A DNA stretch of 64,000 nt, taken from positions 3,278,501 to 3,342,500 of the forward strand of contig NZ_JACHIU010000001.1 of the NCBI RefSeq assembly GCF_014207705.1. The letters are read 5' to 3'. This DNA comes from Sphaerisporangium rubeum. GTDB lineage: Bacteria; Actinomycetota; Actinomycetes; Streptosporangiales; Streptosporangiaceae. The notes below the pieces were generated by a model. That model was not told the origin of the DNA and ran no database searches. It saw only the letters and a program-made list of their open reading frames with translations. Shown piece by piece: positions 1-64,000 of the stretch. How positions within the stretch are numbered: the first letter of the stretch is position 1; each line of letters begins with the position of its first letter. Made by a program: the position numbers and the translations under genes.

Positions 1-198
1 GGCTCCGGAATGGCCGACCAGCACGACATTGCGCACCGCGTCCGGCCGGTCGGCCGAGGGTGCTCTGCCCGCGGCTCCCGAAGTGTGGCCCGTGTTCCTG
101 TCCGGCACGTCGCCTCCCGCGTCTCGCCGTGAGATGCGGCCGCGCGCGGCCACATCGTCCGCCGCCGCGCCCGCCGCCCCCGATAGAGCGCGGTGCAT
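1..198 (-). CDS. EF-G-like translational GTPase (EF-G2), N-terminus only
   Basis: Only the first 66 codons are in the window; the gene continues leftwards past position 1. The visible protein starts at ATG 198 behind a purine-rich GGAGG/AAAGG stretch. It has a low-complexity Ala/Gly/Arg leader of about 50 residues and ends in RNVVLVGHSGA, the start of a P-loop (GHSGAGKT in EF-G-like proteins). That strand-plus-P-loop wording is typical of the actinobacterial EF-G paralogue (EF-G2) rather than of canonical FusA, which has GHIDAGKT. EF-G2 binds ribosomes and GTP, but its role is poorly known. It is divergent from pgsA, with a roughly 200-bp shared upstream region. The family call is an inference from 20 informative residues; another P-loop GTPase is possible. 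Confidence 0.7.
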   Translation of the reverse strand, partial: MHRALSGAAGAAADDVAARGRISRRDAGGDVPDRNTGHTSGAAGRAPSADRPDAVRNVVLVGHSGA

Positions 199-400
199 TA
201 CAGCCTTTACCTCCGCCGCGCGGATCACAAGAGGCGAAAGGCAAAAGTGCTGAGCGACGAGGAACCGGCCACGGAAACGGCCGGTCCCTGTCGGTCCCGT
301 CGCCCTTCCCTTACCCGTTGACCGGTTCCATCGCACCAGGTGGCCGCCGCGGCGGCCCGTCAGCGCGTCCGGCCGCGCGGTGGCCTACGATCAAAGCGCG

Positions 401-1000
401 ATGTTGAAGCTCCTGCGTCCCGCCGTCACCCGCGTGCTGACCCCGATCGGCCGGGCGCTGGCCCGGCGCGGCGTCAGCCCCGACGTCATCACCGCGATCG
501 GCACGCTCGGCGTCGCCGTGAGCGCACTGGTCCTCTACCCCCTCGGCCAGCTGTGGTGGGGGTCGGTGGCCGTCGCGGTGTTCGCGCTCGCCGACCTGCT
601 GGACGGCGTGCTGGCCCGCATGCTCGGCCCCGGCAGCACATGGGGGGCCTTCCTCGACTCCACCCTCGACCGCGTCGGCGACGCCGCGATCTTCTCCGGC
701 CTGATCCTGTACTTCATGGGCACCGGCGAGCGGCTGCTCGCGGGGGTCGCGCTGTTCTGCCTGGTCGCGGGGGCCGTGGTGTCGTATGCCAAGGCCAGGG
801 CCGAAGGGCTCGGGCTGACCTGCGACGTCGGGCTGGCCGAGCGGTCCGAGCGGCTGATGGTGGTGCTGGTGGCGGTCGGGCTGTCCGGGCTCGGCGTGCC
901 GTACATCCTGCCGGCGGGGCTGTGGCTGCTCGCCGCGGCCAGCGCGTTCACCGCCGGGCAGCGAATCCTTCACGTCTACCGTCAGACGGTGCCAACATGA
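401..1000 (+). CDS. pgsA: Phosphatidylinositol phosphate synthase (CDP-alcohol phosphatidyltransferase)
   Basis: 199-residue integral membrane enzyme that joins CDP-diacylglycerol to inositol-1-phosphate, giving the phosphatidylinositol phosphate on which PIMs are built. The complete CDP-alcohol phosphotransferase signature D-x2-DG-x2-AR-x8-G-x3-D-x3-D is present (D65, D68, G69, A72, R73, G82, D86, D90), between hydrophobic helices. I chose ATG 401 rather than the in-frame GTG 380 because a TACGAT -10 hexamer lies at 386-391, which would make the mRNA leaderless or nearly so. It is followed by patA and pimA, the next enzymes of the pathway. The family is certain; inositol-phosphate specificity rests on these neighbours, since PgsA-type glycerol-phosphate enzymes share the motif. 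Confidence 0.92.
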   Translation: MLKLLRPAVTRVLTPIGRALARRGVSPDVITAIGTLGVAVSALVLYPLGQLWWGSVAVAVFALADLLDGVLARMLGPGSTWGAFLDSTLDRVGDAAIFSGLILYFMGTGERLLAGVALFCLVAGAVVSYAKARAEGLGLTCDVGLAERSERLMVVLVAVGLSGLGVPYILPAGLWLLAAASAFTAGQRILHVYRQTVPT

Positions 1001-1077
1001 ACGTAAGACCGTGACGCCGTCGCGTCACCGATCGCCTCACCGTCCCTTCCACCTCGTCTCCCGGGGGTGACCTCGCG

Positions 1078-1980
1078 TTGTCCGACAGGCTCGTGGCCTG
1101 GGCCTACCACCTCGGCTGGGTGCTCGTGCCCAAGCTGCCCGAGCGGCTGGTCGCCTGGGCCTTCCGGTTCATCGCCGACGCGCTGTGGCGGCGGCGCGGC
1201 CGGTCCGTCCTGCGTCTGGAGTCCAACCTCGCACGGGTCACCGGCAAGGACGCCGGCGACCCGTCCGTACGCGACCTCAGCAGGGCCGGGCTGCGGTCCT
1301 ACTTCCGCTACTGGATGGAGGCGCTGCGCCTGCCGGTCATCGGCAAGGAACGCATCCTGACCGGCACCCGCGACATCGGCGGTCAGCAGATCTTCGACGC
1401 GGTGGACAGCGGACGCGGCATCGTGCTGGCCCTGCCCCACATGGGCAACTGGGACCTCGCGGGGGCCTGGCTCGTCCACAAGGGCTACCCGTTCACGACG
1501 GTCATGGAGCGGCTCAAGCCCGAGTCGCTGTTCGACCGGTTCGTGGCGTTCCGCGAGAGCCTCGGCATGGAGGTCCTGCCGCTCACCGCCAAAGGCGGCG
1601 GCACCGCGCACGCCTTCGGTGTGCTCGCGCGGCGGCTGCGCTCGGGCAAGGCCGTGTGCCTGCCGGCCGAGCGCGACCTCACCGAGCGCGGCGTGCAGGT
1701 CGACTTCTTCGGCGCCGCGACCCGCATGGTCGCCGGGCCCGCGCTGCTGTCCCTGCAGACCGGCGCGCCGCTGCACCCGGCCGGCATCTGGTTCGACGGC
1801 GACGGCTGGTTCATCAAGATCCACCCCGAGATCCCCATCCCCGCCGAGGGCTCACGTCAGGAGAAGATCGCCGTCATGACGCAGGCCATGGCTCGCGCCT
1901 TCGAGGAGAGCATCGCCGAGCACCCCGAGGACTGGCACATGCTCCAGCGCATCTGGCTCGACGACCTGGACCCGCGGTGA
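1078..1980 (+). CDS. patA: Phosphatidylinositol mannoside acyltransferase
   Basis: 300-residue member of the LpxL/HtrB-like lysophospholipid acyltransferases. In actinobacteria it transfers a palmitoyl group to the 6-position of the mannose of PIM1/PIM2 at the cytoplasmic membrane. The HX4D catalytic motif is visible as HMGNWD (H121, D126), and the later segment LPAERDLTERGVQ carries the conserved acidic residue seen in PatA-type enzymes. The start is TTG 1078, with a GGGGGTGA ribosome-binding site 8-10 nt upstream; no good ATG or GTG exists near it. It lies between pgsA and pimA with only 7 nt before pimA, so it is almost certainly co-transcribed with pimA. Function is inferred from family and context. 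Confidence 0.9.
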   Translation: MSDRLVAWAYHLGWVLVPKLPERLVAWAFRFIADALWRRRGRSVLRLESNLARVTGKDAGDPSVRDLSRAGLRSYFRYWMEALRLPVIGKERILTGTRDIGGQQIFDAVDSGRGIVLALPHMGNWDLAGAWLVHKGYPFTTVMERLKPESLFDRFVAFRESLGMEVLPLTAKGGGTAHAFGVLARRLRSGKAVCLPAERDLTERGVQVDFFGAATRMVAGPALLSLQTGAPLHPAGIWFDGDGWFIKIHPEIPIPAEGSRQEKIAVMTQAMARAFEESIAEHPEDWHMLQRIWLDDLDPR

Positions 1981-1987
1981 TCGCGCC

Positions 1988-3205
1988 ATGAGAGTGGGCA
2001 TGGTCTGCCCCTACTCCTGGGACGTCCCCGGAGGCGTCATGGCGCACGTCCGCGACCTGTCCGAGGCGCTCATCGAGGACGGCCACCAGGTGTCGGTCAT
2101 GGCCCCCGCCGCCGAGGACGCGCACCTGCCGTACTACGTCACCAGCGCCGGCCGTGCCGTCCCCGTGCCGTACAACGGGTCGGTGGCCCGGCTCGCCTTC
2201 GGGTTCCTGTCCGCGGGCCGGGTGCGGCGGTGGCTCGCCGAGGGACGGTTCGACGTGCTCCACGTGCACGAGCCGTCGGTGCCGTCGGTGGGCCTGCTGG
2301 CCTGCTGGGCCGCCGAGGGCCCCATCGTCGCGACGTTCCACGCGTCGTTCCCGCGCTCGCGCGCGCTGTCGGTGTCCGCGCCGGTGCTGCAGACCGCTCT
2401 GGAGAAGATCACCGGCCGGATCGCGGTGTCCGACGCGGCGCGCAAGACCCTGGTGGAGCACATCGGCGGGGACGCCGTGCTGATCCCCAACGGCGTCACC
2501 GTGGGCCGGTACGCCGAGGCCGAGCCGCTCGAGGGGTGGGGGCCGGACGGCGGCGTGATCGGCTTCCTCGGCCGCATGGACGAGCCGCGCAAGGGCCTGC
2601 CGGTGCTGCTCGACGCGTTCACCCGGCTCGCCCCCGAGCGTCCGGGCCTGCGGCTTCTCGTCGCCGGCCCCGGCGACGCCGGCGAGGTCCTCGGCAAGGT
2701 CCCCGCGGCGCTGCGCGACCGCGTCGGCGTGCTCGGCATGGTCAGCGAGGAGGACAAGGTCCGCGCCTACCACTCGGTCGACGTGTTCTGCGCACCCAAC
2801 ACCGGCGGCGAGAGCTTCGGCATCGTCCTCGCCGAGGCCATGGCCGCCGGCGCCGCGATCCTCGCCAGCGACATCCCCGCCTTCCGCAAGGTCCTCGGCG
2901 ACGGCGCCGCCGGCGCGCTGTTCACCACCGGCGACCCGGCGTCCCTCGCCGAAGGCGCCGCCGCGCTCCTCGACGACCCCGCGCGCCGCGCCGGCCTGTC
3001 GGAGCAGGCACGCCAGGCGGTGCGCGCGTACGACTGGTCCACCGTGGCCCGCGACGTCGTGCGGGTCTACGAGACCGTCACCGAGGGCACCACCGGCGTG
3101 GTCGCCGACGAGGCCCCCCGCGGCCGCGAGGGCTCCGGCTGGCTCGCCGGCACCGGCGCACGCGTCCGCGACACCGTCCGTTCCCGCCTCGGCGGCGCTC
3201 CGTGA
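1988..3205 (+). CDS. pimA: Phosphatidylinositol alpha-mannosyltransferase (GT4)
   Basis: 405-residue GT-B glycosyltransferase that puts the first mannose from GDP-mannose on phosphatidylinositol at the inner face of the membrane. It shows the GGV loop near residue 15, H118 in TFHAS (a residue position also known as important in mycobacterial PimA), R196 and K202 in GRMDEPRKG, and the GT4 E-x7-E motif ESFGIVLAE (E275, E283). It starts 7 nt after patA. The C-terminal 30 residues are basic and low in complexity. The stop codon TGA 3203-3205 is overlapped by GTG 3202, the first of two tiny coupled reading frames described separately. Confidence 0.93.
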   Translation: MRVGMVCPYSWDVPGGVMAHVRDLSEALIEDGHQVSVMAPAAEDAHLPYYVTSAGRAVPVPYNGSVARLAFGFLSAGRVRRWLAEGRFDVLHVHEPSVPSVGLLACWAAEGPIVATFHASFPRSRALSVSAPVLQTALEKITGRIAVSDAARKTLVEHIGGDAVLIPNGVTVGRYAEAEPLEGWGPDGGVIGFLGRMDEPRKGLPVLLDAFTRLAPERPGLRLLVAGPGDAGEVLGKVPAALRDRVGVLGMVSEEDKVRAYHSVDVFCAPNTGGESFGIVLAEAMAAGAAILASDIPAFRKVLGDGAAGALFTTGDPASLAEGAAALLDDPARRAGLSEQARQAVRAYDWSTVARDVVRVYETVTEGTTGVVADEAPRGREGSGWLAGTGARVRDTVRSRLGGAP

Positions 3206-3261
3206 CCACCAGCGTGATCCCGCCGATCTCCGTCCGCTCCCGTCAGGGTGACGCCACATGA
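3202..3261 (+). CDS. 19-residue coupled micro-ORF 1 (first 56-bp repeat copy)
   Basis: Reads MTTSVIPPISVRSRQGDAT from GTG 3202. The start overlaps the pimA stop (GTGA) and its own stop TGA 3259-3261 overlaps the ATG of the next micro-ORF (ATGA). The sequence is one copy of a 56-bp repeat whose third copy is the start of the LemA-like gene. There is no known homologue that I recognise. It may work only as a translational relay or spacer rather than as a peptide. Expression is unproven. Confidence 0.4.
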   Translation: MTTSVIPPISVRSRQGDAT

Positions 3262-3317
3262 CCACCCCCGTGGTCGCACCCGTCACCTTCCGCTCCTGTC
3301 TCGGTGCCGCCACATGA
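3258..3317 (+). CDS. 19-residue coupled micro-ORF 2 (second 56-bp repeat copy)
   Basis: Reads MTTPVVAPVTFRSCLGAAT from ATG 3258. Both ends form ATGA overlaps: with micro-ORF 1 upstream and with ATG 3314 of the LemA-like gene downstream. The first four residues, MTTP, equal those of the downstream protein, as expected for a duplication of its start. The segment before this ATG (CAGGGTGACGCCAC) is a better ribosome-binding context than the one before 3314 (CTCGGTGCCGCCAC), so ribosomes may load here and be passed on. Coding status is an inference from geometry. Confidence 0.4.
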   Translation: MTTPVVAPVTFRSCLGAAT

Positions 3318-3856
3318 CCACCCCCATGATCCTGCTGGCCGCCGGCCTCGCCGCCGTGCTGCTCGCCGTGTACATCTCCTGGCGGGCCGGACGGCTCGAT
3401 CGCCTGCACATCCGCCTGGAGAGCGCACGAGAAGCCCTGGACGCCGCGCTGCTGCGCCGCGCGGCGGTCTGCATGGAACTGGCCGCGTCCCGGGTCCTCG
3501 ACCCCGCGACCAGCCTCCTGCTCGCCGCCGCCACCCACGAGGCGCGGACCGCGGGCCCCGACGAGCGTGAGCACGCCGAGAGCGACCTGTCCCGCGCGCT
3601 GCGTGCCGTCGTGGACCAGGACCGCTTCAGGGAACGACTCGCCGAGACCCCGGCGGGACCGGAGCTCCTGGCCGAACTCGACTCGGCCGTCACCAAGGTC
3701 ATCTACTCCCGCCGCTTCTACAACAACGCCGTCGGCGTCACCCGCCAGGCCCAGCGCCGCTGGCTGGCCCGCACCCTCCGCCTCGCCGGCCACACCGAGT
3801 ACCCGTCCTACTTCGAGATCGACGACGCCGAACCCACGACCTTCGCCGACCGCTGA
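3314..3856 (+). CDS. Small membrane-anchored LemA-like protein, function unknown
   Basis: 180 residues: an N-terminal transmembrane helix (about residues 4-20, ILLAAGLAAVLLAV), then a mostly helical cytosolic or peripheral domain. Near residues 127-140 it reads SRRFYNNAV, which resembles the R-x-x-YN/FYN segment of LemA-family helical-bundle proteins. Its position right after pimA is conserved in my memory of Streptomyces. I chose ATG 3314; an in-frame upstream start at 3248 would add 22 residues that read through repeat sequence. It is linked to pimA through two micro-ORFs with stop-start overlaps. No enzymatic motif is visible and its role is unknown. Confidence 0.75.
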   Translation: MTTPMILLAAGLAAVLLAVYISWRAGRLDRLHIRLESAREALDAALLRRAAVCMELAASRVLDPATSLLLAAATHEARTAGPDEREHAESDLSRALRAVVDQDRFRERLAETPAGPELLAELDSAVTKVIYSRRFYNNAVGVTRQAQRRWLARTLRLAGHTEYPSYFEIDDAEPTTFADR

Positions 3857-3908
3857 TCCCTCACCCCCACCGGCGGGACCCGGCGGATTCCGGTCCGGAG
3901 TCCACGGA

Positions 3909-4113
3909 TCAGACGGTCACCTCCTCCGCCGTGCCGATCGGCAGCCAACGGAAGCTCTCCCGCACACCGGCAGACGCGCCGGCCAGCGCACGCTCCATCG
4001 CCTCGCGGCCCTCCACGAAGTGCCGCCAGCCCTCGTAGTGCACCGGCAGCACGACCGCTCACCTCGATGAGAGTGGTGGGACCACCGATATGGGTGACAC
4101 GGACACCTGTCAT
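3909..4113 (-). pseudogene. MBL-fold metallohydrolase remnant with the centre deleted
   Basis: From ATG 4113 the minus strand reads MTGVRVTHIGGPTTLIEV, the start of UlaG-like metallo-beta-lactamase-fold hydrolases. A few bases later, in another frame, it reads VVLPVHYEGWRHF and runs to a stop at 3909 with RWLPIGTAEEVTV, which is the C-terminus of the same family. The whole metal-binding core (HxHxDH and following, roughly 160-180 residues) is missing, and the junction lies at about 4052-4062. An intact ribosome-binding site (GGGGAG) precedes the ATG. I infer an internal deletion with a frameshift. The remaining 3857-3908 and 4114-4168 hold nothing else I can name. Confidence 0.8.
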
Positions 4114-4168
4114 GTGAGGTCTCCCCAGGTAGTGCTTTCGTGATGCCGCGGGTGGACTCGATCCGCCG

Positions 4169-4873
4169 TCAGGTGAGCGTCGCGCGGACGACCGCGCCGG
4201 GTTCGGGGCCGGCCTCGGCGAGCACGGTGGCGTCGCCGGCCCAGATGCCGGAACCGCCGGGTGTGCGGACGTACTCGCCGCCGGCGGGCCCGGCGAAGCT
4301 CGCGACGGCCACCGTCACCCCGTGATCGGCGGCGACCCTCCTGGCGCGGTCACCCGGCACGGCCGCGTCCCGCTCGTGCTCGCACACCCCCGCGGCGTAG
4401 ACGTCGATCCCGAGCGCGACCGTCCTCGCGGCGTGCTCGGGTACACCGGTGTCCTTGCAGACGGCGAGCCCGAGCCGCCAGCCGTCCACCTCCAGCACCG
4501 CGGGCTCCGCACCGGGGGTGAACCGCTCCGGTTCGGCGCCGCCGAGGTACAGCTTCCGGTACGCCACCGCGACCCCCGCGCCGTCCACGGCCAGCATCGC
4601 GATCCACGCGGCCCCGCCGGCCCCGCCGGCCGGCGCTCCGGCGAGCGCCACCGTCCCCGTCTCCGCGCACGCCTCGACGAGCGGAGACAGCCGCGGATCA
4701 TCTGGCGGGACGACCGGCGCGTCCAGCTCGTACCCCGTCAGCGACAACTCGGGGAACACCACCACCCTGGCCCGCGCCGCGCGGACCGCCACCGCGTGCG
4801 CCACCGCGTTGGCCGCCACGTCCCGCACGGCACATCGCGGCTGCGCGACGGCGATCGTCAAAGGACCTCGCAT
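4169..4873 (-). CDS. Carbon-nitrogen hydrolase (nitrilase superfamily)
   Basis: 234 residues with the Glu-Lys-Cys triad of the superfamily: E42 in VFPELSLTGYEL, K107 in YRKLYL and C139 in LGLAVCKD. It likely hydrolyses an amide or nitrile; the substrate cannot be told from sequence. It is a little shorter than the usual 260-280 residues but the fold elements look complete. Start ATG 4873 follows GGGAGG by 4 nt. It is the downstream neighbour, on the same strand, of an anti-sigma-like ATPase (140 nt apart). Confidence 0.85.
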   Translation of the reverse strand: MRGPLTIAVAQPRCAVRDVAANAVAHAVAVRAARARVVVFPELSLTGYELDAPVVPPDDPRLSPLVEACAETGTVALAGAPAGGAGGAAWIAMLAVDGAGVAVAYRKLYLGGAEPERFTPGAEPAVLEVDGWRLGLAVCKDTGVPEHAARTVALGIDVYAAGVCEHERDAAVPGDRARRVAADHGVTVAVASFAGPAGGEYVRTPGGSGIWAGDATVLAEAGPEPGAVVRATLT

Positions 4874-5013
4874 CAGGCCTCCCGCGCCGGAGAATGCAGG
4901 CATCGTACGACCCACGCGATCACGCCGCCGCAAGAGGCGCCGTGAAACCTCTGGCTCCCCGGCGCCGCTGTCCGCGGAGGGTACCGCTCCGTCGCGCCGC
5001 CCGGCCGCTCGGC

Positions 5014-5610
5014 TCAGGGCAGGAGCCGGGCCTGGTGCCGTGCCAGGTGGAACAGCGGCGGATAGGTGAGCCGTGTGCCTGACGAGGTCGGCAGGGCGAA
5101 GGCCACCGTCTTGGCCGGCGCGTCCGTGGTGAACGTGGCCGTCCGGTAGGCCCGGCAGTACCCGCCGGAAAGAGCGCGGACCAGCAGCAGCCCCCGGCCG
5201 CTCTCGGCGAACAGGTCGGCCGCGGTCAGCGCCGCCTCGCGGTCCAGCATGGCGGGAATCCGGCCGAGACCCGGGTCGGCGTCCACCACCTCGCACCACA
5301 CCGGCACGGCCGCGACCTCGAAGATCCGCACCTCGTACGGCGGCCTGCCGTGCCGTTCGGCGTTGACGGCGAGCTCGGCCACCGCCAGCTCGGCGTCCTC
5401 CACCTCCGCCACGGGAATCCCCCGCTCCCGCAGCGCATCCCGCACCAGCGCGCGGGCCCTCGCCACGACCGATCCCGGCGACGGTGCCGCCACCAGCATG
5501 CCGATGTCCAAATGCGCCTCCGCGGTGCGCTGCCGGGGAACCGCCGGCACGGCCGGCCGCCCTCCCGTGACGCGGGACGTCTCCGCCGGACGGCGGGGTG
5601 CGGACCACAC
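5014..5610 (-). CDS. Anti-sigma-factor-like ATP-binding protein (HATPase_c_2)
   Basis: 198 residues. The core has the Bergerat ATP-fold signs of RsbW/SpoIIAB-like proteins: an N-box-like AVAELAVNAERHG (about residues 82-94) and a G-box region ESGRGLLLVRALS. In streptomycetes such small soluble GHKL proteins are very numerous and act as anti-sigma factors or partner-switching kinases. Start GTG 5610 is preceded by GGGAGGT with 8-nt spacing; in-frame upstream starts to 5769 lack such a site and would read into the M20 gene's upstream region. No cognate sigma factor or anti-anti-sigma factor lies nearby, so its partner is unknown. Confidence 0.8.
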   Translation of the reverse strand: MWSAPRRPAETSRVTGGRPAVPAVPRQRTAEAHLDIGMLVAAPSPGSVVARARALVRDALRERGIPVAEVEDAELAVAELAVNAERHGRPPYEVRIFEVAAVPVWCEVVDADPGLGRIPAMLDREAALTAADLFAESGRGLLLVRALSGGYCRAYRTATFTTDAPAKTVAFALPTSSGTRLTYPPLFHLARHQARLLP

Positions 5611-5756
5611 GTCGGTGCACCTCCCTGATCGAGAACCTGTAGGCGATCCGCCGATCACACTGCCCACCCAGCACCCGCCATGCCTCATCCCCGGCAAAGG
5701 AATCCCCTCGGCCGTCCCGGGACGGCCGCGCCGGTGGTGGCTGCGATGATTCGTGC

Positions 5757-7181
5757 ATGGAACACGCACAGGTCCGCGAAGCGGTGGTCACGGGATGGAA
5801 CGACCATGTTCTGCCGAGCCTGTCGGCTCTGGTGGAGATACCTGCGGTCTCGCCGGCCTATGACGCCGGGTGGGAGGGGAAGGGGCATCTGCGGGCCGCG
5901 GTGGACCATGTGCGGGACTGGGTGGAGTCGCGAGGGCTGCCTGGGGTGCGGTGTGAGGTGGTGTGTTTCGAGGGGCGGGCTCCGTTGCTCGTCGTGGACG
6001 TGCCGGCCACGGCGGGGGCGGTTTCGCGGGGGACGGCGCTGCTGTACGGGCATCTGGACAAGCAGCCGCCGCTCGGGGACTGGTCGGAGGGGCTCGGGCC
6101 GTGGCGGGCGGTGCTGCGGGACGGGCGGCTGTACGGTCGGGGTGCGGTGGACGACGGGTACGCGGGGTACGCGGCGGTGACGGCGCTGGAGGCGGTCCGC
6201 GCGGGAGGCGGGGAGCACGCGCGGGTGGTGCTGGTGCTGGAGACCGGGGAGGAGTCGGGAAGCCCGGATCTGCCGGTGTACCTGGAGCGTCTGGCGGAGG
6301 GGCTCGGCGAGGTGTCGCTGGTGGTCTGCCTGGACGGCGGCGGCGGGGACTACGAGCGGATGTGGCTGACCACGAGCCTGCGCGGCGTGGTGCAGGCGAC
6401 CGTCACGGTGCGGGTCCTTGAGACGGCGGCCCACTCGGGGGTCGCGAGCGGCATCGTGCCGAGTTCCTTCCGCGTCATGCGGCGGCTGCTCGACCGGCTG
6501 GAGGACGCGGAGACCGGCGAGGTCACCGTCCCCGAGATGAACGTGCCGATCCCGCCTGAGCGGCGCGCGGAGGCCGAGGCGCTCGCCGCGCTGCGGCCGG
6601 GAGAGGCCGCGGGCCGGTTCCGGCTGCCGGCCGGCATGCGGCCGGTCTGCGGCGACGAGGTCGAGCTGCTCCTCAACAACACGTGGCGTCCGACGTTGTC
6701 GGTGATCGGCGCCGCCGGCCTCCCCGACCCCGCCGTGGCCGGCGCCGTCCTGCGCGCCGCCACGTCCCTGCGCCTGAGCTTCCGCACCCCGCCACCGGTG
6801 GACGCCGAGGCCGCCAAGGAGGCGCTGGTGAAGATCCTCACCACCGACGTCCCCTACGGCGCGCAGGTCGAGGTCACCGACTTCCTCCTGCTGAACGGCT
6901 GGCAGGCCCCACCTGCCGCGCCGTGGCTGGACACGGCGCTGCGGGACTCCGGCGAGCACGTGTTCGGCGCCGAACCCCGCGGCTTCGCCCTCGGCGGCGG
7001 CATCCCGTTCATGGAGATGCTCGGCCGCCGCTACCCCTCCGCGCAGTTCGTCGTCACCGGCGCGCTCGGCGCCGACTCCAACATGCACGTCCCCGACGAA
7101 TGGCTCAACGTCCCCTTCGCCATGCGGGTCACCGAGGCGGTGGCGCACATCCTGCACGCGCACGCGCGCGCCGGCGTCTAG
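5757..7181 (+). CDS. M20 family metallopeptidase
   Basis: 474 residues, a complete M20/ArgE/DapE/carnosinase-type dizinc peptidase. Visible ligands: H in LYGHLDKQP, the bridging D in GRGAVDDGYAG, the catalytic/ligand pair in LETGEESGS, D in VCLDGGG and the C-terminal H in DSNMHVPDEW. The layout (catalytic domain, dimerisation insert, catalytic domain) and length fit cytosolic dipeptidases. The exact substrate is unknown. The first half (to about 6,450) uses G-ending codons far more than the second half, which uses C-ending ones. Start ATG 5757 has no obvious ribosome-binding site. Confidence 0.9.
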   Translation: MEHAQVREAVVTGWNDHVLPSLSALVEIPAVSPAYDAGWEGKGHLRAAVDHVRDWVESRGLPGVRCEVVCFEGRAPLLVVDVPATAGAVSRGTALLYGHLDKQPPLGDWSEGLGPWRAVLRDGRLYGRGAVDDGYAGYAAVTALEAVRAGGGEHARVVLVLETGEESGSPDLPVYLERLAEGLGEVSLVVCLDGGGGDYERMWLTTSLRGVVQATVTVRVLETAAHSGVASGIVPSSFRVMRRLLDRLEDAETGEVTVPEMNVPIPPERRAEAEALAALRPGEAAGRFRLPAGMRPVCGDEVELLLNNTWRPTLSVIGAAGLPDPAVAGAVLRAATSLRLSFRTPPPVDAEAAKEALVKILTTDVPYGAQVEVTDFLLLNGWQAPPAAPWLDTALRDSGEHVFGAEPRGFALGGGIPFMEMLGRRYPSAQFVVTGALGADSNMHVPDEWLNVPFAMRVTEAVAHILHAHARAGV

Positions 7182-7291
7182 GGCCGTGACCGGTACGTGA
7201 GGCCCGCCGCGGCGTGGGTCGGCCGCGGGTGCGCCGGAGGCGGCCAGGATGCGGAAGATCGGAAGAAGTTCGCGCAGAGCAGGGATCATGC

Positions 7292-7320
7292 TTGACAGGC
7301 ATCGGTAAGCTCGTGGCGAT
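7292..7320 (+). promoter_or_regulatory. Probable promoter of the DUF3048 gene
   Basis: A perfect TTGACA -35 hexamer at 7292-7297 is followed after 17 nt by GGCGAT at 7315-7320. The -35 is convincing; the -10 is weak. Confidence 0.4.
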
Positions 7321-7347
7321 TTCCGGCATATCTGGAGGAGTCGTGCC

Positions 7348-8364
7348 GTGCGCGTGAGTCGGGTGATCGGTGCCGTGGCGGCGGGAACGGCCCTGCTGGT
7401 GCCGGTGGTGGCATGTTCGTCGTCGCCGGGAGGAGGGAAGCCGGCGGGGCAGGGGGAGTCGCCGGCGCCGGGGGAGTCGGCCACGCCGGAGGCGGTGCCG
7501 GAGCATCCGTTCACGGGGCAACCGGTGGCGGCGCGGAAGCCGGTGCTCGCGGTGAAGATCGAGAACACGGCGGCGGGGAAGCCGCAGCTCGGGTTGCGCA
7601 GCGCGGACATCGTGTACGTCGAGCAGGTCGAGGGCGGGCTGACCCGCCTCATGGCGATCTTCTCGTCGAAGCTGCCGCCGAAGGTCGGGCCGGTGCGCAG
7701 CGCGCGGATCTCCGATCTGCATCTGCTGCCGATGTACGGCAAGCCGGCGCTCGCGTACTCCGGGGTCCAGACCAAGATGATCCCGCTGGTGCGGGAGGCG
7801 TCGCTGTTCGACGTGTCCGACAGCGCGGCGCCGGGGGCCTACTTCCGGCAGCCGGGACGGGTGGCGCCGTACAACCTGTTCGCGAACACACGTGAGCTGC
7901 TCGCGGACGCGCCGAAGGCCAGCAAGGCCAAGGACATCGGGTTCGCGTTCGGGGACGCGCCGGTCGGCGGGGTGCCGAAGAAGTCGTTCACCGTGCGGTA
8001 TCCGGCGGCGCGCTTCACCTTCACCTGGAACGCCGCGCAGAAGCGCTGGCTGGTCTTCCAGGACGGCAAGCGGGACATGGCCGCCGAAGGCGGGCAGCTC
8101 GGCGCGCCGACCATCGTGGTGCAGTACGCCAGGACGACCCGCTCGGAGTTCCATGACTTCACCGGCAGCTACACGCCGCTGATCAAGTCCACCGGCACCG
8201 GCAAGGCGGTCGTGCTGCGCGACGGGCAGGCGTTCAACGCCAAGTGGTCGCGCGCCTCGGAGAAGGCCGGCACGACGTTCACCACCACGGCGGGGGAGCC
8301 GATGACCTTCAGCCGCGGCCAGGTCTGGGTCGTGCTCGCCGCACCGAAGCCGGTGCAGCCCTGA
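7348..8364 (+). CDS. DUF3048 (YerB-like) putative lipoprotein
   Basis: 338 residues. The N-terminus is a signal peptide ending in a lipobox-like VVACSSS (C23), followed by a Gly/Pro/Ala/Ser linker, so the protein is probably lipid-anchored outside the membrane. The rest matches the DUF3048 pattern: HPFTGQPV, VKIENT, RSADIVYVEQVEGGLTRLMAIF, VGPVRSAR and a C-terminal domain with KAVVLRDGQAF. The family's activity is unknown. Start GTG 7348 has a strong GGAGGAG site 7 nt away. Immediately after its stop comes a tandem repeat. Confidence 0.88.
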   Translation: MRVSRVIGAVAAGTALLVPVVACSSSPGGGKPAGQGESPAPGESATPEAVPEHPFTGQPVAARKPVLAVKIENTAAGKPQLGLRSADIVYVEQVEGGLTRLMAIFSSKLPPKVGPVRSARISDLHLLPMYGKPALAYSGVQTKMIPLVREASLFDVSDSAAPGAYFRQPGRVAPYNLFANTRELLADAPKASKAKDIGFAFGDAPVGGVPKKSFTVRYPAARFTFTWNAAQKRWLVFQDGKRDMAAEGGQLGAPTIVVQYARTTRSEFHDFTGSYTPLIKSTGTGKAVVLRDGQAFNAKWSRASEKAGTTFTTTAGEPMTFSRGQVWVVLAAPKPVQP

Positions 8365-8513
8365 CCCGGCGGCCCTGACACGCCGGATCGGGTCTCACTT
8401 CCGCACGCCGGTCCGGTTGTGTCCAGGCGGTCCTGAGCGGTCGCGGATCGGCTCCCGCACGCTGGTGCGGTGGTGACCCGGCGGCCCTTGAGCGGTCGCC
8501 GCGGCCCGTGAGC
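8361..8513 (+). repeat. Degenerate 54-58 bp tandem repeat anchored at the DUF3048 gene stop
   Basis: Three related units begin at 8361, 8419 and 8473; the first contains the gene's TGA. They share the pattern TGACCCGGCGGCCCTGA, with CGGATCGG and CCGCACGC further on in the first two; the third is shortened. The rest of the 306-bp gap (8514-8670) holds the pdxS upstream region, including TACCAT near 8628, but no clear promoter. Confidence 0.65.
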
Positions 8514-8670
8514 TGTGCTCCACCCCTTCTCCTCGGTGCGGTCGGTCGCGGCGGCGCGCCGTTATGGCCAAAGGCCGGGTCCGGTGTCGCCGTACCGGTG
8601 TTCGAAGCGCGGAGGGGGGACCGCCTACCATGTGAGCGGAAACCGTTGTCGTGCTCGCGAGGTATGCCCT

Positions 8671-9585
8671 GTGTCCAGCCACACCCCCGAAGTGAACGAC
8701 GCCACCGTCACCGGCACGGCCCGCGTGAAGCGCGGGATGGCGGAGATGCTGAAGGGCGGCGTCATCATGGACGTCGTCACGCCGGACCAAGCCAAGATCG
8801 CCGAGGACGCCGGCGCGGTCGCCGTCATGGCGCTGGAGCGCGTCCCCGCGGACATCCGCGCCGAAGGCGGCGTGTCCCGCATGAGCGACCCCGACATGAT
8901 CGACGGCATCATCGAGGCCGTCTCGATCCCGGTCATGGCCAAGGCCCGCATCGGCCACTTCGTCGAGGCCAGGGTGCTCCAGACCATCGGCGTCGACTAC
9001 GTCGACGAGTCCGAGGTGCTCACCCCGGCCGACGAGGCCAACCACATCGACAAATGGGCCTTCACCGTGCCGTTCGTGTGCGGCGCCACCAACCTCGGTG
9101 AGGCGCTGCGCCGCATCGCCGAGGGTGCCGCGATGATCCGCTCCAAGGGTGAGGCCGGCACCGGCAACGTCGTCGAGGCCACCCGGCACATGCGGCAGAT
9201 CCGCGGCGACATCAAGCGGCTCGCCGCGCTGGACGAGGCCGAGCTGTACGCCGCCGCCAAGGAGCTGCGCGCGCCGTACGAGCTGGTCGCCGAGGTCGCC
9301 AAGGCCGGCAAGCTGCCGGTGGTGCTGTTCACGGCGGGTGGCATCGCCACCCCGGCGGACGCCGCCATGATGATGCAGCTCGGCGCCGAAGGTGTGTTCG
9401 TGGGCTCCGGCATCTTCAAGTCCGGCGACCCGGCCAAGCGCGCGGCGGCCATCGTGAAGGCCACCACCTTCCACGACGACCCCGACGTCATCGCCAAGGT
9501 CTCCCGCGGCCTCGGCGAGGCGATGGTCGGCATCAACCTCGCCACGCTTCCCGACACTGAGCGACTCGCGACCCGCGGCTGGTGA
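8671..9585 (+). CDS. pdxS: Pyridoxal 5'-phosphate synthase, lyase subunit
   Basis: 304 residues. PdxS condenses ribose 5-phosphate, glyceraldehyde 3-phosphate and ammonia supplied by PdxT into PLP, as a dodecamer. The catalytic landmarks are present: D in [10 protein letters not shown], the Schiff-base lysine in MAKARIGHF and the second lysine in [10 protein letters not shown]. The C-terminus [12 protein letters not shown] is the normal family end. Start GTG 8671 was chosen because it gives the usual short N-terminal tail; an in-frame start at 8515 would add 52 unlikely residues. pdxT lies 1.9 kb downstream, separated by a phosphatase gene. The stop TGA at 9583 is followed at once by an in-frame 15-bp repeat array. 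Confidence 0.96.
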
Positions 9586-9744
9586 TCCCCCGCCGGTGAG
9601 CCGACGGCCGGTGATCCGACGGCCGACGACCCGGCCGCCGGTGAGCCGACGGCCGGTGAGTCGACGACTGGTGAGCCGATCGCCGACGATCCGGCCGCCG
9701 ACGATCCGGCCGCCGACGATCCGGCCGCCGGTGAGCCGGCGCCG
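9581..9744 (+). repeat. 15-bp tandem repeat array directly after the pdxS stop
   Basis: Ten 15-bp units run from 9595 to 9744, of types GGTGAGCCGACGGCC and GACGATCCGGCCGCC (three identical copies of the latter at 9685-9729). A 14-nt half-matching unit starts at 9581 and includes the pdxS stop. Degenerate remains continue to about 9777. In the pdxS frame the units read G-E/D-P-T/A-A pentapeptides up to a TGA at about 9775. The remaining gap to 9958 contains no further gene that I can see. Confidence 0.9.
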
Positions 9745-9958
9745 ATGACCTGGCCGCCGGCGACGCACCTCCGGTGACACGGCGTCACCGGAGGCGTCGT
9801 CCGGGCCGGTGACGCACCGCCGCGTGCGGCGGTCCCGGCCCGGTCTTGCCGGACATTCCCGGCATTCTCGAAAACATGGGGTTATCGTCCGTAAATACCC
9901 TCAGTGAGCTGGGTGTTGCTATACCTGGGGTTTGCGGTAGGTAGTCGATGATCGTGAT

Positions 9959-11461
9959 GTGATCGACAGGCGATCGTTCTTCGTGCTCGGGCTGGTGTCG
10001 GGGATACCGGCCCGGCGTGTGCCGTCCGCCGATCCGTTCACCCTCGGCGTCGCGAGCGGCGACCCCGACCCCGGCGGCTTCGTGCTGTGGACCCGCCTCG
10101 CCCCCGTTCCCATGGCGGCGGACGGCTACGGCGGCATGCCGGACACGGCGGTGCAAGTCGAGTGGGAGGTCGCCGCCGACCCCTCGTTCACGCGGGTGAT
10201 GCGCCGCGGCACCGAGGAGGCCGTGCGCCACTGGGCCCACAGCGTGCACGCCGAGGTCGCCGGCCTCGAACCGGGCCGCGAGTACTGGTACCGCTTCAGG
10301 ACCGGCCCCTACGTGTCGCCGGTCGGCCACGCACGCACGGCCCCCGCGCCGGGGAGCCCCGTCGGCACAGTCACGATCGCGCTCACCTCGTGCGCCAACT
10401 ACCAGCACGGCTACTTCACCGCGTACGCGCGCGCCGCCGAGGAGCGGCCCGACCTGATCGTCCACCTCGGCGACTACATCTACGAGTACGGCAAGGGCGA
10501 GCACGCTCCTCCCGGCGGCAACGTCCGCGACCACGAGGGCCCCGAGTGCCGCACGCTCGCCGGCTACCGCCGCAGGCACGCGCTGTACAAGACCGACCCC
10601 GACCTGCGTGAGGCGCACGCGGCGGCGCCGTGGGTGTCGGTGATGGACGACCACGAGCTGTCCAACAACTGGATGGGGAGGATGACCTCCGGCCGCCGCG
10701 CGGCGGCCTTCCGCGCCTACTACGAGCACATGCCGCTGCGCGCCGAGGCGCGGCCCGACGGCCCCCGGATCAGGCTGTACCGGCGGGTGCGCTGGGGGGA
10801 GCTGCTGACGCTGCACATGCTGGACACCCGCCAGTACCGCGATCCCCTGCTGTGCGGCGCCGGTTTCCAGACGTGTCCCGCGGCCGACGGCAAGGACCGC
10901 ACGATCATCGGCGCCGACCAGGAGAAGTGGCTGCTCGACGGTTTCCGCGGTTCGGGGGCCCGCTGGGACCTCATCGGCCAGCAGGTGTTCTTCGGCCACC
11001 GCGGCAGGGGTGACGACGACGACGGCGAGGTGGTGCGGCAGGACGCCTGGGACGGCTACTCCGGGTCCCGCACCCGCGTCACCCAGGGCTGGATGGAGGC
11101 CGGGGTGCGCAACGCGGTGGTGCTCACCGGCGACGTGCACTCCCACTGGGCCGGGGACCTGGCGCTCGACTACGACGACCCCGGCTCACGGGTGGTCGGG
11201 ACCGAGCTCGCGGTGACGTCCGTGACCAGCGGCGGCGACGGGCACGGCGGCACCAGGGAACGCGACAGGCTGCTGGCGCGCAACCCGCACCTGCGGTTCC
11301 ATCTGCGCCGCCGCGGCTACATCCTGCTCAAGATCGACCCGGCCGCGCTCACCGCGTACTTCAAGACCGTGCCGTACGTGCGGCTGCCGGGTGCGCCGGT
11401 CAGTGTCGCCGGCACCTTCGCGATCGCCGACCGGATGCCGGGCCTGGTACACCAGCCCTGA
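9959..11461 (+). CDS. PhoD-like alkaline phosphatase/phosphodiesterase, Tat-exported
   Basis: 500 residues. The N-terminus has a twin-arginine motif, DRRSFFVLG, with a short hydrophobic stretch, so export by Tat is likely although the signal is short. An N-terminal PhoD domain (FTLGVASGDPDPGGFVLWTRL) is followed by the metallophosphatase core with LTSCANYQHGYF, HLGDYIYEYG, MDDHELSNNW, QVFFGHRG and LTGDVHSHWAGDL, which supply the Fe/Ca ligands of PhoD enzymes. It should act outside the cell on phosphodiesters or phosphomonoesters. Start GTG 9959 is leaderless-like, with no clear ribosome-binding site. It sits between pdxS and pdxT, an unusual insertion in that pair. Confidence 0.9.
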   Translation: MIDRRSFFVLGLVSGIPARRVPSADPFTLGVASGDPDPGGFVLWTRLAPVPMAADGYGGMPDTAVQVEWEVAADPSFTRVMRRGTEEAVRHWAHSVHAEVAGLEPGREYWYRFRTGPYVSPVGHARTAPAPGSPVGTVTIALTSCANYQHGYFTAYARAAEERPDLIVHLGDYIYEYGKGEHAPPGGNVRDHEGPECRTLAGYRRRHALYKTDPDLREAHAAAPWVSVMDDHELSNNWMGRMTSGRRAAAFRAYYEHMPLRAEARPDGPRIRLYRRVRWGELLTLHMLDTRQYRDPLLCGAGFQTCPAADGKDRTIIGADQEKWLLDGFRGSGARWDLIGQQVFFGHRGRGDDDDGEVVRQDAWDGYSGSRTRVTQGWMEAGVRNAVVLTGDVHSHWAGDLALDYDDPGSRVVGTELAVTSVTSGGDGHGGTRERDRLLARNPHLRFHLRRRGYILLKIDPAALTAYFKTVPYVRLPGAPVSVAGTFAIADRMPGLVHQP

Positions 11462-11524
11462 CCGGTTTGGGGCCGGGTGCGGCTTGGCCGTACCCTTCTG
11501 GGACAGCGATCGAGAGGAACACCG

Positions 11525-12115
11525 GTGACGACTGCGCCGACCATCGGCGTACTCGCCCTGCAGGGCGATGTGCGGGAACACGCGCGGTCTCTTGAGCGCG
11601 CCGGCGCCACCGCCGTGGCCGTCCGCAGGCCCGCGGAGCTGGAGGCCGTGGACGCGCTGGTCGTGCCGGGTGGCGAGTCGACCACCATGTGGAAGCTCGC
11701 CGAGGCGTTCGAGATGCTGGAACCCCTGCGCATCCGCATCAAGTCGGGCATGCCGACCTTCGGGTCCTGCGCCGGCATGATCATGCTGGCCGACCGCATC
11801 GAGGGAGGCGTCGAGGGTCAGCGGACCATCGGCGGCATCGACATGGTGGTGCGCCGCAACGCCTTCGGACGGCAGGTCGACTCCTTCGAGGCCACCCTCG
11901 ACTTCGCCGCGCGCGGCGAGATCCGCGCGGTCTTCATCCGTGCACCCTGGGTCGAATCGGTCGGCTCGGGTGTTCAGGTGCTGGGCGTGGCCGAACCGGG
12001 GGATAGGATCGTCGCTGTCCGGCAGGGACCGCTGCTCGCGACGTCGTTCCACCCCGAGCTTACGGGGGACACGCGGGTCCATTCGTATTTCGTCGAGATG
12101 GTGAGGGAGCACTAG
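11525..12115 (+). CDS. pdxT: Pyridoxal 5'-phosphate synthase, glutaminase subunit
   Basis: 196 residues. A class I amidotransferase that hydrolyses glutamine and channels ammonia to PdxS. It shows [11 protein letters not shown] at the N-terminus, GGES(T) at about residue 50, the nucleophile Cys in GSCAGM and the His/Glu pair in SFHPELT. Start GTG 11525 has GAGAGGAAC 7 nt upstream, and a TACCCT -10 candidate lies near 11491. It ends 3 nt before yebC, so the two form a transcription unit, as in other actinobacteria. Confidence 0.96.
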
Positions 12116-12118
12116 CCG

Positions 12119-12844
<726 letters not shown>

Positions 12845-12868
<24 letters not shown>

Positions 12869-13000
12869 CCCCGCGGGCCGGCGCACCGTCACCGGGCCGG
12901 TTTCACGGCCGGTGAGGACGTTTCGCCGAGCCGGACCGGCCCCGCGGACCGTCGCCGGGCCGGTTCCGAGGTCCTCGCCAAGCCGAACGGACCCTGCGGG
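12845..13000 (+). repeat. Degenerate copies of the yebC 3' end
   Basis: The segment around the yebC stop (GACGTCCTCGCCAAGC then GACCCCGCGG) recurs at 12917 and 12968, i.e. 72 and 51 bp apart, with small internal deletions. Both offsets are multiples of three, so the copies stay in the yebC frame. Confidence 0.6.
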
Positions 13001-13040
13001 TCCAGGGGAAAACCACTGGACCCGGCCTCGTGGCGGCCCG

Positions 13041-13054
13041 TAGGTTGTGCCGTC
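13041..13054 (+). promoter_or_regulatory. -10 element of a leaderless promoter before the Eis-like gene
   Basis: TAGGTT at 13041-13046 lies 8 nt before GTG 13055, and no ribosome-binding site is present. CTGGAC at 13016-13021 is a possible -35 at 19-nt spacing. Confidence 0.45.
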
Positions 13055-14224
13055 GTGGAGATTCGCGACCTGACCGAGGACGACCTCGGCGCCGTGCTCG
13101 ACTGCAGGACCCGTGCGTTCGGGCCGTTGTCGGGGGACGACGTCAGGTCGTGGCGCACCGTGGTCACACCACTGTTCGCCGAGGGCCGCTACCTCGGCGT
13201 GTTCGACGGCACCCGCCTCACGGGGGCGGGCAGGATCAACGACTTCGTCCAGTGGTGGCACGGCCGGCCGATCCCCATGGGGGGCATCGCGGGGATCACG
13301 GTGGCGCCTGAGGACCGGGGCCGGGGGGTCGGCCGCGCGCTGATGCGCGCGCTGCTCGACCGGTGCGCCGGCCTCGGCTACCACGTCTCCGCGCTGTACC
13401 CGGCCACCACGCCGCTGTACCGCGGTCTCGGCTGGGAGCACGCCGGTGGCCGGTACCGCGTCAAGCTGCCGGCCGAGGCGCTGCGCACGCTGCTGCGCGA
13501 CCGCTCGGAACCGGGTACGCCGCTGCGCCGGATCACCCCGGACGACGCTCCCGAGATCGGCAAGGTGCTCGGCCGCGTCCTCGGTGCGGCCCGCGCGTCG
13601 GGGCCGCTGGCGTGGGAGGAACGGCTGGTACGTCACTGGCTGGACGACGACTCCGAGTACGGCTACCTCGCCGACGACGGCTACGTCGTGTACAGCTGGG
13701 ACGGCGGTGACCTGGACGTCGACAACCTCGTCGCCGGCTCCGAGGCCACCGCGCGGGCCCTGTGGTCGCTGGTCGGCTCCTCCTCCTCGGTGGCCCGCAC
13801 GGTCACCGCCACCGTCGAGCCCTCCGACCCGCTGCTGTGGCTGCTGCGTGAGCGCAAGGACGAGCACGTCACGATCACGCGGTGGATGTTCCGCCTCGTC
13901 GACCTGCCGGCCGCCGTCGCCGCGCGCGGCTACCCCGACCCGGTGACCGCCGAGACCGTCGTCGAGGTGGACGACCCCGAGCGGCCCGCCAACTCCGGCG
14001 CCTGGCTGCTCTCGGCCGCCGGGGGCGCCGCCTCCGCGACCCGGGTCCCCGCGGGGGGCCACGCGGCGCCGCGCCTCACGATCAACGGCATGTCCGCGCT
14101 GTTCGCCGGCGTGCCGGTCGCCACGCTGCGCCGCGCGGGCCTGCTGACCGGCGGCACCCCGCGGACCGACGAGACCCTCGCGGCGCTGTTCGCCGCCGAG
14201 CCCTACCTGCTCGACTACTTCTGA
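13055..14224 (+). CDS. Eis-like GNAT N-acetyltransferase
   Basis: 389 residues with the three-part Eis layout: an N-terminal GNAT domain with the acetyl-CoA loop VAPEDRGRGVGRAL (about residues 86-99), a second degenerate GNAT domain, and a C-terminal SCP2-like domain ending in a free carboxylate, EPYLLDYF. Eis proteins acetylate amines such as aminoglycosides or lysine side chains and work as hexamers, with the C-terminal carboxylate acting in catalysis. The natural substrate here is unknown. The start GTG 13055 appears leaderless. It sits alone between yebC and ruvC. Confidence 0.87.
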   Translation: MEIRDLTEDDLGAVLDCRTRAFGPLSGDDVRSWRTVVTPLFAEGRYLGVFDGTRLTGAGRINDFVQWWHGRPIPMGGIAGITVAPEDRGRGVGRALMRALLDRCAGLGYHVSALYPATTPLYRGLGWEHAGGRYRVKLPAEALRTLLRDRSEPGTPLRRITPDDAPEIGKVLGRVLGAARASGPLAWEERLVRHWLDDDSEYGYLADDGYVVYSWDGGDLDVDNLVAGSEATARALWSLVGSSSSVARTVTATVEPSDPLLWLLRERKDEHVTITRWMFRLVDLPAAVAARGYPDPVTAETVVEVDDPERPANSGAWLLSAAGGAASATRVPAGGHAAPRLTINGMSALFAGVPVATLRRAGLLTGGTPRTDETLAALFAAEPYLLDYF

Positions 14225-14300
14225 TCCGCTTCTTGCGGCTTCGTACGGAAATCCGGTGCCGCACCGGGAGGCGGTGCGTGCGCGGGACCCCCGATAGGGG

Positions 14301-14329
14301 TACAGTCTTGCGCCGAACAGGTGTTCGGC
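14301..14329 (+). promoter_or_regulatory. SOS box over the ruvC promoter
   Basis: A TACAGT -10 hexamer at 14301-14306 is followed by the palindrome GCCGAACAGGTGTTCGGC at 14312-14329. Its core CGAAC-N4-GTTCG matches the actinobacterial LexA operator exactly and sits over the expected transcription start of ruvCAB. Confidence 0.85.
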
Positions 14330-14347
14330 AGGCGGGAGGCGGGGCTG

Positions 14348-14977
14348 GTGCGGCTGCCGGAGCTGCGGGTGATGGGGGTCGATCCCGGGCTGACACGGTG
14401 CGGCCTCGGCGCCGTCGAGGGCCGGGCCGGCGCGCCGCTCACCCTGGTCAAGGTCGGGGTGGCGCGCACACCGGCGGGGCACGACATCGGCGCGCGGCTC
14501 GTGGCCATCGAGGCCGAGATCGAGCGCTGGCTCGACGATGTGCGGCCCCACGCCGTCGCGGTGGAGCGCGTCTTCAGCCAGAGCAACCTGCGCACGGTCA
14601 TGGGCACCGCTCAGGCGTCCGCCGTCGCCATCGTCTGCGCCTCCCGCCGCGGGCTCCCCGTGGCGCTGCACACGCCGTCCGAGGTCAAGGCCGCGATCAC
14701 CGGGTACGGCAACGCCGACAAGGCCCAGATCGGCGCCATGGTGACCCGCCTGCTGCGCCTGCCGGCCATGCCGAAACCCGCCGACGCGGCCGACGCGCTG
14801 GCCCTCGCCATCTGCCACATCTGGCGCGGGGGCCCCCAGAACCGCCTCGCCGAGGCCATCGCCAAGGCGCGCTCACGCGGCGGCGGCCCCGTCCCGCGGA
14901 TCGGCGCGGCCCACGGCGACGAGACCGGCCAGATCCACGGATCCACCGACGAGACCGGGGAAGAGGTGACCGGATGA
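14348..14977 (+). CDS. ruvC: Holliday junction resolvase RuvC
   Basis: 209 residues. Endonuclease of the RuvABC complex that cuts four-way junctions. The RNase-H-fold acidic residues are in [19 protein letters not shown] and [14 protein letters not shown]. The C-terminal 40 residues are a Gly/Glu-rich tail beyond the usual end. Start GTG 14348 has GGGAGG 8 nt upstream; the in-frame ATG 14321 lies inside the SOS box and would add nine residues, so it is unlikely. It overlaps ruvA by ATGA. Controlled by the SOS box just upstream. Confidence 0.96.
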
Positions 14978-15594
14978 TCGCGTCCGTCGCGGGCCGGGTG
15001 GCGGCACTCGGGCCGGACTCGGCGGTGGTGGAGGTCGGCGGCGTCGGCGTCCTGGTGCACTGCGCACCCGGCACCCTCGCCGGGCTCCGGGTGGGCGAGC
15101 AGGGCCGCCTGTCCACGTCCCTGGTGGTCCGCGAGGAGTCGCTGACGTTGTACGGCTTCGCCTCCGACGACGAGCGCCTGGTCTTCGAGATGCTGCAGAC
15201 CGCCTCAGGTGTCGGCCCGAGGCTCGCGCTGGCCATGCTCGCCGTGCACTCCCCGAACGCTCTGCGGGTCGCCGTGGCGAGCGCCGACGTCAAGACCCTC
15301 ACCATGGTCCCCGGCATCGGCCAGAAAGGCGCGCAGCGCATCATCCTGGAGCTGAAGGACAAACTCGGCACACCGGCGGAGTCCGTCGACGCCGCGCTGA
15401 ACGGCCGTCCCGGCCCCGCTCTGTGGCGCGACCAGGTCCACGCGGCCCTCGTCGGCCTCGGCTACTCGGCCAGGGACGCCGACGAGGCCGTCGCCGTCGT
15501 CTCCGCCGAGGCCGACGCCGCCACCGCCGAGGGCCGCGTCCCCGCCGTGGCCGTCCTGCTGAAGTCCGCGTTGCGGGCCCTGAGCGTGAGATAG
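14974..15594 (+). CDS. ruvA: Holliday junction DNA helicase subunit RuvA
   Basis: 206 residues. Tetrameric junction-binding protein that loads RuvB. The N-terminal OB domain (MIASVAGRV...[14 protein letters not shown]), two helix-hairpin-helix motifs ([14 protein letters not shown] and [20 protein letters not shown]) and a C-terminal RuvB-binding domain ([17 protein letters not shown]) are all present. It starts inside the ruvC stop (ATGA) and ends 7 nt before ruvB. Confidence 0.97.
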
Positions 15595-15601
15595 GGGAGC
15601 G

Positions 15602-16651
<1,050 letters not shown>

Positions 16652-17010
16652 AGCGGCCGTTTCCTGACAGGCGGGTTTACAGCGGCCCTCGGGACCTTCG
16701 TTGCACAAGAGGACACAGGGGGCGGTGAAATCCGGGAGAGCGGCGAGAGATCCGTCTCACAGTGGGTACGTGTGCTGGTGGAGGGGCTCGAACTGAAACT
16801 TTCAAATCAACCGTATGGGCCGGTCACAGATCGGTGACAACGGGAACTTTCCCGTGTGCCGGTTCGTGGGGTCGTTGCCGGGCTTTGACAAGCTCGCCTA
16901 AACTCCGTGGCTTGGCTGCATGTGTACGCTGAGACGCTCGGCGCTCGTGCCGTCCGCCGCCAGACCTCCGGTCGCAGGCCGGTCAGTTCATTAACCGGAA
17001 GGAAGCCCCC
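16652..17010. other. 359-bp gap between ruvB and yajC
   Basis: No gene is visible. The 5' end has a weak 15-16 bp repeat carried over from the ruvB stop. An inverted repeat ACGGGAA/TTCCCGT lies near 16838-16855. A perfect TTGACA at 16885-16890 and a TAAACT at 16900-16905 are too close to pair; TTGACA with TGGCTT at 16908 is the best promoter candidate for yajC-secDF. The yajC ribosome-binding site is at about 16998. Confidence 0.4.
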
Positions 17011-17394
17011 GTGCAGGGCCTTGGATCTTTCTTGCCACTGATCTTGTTGGTCGTGGTCTTCTACTTCCTGCTCATCCGCCCGCAGCGCAAGCGGCAGCAG
17101 GAGCAGCTCCAGATGCAGAACAGCCTGGTGCCGGGCACGCGCGTCATGACCACGACCGGTCTGTTCGCCACGGTGGTCGCGCTCCAGGACGACGACCTGG
17201 TCCTGGAGATCGCTCCCGGTGTGGAGACCCTCTGGATCAAGGGTGCCATCGGCCGCGTGGTGACGCCGGTCGAGGAGGAGACGGTGGACAATGGTGACGG
17301 TGTACAGGACACCGTGGCCGGCGACCCGATCGGCGACCCCATCAAGGAGGCCGACCACGGCGCGAACGAAGGTTCGGCCGACAAGAAGTCCTGA
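17011..17394 (+). CDS. yajC: Sec translocon accessory subunit YajC
   Basis: 127 residues: one N-terminal transmembrane helix (LPLILLVVVFYFLLIRPQRKR, the family hallmark), then a small cytosolic domain with MTTTGLFATVV and an acidic tail. YajC joins SecDF and SecYEG and helps protein export. Start GTG 17011 is behind GGAAGGAAG. It lies 42 nt upstream of secD. The acidic tail of about 45 residues is longer than in E. coli but common in actinobacteria. Confidence 0.95.
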   Translation: MQGLGSFLPLILLVVVFYFLLIRPQRKRQQEQLQMQNSLVPGTRVMTTTGLFATVVALQDDDLVLEIAPGVETLWIKGAIGRVVTPVEEETVDNGDGVQDTVAGDPIGDPIKEADHGANEGSADKKS

Positions 17395-17436
17395 TTAGGC
17401 TCATCGCAAACCCCTTGACGAAAGAACTGACCACCA

Positions 17437-19194
17437 GTGGCCCGATCGACCAGTAGCCAAAGCAGGCCGGGACGCACACTCCTGGCGCTGCTGGCGCTCA
17501 TCCTCGCCATGGGCGCGGCGATGTTCCTGCAGAAGGCGCTCACCCCCAAGTACGGCCTCGACCTGGCCGGCGGCACGACCGTGACGCTCTCCCCGGTCAC
17601 CCAGGACGGCAAGACTCCCACGCAGGAGAGTCTCGACCTGGCCGTCAACATCATCCGCGACCGGGTGAACGGCACCGGCATCTCCGACGCCGAGGTCGCC
17701 AAGTCGGGTGACAACATCGTCATCTCCGTGCCGGGAGCGGGCCAGGAGGAGGTCGTCAAGAAGGTCGGCACCACCGCCGAGCTGCGTTTCCGCCAGGTGC
17801 TCGCGTGGGCCCCGGCCAACGCCGTGCCGGGCAAGATGCCGACCGCCCCCGCCACGCCGGGTGCCTCGGGCACGCCGGAGCCGTCCTCCACCGCCAAGCC
17901 CGCGCCGTCCTCGACGGCCAAGCCCGCGCCGAGCGGCACCCCCGCGGGCCGCGCGCTGTCGTCGGCGCTGACCGCGCCGAGCCCCGGCGCCACCCCGTCG
18001 GCGTCCGCCTCGGCCGCGCCGTCCGCCAAGGCGACCCCGGCGCCGAGCGCGCCGGCGAGCGAGCCGCCGCCCGCCGAGCAGGACCCGCTCGCCGGCGTCG
18101 ACACCTCCGGAGTCGACCCGGCCGTCCTCGCGCAGTTCCGCACCCTGGACTGCACCAAGAAGGACATCGGCCAAGGCGTGCAGGACGACCCCGACAAGCA
18201 GTTCGTCGCGTGCAGCCAGGACCGCACCGCCAAGTACGTCCTCGACAAGGCCGCCGTCAAGGGCACCGAGGTGTCCGGGGCCAGCGCCGGCGTGGACCCG
18301 ACCACCGGTGAGTGGATCGTCCAGGTCACGTTCAAGAGCAAGGGTGCCAGCCAGTTCTCGCAGATCACCGGTGCGATCACCAGCCAGCCCGAGCCGCGCA
18401 ACCAGCTCGCGATGGTGCTGGACGGCCTGGTCATCTCCTCGCCGCGCATCGAGGAGGCCATCCCCGGCGGTCAGGCGCGCATCTCCGGCAGCTTCACCCA
18501 GGTGACGGCGACCGACCTCGCCGACCAGCTCAAGTACGGCGCGCTGCCGCTGAAGTTCGTGCAGAGCTCCATCGAGGAGGTCTCCTCGACGCTCGGCGCC
18601 GACCAGCTGCGCGGCGGCCTGCTCGCCGGCGCGTTCGGCCTCGCGCTGGTGGTTCTCTACTGTCTGCTGTACTACCGCGGGCTCGGCCTGGTCGCGGTGG
18701 CGAGCCTCGTGGTGGCCACCGTCCTGACCTACGCGTCGGTCGTCATCCTCGGCCACAACGCCGGCTTCCGCCTGTCGCTGCCGCACATCATCGGCCTGGT
18801 GGTGTCGATCGGCATCACGGCCGACTCCTTCATCGTCTACTTCGAACGCATACGTGACGAGATGAAGGAAGGCAGGCGCTCGCTGCGGGTCGCCGTCGAG
18901 GTGGCCTGGGTGCGCGCGCGCCGCACGATTTTGATCGCCGACGCGGTCATGTTCATCGCGGCCGTCGTGCTGTACTTCCTGGCCGTCGGCGGCGTCGCCG
19001 GCTTCGCGTTCGCCATGGGGCTCACGACGCTGATCGACATCGCGGTGGTGTTCCTGTTCACCAAGCCGTTCGTCGCCATGCTCGCCCGCCTCAAGTTCTT
19101 CGCCAAGGGACACAAGCTCTCCGGCCTGGACTCCGAGCGCATGAGCCAGCACGTCCCCGTCACCGCCCCCACGACCGTCACACAGGAGGGCTGA
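17437..19194 (+). CDS. secD: Protein translocase subunit SecD
   Basis: 585 residues. RND-type, proton-driven partner of SecYEG that pulls preproteins out. There is one N-terminal helix, a large external P1 domain starting with the D1 motif YGLDLAGGT, and a C-terminal block of five helices with IGLVVSIGITADSFIVYFERIRDE (D4 region). The external domain carries a low-complexity Ala/Pro/Ser/Thr insert at about residues 130-210, with two copies of PSSTAKPA. Start GTG 17437 has only a weak ribosome-binding site, so coupling to yajC is possible. secF starts within its stop codon. Confidence 0.96.
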   Translation: MARSTSSQSRPGRTLLALLALILAMGAAMFLQKALTPKYGLDLAGGTTVTLSPVTQDGKTPTQESLDLAVNIIRDRVNGTGISDAEVAKSGDNIVISVPGAGQEEVVKKVGTTAELRFRQVLAWAPANAVPGKMPTAPATPGASGTPEPSSTAKPAPSSTAKPAPSGTPAGRALSSALTAPSPGATPSASASAAPSAKATPAPSAPASEPPPAEQDPLAGVDTSGVDPAVLAQFRTLDCTKKDIGQGVQDDPDKQFVACSQDRTAKYVLDKAAVKGTEVSGASAGVDPTTGEWIVQVTFKSKGASQFSQITGAITSQPEPRNQLAMVLDGLVISSPRIEEAIPGGQARISGSFTQVTATDLADQLKYGALPLKFVQSSIEEVSSTLGADQLRGGLLAGAFGLALVVLYCLLYYRGLGLVAVASLVVATVLTYASVVILGHNAGFRLSLPHIIGLVVSIGITADSFIVYFERIRDEMKEGRRSLRVAVEVAWVRARRTILIADAVMFIAAVVLYFLAVGGVAGFAFAMGLTTLIDIAVVFLFTKPFVAMLARLKFFAKGHKLSGLDSERMSQHVPVTAPTTVTQEG

Positions 19195-20261
19195 TGTCGG
19201 CCATCGGTAGACTCGGACGCCGCCTGTACCGCGGCGAGGTCGACATCGACTTCGTCGGCCGGTACAAGCTGTGGTCCATCCTGTCCGGCGCGTTGCTGCT
19301 GGTCTCGGTGCTCGGCCTGCTCATCCAGGGCCTCAACCTCGGAGTCGAGTTCAAGGGCGGCTCGGTCTTCAGCTTCACCAAGCCCCCGTCGTCCAGCATC
19401 CAGGAAGTGCGGTCGACGTTCGAGGAGGCCGGCGTCCACCAGGTCATCGTGCAGGAGGCCGGTCCGCGCTGGCGGGTCACCACCGAGACCATGCCGGCCG
19501 CCGAGGTGACCCGGGTGCAGAACACCGTCTCGTCGGAGTTCGGCATCCCCGGCAACCAGATCAGCAAGCAGATCATCGGCGCCACCTGGGGTGGTGAGGT
19601 GCTCAACAAGGCCGTCATCGGCCTGATCGTGTTCATGATCGCGATCATCCTGTACCTCACGATGGCCTTCGAGTGGAAGATGGCGATGGCCGCGGTCGTC
19701 GCACTGCTCCACGACCTGGTCATCACCGCCGGCGTGTACGCCTGGTCGGGCTTCGAGGTCACCCCGGCGACGATGCTGGGCTTCCTGACGATCCTCGGAT
19801 ACTCGTTGTACGACGCGGTCGTGGTGTTCGACATGATCAAGGAGGTCACGGCCAAGCTCGGCACGGCCTCCAAGATGACCTACACGGAGGCCGCCAACAA
19901 CGCGCTCAACCACACGCTGATCCGGTCGCTGAACACCACACTGGTCGCCATCCTCCCGGTGGCCGCGATCCTGTTCATCGGCACCACGCTGCTCGGCGCC
20001 GGCACGCTGAAGGACCTGGCGCTCGCGCTGTTCGTCGGCATGCTCGTCGGCACCTACTCCTCGCTGTGCGTCGCGACACCGCTGCTGGTCCTGCTCAAGG
20101 AGCGGGAGCCCAAGTGGACGGCCCTCGCCAAGCGGCTCCAGGCGCAGCGCCGCGGCGCCGTCAAGGACGCCCTCGTCAAGGGCGCGGTCCCGGCCGCCGC
20201 CACTTCCTCCGCCAAGGCCGGGGGCGGTACGGTCGCCACGGCCAAACGGAAGAAGCGCTAG
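19194..20261 (+). CDS. secF: Protein translocase subunit SecF
   Basis: 355 residues. Partner of SecD in the accessory translocase. The N-terminal helix, the periplasmic-type P1 domain with GVEFKGGSVFSF, and the five-helix block with LGYSLYDAVVVFDMIKE and RSLNTTLVAILPV are present. A basic Lys/Ala-rich tail ends the protein. Its ATG shares the A of the secD stop. It is followed by a strong terminator. Confidence 0.96.
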   Translation: MSAIGRLGRRLYRGEVDIDFVGRYKLWSILSGALLLVSVLGLLIQGLNLGVEFKGGSVFSFTKPPSSSIQEVRSTFEEAGVHQVIVQEAGPRWRVTTETMPAAEVTRVQNTVSSEFGIPGNQISKQIIGATWGGEVLNKAVIGLIVFMIAIILYLTMAFEWKMAMAAVVALLHDLVITAGVYAWSGFEVTPATMLGFLTILGYSLYDAVVVFDMIKEVTAKLGTASKMTYTEAANNALNHTLIRSLNTTLVAILPVAAILFIGTTLLGAGTLKDLALALFVGMLVGTYSSLCVATPLLVLLKEREPKWTALAKRLQAQRRGAVKDALVKGAVPAAATSSAKAGGGTVATAKRKKR

Positions 20262-20276
20262 CCGAAGTCACCCGCG

Positions 20277-20310
20277 GCGCCCTCGTGATCCGTGCGGATC
20301 GCGGGGGCGC
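20277..20310 (+). terminator. Hairpin terminator after secF
   Basis: Arms 20277-20291 and 20296-20310 pair over 15 positions (two G-U pairs) around a 4-nt loop, GTGC. No T-run, as is usual in high-GC actinobacteria. Confidence 0.75.
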
Positions 20311-20335
20311 TTCGCGGTGCAGGAAGGGAACCTTC

Positions 20336-20854
<519 letters not shown>

Positions 20855-20931
20855 ACGGGTCCCCGCACGGAAGTCCGGTATCTCCGGCGTGGATACACTG
20901 GGGCATCTGGACTCGACGTGAGGGAGTCTGA

Positions 20932-23280
20932 GTGCCCCGTGACATGACCGTTCCCGGCGTGGCCGACACCCCAGAGCCGGTTTCCACGCCGGCGGGCGAC
21001 GCGGGTACGGCCATGTCCGCGAGCACGGAGGAGAAACCGGCGCCTGCCGTACGCCGCAGGTTGTCCCGGTTCGGGGGCCAGTGGGGTGGCGCGATGAATC
21101 CGGTTCTGGAACCACTGTTCAAGACGGTCCGTGCCACACACCCGAAGGCGGACCTACGGCTGATCGAGCGGGCCTACGACGTCGCGGCCTTCCACCACCG
21201 CGACCAGAAGCGCAAGAGCGGCGACCCCTACATCACCCATCCCCTCGCGGTCGCCACCATCCTCGCCGAGCTCGGCACCGACGACGAGACGCTGTGCGCC
21301 GCACTGCTCCACGACACCGTCGAGGACACCGCCTACGGCCTGGACGAGCTCGGCAAGGACTTCGGCGACAACATCGCGCTGCTGGTCGACGGCGTCACCA
21401 AGCTGGACAAGGTCAAGTTCGGTGACGCCGCGCAGGCCGAGACCGTGCGCAAGATGGTCGTCGCGATGTCCCGCGACATCCGGGTGCTGGTCATCAAGCT
21501 CGCCGACCGGCTGCACAACATGCGCACCCTGCGCTACCTGCCGCGGCACAAGCAGGAGCAGAAGGCCCGTGAGACGCTGGAGATCTTCGCGCCGCTGGCC
21601 CACCGGCTCGGCATGAACACCATCAAGTGGGAGCTCGAGGACCTCGCGTTCGGCATGCTCTACCCCAAGCGGTACGACGAGATCGCGCGCATGGTGTCCG
21701 AGCGCGCCCCACGCCGCGACCTGTTCCTGCAGGAGGTCATCGAGAAGGTCGCCGCCGACCTGCGCGAGGCCAAGATCAGGGCCGCGGTGAAGGGCCGTCC
21801 CAAGCACTACTACTCGATCTACCAGAAGATGATCGCGCGCGAGGTCGCGTTCGACGACATCTACGACCTGGTCGGCATCAGGGTGCTGGTCGACACGGTC
21901 CGCGACTGCTACGCGGCACTCGGCACCATCCACGCGCGGTGGAACCCGGTCCCCGGCCGGTTCAAGGACTACATCGCGATGCCGAAGTTCAACATGTACC
22001 AGTCGCTGCACACCACGGTCATCGGACCCGAGGGCAAGCCGGTCGAGCTGCAGATCCGCACCCGCGCCATGCACCACCGCGCCGAGTACGGCGTCGCCGC
22101 GCACTGGAAGTACAAAGAGGAGATGGGGGCCAGCGGCCCGGCCGGCGCGCGCATGAAGGCCGCCGGCGACATGGCGTGGCTGCGCCAGCTCCTCGACTGG
22201 CAGAAGGAGACGTCCGACCCGGGGGAGTTCCTGGAGTCGCTGCGGTTCGACCTCTCGGTGTCGGAGGTCTTCGTCTTCACCCCGCGCGGCCAGGTGATCG
22301 CACTGCCGGAAGGCGCCACACCGGTCGACTTCGCCTACGCCGTGCACACCGAGGTCGGCCACCGGTGCATCGGCGCGCGCGTGAACGGCCGCCTGGTGCC
22401 GCTGGAGTCGCGGCTGAGCAACGGCGACGCGGTCGAGATCTTCACGTCCAAGTCGCCGGACGCCGGGCCGTCCCGCGACTGGCTGAAGTTCGTCAAGAGC
22501 GGCCGGGCCCGCAACAAGATCCGGCAGTGGTTCTCCAAGGAGCGCCGCGAGACCGCGATCGAGGCCGGCAAGGAGGCCATCGGCCGCGCCATGCGCAAGC
22601 AGGGCCTGCCGTTGCAGCGCCTGATGTCCGGAGAGAGCCTCCTGGCGCTCGCCAGGGACCTGCGCTACCCCGACGTCTCGGCGCTGTACGCGGCCGTCGG
22701 AGAGGGCCACACAGGGGCTCAGTCGGTCGTCGAGAAGCTCGTGCAGTCACTCGGCGGCGTCGAAGGCGCCGAGGAGGACATCGCCGAGGCCGCCGTCCCC
22801 ACCCGCCTGCGCGGCCGCCCCCGCAGCGGCACCAACGCCGGCGTGATCGTCGCCGGCGACTCCGACGTGTGGGTGCGCCTGTCCCGCTGCTGCACCCCCG
22901 TCCCGGGAGACGCCATCGTCGGTTTCGTCACCCGCGGCCACGGCGTGTCGGTACACCGCGACAACTGCCCCAACATCGAGCAACTACGCACCGAACCCGA
23001 CCGCCTGGTCGAGGTCACCTGGTCGCCGAGCGACGACTCGGTGTTCCTCGTCGCCATCCAGGTCGAGGCCCTCGACCGCCCCCGCCTGCTGTCCGACGTG
23101 ACCCGCACGCTGTCCGACCAGCACGTCAACATCTTGTCGGCCTCGGTGACCACCGCACGTGACCGCACCGCCGTCAGCAAGTTCACCTTCGAGATGGGTG
23201 ACCCGAAACACCTCGGCCACGTCCTGAAGGCCGTACGCAACATCCCCGGCGTCTACGACGTCTACCGCGTGACCAACTGA
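20932..23280 (+). CDS. relA: Bifunctional (p)ppGpp synthetase/hydrolase
   Basis: 782 residues, long-form RSH protein. In order: HD hydrolase domain ([20 protein letters not shown], about residues 85-230), synthetase domain ([39 protein letters not shown]), TGS domain ([27 protein letters not shown]), a zinc-finger/RIS segment ([12 protein letters not shown]) and a C-terminal ACT domain ending [14 protein letters not shown] residues are intact, so hydrolysis is expected too. Start GTG 20932 has GGGAG 6 nt upstream and TACACT at 20894-20899 as a likely -10. Its last 66 bp are repeated twice after the stop. Confidence 0.96.
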
Positions 23281-23412
23281 CCTCCGGTTCTGCGGGTCGT
23301 GCGCGATATCCCGGGTGTGTGTGAGGTCTACCGTGTGACGGGCTGGCCTTTGGTCTTGAGGGTGGTGGGGATATCCCGGGTGCGTACGACGTCTACCGCC
23401 TGACCAACTGTC
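23221..23412 (+). repeat. Three 66-bp copies of the relA 3' end
   Basis: Copy 1 (23221) encodes the last codons of relA ([19 protein letters not shown]). Copy 2 starts at 23287 and reads VLRVVRDIPGVCEVYRVTG in the same frame. Copy 3 starts at 23353 and has one base deleted; after correcting for it, it reads GDIPGAYDVYRLTN. Many differences between copies are at third codon positions. Confidence 0.9.
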
Positions 23413-23492
23413 TCCCCTCCACACACAGGCACACGACCACCGCATCTCTCGTCTCACCCGCAAGGAGTCGTTCGTCGAGGTGGGTCACCGAT

Positions 23493-23680
23493 ACCGGCCG
23501 ATTGGTCTCCCCGTCCCTTGGTGGTCTTTGTCCGGCGCCGACGCGGTGGGACGTTGTGCGGCGAATCCGGCGCCGAACTACGGCGGCCCACCCATGTGCA
23601 GCGCGTCGACTCGCCCCATCAACCGGCTCCGGTCAGGCGTCCGCGTACGACACCACGGAAGGCGGGCTCTCCTCAAAGGG
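23493..23680. repeat. Direct repeat of about 188 bp, copy A
   Basis: Pairs with 23870-24057 at an offset of 377 bp. The core 23540-23600 differs from copy B at only three of 61 positions; the flanks are about 75-80% alike. No gene family is recognised in any frame, and I see no terminal inverted repeats or target-site duplication. Confidence 0.85.
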
Positions 23681-23869
23681 CCCCCACTGTCTGGACATCG
23701 ACCGTCCCAGCCTCCCCGAGCCGGTCGGCGGCCACGCGTAACTGGTGGGACGCACTCTTCTCGGCGCGGACCGTGCTCCCGGAGAGGAGCCGTCAACCCA
23801 GGGCCCACGGGGGTCACAGGCCGACCGAGAGCCAGGGAAAGGTTTGGTCGACACTCGTATGACCGGCGA

Positions 23870-24057
23870 CCGGCCGGCTCGTCTCCCCGCACCTTTGCCG
23901 GGCTTGGTCCGGTGTCGACGCGGTGGGACGTTGTGCGGCGAGTCCGGCGCCGGACTACGGCGGCCCACCTATGTGCACGCTTCGGCTCGCCCCATCACCG
24001 GTTTCGGCCAGGCGTCCGCGAACGACACCGCGCGAGGCGGAGTCTCCTCGGCGGGGG
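23870..24057. repeat. Direct repeat of about 188 bp, copy B
   Basis: Second copy of the element at 23493-23680, ending 46 bp before the 3' end of the DUF349 gene. The whole gap 23281-24103 contains these repeats and the relA tail copies. It contains no gene that I can support: the open frames in it lack ribosome-binding sites and family motifs. Confidence 0.85.
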
Positions 24058-24103
24058 GCAGGGGGCCGGGCCGGCACGGTGTGGGCCGTGCCGGTGGCAG
24101 GGG

Positions 24104-25333
24104 TCAGGAGAACTCGGCGAGGGTGCGTTCGGCCTCTTCGAGCCAGGAGCGGCGGGCCGCGATGGCCTCCTCGGCCTCCTTGACGTCCTTGTCGCGGCCG
24201 GCGTCCCGGGCCTTGACCAGGCGGCTCTCAAGCTGGTCGATGGACTTGCGCAGCTGGTCGACGGTGGTCTGCGCGCGGGCACGGGCCTCGGGGTTGGAGC
24301 GCTTCCACTCGGCTTCCTCGGCCTTGCGTACCGCCTCGTCGATGCGCCGCAGGCCGCCTTCCAGCTTGTCACGGGACTCGCGTGGCACGGGGCCGACCGC
24401 CTCCCAGCGCTCCAGCACCGCGCGCAGCGCCGCTCTGGCGGCCCGTGCGTCGGTGACCGGCAGGATGCGCTCGGCGTCGGCCAGGATGGCCTCCTTGGCC
24501 TCGGCGTTCTCGCGCAGTGAGGCGTCGCGCTCGGCGAACACCGTCGAGCGGGCCTGGAAGAACTGGTCCTGCGCGGCCTTGAACCGGCCCCACAGCTCGT
24601 CCTCGGCCTCACGTGAGGCGCGGCCCGCGCTCTTCCACTGACGCATCAGCTCGCGGTACGCCGCCGCCGTCTCACCCCAGTCGGTCGAGGAGGCCAGTGC
24701 CTCGGCCTCGGCGACGATGCGCTCCTTCTGGCCGCGCACCGACTCGCGCTGCTCGTCCAGGCCGGCGAAGTAGGACTTGCGCCGCTTGGCGAACGAGGTG
24801 CGCGCCGCCGACAGGCGCTTCCACAGGGCGGCCTCGGTCACCCGGTCGATGCGCTCGGCGGCCTTCCACTCGTCGACGAGCTGCCGCAGCCGCTCGCCGC
24901 CGGACTTCCAGTGGGTGGTGTCCTCGGCGATGCGCTCGGCCTCGGTGACGATGCGTTCCTTGATCTCCCGCGAGGCGGCGCGGGCCTGGTCCCGCGCGGC
25001 CCGCATCTCCTCGCGGCGCTTGCCCACCAGATCGGTGAGGGCCTCCAGGCGGGCCGTCAGCGCCGCGAGGTCACCCACGGCGTGCGCCTCGGCGATGGAG
25101 TCGCGCAGCTTGACGATCGTCGCCTCGGCCTGCGCGGGCGGCAGGTCGGTGCCGCGGACGCGCTGTTCCAGCAGCTCCACCTGAGTGGCCAGCTCGTCGT
25201 ATTTGCGATGGAAGTAGGCAAGCGCCTCTTCCGGCTCACCGGCCTGCCAGGACCCGACGGCCCGCTCTCCCTCAGCCGTACGAACGTAGACGGTGCCGTC
25301 GTCGTCTACCCGGCCCCACGGGTCGGTGCTCAC
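24104..25333 (-). CDS. DUF349 coiled-coil protein
   Basis: 409 residues. A short N-terminal domain (DPWGRVDDDGTVYVRTAEGERAVGSWQAG) is followed by several DUF349 repeats of about 75 residues, recognisable by W-K and F-F/Y patterns such as LWKRLSAARTSFAKRRKSYF and LWGRFKAAQDQFFQARSTVF. The protein is highly charged and almost wholly helical, and probably a long coiled coil. Its molecular role is unknown. I chose GTG 25333 (GGGAGG 5 nt upstream) over the in-frame GTG 25348. Convergent with relA and always near it in actinobacteria that I recall. Confidence 0.88.
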   Translation of the reverse strand: MSTDPWGRVDDDGTVYVRTAEGERAVGSWQAGEPEEALAYFHRKYDELATQVELLEQRVRGTDLPPAQAEATIVKLRDSIAEAHAVGDLAALTARLEALTDLVGKRREEMRAARDQARAASREIKERIVTEAERIAEDTTHWKSGGERLRQLVDEWKAAERIDRVTEAALWKRLSAARTSFAKRRKSYFAGLDEQRESVRGQKERIVAEAEALASSTDWGETAAAYRELMRQWKSAGRASREAEDELWGRFKAAQDQFFQARSTVFAERDASLRENAEAKEAILADAERILPVTDARAARAALRAVLERWEAVGPVPRESRDKLEGGLRRIDEAVRKAEEAEWKRSNPEARARAQTTVDQLRKSIDQLESRLVKARDAGRDKDVKEAEEAIAARRSWLEEAERTLAEFS

Positions 25334-25363
25334 CGTGTCCTCCCGCACTCGAATCAGCTTTCC

Positions 25364-25380
25364 AGGACGCTACGCGTCCT
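25364..25380 (-). terminator. Short hairpin between the cyclophilin and DUF349 genes
   Basis: AGGACGC (25364-25370) and GCGTCCT (25374-25380) are perfectly complementary around a 3-nt loop. It would end the cyclophilin transcript or act as an operator for the DUF349 gene. Confidence 0.4.
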
Positions 25381-25399
25381 TGGTGGTATTACGTCAGCC

Positions 25400-26269
25400 C
25401 TAGCCAGAGATTGTCACGTGTTTGAGTTCCACGGGATCCTTGGGCGCTCCGGTGCCGTCCCCCATACCACCTTCCATTACGCCCTTCTTACGAACATTGT
25501 CCAGAATGTCGAGCCCCTTGGTGACCGTACCCAGCACGGTGTACTGCGGAGGGAGCTGGAGGTCGCCGAGCACGATGAAGAACTGGCTGCCGGTGGTCCC
25601 GGCCTCCTGCGCCTTGGCCATCGCGATCACGCCGCGCGTGTACTTGGCGCCTTCGAGGTTCTCCTCGGCGTACCGGAAACCGGGACCGCCCTGACCGTCG
25701 GTCTGGCCCTTCCCGTCGGCCTTGGCCAGCGGGTCGCCGCACTGGAGCATCGGGAACGCGTCCGGCCCCATGCGGTGGCACTTGGAGCCGTCGAAGTACT
25801 TCTTCTTCGCCAGGTACGCCATCGCGTTGACCGTGCAGGGCGCCTTGTCCGTGGCGAGCTTCACCACGATGTCGCCGTGGTTGGTGTCGAAGGTCATGGT
25901 CTTGGGGGACCCGGCCGGCTTGGCCGGCGGCTTGCCGACGTCCTTCACCGGGCCGCCGCGGCTGTCGGCCACGTAGTCGCAGGTGCCGGTCGCCGGGTCG
26001 AACGCCTTCGGGCCCGGCGCCGCGGACGGCGGCGCGGAACTGGCCTCCGCCGGCGCGGAGGTGGCCGGGGACGCCGCGGCCGACGGGGTCTTGCTCCCGC
26101 CGACGATCGCGACGGCCGCGAAGATCCCCCCCACGACCACGAGGACTCCCACGCTGGTGCCGATGATCGCCACCTGCTTCCTGCGGGCCTCACGTTCGGC
26201 GCGTCGTTGCATCTGCCGTACGTGATGCTCTCGCGCGAGCTGCTTCTGACGGTCCTTGCCGGTCGCCAC
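25400..26269 (-). CDS. Membrane-anchored cyclophilin-type peptidyl-prolyl isomerase (1)
   Basis: 289 residues: a short basic cytosolic segment, one transmembrane helix (about residues 33-57), an Ala/Ser/Pro linker and a C-terminal cyclophilin domain. The domain keeps the active-site Arg in KCHRM (usually FHR), GGPGFRYAEENL, MAKAQEAGTTGSQFFIVL and YTVLGTVTKG. It should fold or isomerise proline peptides outside the membrane. Start GTG 26269 has GGGAGG at 8 nt. It shares its whole layout with a second gene at 32780-33694, so they are paralogues. It is divergent from the MBL hydrolase. Confidence 0.9.
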   Translation of the reverse strand: MATGKDRQKQLAREHHVRQMQRRAEREARRKQVAIIGTSVGVLVVVGGIFAAVAIVGGSKTPSAAASPATSAPAEASSAPPSAAPGPKAFDPATGTCDYVADSRGGPVKDVGKPPAKPAGSPKTMTFDTNHGDIVVKLATDKAPCTVNAMAYLAKKKYFDGSKCHRMGPDAFPMLQCGDPLAKADGKGQTDGQGGPGFRYAEENLEGAKYTRGVIAMAKAQEAGTTGSQFFIVLGDLQLPPQYTVLGTVTKGLDILDNVRKKGVMEGGMGDGTGAPKDPVELKHVTISG

Positions 26270-26461
26270 CGCTGTGTCCTCCCGACTGTCCGAGTTGATC
26301 GCGTTTGGTCGTCTGACTGGACGACCGCCACCTTTATGGAGTGGGCGAATCGTATCGGCCCACGGGCGATGGTTCGCAGCCCGGCGACCCGCACCGGTAC
26401 CCTTCGGTTACATTCCCATCCGCTTTCCTTGACGAGAACGATCACAACGAGGACCGCTTCC

Positions 26462-27139
26462 GTGCTCATCGACGGCTTTCCCGCAGGCTCTTTCCAGGCC
26501 AACTGCTATGTCGTCGCTCCCGCCGCGGGCGAGGAGTGCGTGATCGTCGACCCTGGTCAGGACGCCGTACGCGGTCTTGAGGACAAGCTGCGCGAGCACC
26601 GGCTGAAGCCGGTCGCCGTGCTCGTGACCCACGGCCACCTCGACCACATGTGGTCGGTCGCCCCGGTCTGCGGCGCGAGAAACATTCCTGCATACATTCA
26701 TCCGGACGACCGCGAGCTGCTGTCCGATCCGGCCAAGGGCATCTCGCTCACGGCGGAGGTCTTCGGCGGCCTGGAGTTCACCGAGCCCGACGACGTGCGC
26801 GAGCTGTCCGACGGCGCGGTCCTCGACATCGCGGGGCTGGAGCTGATCGTCGACCACGCACCCGGCCATACCAGGGGGTCGGTGACCTTCAGGCTCGACG
26901 CGGAACAGGTGATGTTCTCCGGCGACCTGCTGTTCTCCGGCTCCATCGGCCGCAGCGACCTGCCGGGCGGCGACTACGCCACCATCATCCGCAGTCTCGG
27001 CAGGGTATGTCTGTCCCTGCCGGACACCACCACGGTGCTGCCCGGTCACGGACCACACACGACGATCGGCCGTGAGCGCGCCACCAACCCGTACCTCGCC
27101 GAGGCGGCGCCGTTCGCGGGCCCAACCAGGGGACTGTGA
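26462..27139 (+). CDS. MBL-fold metallohydrolase (glyoxalase II-like)
   Basis: 225 residues. Metallo-beta-lactamase fold with the dinuclear site THGHLDH (about residues 58-64), H in [11 protein letters not shown] in FSGDLLF and H in LPGHGPHT. Closest by wording to YcbL-type small glyoxalase II-like hydrolases; the substrate is unknown. Start GTG 26462 has GAGGA about 9 nt upstream. Its stop overlaps the hisS start by one base, so it is translated with hisS; this pairing is conserved in actinobacteria but unexplained. Confidence 0.9.
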
Positions 27140-28394
27140 TGAGCTTTCAGGCGCCGAAAGGCGTACCAGAATATTTCCCGCCGCGCTCGGCGACGTTCGT
27201 CGCGGTGCGCGCGGCGTTCTCCGAGGCGGCGGTCCTGGCCGGATACGCCTACATCGAGGTGCCGGTGTTCGAGGACACCGAGCTTTTCGCGCGCGGCGTC
27301 GGCGAGTCGACCGACGTGGTGACCAAGGAGATGTACACCTTCGCCGACCGCGGCGGCCGCTCGGTCACGCTGCGGCCGGAGTTCACCGCCGGGGTCATGC
27401 GCTCCACGCTGGAGCACGGGCTGCACAACGGCCGGCTGCCGGTGAAGCTGTGGACCATGGGCCCGGCGTTCCGCTACGAGCGGCCCCAGGCCGGCAGGTA
27501 CCGCCAGCTCCAGCAGTTCGACCTGGAGGCCATCGGCACCGAGGACCCCGCGGTGGACGCCGAGACCATCGCCATCGCCTGGCGCGGCTACCGCTCGCTC
27601 GGCCTCACCCAGGTCAGGCTGCTGCTCAACACCCTCGGCTGCACCCAGTGCCGTCCGGCCTACCGCGCCGCGCTGCAGGAGTTCCTGCGCGGCCTCGACC
27701 TCGACGAGGCCACCCTGCGGCGCGTCGAGATCAACCCGCTGCGGGTCCTGGACGACAAGCGGCCCGAGGTGCGGGCCCAGGTGGAGAACGCGCCGCTGAT
27801 CACCGACCACCTGTGCGCGTCCTGCAAGGCCCACCACGACCGCGTCAGGTCGCTGCTGGAGGACCTCGGCGTCCCCTGGGAGGACACTCCGCGCCTGGTG
27901 CGCGGCCTCGACTACTACTCCCGCACCACCTACGAGTTCGACCACCCCCTGCTCGGCGCGCAGTCCGGCATCGGCGGCGGCGGCCGGTACGACGGCCTGT
28001 CGGAGGACATCGGCGGCCCGCCGCTCCCCGGCATCGGGTTCGCCGTGGGGGTCGACCGCATCGTCATGGCCGTCGAGGCCGAGGGCCTGGCCGCGCACGA
28101 GCCCGCGAGGGTCGCGGTGTTCGGCGTGCCGCTCGGCGAGGATGCCGCGAGGCGCATGGTCACGCTGGTCGACGAGCTGAGGTCGGCGGGAGTCGCCGCC
28201 GACATGGCCTTCGACGGCAAAGGGCTCAAAGGGGCCATGAAAGGCGCGGACCGGTCGGGGGCCGCGTACGCGGTGATCCTCGGCGAGCGCGACCTCGCCG
28301 CCGGCGCCGCGCAGGTCAAGGACCTGGCGAGCGGGGAGCAGACCGCCGTGCCACTGGCGGACATCGTCACGGAGCTGAAGGAGAAGCTGACCAC

Positions 28395-28398
<4 letters not shown>
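27139..28398 (+). CDS. hisS: Histidine--tRNA ligase
   Basis: 419 residues. Class II synthetase: motif 1 near [19 protein letters not shown], motif 2 [20 protein letters not shown], the His-binding loops [15 protein letters not shown], motif 3 [11 protein letters not shown] and a C-terminal anticodon-binding domain. ATG 27139 overlaps the previous stop by one base and is preceded by AGGGGA; GTG 27136 is in frame but less likely. It overlaps aspS by ATGA, forming an MBL-hisS-aspS unit. Confidence 0.97.
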
Positions 28399-30155
<1,757 letters not shown>

Positions 30156-30171
30156 CCCTTCACCGGCGCGA

Positions 30172-30198
30172 GAGCGCGGCCCGTCACGGGCCGCGCTC
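30172..30198 (+). terminator. Terminator after aspS
   Basis: GAGCGCGGCCCG (30172-30183) and CGGGCCGCGCTC (30187-30198) are perfectly complementary around TCA. It lies 17 nt after the aspS stop and also faces the 3' end of the convergent DUF6326-like gene. Confidence 0.85.
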
Positions 30199-30267
30199 GG
30201 CGACCGGGGGCCGCGGTGCGTACCGGTCGCGGCGGTCCGGACGGCCGCGGCGGGTCAGTGCGGCCGG

Positions 30268-30708
30268 TCAGTGCCGATGGGACGGGTGCCTTGGCCAGGT
30301 CCAGGCGGTTCTCGCGATCGCGAGCAGGAGCGTCATCTCGACGACGCTCCCGAGGATGTAGTAGATCCAGGTCTCGCCGACGATCGTCACACCTATGGAG
30401 AAGAAGTAGAGAAGGCCGGCGACGATGTTGGCCGTTCTGTTGATCTTCGCTCGGGCGAGGAGCGAGACGACGACCATCAGGCTCGGGATCGCGATGTAGA
30501 TCGTCGTGAGGACGAGGAAGGTCTGGTCGATCGCGAAACCCGCGCCGGACACACGGCCGGCGAGTGCTCCGTTGATCACGTCGGCCCGGAAGAAGCCGAA
30601 GATGTCGACATACGCGAACACGAAGAGCACGGAGCTCCACAAGCCGCTGAGCGCTACCTTCACATCCACTCTCGTGTCGTGAAGGTCTGGTGCTCGATTC
30701 CTGTCCAC
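30268..30708 (-). CDS. Small four-helix membrane protein (DUF6326-like)
   Basis: 146 residues with four hydrophobic helices (about residues 17-40, 60-83, 92-112 and 115-135), starting with VALSGLWSSVLFVFAYVDIFGFF. That is the pattern I associate with the DUF6326 family, of unknown function. Start GTG 30708 follows AAGGAG at 7-nt spacing. It is divergent from a two-component system 173 bp away, so it is a plausible regulatory target of it, which is an inference from position. Lower third-position GC than its neighbours suggests acquisition. Confidence 0.75.
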   Translation of the reverse strand: MDRNRAPDLHDTRVDVKVALSGLWSSVLFVFAYVDIFGFFRADVINGALAGRVSGAGFAIDQTFLVLTTIYIAIPSLMVVVSLLARAKINRTANIVAGLLYFFSIGVTIVGETWIYYILGSVVEMTLLLAIARTAWTWPRHPSHRH

Positions 30709-30868
30709 CGATGGTCTCCTTGTGGTGCGTGGCCGATCAGAGCCGGACGGTCTCCAGTGTCGAGATGACCGACGCGCGGCACACGAGTCCTGTGGCCATG
30801 GCTGAGCCGGCCGATCGGCCAGGTCGAGGACTGTTCCTCGGGCTGTGTCGCCGCCCCCGCGCGATCGC

Positions 30869-30881
30869 TACTGTGACAGTC
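30869..30881 (+). promoter_or_regulatory. -10 element of a leaderless kinase promoter
   Basis: TACTGT at 30869-30874 ends 7 nt before GTG 30882, without a ribosome-binding site. Confidence 0.4.
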
Positions 30882-32033
30882 GTGTGGGACGCCGTGACGT
30901 CGCTGTGGGCCGAGCCGGCCGGGAGGAACCCTCCGGCGCGCGGCCGGGGCGACCGGGTGTACGCGGCGCTCGTGGTGGCCGGGGTCGTGCTGGAGACGGT
31001 CCTGCGCCGTGATCTGGCATGGCGGCCGGTCGCGGTCGTCTTCGGATGCGGACTGGCGGTCGCGGTCCTGTTCCGGCGGACCCATCCGCTGCCGTCGGTG
31101 GCGTTCGCCTTCGGCACGTTCGCGGCGCTGGATGTGGCCGCGTTCGTCGCGGGTACCGAGCCGATGGTGCTGTACAGCGGGTGGGTCGTGCTGGTGCTCG
31201 CCTACTCGCTTTTCCGGTGGCGTGCCGGCCGTGACGCCGCCGTCGGCCTCGTCATCATGGCCGTCGCCGTCGGCGTCAGCGCCGGCACCGATTTCGGCGG
31301 GGTCGCCGAGACGATCACCGGCGCCGCCGTGTTGCTGTGCGCCGCGGCCCTCGGGGTGTCCGTCCGCCACCGGGGCACGGCTCGGGAGCAGTTGGTCGAG
31401 CAGGCCAAGCTTCACGAGCGAGAAGAGCTGGCACGGGAACTGCACGACACGGTCGCCCATCACGTCTCCGCGATAGCGATCCAGGCCCAGGCCGGACTGT
31501 TCCTCGCGCGGTCCTCGTCGCTCAGCGGGGCCACCGAGGCACTGGAGACCATCGACCGCGAAGCGGCCCGGACGCTCGCGGAGATGCGCACGATGGTCGG
31601 CGCGCTCCGGGACCGCCGGAAGCAGCCGGCCGTGGTCCCTCAACGCCGCATCGCCGACATCGAACGTCTTGCCGCGAACAGCACCGACTCGCTACGCATC
31701 GACGTGGAACTGCGTGGTGAACTGACCGATCTCCCGCCGGCTCTGGAGGCCGCCATCTACCGGGTCACGCAGGAATCGGTCACCAATGCCCAACGCCACG
31801 CGCAGCAGGCGACCCGGGTCGAGGTCAAAGTGACCGGAAGCGCCACCACCGTGCGGCTGACGGTCAGCGACGACGGTGCCCGCACCACGCGCACCCCGAA
31901 TCAAGCCGGTTACGGGCTGGTCGGCATGACCGAGCGGGTGAGACTGTTCGGCGGGACGCTCACGGCCGGGCCGAACCCCGATGGCGGTTGGCACGTCCGG
32001 GCCGTTCTCCCACGTCAAGGATCGGCGACATGA
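30882..32033 (+). CDS. NarL-type sensor histidine kinase
   Basis: 383 residues from GTG 30882. Five to six transmembrane helices fill the first 160 residues with no large external loop, so the signal is probably sensed in or at the membrane. The HisKA_3 H-box ELARELHDTVAHHVSA has phospho-His H188, followed by the N-box VTQESVTNAQRHA, a D-box (VSDDGA) and the G-box GYGLVGMTERVRLFGG. Upstream in-frame starts (30690, 30765, 30798) are possible but their codons show poor GC3 bias and no ribosome-binding site, whereas 30882 has a -10 hexamer 7 nt upstream. ATGA overlap with its regulator. Confidence 0.88.
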   Translation: MWDAVTSLWAEPAGRNPPARGRGDRVYAALVVAGVVLETVLRRDLAWRPVAVVFGCGLAVAVLFRRTHPLPSVAFAFGTFAALDVAAFVAGTEPMVLYSGWVVLVLAYSLFRWRAGRDAAVGLVIMAVAVGVSAGTDFGGVAETITGAAVLLCAAALGVSVRHRGTAREQLVEQAKLHEREELARELHDTVAHHVSAIAIQAQAGLFLARSSSLSGATEALETIDREAARTLAEMRTMVGALRDRRKQPAVVPQRRIADIERLAANSTDSLRIDVELRGELTDLPPALEAAIYRVTQESVTNAQRHAQQATRVEVKVTGSATTVRLTVSDDGARTTRTPNQAGYGLVGMTERVRLFGGTLTAGPNPDGGWHVRAVLPRQGSAT

Positions 32034-32683
32034 CCGTCCGCGTGCTCATCGCCGATGACCAGGGCATCGTCCGCGCGGGGCTGACGACCATCCTCAACGG
32101 TCAGCCTGACATCGAGGTGATCGGACAGGCCGCCGACGGACGTGAAGCCGTCACGCTCGCTCGCCGGCTGCGACCCGACGTGTGCCTGTTCGACATCCGC
32201 ATGCCGGACCTCGACGGCATCGAGGCCACGCGCCTGCTCGCCGGACCAGGGGTCGCCGATCCGATCGCCGTCGTGGTGATCACCACTTTCGACACCGACG
32301 AGTACATCTACGGAGCACTCAAGGCAGGTGCCCGAGGCTTTCTCCTGAAAGGCGCGGAACCCGGCCAGCTGATCCAGGCCATCCATGCCGCGGTCCGGGG
32401 CGACGGGCTCATCGATCCAGGCGTCACCGGCCGGCTCCTCGCCGCTTTCTCGGCCGGCGCCCCCGCCGGCCCGCCGGTCCAGCCCGTCGACGCGCTCACC
32501 GAACGTGAGGAACAGGTGCTGCGCAGGGTCGCACGAGGCAGGACCAACGCCGAGATCGCCGAGGAGCTCCACGTCAGCATGAGCACCGTCAAATTCCATG
32601 TCGCCGGCATCCTGACCAAGATCGGTGCCAGGAACCGGGTCGAACTGGCCATGTGGGCCTACGAGACGAACCGCATGAGGTAG
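32030..32683 (+). CDS. NarL/LuxR-type response regulator
   Basis: 217 residues. Receiver domain with acidic pair D9/D10, phospho-acceptor D55 in VCLFDIRMPD, T in VVITTFD and K in FLLKGAEPG. The C-terminal LuxR-type HTH has LTEREEQVLRRVARG and NAEIAEELHVSMSTVKFHV. Starts within the kinase stop (ATGA), so the pair is cognate. Likely targets: its own operon and the divergent small membrane protein gene. Confidence 0.94.
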   Translation: MTVRVLIADDQGIVRAGLTTILNGQPDIEVIGQAADGREAVTLARRLRPDVCLFDIRMPDLDGIEATRLLAGPGVADPIAVVVITTFDTDEYIYGALKAGARGFLLKGAEPGQLIQAIHAAVRGDGLIDPGVTGRLLAAFSAGAPAGPPVQPVDALTEREEQVLRRVARGRTNAEIAEELHVSMSTVKFHVAGILTKIGARNRVELAMWAYETNRMR

Positions 32684-32733
32684 GCCGGAGCCCAGGCGAT
32701 CGCCGCTGGGATCCGGCCGGTTCCAGGAGGAAC

Positions 32734-32759
32734 GGCACATGCGCGCTCGCGCATGTGCC
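32734..32759. terminator. Bidirectional terminator between convergent genes
   Basis: GGCACATGCGCG (32734-32745) is perfectly complementary to CGCGCATGTGCC (32748-32759). It lies between the 3' ends of the response regulator (+) and the second cyclophilin (-) and can serve both. Confidence 0.85.
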
Positions 32760-32779
32760 GCCGACCGGCTCTGGGTGGA

Positions 32780-33694
32780 CTACTTGGTGATGGTGACGTC
32801 CTTGATGATGACCGGCAGCTTGGGTGCGTTGGAGCCCTCGCCGCGGACGTCGGCCATGGGGTCGCCGTTGAAGGGGATGATGCCACCCTTGGCGATCTTG
32901 TCCACGACGTCCATGCCTTCCTTGACCACACCGAACGGCGTGTACGCGGCCCCCGCCGCGGTGAGCTGGGTGTTCTCGTCGGAGAACGAGATCCAGAACT
33001 GGCTGCCGTTGGAGTTGGCGTCGTCGCCGCCTTGGGCCATCGCCACCGTGCCGCGCGTGTACGGCATGCCGCCGAGGTTCTCGTCCTCGAACAGGTAACC
33101 GGGGCCGCCTGTGCCGTCGTCGGCGGTCTTGCCGTCGGCCTTGGCCAGCGGGTCGCCGCACTGGAGCATGCCGAGGCCGGTGGTCTCCACGGTGGCCAGG
33201 CGGTGGCAGCGGGTGCCGTCGAAGTAGTTCTTCTTGGCCAGGAACTCGAAGGAGTTGACCGTGCAGGGAGCCGCGGCGGTGGCCAGTTCGATGACGATCT
33301 TGCCCTGGTTGGTGTCGATCGTCATGAACTTCGCCTTGAGGTCCGGCTTGGTGGGGGGCATGCCCACCTTCTTGGCCGGCAGGCCGCTGTCGTCCTTGCG
33401 GTAGGAGCAGGTGATCTTGGCGGGGTCGGCCGGCGCGGCCGAGGCGCCGGGGTCCACGGCCGGCGCGGACGCGGCCCCGGAGGCGGACGGGTCGGCGGCG
33501 GCCCGGTTACCGGGGTCGTCTCCTCCGCCGCCGAGCAACGTGGTGGCGGCGACGATGCCGCCGGCGACGAGGACCACGCCGAGACCGGCGCCGATGATGA
33601 CGTTCCGCCGTCCGGACGGTGGCTGCTTGGCGCGCTCTTCCTGCCGCTCGCGGTGCTCCCGTGCCAGCTGGGTCTGGCGATCCACGTCGGTCAC
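32780..33694 (-). CDS. Membrane-anchored cyclophilin-type peptidyl-prolyl isomerase (2)
   Basis: 304 residues with the same plan as the gene at 25400-26269: basic cytosolic start, one helix (about residues 31-53), Ala/Asp/Ser/Pro linker with a lone Cys, then a cyclophilin domain with TRCHRL, GMLQCGDPLAKADGK, GGPGYLFEDENLGG, NGSQFWISF and FGVVKEGMDVV. Both keep HR and the QCGDP wording. Identity over the domain looks about 45-50% by eye. Start GTG 33694 behind GGAAGG. Probably an extracytoplasmic foldase. Confidence 0.9.
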   Translation of the reverse strand: MTDVDRQTQLAREHRERQEERAKQPPSGRRNVIIGAGLGVVLVAGGIVAATTLLGGGGDDPGNRAAADPSASGAASAPAVDPGASAAPADPAKITCSYRKDDSGLPAKKVGMPPTKPDLKAKFMTIDTNQGKIVIELATAAAPCTVNSFEFLAKKNYFDGTRCHRLATVETTGLGMLQCGDPLAKADGKTADDGTGGPGYLFEDENLGGMPYTRGTVAMAQGGDDANSNGSQFWISFSDENTQLTAAGAAYTPFGVVKEGMDVVDKIAKGGIIPFNGDPMADVRGEGSNAPKLPVIIKDVTITK

Positions 33695-34003
33695 GGTATG
33701 CCTTCCATTTGCGGATTGATGACTTCAGATGCTCGGGAATCGTACCGGCCTTTGCCTCAGGACCGCATAAACATGAACTTCCCCCACCTGTGGGACGTAC
33801 CTCCTCGTACCAGATGCTTGACCCGAGGAATGTCCACTCCGGTACTTTCTTACGGTGTCCTGACGCCGCGTCCGCCATCGTGGGCCCACATGGCCCGCGG
33901 GGGCGGGCACGAGCCGGGCCCGCCGTGCACCCACACCAGAACCAACAGGCGGCTCAGCGCGTATACATGGACGAACCGCCACCCCGACAGGAGCCACGCA
34001 ACG
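33695..34003. other. 309-bp divergent promoter region
   Basis: Lies between the minus-strand cyclophilin and the DUF2231 gene. TTGACC (33818-33823) and TACTTT (33843-33848) at 19-nt spacing form the best promoter on the plus strand. A GC-rich inverted repeat GGCGGGC/GCCCGCC sits near 33902-33924. No gene is visible in it. Confidence 0.4.
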
Positions 34004-34462
34004 ATGTTCGACCAGATATTCGGCCTGCCCGCGCACCCGCTGATCGTCCACACGGCCGTCATCTTCATCCCCCTGCTCGCCGTAGGTTCTGTGGTGTTCG
34101 GCGTCGTCCCGCGGCTGCGTCCGCGGCTCGGCTGGGCCGTCGTGCTGCTCGCCGTCGTGTCGCCGATCGCGGCGTTCGTGGCCAAGGAGAGCGGCGAGGC
34201 GTTGTTCGAGAGGAACTTCGGCGGCCAGGCCCCCGACAGCCCGGCCGGCGCCGCGCTGGACGAGCACATGAGCTACGCCAACCCGCTGCTGCTCAGCGCG
34301 CTCGGGCTCGGGGTGGCGGCGCTGCTGCTCGTGTACTCCTCGCTGCGGCTCGGCAAGACCGTCACCGCGATCCTCACCGTGGTGACCGTGGTGCTCGCCG
34401 TCGTCGCCGCCTACTACACCGTGCGGTCCGGCCACACCGGCGCCATCGCCGTCTGGAGCTGA
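34004..34462 (+). CDS. DUF2231 membrane protein
   Basis: 152 residues, four transmembrane helices with the family start IFGLPAHPLIVHTAVIFIPL (conserved His residues near the membrane face) and a second block ANPLLLSALGLGVAALLLVYSSL. Distantly related to cytochrome-b-like small membrane proteins, function unknown. Start ATG 34004 has AGGAG 8-11 nt upstream. Stands alone, 44 bp before rarA. Confidence 0.85.
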   Translation: MFDQIFGLPAHPLIVHTAVIFIPLLAVGSVVFGVVPRLRPRLGWAVVLLAVVSPIAAFVAKESGEALFERNFGGQAPDSPAGAALDEHMSYANPLLLSALGLGVAALLLVYSSLRLGKTVTAILTVVTVVLAVVAAYYTVRSGHTGAIAVWS

Positions 34463-34506
34463 CGGCGCCTGGCCGCAGGGGCCGTGACGGCGGGTAGTGT
34501 CGGCCC

Positions 34507-35823
34507 GTGGAGAGTTTGTTCGACGCGGCGGCGGAGGAGGCCCACCGGGGCCAGGAGCCGCTCGCGGTCCGCATGCGGCCACGCGGCCTCTCCGAGGTCA
34601 TCGGCCAGCGGCACCTCCTCGGGCCCGGCACCCCGCTGCGGCGGCTGGTGGAGAGCGACGCACCCATGTCGCTGTTCCTGTGGGGCCCGCCCGGCACCGG
34701 CAAGACCACCCTGGCGTACGTCGTGGCCGGCGCGACCAAGAGGCGCTTCGTCGAGGTCTCCGCCGTGTCGGCGGGTGTCAAGGAGGTCCGCGGGGCCATC
34801 GACCAGGCCAGACGCGACCTCGGCATGACCGGACGCCAGACCGTGCTGTTCGTCGACGAGGTCCACCGGTTCAACAAGGCACAGCAGGACGCGCTGCTGC
34901 CTGCCGTGGAGAACCGCTGGGTGACCTTCATCGGCGCCACCACCGAGAACCCGTTCTTCTCGGTCATCTCGCCGCTGCTGTCCCGCTCGCTGCTGCTGAC
35001 CTTGGAGCCGCTGTCGGAGGACGACGTGCGCGCGGTGCTGGACCGCGCCGTACAGGACCCGCGCGGCCTCGGCGGCCGGGTGACCCTGGCCCCGGAGGCG
35101 GCCGAGCACCTGGTCAGGCTCGCGGGTGGCGACGCGCGCCGCTCGCTGACCTACCTGGAGGCGGCGGCCCTCATCACCGACGCGGGTGAGATCACCGTCG
35201 AGACGGTCGAGAAGGCCGTGGACAAGGCCGCGGTCCGCTACGACCGCCAGGGCGACCAGCACTACGACGTGGTCAGCGCGTTCATCAAGAGCATGCGCGG
35301 CTCCGACGCCGACGCCGCGCTGCACTACCTGGCCCGCATGATCGAGGCCGGCGAGGACCCCCGGTTCATCGCGCGCCGCATCGTCATCTTCTCCTCCGAG
35401 GACGTCGGCATGGCCGACCCCACCTGTCTTCAGGTGGCGGTCGCCGCCGCGCAGGCCGTCCAGATGATCGGCCTCCCCGAGGCCTCCATCAACCTGGCCC
35501 ACGCCGTCATCCACTGCGCGCTGGCCCCGAAGTCCAACGCCGTCGTGAAGGCCATCGGCGCCGCCGCCGCCGACGTGCGCCGCGGCGACATCGGCCAGGT
35601 CCCCGCGCACCTGAGGGACGCGCACTACGCGGGAGCCGCCAAGCTCTCCCACGGCAAGGACTACAAGTACCCCCACGACTTCGAGCACGCGCTGGTCCGC
35701 CAGGAGTACGCACCCGACCGCCTGCGCGACCGCCGCTACTACGAGCCGACCCGCCACGGGGCCGAGGCCCAGACGGCCGGCCGGTGGGCCAGGATCCGCG
35801 ACTTCCTCCGCGGCGGCTCCTGA
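34507..35823 (+). CDS. rarA: Replication-associated recombination ATPase RarA (MgsA)
   Basis: 438 residues. AAA+ clamp-loader-like protein acting at stalled forks. Walker [10 protein letters not shown], Walker [21 protein letters not shown], sensor [10 protein letters not shown] and the RarA-specific C-terminal tetramerisation domain ([29 protein letters not shown]) are all visible. Start GTG 34507 lacks a ribosome-binding site but has TAGTGT at 34495-34500, 6 nt upstream, so it is probably leaderless. No SOS box is visible here. Confidence 0.95.
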
Positions 35824-35978
35824 CCACCGTCCGCACGCTCCGGGCCGGTCACGGGGAAGGCCGGGGAACGGCGCGCGGCGGCGAGGCAGGCACGGGAGCG
35901 CGATAGGGTCTTGACCATCCCATCCGCCCCGAGCCGGGTCGCGTACCGCCGGGCCGTTCATCGAGGGGACGCACCGAC

Positions 35979-36365
35979 ATGCTGACCGCGGGAGAGGTCG
36001 CCGGCCTCATCGTCGCTCTGTTCTGGGCGATCCTTGTCTGTTTTCTCGCCATGGTGCTGGTGAAGCTGGCACGGCTCATCGACCGGACGTCACGATCGGT
36101 GGCCGACCTCAGCGAGCGGGTCGTCCCGCTGCTCGAGGACGTCAGCCTGACCGTGGCCGAGACCAACCGGCAGCTCGTCGCGGTCGAGGCGATCGCGGGG
36201 AACATGCGCGAGGCCAGCGGCAACGTCGCCAAGGTCACCGGGGTGGCCTCCACGCTGTTCGCCACCCCCCTGATCAAGGCCTCCGCGCTCGTCCACGGCG
36301 TACGCGGCGCCTTCTCGGCCCGCCGCAGGGCCGCCGCGCTCCCGAGAGGAAGGCGGCAGCCGTGA
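35979..36365 (+). CDS. DUF948 membrane-anchored helical protein
   Basis: 128 residues: one N-terminal transmembrane helix (VAGLIVALFWAILVCFLAMVLVKL), then a helical segment typical of DUF948 (LIDRTSRSVADLSERVVPLLEDVSLTVAETN). Function unknown. Start ATG 35979 follows GAGGGGA. It overlaps the next gene by GTGA and lies just upstream of alaS, an arrangement conserved in actinobacteria. Confidence 0.85.
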   Translation: MLTAGEVAGLIVALFWAILVCFLAMVLVKLARLIDRTSRSVADLSERVVPLLEDVSLTVAETNRQLVAVEAIAGNMREASGNVAKVTGVASTLFATPLIKASALVHGVRGAFSARRRAAALPRGRRQP

Positions 36366-36637
36366 TCCGCGCGCTGATCCGACGCCTGTTCTGGTTCGCC
36401 CTCGGCGCGTACGCCGCCGTCTGGACGATGCGTAAGCTTCAGGCGTTGAAGCCCGACCACATCGCGCGCCGCACGGCGGGCCACGCGGCCGGGCTGGTGG
36501 CCGAGGCCCGCTGGTTCGCCGGCGACGTCCGCCGCCTCGCGGCGGCCAGGGAAACCGAGTTGCGTGCGGCCCTCGGCCCCGACACCGTTGGAACGACCCG
36601 ACAGTCCCACCACCACGACGAAAAGGACGGCCGCTGA
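36362..36637 (+). CDS. DUF6167-like small membrane protein
   Basis: 91 residues with one short helix ([18 protein letters not shown]) followed by an amphipathic basic region. It starts at GTG 36362 inside the stop of the DUF948 gene and ends 1 nt before the alaS start, so all three are likely co-translated. Function unknown; family assignment by position and pattern. Confidence 0.8.
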
Positions 36638-36638
36638 G

Positions 36639-39311
<2,673 letters not shown>

Positions 39312-39345
39312 CCGTGGCCTGGCCGGGACGCGGGGGAGCGTCGCC

Positions 39346-39843
39346 GTGAGGCGAGGGGTACGGCTCGGCGTGGACGTCGGGTCGGTCCGGGTCGGCGTGG
39401 CGCGCAGCGACCCTTCGGGGCTGCTCGCCACGCCGGTCGAGACGGTGCGGCGCGGCCGGGGAGACCTCGCCAGGATCGCCGCCATCGCCGCCGAGCACGA
39501 GGCCGTCGAGGTCGTCGTCGGGCTGCCGACGTCGCTGTCGGGCCGGGAGAGCCACGCGGCGGCGGCGGCGCGTGAGTTCGCCGCACGGCTCGCCGCACGG
39601 CTGGCCCCGACGCCGGTGCGGCTGTACGACGAGCGGCTGACCACGGTGTCCGCGCAGGCGGACCTGCGCTCCAGCGGCGTACGCGCCAGGAACCAGCGGG
39701 ACGTCATCGACCAGGCCGCCGCGGTCGTGCTGCTGCAGGCCGCACTGGACGCCGAGCGCGCCTCCGGCCTGCCGCCGGGCCGGCCCGCCGAGCCGCCGGG
39801 ACCACGTCCCGGCGGGGAATCGAGCACCGGGCCCGCGAGGTGA
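39346..39843 (+). CDS. ruvX: Putative Holliday junction resolvase / pre-16S rRNA nuclease RuvX (YqgF)
   Basis: 165 residues, RNase-H-like fold with [42 protein letters not shown] and the last acidic residue in [14 protein letters not shown]. YqgF trims the 16S rRNA 5' end in E. coli and has been proposed as a resolvase. Start GTG 39346 with GGGGGAG 7 nt upstream. GTGA overlap with mltG copy 1. Confidence 0.92.
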
Positions 39844-41045
39844 CCGGTCCCGCCGCCCCGCACGGCGGCGACGACGAGGACGCGGCCCCGCACGACGGCG
39901 GAGCCCGTGGCGACGAGGTCCCCGGTGACGAGTCCCGTGGTGAGGATGACGGCCTGTTCGCGTTCGGCGCGCCGGACGAGGGGGACGATGAGCGGGTCAC
40001 CGGCCGGCGGGGACGGCGCGCGGTGGTGGCGGTCCTCGTGGGGCTCGGGGTGGTGGCCGCCGGGGTGGTGACGGCGGCGGTGACAGTGGTGCGTCCCTAT
40101 TTCGTCCCCGCCGACTTCGACGGCAAGGGGACGGGGACCGTCGTGGTCGAGGTGCCGGCGGGGATGTCGGCGGGAGAGATCGGGGATGTGCTGGAACGTG
40201 CCGGGGTGGTGGCCAGCCGCAGAGCGTTCACGCGGGTGGTGGACGAGCGGGGCAAGGCCGGCACGCTGCGGCCGGGGTCCTACCGGCTGCGCAAGGAGAT
40301 GGCGGCCGCGGCGGCGCTCGACCTGATGCTGGAGTCGCGGTCACGGGTCAGGAAACGGGTCACGTTGCCGGAGGGGTTGCGCGCCTCGGAGACGGTGGCG
40401 CGGCTCGCCAAGGGGTCGGGGCTGCCGCTCGCCGAGCTGGCGGCGCTCACGGCGGCGCCTGCGGCGCTCGGGCTGCCGCCGTACGCGGACGGCGTGGCCG
40501 AGGGCTTCCTGTTCCCCGCCACCTACGACGTGGAGCCGAAGACGACGCCGCGTGACCTGATGCGGGCCCTGGTGCGCCGGTTCGAGCGGGCCGCGGCCTC
40601 GATGGGGCTGGAGGCCGGTGCGGCCCGGGTGCGGCTGACGCCGCGGCAGGTGGTGGTGGTGGCGAGCATCGTGCAGGCCGAAGGCGGTTCCGAGGCCGAC
40701 TACCCCAAGATCGCGAGGGTCGTCTACAATCGCCTCGCCTCCGGTGCCAAGCTCGAGATGGACAGCACGGTGATGTACGGCCTGGGCAAGCACGGCATCG
40801 TGGCGTCACACGCCGAGATCAAGCGCGACACCCCGTACAACACGTATCTCCATCGCGGGCTGCCTCCCGGTCCCATCGCCAACCCCGGCGAAGCGGCGCT
40901 TCGTGCGGCGCTTTATCCGGCGAAGGGTGATTGGTACTGGTTCGTCACGGTTGATCCGGAGCGTAGAATCACCAAATTCACTGACAAAGAGAGTGAGTTT
41001 GTGAAACTCCGCGAAGAGCTGCACTCCCGTCTGGGGCGGCACTGA
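39840..41045 (+). CDS. mltG: Endolytic murein transglycosylase MltG, copy 1
   Basis: 401 residues. An acidic, disordered cytosolic N-terminus (about 55 residues), one transmembrane helix (about 60-85), a LysM-like segment ([24 protein letters not shown]), then the YceG catalytic domain with [26 protein letters not shown] (catalytic Glu of QAE), [12 protein letters not shown] and SPYNTY-like [20 protein letters not shown]. It cuts nascent glycan strands. Overlaps ruvX by GTGA. A second mltG follows 181 bp later. Confidence 0.92.
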
Positions 41046-41094
41046 TGCCCGCCTCCCGGCGGGAGGTCCCCGCCGGGGCGGCACCACGGTCGCA

Positions 41095-41120
41095 CGGCAC
41101 GCGTCCCGTCACGCGTGCCG
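41095..41120 (+). terminator. Terminator between the two mltG genes
   Basis: CGGCACGCGT (41095-41104) and ACGCGTGCCG (41111-41120) are perfect partners with a 6-nt loop. A second inverted repeat, CCTCCCG/CGGGAGG, lies just upstream at 41052-41066. Confidence 0.75.
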
Positions 41121-41226
41121 CCGTCCCGCCTGTCCTCCCGACCGCGTCATGCCGGGCTTGTCACACCAATTCATGGCACCCGCTTGACGGCGACCGGGTC
41201 CGCCGGGGAGATTGGCGAGCGCATCT

Positions 41227-42390
41227 ATGAGCGACATGGACCTAGACCATCTGCTGGGTGCCGAGGACGACGAAGGTCCCCGGCGCGGTTCCCGCAGCTC
41301 CAGGGCCGGTCGCAGCCGCAGCAGGCGACGTCAGCGCAGGCAGCGCCGCAAGGGGTACGCCGCCTTCCTCCTCGCGATGATCATCATCGTCGGCGTGGTC
41401 GGCGCCGGCGGTTACTACGGCTACACCTGGATCCGCGGCGTCACCACCGTCAAGGACTACACCGGCCAGGGTTCCGGCGAGGTCGTCGTGACCATCAAGG
41501 AGGGCCAGTCCGCGGGAGACGTGGCGCAGACCCTGGTCGACCAGGGAGTGGTCGCCAGCGAGCGTGCCTTCATCAACGCGATCGGCGCCGCCGGCAAGAG
41601 CGCCTCGCTCCAGCCCGGCGAGTACAAGCTGCGCAAGGGCATGGCCGCGGCGCAGGCCGTGCCGCTGCTCGACCCCGAGCTGCGCCTGAAGACCACGCTC
41701 ACCCTGCGCGAGGGCCTGCGGCTGTCCCAGGTGTACGAGCAGCTCTCCACCGCGACCGGCCGCTCCGTGAAGGAGTTCCAGGCCGCCGCCAAGGACGCCA
41801 AGGGCCTCGGCCTGCCGTCCTACGCCAGAGGCAGGCTGGAGGGCTTCGCCTTCCCCGCGACCTATGAGGTCTCGCCGCGCACCTCCCCCGAAGAGCTGCT
41901 CGGGGCCATGGTGGAGCGGTTCGACCGCGCCGCCGACGACGCGGGCCTGGTCGCCGGAGCCCGCCGGGTGGGTCTCACCCCCCTGCAGGTCATCACGGTG
42001 GCCAGCATCGTGCAGGCCGAGTCCGGCAAGTACGAGGACATGCCGAAGGTCGCCAGGGTCATCTACAACCGGCTGAACCGCGACCCGCAGATGAAGCTCC
42101 AGATGGACAGCACGGTGATGTACGGCCTCGGCGAGTACGGCATCGCGGCCACCCACGAGCAGCTCAAGAGCAAGTCGCCGTACAACACCTACGCGCGGCT
42201 CGGCCTGCCGCCGGGTCCGATCGGCAACCCCGGCGACCACGCCATCGAGGCCGCGCTGAACCCCGCCGAGGGCCCCTGGCTGTACTTCGTGACGGTGGAC
42301 CCCAAGAAGAAGATCACCAAGTTCACCGACTCGGAGGCGGAGTTCTTCAAGCTGGCAGAGGAGTTCAACCGCAGCCAGGACGGCGGCTGA
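41227..42390 (+). CDS. mltG: Endolytic murein transglycosylase MltG, copy 2
   Basis: 387 residues with the same layout as copy 1: charged N-terminus rich in Arg/Ser, one helix (about residues 43-65), LysM-like segment (EVVVTIKEGQSAGDVAQTL) and catalytic domain with [43 protein letters not shown] and KSPYNTYARLGLPPGPIGNPG. Identity to copy 1 looks about 45-50% in the catalytic domain. ATG 41227 was chosen (MSDMDLDHLLG); TTG 41212 is in frame. Its stop shares a base with the aroE start. By context this copy is the usual ruvX-mltG-aroE member. Confidence 0.92.
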   Translation: MSDMDLDHLLGAEDDEGPRRGSRSSRAGRSRSRRRQRRQRRKGYAAFLLAMIIIVGVVGAGGYYGYTWIRGVTTVKDYTGQGSGEVVVTIKEGQSAGDVAQTLVDQGVVASERAFINAIGAAGKSASLQPGEYKLRKGMAAAQAVPLLDPELRLKTTLTLREGLRLSQVYEQLSTATGRSVKEFQAAAKDAKGLGLPSYARGRLEGFAFPATYEVSPRTSPEELLGAMVERFDRAADDAGLVAGARRVGLTPLQVITVASIVQAESGKYEDMPKVARVIYNRLNRDPQMKLQMDSTVMYGLGEYGIAATHEQLKSKSPYNTYARLGLPPGPIGNPGDHAIEAALNPAEGPWLYFVTVDPKKKITKFTDSEAEFFKLAEEFNRSQDGG

Positions 42391-43217
42391 TGGAGCGCAG
42401 GGCCGCCGTTCTCGGCTCCCCGATCGCTCACTCGCTGTCCCCGGCGCTGCACCGCGCGGCGTACGACGCGATCGGCCTGCGCGGGTGGCGCTACGACGCG
42501 ATCGAGTGCGACGAGCAGGGCCTGCCCGGGCTGCTCGCGGGGCTCGGCCCCGAGTGGGCCGGGCTGTCGCTGACCATGCCGCTCAAGCGCGCCGTGCTGC
42601 CGCTGCTCGACACCGTGTCCGACCTCGCGGCCGCGGTCGGCGGCGTCAACACCGTGGTGCTGTCCGGCGGCGCGCGGCACGGCCACAACACCGACGTGCA
42701 CGGCATCGTGGCGGCCCTCGCCGACGAGGGGGTCACCGCACCCCGCTCGGCCGCGGTGCTCGGCGGCGGCGCCACCGCCGCGTCGGCGCTCGGCGCGCTG
42801 CGCGAGATGGGCCTGCGCGAGGCCGTGCTCGTGGTCAGGGACCGCTCGCGTGCCGGGGAGACCGAGCAGGTCGCCGAACGCCTCGGCGTCACGCTGAAGG
42901 TGTGCTCCTTCGCCGGCCTCGGCGCGCTCGGCACCGACCTGGTGATCTCCACGTTGCCTCCCGGCGCGGCCGACCAGGTCACCGATCTGGTCCGCGGCGT
43001 CCCCGCGGTGTTCGACGTGGTGTACGCGCCGTGGCCGACGTCGCTCGCGCACGCGGCGGCGCAGGCGGGTGCCACCGTGATCGGCGGCTTCGGCATGCTC
43101 GTCCACCAGGCCGTCCGCCAGGTGGAGCTGTACACCGGCCGCACCGGCGTCCCCGTCCCACCGGTCCGCGCCGGCGGCGAGGCCGAGATCCTGCGCCGCG
43201 CGTCCCTCACCCGCTGA
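42390..43217 (+). CDS. aroE: Shikimate dehydrogenase
   Basis: 275 residues. NADPH-dependent reduction of 3-dehydroshikimate. Substrate site GSPIAHSLSPALHRAAY, catalytic Lys in LTMPLKRAVLP, Asp in HNTDVHG, and a Rossmann loop VLGGGATAASAL. ATG 42390 overlaps the mltG stop by one base, so the two are co-translated, as in other actinobacteria. Confidence 0.94.
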   Translation: MERRAAVLGSPIAHSLSPALHRAAYDAIGLRGWRYDAIECDEQGLPGLLAGLGPEWAGLSLTMPLKRAVLPLLDTVSDLAAAVGGVNTVVLSGGARHGHNTDVHGIVAALADEGVTAPRSAAVLGGGATAASALGALREMGLREAVLVVRDRSRAGETEQVAERLGVTLKVCSFAGLGALGTDLVISTLPPGAADQVTDLVRGVPAVFDVVYAPWPTSLAHAAAQAGATVIGGFGMLVHQAVRQVELYTGRTGVPVPPVRAGGEAEILRRASLTR

Positions 43218-43262
43218 GACCCCCACCGGGGGGAATGTTTCGGTTCACGGTGGAGGTTGTGA

Positions 43263-43443
43263 TAGTGTTGCTGCTTGATCGGTCCGGCATGCCTGCTGGA
43301 CGCGCAAGCGGAGGGCTGCCTCCCACCTGATCGGCCGAGAGGCCGGCGGGTCAAGGATCACTCCGGAACCTTCTCCGGGGGTTTCCGCGGTCGGCGGACC
43401 GTGGATCCCAGTGGCCCCGCATGCGCGACGTGTGGGGCCTTTT
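43263..43443 (+). promoter_or_regulatory. Structured infC leader with attenuator-like terminator
   Basis: TAGTGT (43263-43268), with TGTG just upstream, is a plausible -10. The leader then folds on paper into a three-way junction: P1 GGATCAC (43355-43361) with GTGGATCC (43401-43408), P2 CCGGA/TCCGG (43363-43367/43374-43378) and P3 GGTC/GACC (43389-43392/43397-43400). Right after P1 comes an intrinsic terminator: GGCCCCGCA (43413-43421) with TGTGGGGCC (43431-43439), followed by TTTT. A short frame (ATG about 43289, [13 protein letters not shown]) also lies in the leader. This looks like a ribosomal-protein- or IF3-responsive attenuator; the ligand is not known from sequence. The rest of the 300-bp gap is the ribosome-binding region. 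Confidence 0.6.
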
Positions 43444-43517
43444 CGCTTGTGAGCGCGAAGGGCCCAGGCACGGTCGAGCGAGCAGACGCGGCGACGAACC
43501 GGCACCTAGGAGGTCCC

Positions 43518-44141
43518 ATCAGCACTGAACCCCGCATCAACGAGCGTATTCGCGTGCCCGAGGTCCGTCTCGTCGGTCCGAACGGCGAGCAGGTCGGCAT
43601 CGTCTCCATCGGTGACGCGCTGAAGCTGGCTCAGGAGGCCGATCTCGATCTGGTCGAGGTCGCCGCCACGGCCCGGCCGCCCGTGTGCAAGCTCATGGAC
43701 TACGGCAAGTTCAAGTACGAGTCCGCCATGAAGGCACGTGAGGCACGCCGCAACCAGGCGCACACGATCATCAAGGAGATCAAGCTCCGGCCCAAGATCG
43801 ACCCGCACGACTACGAGACCAAGAAGGGTCACGTCGTGCGGTTCCTCAAAGCGGGGGACAAGGTCAAGGTCACGATCATGTTCCGCGGACGCGAGCAGTC
43901 GCGTCCGGAGCTGGGCTTCCGGCTCCTGCAGCGGCTGGCGGAGGACGTCACCGAGCTCGGTTTCGTCGAGTCCCAGCCCAAGCAGGACGGCCGTAACATG
44001 ATCATGGTGATCGGGCCGCACAAGAAGAAGGCCGAGGCCAAGGCAGAGCGTGCCGCGGCCCGCGCACGGCCCGCCGGGTCGGAGCACGCCGAGGCGGCGG
44101 GCCCCGAACTGGAGCACGCGGAGTCGGAGCAGAGCGATTGA
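43518..44141 (+). CDS. infC: Translation initiation factor IF-3, ATC start
   Basis: 207 residues. N-domain [23 protein letters not shown], linker, and C-domain [25 protein letters not shown]; a basic then Glu/Ala-rich tail of about 35 residues. The strong Shine-Dalgarno AGGAGGT at 43508-43514 points to ATC 43518, giving [11 protein letters not shown], the normal family start; no ATG, GTG or TTG fits. A non-canonical start is the basis of infC autoregulation in E. coli (there AUU), because IF-3 rejects such codons. First gene of infC-rpmI-rplT. Confidence 0.93.
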
Positions 44142-44273
44142 CCTTCCCCGTCTGACGACACGACGGGGCACGGCTGGAGACCGTACCGGGTCAGGACCTT
44201 ACGTCGGCATGCGCTCGACTGGGATAGCTTGACCCGGGACATCGGCAAGGACGAATGAGGAGAGACGGCTGAC

Positions 44274-44468
44274 ATGCCGAAGATGAAGACGCACAGCGGT
44301 GCGAAGAAGCGGTTCCGCCTCAGCGGAAGCGGAAAGATCATGCGCCGTCGAGCCAACCGTGCGCACTACAACGAGCACAAGTCGTCCACGCTGACCCGCC
44401 GTCTCGCTCCCGAGGTCGTCATGTCCGCCGCCGACACGAAGAAGATCAAGAAGCTGCTCGGCAAGTAA
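44274..44468 (+). CDS. rpmI: 50S ribosomal protein L35
   Basis: 64 residues, [21 protein letters not shown] and a basic body ending KKIKKLLGK, the full family length. Start ATG 44274 with GAGGAGA upstream. 133 nt after infC and 24 nt before rplT, in the universal infC-rpmI-rplT order. Confidence 0.98.
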
Positions 44469-44492
44469 CCGAACCCCCGGGGAGATATCACC

Positions 44493-44876
44493 ATGGCACG
44501 CGTAAAGCGGGCGCTCAACGCCAAGAAGAAGCGCCGCGTCGTCCTCGAGCGGGCGAGTGGTTACCGCGGTCAGCGATCCAGGCTGTACCGCAAGGCCAAG
44601 GAGCAGATGCTCCACTCCTTGACCTACGCCTACCGCGACCGCAAGGACAAGAAGGGTGCCTTCCGGCGCCTGTGGATCCAGCGGATCAACGCGGCGGCAC
44701 GGGCCAACGGCATCACGTACAACCGTTTCATCCAGGGCCTGAAGGCCGCCGGCATCGAGGTCGACCGCAAGATCCTCGCCGACCTCGCCGTCAACGACGC
44801 CACCGCGTTCGCCGCGCTCGCCGAGGCGGCGCGCAAGGCGCTCCCGGCGGACGTCAACGCGCCGGTGGCGGGCTGA
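44493..44876 (+). CDS. rplT: 50S ribosomal protein L20
   Basis: 127 residues, [38 protein letters not shown], with the globular C-domain ([35 protein letters not shown]). L20 binds 23S rRNA early in assembly and, in several bacteria, represses its own operon by binding the leader RNA. It is thus a candidate ligand for the structure before infC. Confidence 0.98.
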
Positions 44877-44914
44877 ACCACCGCCCGTCCGAGGCACAGG
44901 CACGCCGTCCCACG

Positions 44915-44953
44915 GTGAACGGCCCGCTCTCCAGCCGGGAGCGGGCCGTTCAC
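44915..44953 (+). terminator. Terminator of the infC-rpmI-rplT operon
   Basis: GTGAACGGCCCGCTC (44915-44929) pairs perfectly over 15 bp with GAGCGGGCCGTTCAC (44939-44953) around a 9-nt loop, followed by TTGTT. Confidence 0.9.
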
Positions 44954-44994
44954 TTGTTCACACCCTCGCCGAGCGGGGCCCGTCAGGGGAGCAC

Positions 44995-45810
44995 ATGGCC
45001 GTACCGGAGCTGACCAACACCAAGTCCCCGCGGGTCAAGGCCGCCAAGCGCCTCGCCAAGCGTGCCTTCCGCGAGCGCGACCGCGCCTTCCTCGCCGAAG
45101 GGCCGCAGGCGGTGCGCGAGGCCCTGTCCTCACCTGGCGTCGTCACCGAGCTGTTCGCCACGGCGGACGCCGAGGCGCGCCACGGCGACATCGTCGCGGC
45201 GGCGCGCGCGGCCGGGGTGCCGGTGTTCGGCGCGAGCGGCGAGGTCATGTCCGAGCTGGCCCAGACGGTCACCCCGCAGGGCCTGCTCGCGGTGTGCCGC
45301 TTCGTGCACGTGCCGCTCGCCGAGGCCGTCCCGCCGGGCACGGGGCTGGTCGCCGTCCTCACCCACGTGCGCGACCCCGGCAACGCCGGCACGGTGCTGC
45401 GCACCGCCGACGCCGCCGGCGCGGACGCCGTGGTGTTCACCGACGCCTCCGTGGACCCCTACAACGGCAAATGCGTGCGCGCCAGCGCCGGCAGCCTGTT
45501 CCACCTCCCCGTGGTCACCGGCACGCCGGTGGCGGACGCCGTCGCGCGCCTGAAGTCCGCGGGTCTTCGGGTGTTCGCCGCCGACGGCTCCGCCGAGGGC
45601 ACCCTGGACGACGTCGACCTGTCGGGGCCGGCGGCCTGGCTGTTCGGCAACGAGGCCTGGGGACTGCCGAAGGACGTGCTGGAGCTGGCCGACGAGGTGG
45701 TCCGCGTGCCGATCTACGGTCGCGCCGAGAGCCTGAACCTCGCCACCGCCGCCGCCGTCTGCCTGTACGCCTCGGCCCGCGCACAGCGCGCCGCATCCCC
45801 AGAGGGGTGA
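44995..45810 (+). CDS. TrmH/SpoU family RNA 2'-O-methyltransferase
   Basis: 271 residues. N-terminal substrate-binding domain (KSPRVKAAKRLAKRAFRERDRAFLAEGPQAVREAL) and a C-terminal SPOUT knot with motif 1 LTHVRDPGNAGTVLRTADAAGADAVVF, motif 2 AWLFGNEAWGL and motif 3 VRVPIYGRAESLNLATAAAVCLY. Probably methylates a ribose in 23S rRNA; the exact site is unknown. Start ATG 44995 after AGGGGAG. Its place next to rplT is conserved. Confidence 0.92.
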   Translation: MAVPELTNTKSPRVKAAKRLAKRAFRERDRAFLAEGPQAVREALSSPGVVTELFATADAEARHGDIVAAARAAGVPVFGASGEVMSELAQTVTPQGLLAVCRFVHVPLAEAVPPGTGLVAVLTHVRDPGNAGTVLRTADAAGADAVVFTDASVDPYNGKCVRASAGSLFHLPVVTGTPVADAVARLKSAGLRVFAADGSAEGTLDDVDLSGPAAWLFGNEAWGLPKDVLELADEVVRVPIYGRAESLNLATAAAVCLYASARAQRAASPEG

Positions 45811-45910
45811 CCGGAACACCACCCGTGGGTCGTCGCAGGCGGCGGGCCAGGGCTGCCGGACGGTGCGGGAAACCCGCTATTGTCGGCCCTACAGTCGGCG
45901 AGGAGGCGTT

Positions 45911-48205
<2,295 letters not shown>

Positions 48206-48206
<1 letters not shown>

Positions 48207-50734
48207 TGAGGTTCCCGCTCTCCTGGCTGCGGGAGTACGTCGACCTGCCGGCCGTCACCGCGCACGAGGTCGCCGAGCGGCTCACCGCGGCCGGCCTGAA
48301 GCTCGAGTCGATCGAGTCGGTCGGCTACGAGATCAAGAACGTCGTGGTCGGCGAGGTGCTGTCGGTCGAGGAGCTCGCCGGCTTCAAGAAGCCCATCCGC
48401 TACTGCTCGCTGGAGGTCGGCGAGGCCGCCCCCCGGTGGGTGATCTGCGGCGCCACCAACTTCGCCGTCGGCGACCGCGTGCCGGTCGCGCTGCCGGGTG
48501 CCGTGCTGCCCGGCGGGTTCGAGGTCGGCTCGCGCAAGACCTACGGCCACGTGTCGGACGGCATGATCTGCTCGGCGCGCGAGCTCGGCGTCGGCGACGA
48601 CCACGACGGCATCATGATCCTGCCGCAGGACACCCCGCTCGGCGCCGACGTGGTCGAGCTGCTCGGCCTGCGTGACGACGTCATCGAGCTGGAGGTCACC
48701 CCCGACCGCGGGTACGCCTTGTCGATCCGCGGCGTGGCCCGCGAGACGGCCGTCGCGTTCGGCGTGCCGTGGCACGACCCGGCCGACATCGAGCCCCCGG
48801 CCTTCGACGAGGAGTCCCACCCGGCCGCGATCGACGACCCCACGGCGTGCGACCGGTTCGTGCTGCGCACCGTGTCCGGCCTCGACCCGGCGGCGCAGAC
48901 CCCGATGTGGATGCGAATCCGGCTCATCCGCGCCGGCATGCGGCCGGTGTCGCTGGCCGTCGACATCACCAACTACCTCATGATCGAGCTCGGCCAGCCG
49001 CTGCACGCCTTCGACCGGTCCCGCCTGAGCGGCCCGATCGTGGTGCGCCGCGCGCGCGACGGCGAGACGCTGGAGACCCTCGACCACGTGGTGCGTGAAC
49101 TGCACCCCGAGGACATCCTGATCACCGACTCCTCCGGCCCGATCTCCCTGGCCGGCACCATGGGGGGTCTCGCCACCGAGATCTCCGACGGCTCCACCGA
49201 CCTGGTGATCGAGGCGGCCCACTTCTCCGCGAGCGGCACCGCGCGCATGTCGCGGCGGCACAACCTCGTCAGCGAGGCGTCGCGCCGCTTCGAGCGTGGC
49301 GTGGACCGCGAGCTGCCGCTGTACGCCTCGTGGCGCGCGGTGCAGCTGCTCGCCGCCTACGGCGGCGCCACGGCCGAGCCCGGTGTCACGCACGCGTACT
49401 CCGAGGCCGAGCCGCCGTCCATCACCATCCCGGCCGACCATCCCGACCGCGTGGCCGGCGTGACGTACGGCAGGGATGTCGTGGTGCGGCGCCTGGAGCA
49501 GGTGGGCTGCACGGTCGTCACCGGCGACGACGCGCCGGTCGGCGCCGTCCCCGCGGACCTGCTGGCCCCGGCCGGCCCCGGCACGGCCGCGCCGATCACG
49601 GTGACGCCGCCGTCGTGGCGGCCCGACCTCACCGACCCCAACGACCTCGCCGAGGAGGTCATCCGGCTGGAGGGGTACGCGCACCTGCCGTCGGTGCTGC
49701 CGAAGGCCCCCGCGGGGGCCGGGCTCACCGCGGGGCAGCGGCTGCGCCGCCGGGTGGGCCGCGCGCTCGCCGCCGCCGGGTACGTCGAGACGCTCGCCTA
49801 CCCGTTCATGGGCCCTCGCGACCTCGACGCGCTGCGGCTTCCCGCCGACGACCCGCGCCGCAGGGCCGCGCGCCTGGCCAACCCGCTGAGCGAGGACGAG
49901 CCGTTCATGCGCACCACGCTGCTCCCGGGCCTGCTGAAGACCCTGGTGCGCAACGCCGGCCGCGGCTTCGGCGACGTGGCGCTGTTCGAGACCGGCCTGG
50001 TCTACCGTCCAGAACCCGACGCGCCGGCCGCCGCGCCGGTGCTCGGCGTGGACCGCAGGCCCACCGAGGAGGAGCTCGCGAGCATCGCCGCGGCCCTGCC
50101 CCGGCAGCCGCTGCGGGTCGCGGTCGTGCTGGCCGGCGAGCGGGACCGCTCGGGCTGGTGGGGCGAGGGACGCCAGGCCTCCTGGGCCGACGCCGTCGAG
50201 GCCGCGCGCACCGTCGCACGCGAGGCCGGCGTGCAGCTCACCGTGCGCGCCGACCGCCACGAGCCGTGGCACCCCGGCCGCTGCGCCGCGCTGTACGCGG
50301 GGGACACCCTGGCCGGTCACGCCGGCGAGCTGCACCCCCGGGTCGTCGAGACGCTGGGCCTGCCGCCGCGCACCGCCGCCATGGAGCTGGAGCTCACCGT
50401 CCTCGAGTCTCTGCTCGCCGGCCCGGTGGCGGCCGTCCCGGTGCCGGCGTACCCGGTGGCCACGCAGGACGTCGCGCTGATCGTGCCGGCCGACGTGCCG
50501 GTCGCCGGCGTCGAGGCGGCGCTGCGCGAAGGCGCGGGGGAGCTGCTGGAGTCGATCCGGCTGTTCGACGTGTACACCGGGGCCCAGGTCGGCGAGGGCC
50601 ACCGGTCCCTGGCCTACACCCTGCGGTTCCGCGCGGCGGACCGCACGCTCACCGTCGAGGAGACCACCGCGGCCCGTGACGCCGCGGTGGCCCTGGCCGG
50701 CGAGCGCACCGGCGCGCACCTGCGCGGCGCCTGA
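48206..50734 (+). CDS. pheT: Phenylalanine--tRNA ligase beta subunit
   Basis: 842 residues, full length. EMAP-like tRNA-binding domain ([13 protein letters not shown]...[21 protein letters not shown]), B3/B4 editing region ([37 protein letters not shown]), B5, a degenerate catalytic-like core and a C-terminal anticodon-binding FDX-ACB domain ([44 protein letters not shown]). Overlaps the pheS stop by one base. The strong hairpin at 50741 ends the operon. Confidence 0.97.
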
Positions 50735-50740
50735 CCCCGC

Positions 50741-50768
50741 ACGCCGTCCCCCTCTCGGGGGACGGCGT
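50741..50768 (+). terminator. Terminator of pheST
   Basis: ACGCCGTCCCCC (50741-50752) and GGGGGACGGCGT (50757-50768) are perfectly complementary with loop TCTC, 7 nt after the pheT stop. Confidence 0.9.
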
Positions 50769-50824
50769 CGGTGACGGCTGTCCGCGGCCCTGTCGAGCGC
50801 GCGCGGCCACACTCCCTGCCGGGT

Positions 50825-50853
50825 GGCGGTGGCGGACCACGTCCGCCACCGCC
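50825..50853 (-). terminator. Terminator of the penicillin-acylase gene
   Basis: GGCGGTGGCGGAC (50825-50837) and GTCCGCCACCGCC (50841-50853), 13 perfect pairs with a 3-nt loop, just past the stop of the minus-strand gene. Confidence 0.85.
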
Positions 50854-50859
50854 GTGGCG

Positions 50860-53800
50860 TCACCGCGAGTAGACCTCCATCTCGTACAGCGAGTAGCCGT
50901 ACGACGTGGCGCGCCGCACCCCCTGCATGCGGACGTACCGGGTGGTCACCGGGCTGATCGTGATGGCGTCCACCCCGCCGTCGCCGGTCGTGGTGGAGTG
51001 CACGTCGGTCCACGACGACCCGTCGCCTGACACCTGGATCCGGTAGGACGACCCGTAGGCCGACTCCCACCGCAGGATCACCCGGGCCACCTGCTTGGCC
51101 GACCCGAGGTCGACCTGCAGCCACTGGTTGTCGCTGTAGGAGCTGGACCACCGGGTGGACGGGTCGCCGTCGACGGCCTTGGCCGGGGTGTACGACGTCA
51201 GCAGCTGTGTGCTCGAGGCCCGCGCCGTGCCGGACTGCGCCAGGTTGGCCACCGGGTCGCCTCGGCGAGCCGGGAACGACACGACCTGCTGGTACGTCGG
51301 CCGGTTCTGCCACGAGATCAGCGACTGCTTGACCCCGCCGAGCGGCGCGTGCTCGATGGCGTCCGCGCACCACTGGTCCCCGGCCGCGCAGACGTCGTCA
51401 CCGGGGTAGGTCGTGGTGACGGGTTCGGCGAGCGCCGCGGACAGGCTGTCGAGCAGCACCGCGCGGCACCCGGCCACGGTGCCGTCGCCGCAGTACCGGT
51501 ACGGCAGCGGCGCGGCCACCGGGTCGCCGAGCACCGACCGCAGGTCCTTGCTGACGTAGCCCCACCAGCCGTACTGGAACGCCGACCCCTTGTGCGCCTG
51601 CGCCTCGTTGGCCGAGGCCGGGGCCCCCGCGGAATCGCCTTGCTGGTGTCCCGACGGCGACTCGTTGATTTGCAGGGCCGCCACCAGTGACCGGTACAGC
51701 GGATCGCCGAGACCGGGCTGGAACTGCGCGCGCACGAGCTTCGGCCACCACGCGTCGAACGCGCGGATCGCGTCGGCGTGCGCGTAGGCCTTGCTGCCGG
51801 GGGAGGTCTCCAGCCGCCGCGTGCCGGCCGACGACCACGCCTGCAGCCGCGACACCGCCGCCGACAGCGCGGGGTCGCTCACCGGTGCGGAGCCGATGAC
51901 CCGCAGCAGCAGCGGCAGCACCTTCTGGCCGCGCAGGTCGGTCACCGCGGCGTCCGCCATGATCTTCACGGTGCCGGCCTTGTCGAGCTTCCCCGCTCCG
52001 GCGAGCGCCGCCTTGACCGGCGCGTCCAGCAGGTCCACGCGGTGCACCGGCCCGAAGCTGAAGTTGCCGTCCGCCGCGCCGTAGTCCTTGGCCTGCTTGT
52101 TGTTCCAGCTCACCAGGTAGTCCTGCGAGGCGGTCTGCGGGTGCGTGGCGGCCGCCGTGTAGGTGGCGTCGTTGGTGTCGGGGTTGTAACCGGCCCATTC
52201 GTGGGCCGCGTCGGCGGTCTGCGGCAGGCTCGGGTCGGACGCCGCCTGACGGACCGGGACGCTGCCGGACATGAAGTACGCGGCCTGGGTGGAGTTCACG
52301 TAGAACCAGTTGAACGCGAACCCGATGGTGGACGCCGAGTTCGTGAACGCCGCCGCGTCCCCCATCTGCGCCGGGTCGTTGAACATCTGGAACCCGATCG
52401 CCGAGTCCGCCTCGTGGCGGTAGGTCGACCGCAGCGTCGTGAACGCGGTCGGCTGGCCGCCGACGGTGCCGCGCCACGTCACCAGGCCGTACTTGGTGCG
52501 CTTGATCACCAGGTCGTAGGAACCGGCCGCGGTGGAGTCGGCGACGGTGGGCCGCCAGGAGTTGGTCTTCTTGAGCGTCTCCATGGCGGTGCAGGCGCCG
52601 CGGTACAGGTAGTGGTCGGAGTTCACGCTCGGGGTGCCGCCGGCCGGGTCGCACAGCCGCACCGCGTAGGTGTCGGTGATGTCCTGCCCCGCCGAGGTGG
52701 CGCTCCAGGAGTAGTCGGTCCCCCTGCCGAGCAGCACGTACAGGTTGAGCCCGGCGAACGCCACGCCGCGGGCCCGCACCCCTGGCCCGTTCAGCTCCTG
52801 CAGCATCAGCAGCTGCGGCGCGAAGTAGCCGGTCTGGGGCCCGTACACCGCGATCGGGTGTCCCGTCGCCGACTCGGCCGCCGAGATCACCACGGCGTTG
52901 GACATGCCGGGCCTGGAGTTGTCCACCAGCAGCCCGTCGAGCACCCCCTTGGCCGAGGACGCCGACGCCGGCGCGGTCGCCGACCCCTTCTCGTTCTGCG
53001 TGAGGTCCACAGGCGCGGTGCCGGCCGCGTCCGGCAGCACGACGCCGGTGGCGGACGGCGCGCCGCCGAACGGGAAGCTCTGGCCGTTGTGCAGCGTCAG
53101 GGTCGTCTCGGGGTCGTTCTGCGACCGGAACGCGGCCCACGCCTGGTCTCCGGCCGCGGTGCCGTACGTGGCGCGCGCGGCGACGCGGGCCAGCGCGGAC
53201 CGCATCTCGGCGCCGCCGCCTCCGCCGAACAGCCCGCCGATCACCCCGGCCACCGCGATCAGGTCGGTCATGGTGAAGTCCACCGGGCCGCCGGCGTTGG
53301 TGATGGCGTCCATGTGGCCGGTCAGCACGTACTCACCGGGGCAGTTGCGGTCGGCCATGCAGCGGTCGATGTAGGCGTTGATGCCGTCGATGTACTCGCG
53401 CACGTCGTCGTAGAGCTGCGCGCCGCGCGGCCCGGAGGCGCGCAGCCGGTCGAGCTGCGCCTGCAGGTCGGTCTCGGTGTAGGGGGAGTTGAGCCAGACG
53501 CTCTGCTCCAGCGCGCGGTTGCCCGGCGCTCCGCCGGCGAACGGCGTCAGCTCGCCTCTGCCGACGTGCCGCATGAGGTCCATCAGCCACAGGCGGTCCT
53601 GCGCGCCGGCGTACCCGGCGCCGAACATGGTGCCGCCGCGGGTGGTGCCGGTGATGTGCGGCACACCGGTGGCGCGGTCGCGCACGATGGTGACGTCGGA
53701 GCGGGGGCTGACGGTGCTCTCGGCCGAGGAGGCGGGGACGCCGAACGACGCGTCGTTGAAGAAGTTCGCGATCTGGCCCTCGGTGAGCCCGGTGTAGCCG

Positions 53801-54054
53801 GCGACGAGGCCCGCGTACTTGCCGAGCTGGTCGTCGGAGTGCCGGGGCCGGGTGCCGAGCGTCTGGTTGGCGAGGATCTCCACCAGGGTGGCGTTGCCGT
53901 TCTGTCCCGGCGGCAGGACGTCGAGGCATTCGCCGAGGCAAGTGTCGTCGGGGGTGTAGTAGGTGGCCGCGGAGGCGGGCACGACGGGGGATGCCAGCGT
54001 GACGATCATCAGGGCCGATGCCGCGGTGACCACGCGCCGGAGACGGGCGTGCAT
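50860..54054 (-). CDS. Secreted penicillin-acylase family protein with C-terminal discoidin domain
   Basis: 1064 residues. A Sec signal peptide (residues 1 to about 30, cleavage near PASA-A) leads into an alpha-chain region with FGAGYAGAQDRLWLMDL, a spacer, and the presumed N-terminal nucleophile Ser385 in GMSNAVVIS, where the precursor would cut itself. The beta chain follows with TGHPIAVYGPQTGYFAP. The last 135 residues form an F5/8 type C (CBM32-like) domain: AVDGDPSTRWSSSYSDNQWLQVDLG and RYVRMQGV. Family members hydrolyse acyl amides such as beta-lactams or acyl-homoserine lactones; the sugar-binding-like domain suggests a surface-bound substrate. Start ATG 54054. Confidence 0.9.
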   Translation of the reverse strand: MHARLRRVVTAASALMIVTLASPVVPASAATYYTPDDTCLGECLDVLPPGQNGNATLVEILANQTLGTRPRHSDDQLGKYAGLVAGYTGLTEGQIANFFNDASFGVPASSAESTVSPRSDVTIVRDRATGVPHITGTTRGGTMFGAGYAGAQDRLWLMDLMRHVGRGELTPFAGGAPGNRALEQSVWLNSPYTETDLQAQLDRLRASGPRGAQLYDDVREYIDGINAYIDRCMADRNCPGEYVLTGHMDAITNAGGPVDFTMTDLIAVAGVIGGLFGGGGGAEMRSALARVAARATYGTAAGDQAWAAFRSQNDPETTLTLHNGQSFPFGGAPSATGVVLPDAAGTAPVDLTQNEKGSATAPASASSAKGVLDGLLVDNSRPGMSNAVVISAAESATGHPIAVYGPQTGYFAPQLLMLQELNGPGVRARGVAFAGLNLYVLLGRGTDYSWSATSAGQDITDTYAVRLCDPAGGTPSVNSDHYLYRGACTAMETLKKTNSWRPTVADSTAAGSYDLVIKRTKYGLVTWRGTVGGQPTAFTTLRSTYRHEADSAIGFQMFNDPAQMGDAAAFTNSASTIGFAFNWFYVNSTQAAYFMSGSVPVRQAASDPSLPQTADAAHEWAGYNPDTNDATYTAAATHPQTASQDYLVSWNNKQAKDYGAADGNFSFGPVHRVDLLDAPVKAALAGAGKLDKAGTVKIMADAAVTDLRGQKVLPLLLRVIGSAPVSDPALSAAVSRLQAWSSAGTRRLETSPGSKAYAHADAIRAFDAWWPKLVRAQFQPGLGDPLYRSLVAALQINESPSGHQQGDSAGAPASANEAQAHKGSAFQYGWWGYVSKDLRSVLGDPVAAPLPYRYCGDGTVAGCRAVLLDSLSAALAEPVTTTYPGDDVCAAGDQWCADAIEHAPLGGVKQSLISWQNRPTYQQVVSFPARRGDPVANLAQSGTARASSTQLLTSYTPAKAVDGDPSTRWSSSYSDNQWLQVDLGSAKQVARVILRWESAYGSSYRIQVSGDGSSWTDVHSTTTGDGGVDAITISPVTTRYVRMQGVRRATSYGYSLYEMEVYSR

Positions 54055-54249
54055 GTGAGGACCCCCAGAACATGAGGTGTGCTCGAATCTTGGGAGGACC
54101 ATACGTCCGCGCCAACAACGGATCAATGCCAGATGTGCGGTGAATTCGCTGATTTCTTGACTCGGTGTCAAATGGCGGCGCCACGGGTCCCGGCGGGGAC
54201 CCGTGGCGGTCAAGAGGGCGGCCAGGGAGCGGTCAGGGGGCGGCCGCGG

Positions 54250-55299
54250 TCACACGCCGAGGACCCCGGAGGCGAGCGCGGTGCCCTCCACCCGTGCGGC
54301 GATCTTGGCGAAGGCGATGTCGCGCGAGGTCGAGGTGTCGTCGGCGAAAGGGGAGAAGCCGCAGTCGTCGCAGGTGCCGAGCCGGTCGGCCGGCAGGTGG
54401 CGCGCGGCGGCGAGCACCCGGTCCCTGACCTCCTCGGGGGTCTCCACCCGCGGGTCGATCGGGTCGGTCACCCCGACGAACACCCGCGCCTCAGGCGGCA
54501 GGTGCGCCGCGACGACCCCGAGCACCCGATCGGGATCGGGCTCGCTGGCGAGCTGCACGTAGAAGTTGCCGGCGCGCAGGCCGAACAGCTTGGGCAGCAG
54601 GCCCGCGTAGTCGACATCCGCGCTGTGGGTGGAGTCCTGGTCGCCGCCGGGGCAGGTGTGCACCCCGATGCGGGCCCGCTCGTCGTCGGTGAACCGGTCG
54701 AGCACCTGGTTGTTGAGCGCGACGAAGTCGTCGAGCAGGCCACCGCTCGGGTCGAGCTTGAGCGACAGCCGCCCCTCGGTGAAGTCGAGCTGCACGACGT
54801 GCGCGCCGGCGTCCAGGCAGCCGCGGATGTCCGCCTCGGCCTCGTCGATCAGGTCGTCGACGAACGTCTTGCGCGGATAGCCGTCGATGCCGTCCGCCGG
54901 GTACAGCAGGCTCAGCGCCGACGGGGCGATGACGGCCTGCTTGACCGGCAGGGAGGTGTGCTCGCGCGCCGTGCGCAGGTAGGTCTCGGCGCGCACCTGG
55001 TAACGGAACGGCCCGGCGGTCAGCCGGGGAAGCTGACGGGTGTGGCCGTCGGCGAACGGGATGACCGCGCCGTCGGGGGCGAGAGCGGTCAGCCCGGTGA
55101 TGGGATAGGTCGCGAAACTCGGTTTGGACTGCTCGCCGTCCACCAGGACCGGGGAGCCGGTGGCTTCCAGTCTGCTGATGGTGTCGGCGATGGCCGCGGA
55201 CTGCTCGGCGGACAGGGCCGCCGGGTCGCCGTCCGCCATGGCGGACAGCAGGGAGGAGGGCCGGGGGATGCTGCCGATCGGTTCGGTGGGGATACCCAT
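54250..55299 (-). CDS. Cobalamin-independent methionine synthase family protein (MetE C-terminal-like)
   Basis: 349 residues, only the catalytic barrel of MetE. Zinc ligands are visible as H and C in GVHTCPGGD and C in GTCDDCGF; substrate-binding wording TEPIGSIPRP, DGEQSKPSFATYP and LDFTEGRLS is typical. Such single-barrel proteins may use methylcobalamin or small methyl donors rather than folate. Start ATG 55299; TACGCT on the minus strand at 55311-55306 is 6 nt upstream, so probably leaderless. Neighbours give no pathway clue. Confidence 0.87.
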   Translation of the reverse strand: MGIPTEPIGSIPRPSSLLSAMADGDPAALSAEQSAAIADTISRLEATGSPVLVDGEQSKPSFATYPITGLTALAPDGAVIPFADGHTRQLPRLTAGPFRYQVRAETYLRTAREHTSLPVKQAVIAPSALSLLYPADGIDGYPRKTFVDDLIDEAEADIRGCLDAGAHVVQLDFTEGRLSLKLDPSGGLLDDFVALNNQVLDRFTDDERARIGVHTCPGGDQDSTHSADVDYAGLLPKLFGLRAGNFYVQLASEPDPDRVLGVVAAHLPPEARVFVGVTDPIDPRVETPEEVRDRVLAAARHLPADRLGTCDDCGFSPFADDTSTSRDIAFAKIAARVEGTALASGVLGV

Positions 55300-55374
55300 G
55301 CGGTCAGCGTAGGTAACGATGCGTAGTGAGATCAATGTTCTCCGTGTGACCGGAGAAGGACCAGGGTCACCGGG

Positions 55375-57048
55375 TCACGACCCCAGGGTCTCCTCCCGCA
55401 GGCGGTTCTTGAGGATCTTGCCACCGGGGTTGCGCGGCAGCTCGGCCTCCCGGAACCAGATCCGCACCGGGATCTTGAACGGCGCCAGTGTGCCGCGCAG
55501 GAACGCCTGCAGCTCCTCGGCGGTGACGGACGTGCCGGGCCGGAGGCGGAGCACCGCACCCACCTGCTCGCCGAACTCCTCGTCCGGTACGCCGATCACG
55601 GCGGCGTCGGCCACGGCCGGGTGCTCGTACAGCGCGGCCTCCACCTCGGCGCAGTAGACGTTCTCGCCACCTCTGATCAGCATGTCCTTGGCCCGGTCGA
55701 CGATGTGGACGTAGCCCTCCTCGTCCACCCGTGCGAGGTCGCCGGTGCGCAGCCACCCGCCGGCGAACGTGCTCGCGGTCTCCTCGGGACGGTTCCAGTA
55801 CCCGGTGATGACGCCGGGGCCGCGCAGGCACAGCTCGCCGACCTCTCCGGCGGGCAGCGGCTCGCCGAGCGGGCCGCGGATCTCCACGTCGCACACGGCG
55901 ACCGGCAGGCCGACACTGCCGGGATGCTCCTGGTAGCCGGCGCCGCTGTTGAAGATCGCGAGCGCGGTCGTCTCCGTCATGCCGTACCCGTTGGACGCCT
56001 GACGCCGGGGGAGCCGGTCGCCGATCTGTTCCAGCAGCTTCGGCGGGGCCGGCGCGCCGCCGTAGCTGATGCCGCCGAGGCTGGAGATGTCGTACCTGCC
56101 GAGGTCGGGGTGCGACAGCAGCTGCCAGGCGTTGGTCGGCACCCCGGTGATGAGGGTGACCTTCTCCCGCTCGATCAGCCGCAGCGCGCGGCCGGCGTCC
56201 CAGCGGTACATCAGCACCACCCCGCCGCCGGTGAACATCACCGGCAGCAGGACGGCGAAGCACCCCGTGGCGTGGAACAGCGGCACCGCGAGCAACACCA
56301 CGCGCCGTCCCCCCGCCACCGAGGCGGGGTCCTTGCCGGCCAGCGCGGCGCTGCGCACGGTGGCGTAGCTCACCGTCATCGGCGCCTGGCCGAGGTTGCG
56401 GTGGCTGCCGAGCGCGCCTTTGGGGCTGCCGGTGGTGCCGGAGGTGTAGAAGATCGTCGCCGGGTCCTCAGGCGCGATCTCCGCGGGTGGCAGAGTGACG
56501 TCCGGCCCCGGCTCGCCGATCAGATCGGCCAGGTCGAGCGCGCCGGGAGGCAGATCCCCGCCGGGCCGGGTGACGATCAGCACGGCCCCCGCGTCGCGCA
56601 GCCGCGCGGCGCGCTCGCCGTCGGCGATCACCACCGCGGCGCCGGAGTCGCGCACGCCGTACTCCAGCTCCGGCGCGGTCCACCAGGCGTTCAGCGGCAC
56701 GGCCACCGCGCCGATCGCCAGCACCGCGGAGAACGCGACCACCCATTCGGGATAGTTGCGCATGGCGATGGCGACCCGGTCGCCCTTGCCGACGCCGAGG
56801 TCCCCGGCGAGCCGTCCGGCGAGTGCGGCGGCCCGGCGGTAGTGCTCCTCGTAGGTGATCCGCTCGTCCTCGTACACGAGGAACACCTTGTCGCCGTGGA
56901 ACCGGCTGGCCTCCAGCATGGCGCGGAAGGTGACCGGCGCGTGCTTCCACGTCCGCATGGTCACGCCGCGGATCTCGACCTCGTCCATCTCGAACAGCTG
57001 CCCCGGCCCGGTGAGCATCTCGCGGACCTGGTCGTGGGTGACGGTCAT
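55375..57048 (-). CDS. Long/medium-chain acyl-CoA synthetase (AMP-forming)
   Basis: 557 residues, ANL superfamily. P-loop IFYTSGTTGSPKG (about residues 199-211), adenine loop NGYGMTETTA, A8 hinge GWLRTGDLARVDEEGYVHIVDRAKD, pantetheine-side GGENVYCAEVE and the C-terminal catalytic Lys in RNPGGKILKN. It activates a carboxylic acid to the CoA thioester; chain length is not deducible. ATG 57048 follows GGGAG. Its promoter carries a TetR-type palindrome, suggesting repression relieved by an acyl-CoA or acid. Confidence 0.9.
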   Translation of the reverse strand: MTVTHDQVREMLTGPGQLFEMDEVEIRGVTMRTWKHAPVTFRAMLEASRFHGDKVFLVYEDERITYEEHYRRAAALAGRLAGDLGVGKGDRVAIAMRNYPEWVVAFSAVLAIGAVAVPLNAWWTAPELEYGVRDSGAAVVIADGERAARLRDAGAVLIVTRPGGDLPPGALDLADLIGEPGPDVTLPPAEIAPEDPATIFYTSGTTGSPKGALGSHRNLGQAPMTVSYATVRSAALAGKDPASVAGGRRVVLLAVPLFHATGCFAVLLPVMFTGGGVVLMYRWDAGRALRLIEREKVTLITGVPTNAWQLLSHPDLGRYDISSLGGISYGGAPAPPKLLEQIGDRLPRRQASNGYGMTETTALAIFNSGAGYQEHPGSVGLPVAVCDVEIRGPLGEPLPAGEVGELCLRGPGVITGYWNRPEETASTFAGGWLRTGDLARVDEEGYVHIVDRAKDMLIRGGENVYCAEVEAALYEHPAVADAAVIGVPDEEFGEQVGAVLRLRPGTSVTAEELQAFLRGTLAPFKIPVRIWFREAELPRNPGGKILKNRLREETLGS

Positions 57049-57095
57049 GTGCGGTTGACTCCCGGGTCGTGCGGATGGCCGGCGTCTCACGGTCG

Positions 57096-57115
57096 AGGAT
57101 ACCGACCGGTTGGTA
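57096..57115 (-). promoter_or_regulatory. TetR-type operator in the acyl-CoA synthetase promoter
   Basis: TACCGACCGGTTGGTA (57100-57115) is a near-perfect 16-bp palindrome (one mismatched pair). It abuts a minus-strand -10, TATCCT (57101-57096). ACCGACCGGT-type palindromes are typical TetR/AcrR operators. No TetR gene is in the window. Confidence 0.6.
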
Positions 57116-57163
57116 CGCGCAACAGAGCTTCCTTCTGTCCGTTGGTCGCCACATCATCCGCAC

Positions 57164-57194
57164 TTGCATGAAGATTCCGAGTGATGCATACTCA
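57164..57194 (+). promoter_or_regulatory. argC promoter with probable ArgR boxes
   Basis: TTGCAT (57164-57169) and CATACT (57187-57192) are 17 nt apart as -35 and -10. Each lies in an ARG-box-like half-palindrome: TTGCATGAAGATTCC and TGATGCATACTCA. Overlap with both hexamers fits repression by ArgR, encoded last in the same operon. Confidence 0.45.
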
Positions 57195-57202
57195 CTCGGT
57201 AG

Positions 57203-58270
<1,068 letters not shown>

Positions 58271-58328
58271 GTGTGTCCCGTCCCGACACGGAAACCGTCC
58301 CTCTCACGCTCTCCGGCGGTGGTCGCGC

Positions 58329-59480
58329 ATGAGCGTCACCGCCCCTCTCGGGTTCCGCGCGGCCGGCGTCCCGGCCGGCCTGAAGTCCGGCGGAGCCCGC
58401 GACATCGCCCTCGTCGTCAACGACGGCCCGTCCCGCGCCGCGGCCGGGGTCTTCACCCGCAACCGCGTCAAAGCGGCCCCGGTGCTGTGGTCGGAGCAGG
58501 TCCTCACCGGCGGCCGCGTCAGGGCCGTCGTGCTCAACTCCGGCGGCGCCAACGCCTGCACCGGCCCCGCCGGTTTCCAGGACACCCACGCCACCGCGGA
58601 GAAGGTCGCCGCGCTGCTCGACGACTCGGCCGGCGAGATCGCCGTCTGCTCCACCGGCCTCATCGGTGAGCGCCTCCCCATGGAGGCGCTGCTCGCCGGG
58701 GTCGACGAGGCCGCCGGAAGCCTCAGCAGGGACGGCGGTCTCGCCGCCGCCGACGCCATCCGCACCACCGACACCGTCACCAAGATCGCCTTCAGGCGCG
58801 GCACCGGCTACATGGTCGGCGGCATGGCCAAAGGCGCCGGCATGCTGGCCCCCGCCATGGCCACCATGCTCAGCGTGATCACCACCGACGCCGACGTGAC
58901 CGCCGACGAGCTCGACCGCGTGCTGCGCCGCGCCGTCGCGGTCACCTTCGACCGGCTCGACACCGACGGCTGCATGTCGACCAACGACACCGTGCTGCTG
59001 CTCGCCAGCGGCGCGGCGGGGGTCGAGCCGGACGCCGGCGAGTTCGAGAAACGCGTCACCGAGGTCTGCGCCGACCTCGCCAGGCAACTGCTCGTGGACG
59101 CCGAAGGCGCCACCAAGGCCATCGCCATCGAGGTCGTCGGCGCCGCGCACGAGGAGGACGCCGTGAAGGTCGGCCGCGCCGTCGCGCGGTCCAACCTGCT
59201 CAAGTGCGCCATCCACGGCGAGGACCCGAACTGGGGCCGGGTCCTGTCGGCCGTCGGCACCACCGACGCCGTGTTCGAGCCCGACCGCCTCAACGTCGCC
59301 GTCAACGGCATCTGGGTGTGCAGGGCCGGCGCCGCCGGGGACGACCGCTCCAAGGTCGACCTGCGTCCCCGAGACGTCACCATCACCATCGACCTGTCGG
59401 CCGGCACGCGCTCGGCGACCGTGCACACCACCGACCTCACCGCCGACTACGTCCACGAGAACTCGGCGTACTCGACATGA
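58329..59480 (+). CDS. argJ: Bifunctional ornithine acetyltransferase/N-acetylglutamate synthase
   Basis: 383 residues. Recycles the acetyl group from N-acetylornithine to glutamate. The autocleavage site is [14 protein letters not shown], with nucleophile Thr179, which becomes the N-terminus of the beta chain. [12 protein letters not shown] and [10 protein letters not shown] are conserved. Start ATG 58329. Overlaps argB by ATGA. Confidence 0.96.
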
Positions 59481-60387
59481 CCCCGGACACGAACCTGTTC
59501 ACCGGCGCGCACGCCAAGGCCGCGGTCCTGATCGAGGCGCTCCCGTGGCTGCGGCGCCTGCGCGGCCAGACCGTGGTCGTCAAGTACGGCGGCCACGCCA
59601 TGACCGACGACGCGCTGCGCAGCGGCTTCGCCGACGACATGGTCTTCCTGCTGCACGCGGGCCTGCGGCCCGTCGTCGTGCACGGCGGCGGCCCGCAGAT
59701 CAACGCGCAGCTCGACCGGCTCGGCATCGAGTCGGCGTTCACCGCCGGCCTGCGGGTCACCACACCCGAGGCCATGCAGGTGGTGCGCATGGTGCTGGTC
59801 GGCCAGGTCAACCGCGACGTCGTCGGCGCGATCAACCGGCACGGCCCGTTCGCGGTCGGCATGTCGGGGGAGGACGCTCACCTGTTCACCGCCGAGCGCA
59901 AGCACGCCGTGGTGGACGGCGGCAAGGTCGACATCGGCCAGGTCGGCGAGATCGTCCGCGTCGACCCCGGCGCGGTGCGCGCGCTGCTGGACGACGGCCG
60001 CGTCCCCGTGGTGTCCTCGGTGGCCCGCGGCGACGACGGCGAGGTCTACAACGTCAACGCCGACACCGCCGCCGCGGCGCTCGCGGTCGCGCTCGGCGCG
60101 GCCAAGCTCGTCATGCTCACCGACGTCGAGGGCCTGTACGCGCACTGGCCGGCCCCCGGCGACGGCGAGCCCGCGCAGGTCATCAGCCACATCACCGCCG
60201 GTGAACTGCGCACCATGCTGCCGGGCCTGTCCAGCGGCATGGTGCCCAAGATGGAGGCGTGCCTCGCCGCCGTCGACGGCGGCGTCCCGCGCGCTCACGT
60301 GCTGGACGGCAGGGTGCCGCACGCGGTGCTGCTCGAGGTCTTCACGGACGAGGGAATCGGAACCATGGTGCTCCCGGAGGTGCGATC

Positions 60388-60391
<4 letters not shown>
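59477..60391 (+). CDS. argB: Acetylglutamate kinase
   Basis: 304 residues. Phosphorylates N-acetylglutamate, the feedback-regulated step. [28 protein letters not shown] and GGMVPK-like [12 protein letters not shown] are present. The N-terminal helix before residue 25 is of the type found in arginine-sensitive hexameric enzymes, so feedback inhibition is likely (inference). ATGA overlaps on both sides. Confidence 0.97.
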
Positions 60392-63052
<2,661 letters not shown>

Positions 63053-63108
63053 ACATCGGGCTCGCCGTGGCGCGGGACGGCCGGATCGGCCGGCGGGCGA
63101 TTTTGCAC

Positions 63109-63114
63109 TAGGGT
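63109..63114 (+). promoter_or_regulatory. Candidate -10 of an argH promoter
   Basis: TAGGGT at 63109-63114, 36 nt before the argH start, in the 98-nt gap after argR. A convincing -35 is not seen. Confidence 0.3.
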
Positions 63115-63150
63115 CGCGGATTGACCATACGAAACAGGAAGAGGAGAACG

Positions 63151-64000
63151 GTGGCTGAGGGTGGCAAGCCCATGCGGCTGTGGGGCGGCAGGTTCGAGGG
63201 CGGCCCGGCGGACGCGCTGACCAGATTGTCGGTCAGCGTCCAGTTCGACTGGCGGCTCGCGCCGTACGACCTGCTCGCGTCGCGCGCGCACGCTCGGGTG
63301 CTGCACCAGGCGGGACTGCTGACCGCCGAGGAGCTCGACCGCATGATCGGCGCGCTGGACGACCTCGACCGGGCCTGCGCCGCCGGAGAGTTCCGGCCCA
63401 CCGTGGCCGACGAGGACGTGCACACCGCACTGGAGCGCGGCCTGCTCGAACGTCTCGGCGCGCTTGGCGGCAAACTGCGCGCCGGCCGCAGCCGCAACGA
63501 CCAGATCGCCACCGACCTGCGGCTCTACCTGCGCGACCACGTCCGTCTCATCGTGTCCCGGCTCGTGGAGCTGGAGACCGCGCTGATGACCCAGGCTGAG
63601 GGGCACGCCGCCACCGCCGCCCCCGGCATGACCCACCTGCAGCACGCGCAGCCGGTGTCGTTCGGCCACCAGCTCCTCGCGCACGTGCACGCACTGGCCC
63701 GCGACGCCGACCGGCTGCGCGACTGGGACAAGCGGGCCGCGGTCTCACCGCTCGGCGCCGGCGCGCTCGCCGGGTCGTCCCTGCCGCTGGACCCGCAGGC
63801 CGTCGCCGAGGAGCTCGGCTTCGCCTCCGCGGCCCCCAACTCCATGGACGCCGTCGCCGACCGCGACTTCGCCGCCGAGTTCCTGTTCTGCGCCGCACTC
63901 ATCGGCGTCCACCTGTCCCGGCTGGGGGAGGAGGTTGTGCTGTGGGCCTCCCAGGAGTTCCGCTGGATCGAGATGGACGACGCCTACTCCACCGGCTCGT
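63151..64000 (+). CDS. argH: Argininosuccinate lyase, N-terminal 283 residues
   Basis: Runs off the window's right edge (full enzyme about 460-480 residues). Visible: [59 protein letters not shown], and the catalytic His region [21 protein letters not shown]. Splits argininosuccinate to arginine and fumarate. Start GTG 63151 with AGAGGAGA upstream. argG, its usual partner, is not between argR and argH here. Confidence 0.95.

Follow-up and report, generated by a model that had tools for sequence, protein, structure and literature searches.

Inserts between pimA and the next gene of an actinobacterial operon mostly form linked micro-ORFs with overlapping stop and start codons

The junction between pimA and the following gene in Sphaerisporangium rubeum carries a 56-bp tandem repeat that is read as two linked micro-ORFs, and most inserts found at the same junction in relatives have a similar layout. 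Among the matches listed, 37 of 152 distinct junctions bear an insert; 34 of these are strict relays, in which each stop codon overlaps the next start codon (26 with one micro-ORF and 8 with two), and 3 are broken. It suggests that inserts at this junction tend to survive when the path of ribosomes to the second gene stays unbroken. The 56-bp duplication was probably near-neutral, and would have been kept since it preserves termination-reinitiation into the downstream gene.

The window, which means the whole analysed stretch of 64,000 nucleotides, contains the genes and junctions listed in Table 1. Direct reading of the sequence confirmed the layout given in a preliminary description of this DNA: three start codons lie 56 bp apart (GTG 3202, ATG 3258 and ATG 3314), they open two frames of 19 residues and then the downstream gene, and each TGA from pimA to micro-ORF 2 overlaps the following start codon. 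The 56-bp unit is composed of the pimA tail (VRSRLGGAP and stop) joined to the first codons of the following gene (MTTPM), and the C-terminal tail of the pimA-like protein is the source of its second half. Identity at lag 56 over positions 3160-3276 was 0.69, while lags of 15-149 gave a mean of 0.316 (s.d. 0.058), and within the whole window this score was exceeded only by a repeat array at about 9.6 kb. The inner two units are identical at 42 of 56 positions. The repeat is not due to chance. A search of the 7.5 Mb genome for dispersed copies returned, besides the unit itself, only weak partial similarity at two places (35 and 27 bp), so a dispersed mobile repeat was ruled out as its origin; judged from its sequence, the unit is a local duplication. 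Two other repeats were observed in the window. One is a period-66 tandem repeat of 2.4 copies at 23254-23410, which by eye seemingly repeats the end of an ORF (YDVYRVTN and stop) past its stop, and the other is a strong 15/30-bp array at 9590-9763, perhaps encoding a repetitive linker.

Table 1. Genes, micro-ORFs, overlaps and repeat array at the operon junctions of the window
Feature	Position	Strand	Evidence
PIP synthase	380-1000		above NCBIfam cut-off
Near-relay between PIP synthase and acyltransferase: ATG 997 (MNVRP and stop), then GTG 1011 opening a 19-residue frame with stop TGA 1068-1070	997..1070	+	
PIM acyltransferase	~1078 to 1980		above NCBIfam cut-off
4-residue micro-ORF (VIAP) from acyltransferase stop to pimA ATG 1988, with GTGA and ATGA overlaps	1977..1991	+	
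pimA-like glycosyltransferase	1988..3205	+	Pfam glycosyltransferase domains
Tandem array, period 56, 2.9 copies, 75% matches, across pimA stop and next start	3172..3332	+	Tandem Repeats Finder
GTGA overlap of pimA stop (TGA 3203-3205) and micro-ORF 1 start (GTG 3202)	3202..3205	+	sequence read
Micro-ORF 1, 19 residues, MTTSVIPPISVRSRQGDAT and stop	3202..3261	+	sequence read, junction comparison
ATGA overlap of micro-ORF 1 stop (TGA 3259-3261) and micro-ORF 2 start (ATG 3258)	3258..3261	+	
Micro-ORF 2, 19 residues, MTTPVVAPVTFRSCLGAAT and stop	3258..3317	+	sequence read, junction comparison
ATGA overlap of micro-ORF 2 stop (TGA 3315-3317) and downstream start (ATG 3314)	3314..3317	+	
Downstream gene, 180 residues, single N-terminal hydrophobic stretch (by eye), weak LemA similarity	3314..3856	+	

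The glycosyltransferase at 1988-3205 is called pimA from its gene context. The protein encoded downstream (3314-3856) had no Pfam match at E 0.001. It had been labelled LemA-like, and this label holds as a weak similarity: the window protein matched Pfam LemA at E 0.018 with 15.3 bits, below the gathering score of 26.2, and 11 of 14 members of an alignment matched LemA at E up to 5 (best 0.0055), so that all Pfam matches stay under the threshold. At the PIP synthase/acyltransferase junction the TTG start of the acyltransferase (1078) lies seven bases beyond the last stop of the near-relay (window 997-1078), and a complete one-step relay was seen at the same junction in L003 and L005. Relay-like junctions were also observed at 58268-58329 on the forward strand (21 residues) and at 55377-55335 on the reverse strand (3 and 12 residues); this window-wide look-up was a simple scan, with 10 direct overlaps in the same window.

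When two genes overlap by 4 bp, their frames differ by one. A tandem copy spanning such an overlap gives a bridging ORF if its length is 2 modulo 3, wherever its ends fall. Duplications of 20-130 bp, with lengths taken as uniform, were simulated across 97 real direct junctions. They produced a relay in 99.2% of cases when the length was 2 modulo 3, an N-terminal extension in 92.7% when it was 0 modulo 3, and neither in 79.7% when it was 1 modulo 3; over all lengths the fractions were 0.377 for relay, 0.338 for extension and 0.285 for neither. Shuffled inserts trimmed by 0-2 bases gave a relay in 0.302. The stop-start layout alone is unremarkable, with about a one-in-three chance given a duplication. 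The earlier argument, in which the unit could arise only by cuts at two successive overlaps, is wrong, because a period of 2 modulo 3 gives the layout in about 99% of simulations.

For the junction survey we took the best 80 of 86 loci and loci from further genomes among the matches listed. This gave 236 sequences including the window, five of which were dropped as either gene was missing, and the remaining 231 were reduced to the 152 distinct junctions. A junction was called insert-bearing with at least 9 bp from stop to start, and the script defined a strict relay as a -4 or -1 overlap at every step. The commonest state among the matches listed was the plain 4-bp overlap (101 of 152), a TGATG-type overlap was found in 6, and the remaining 8 had neither an insert of at least 9 bp nor a strict overlap. 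The insert spacings ranged from 11 to 125 bp, and frames were open throughout in 34 of the 37. None of the 37 extended the N-terminus of the downstream protein, whereas about a third would be expected to do so; at direct junctions this N-terminus was at most 9 bases longer than that of the window. In L042 and L045 (NZ_LAVL01000139.1) the locus is inverted at both ends of one Nonomuraea contig, which is perhaps an assembly palindrome.

The excess of relays had a tip-level binomial probability of 8e-12 against a null of about 0.38, the tips being related by descent. On a FastTree phylogeny built from both proteins the relay label requires 18 changes, at least 10 of them forced by well supported branches. 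By Fitch parsimony relays were gained about 15 times and lost 3 times, and non-relay inserts were gained twice. The relay was kept through insert lengths of 44, 62 and 68 in Microbispora, of 68, 116 and 125 in Planobispora and of 35, 56, 62, 100 and 112 in Sphaerisporangium. One Nonomuraea clade likewise kept it with 35, 53, 59 and 71 bp holding one frame and 70 bp holding two, and the 71-bp insert resembles a fusion of two frames. In L014 a 38-bp unit is present twice, although the plain overlap is found in L018 and L019, which are closely related to it. The preliminary description had pointed to copy number and the 56-bp period as features to compare; both length and copy number vary among relatives, and what stays is the stop-start linkage, in 34 of 37. 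Inserts that break the overlaps, named there as evidence against coupling, do occur, in 3 of 37 only, from two lineages (L011; L044 and its close kin L158). The idea that coupling is the preserved property is supported by these 34 relays and by the ratio of about 15 relay to 2 non-relay gains. The micro-ORF peptides differ among close relatives in sequence, length (4-42 residues) and number (0-2). It means that conservation concerns the frame together with its end overlaps.

These observations can be put together as follows. The ancestral 4-bp overlap of pimA and the next gene was duplicated in tandem by 56 bp, in one or two rounds, as the repeat anatomy and the prevalence of this overlap in relatives show. 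This produced two additional copies of the stop-start junction. With a period of 2 modulo 3 and open frames, the added sequence forms two micro-ORFs, joined at their ends by the same kind of overlap as in the original junction. Ribosomes finishing pimA would then be handed on at 3202, 3258 and 3314 by termination-reinitiation, and the peptides may be by-products. Frame statistics suggest that overlap-breaking lengths would uncouple the downstream gene and that lengths of 0 modulo 3 would extend the hydrophobic N-terminus of its protein; the window insert and the about 15 gains in the family may have been retained for avoiding both outcomes. According to the available part of one report, hardly any reinitiation is left in native coupled pairs once the spacing reaches about 20 nt, and 38 nt cuts coupling by 80-100% in E. 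coli (PMC10666635). With spacings of 11-125 bp, most inserts would therefore uncouple the genes unless bridged. Shine-Dalgarno pairing at the three window starts is weak (-5.0, -6.9 and -5.3 kcal/mol at 3202, 3258 and 3314), where direct junctions averaged -9.6 and random sites -4.5 kcal/mol, so these starts would depend on ribosomes coming from upstream. Relay-final starts of relatives have good pairing, with a mean of -10.0 kcal/mol, so independent initiation would be possible there.

Neutral duplication could also give the window junction, with the right period by luck, the relay unselected and the downstream gene initiating alone. About a third of random duplications yield such a layout, which makes the window case alone unremarkable, and the repeat is decayed (75% matches) with unconserved peptides. 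However, we consider this unlikely, because 34 of 37 inserts are relays against 0.30-0.38 expected, extensions are missing from all 37, 15 of 17 inferred gains are relays and the Shine-Dalgarno sequence at 3314 is weak. Another role of the micro-ORFs may be to keep the mRNA covered with ribosomes and avoid Rho-dependent termination or decay, the exact overlap being incidental. The open frames of the 34 inserts agree with it, but an in-frame extension would cover the mRNA equally and occurs in 0 of 37 against about a third expected, which points to a protected N-terminus and not mere mRNA coverage. All steps of the 34 relays have a -4 or -1 overlap, by definition, and the spacings are just 11-125 bp, so coverage is a very unlikely explanation.

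The preliminary description proposed that the short frames set the ratio or timing of both proteins, as leader peptides or functional microproteins would do. Their place between coupled genes is suitable for it, and bacterial short ORFs acting on the next gene are known. But sequence, length and number vary among close relatives as given above, and direct junctions are the commonest state. Such free variation of copy number and peptide sequence speaks against any tuned or coded function, and this role is highly improbable. A conserved microprotein was ruled out by the same differences. We prefer serial termination-reinitiation across the micro-ORFs as the reading of the junction.

For the origin of the inserts, 36 inserts of at least 20 bp were compared with their own pimA tail, using z scores against mononucleotide shuffles and a threshold of z above 4. 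A local copy of the pimA tail was detectable in 12 of 36, all in relays; no local source was found at this threshold for the other 24, including the window insert (z 3.6), whose array is clear by the lag test. A local origin for all inserts was thus rejected, being seen at z above 4 in 12 of 36 only. The Planobispora insert belongs to a dispersed element, for which four genomes gave 16, 14, 7 and 6 matches (E up to 0.001), with many partial ones among them. It is about 68-72 bp long, has GTGA at both ends and carries a 23-residue micro-ORF encoding about VSERSERAMDTAVSRTRPTEEGA, with the Shine-Dalgarno-like GGAGGAGG close to its end (loci L297-L316; L017:2864-2990). We examined 19 of the 43 matches. 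In 11 the element links two long frames through one or two micro-ORFs that overlap at either end; this number includes the pimA junction three times and one site shared by two species, counted twice. The other 8 do not bridge under the simple rules of the script. An insert between acyltransferase and pimA in Streptosporangium is likewise dispersed, in 3 of 4 genomes searched. Between PIP synthase and acyltransferase, L008 (in two 68-bp copies) and L009 carry a tail (TEE) similar to that of the Planobispora element.

Huber et al. in 2019 (PMC6728339) reportedly described pairs of genes that are coupled by termination-reinitiation. Short ORFs lying between genes are said to assist or gate the gene after them in two cases, an sORF before a Salmonella Mg2+ transporter and a minigene in axe-txe. 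Both resemble the present frames in that a short frame between genes, translated in those cases, affects the next gene, as it may do here; they are single elements described as regulators, whereas the frames here are recurrent and free in peptide sequence. Termination-reinitiation pairs with -4 or -1 nt overlaps are treated in the available parts of Huber et al. 2023 (PMC10666635) and Brown and Wade 2025 (PMC12548453). The window junction has three -4 overlaps. Like coupled pairs, the relays have an ATGA/GTGA or TGATG overlap per step on one strand, and extra spacing is expected to uncouple them. Unlike those pairs, one to four micro-ORFs are interposed here, each with its own overlap pair, and they arise repeatedly, partly via local duplication.

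The mycobacterial interspersed repetitive unit (MIRU; Supply et al. 1997) is a mobile repeat that, on insertion, brings its ORF into -4 nt coupling with the gene at that site, as stated in the available part of PMC12548453, and it is the nearest natural precedent found in the parts of the sources consulted. The 56-bp unit has the same architecture, an ORF with an overlap at either end, but was made from its own junction and shows no dispersal in its own genome; the Planobispora element agrees in both architecture and dispersal and is a nearer match. MIRUs can be tandem. In synthetic bicistronic design a short ORF brings the ribosome to a coupled start (PMC12548453, available part); that system is engineered, while the relay here is natural and recurrent. 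No description of recurrent local duplications giving stop-start relays was found in the literature searched.

The survival of inserts between coupled genes is a natural mutational experiment, which reveals where coupling is indispensable. If our reading is true, one class of short ORFs that lie between operon genes and lack conservation would be ribosome bridges and not microproteins. It would also predict serial reinitiation at a measurable level, and so has a bearing on the way in which ribosomes find the next start after termination. We tentatively suggest a wider picture, for which we would claim somewhat less than an even chance: at indispensably coupled junctions of high-GC actinobacteria, local duplications or mobile ORF cassettes may persist as chains of linked micro-ORFs, operons may carry passive relays of up to four links, and mobile elements may have evolved to exploit these harmless landing sites.

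At the acyltransferase-pimA junction (151 junctions), 41 had inserts: 28 relays, 5 extensions and 8 neither. Parsimony gave 16 gains, about 8 relay, 5 extension and 3 other, which is not beyond the null. As an independent replicate this junction was rejected and counted as partial, being significant by tips and not by inferred events. L146 has here the longest complete chain among the PIM operon junctions, in which VRT is linked to three identical MRISA frames that come from a 14-bp repeat, making four micro-ORFs in all, and L133 has two frames of 30 residues.

Cell-wall genes were compared in 60 cluster regions, where murG alone was identified by a family model; the other genes are presumably those named from gene order. 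At murG-murC, in agreement with the junction after pimA, a relay was found in 9 of 10 insert-bearing junctions, 4 of these 9 being from near kin, and at ftsI-murE in 11 of 16, where the usual start is uncertain and based on five rows. Relays were found in 7 of 31 insert-bearing junctions at murE-murF, 2 of 23 at murD-ftsW, 8 of 37 at ftsW-murG, 8 of 40 at murC-ftsQ and 0 of 3 after ftsZ; ftsQ-ftsZ, which has a long spacer, gave 0 of 58. The mraY step gave no usable rows. Several cell-wall junctions tolerate non-relay spacers, so a universal rule for every overlapping junction was rejected; the relay rule is junction-specific and true of some coupled junctions only. Some of the non-relay spacers have, by eye, a purine-rich Shine-Dalgarno-like stretch ahead of the start. 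In the cell-wall cluster L262-L264 have two linked micro-ORFs and L265 has a single longer ORF with the chain unbroken, apparently a fusion of the micro-ORFs through a one-base insertion.
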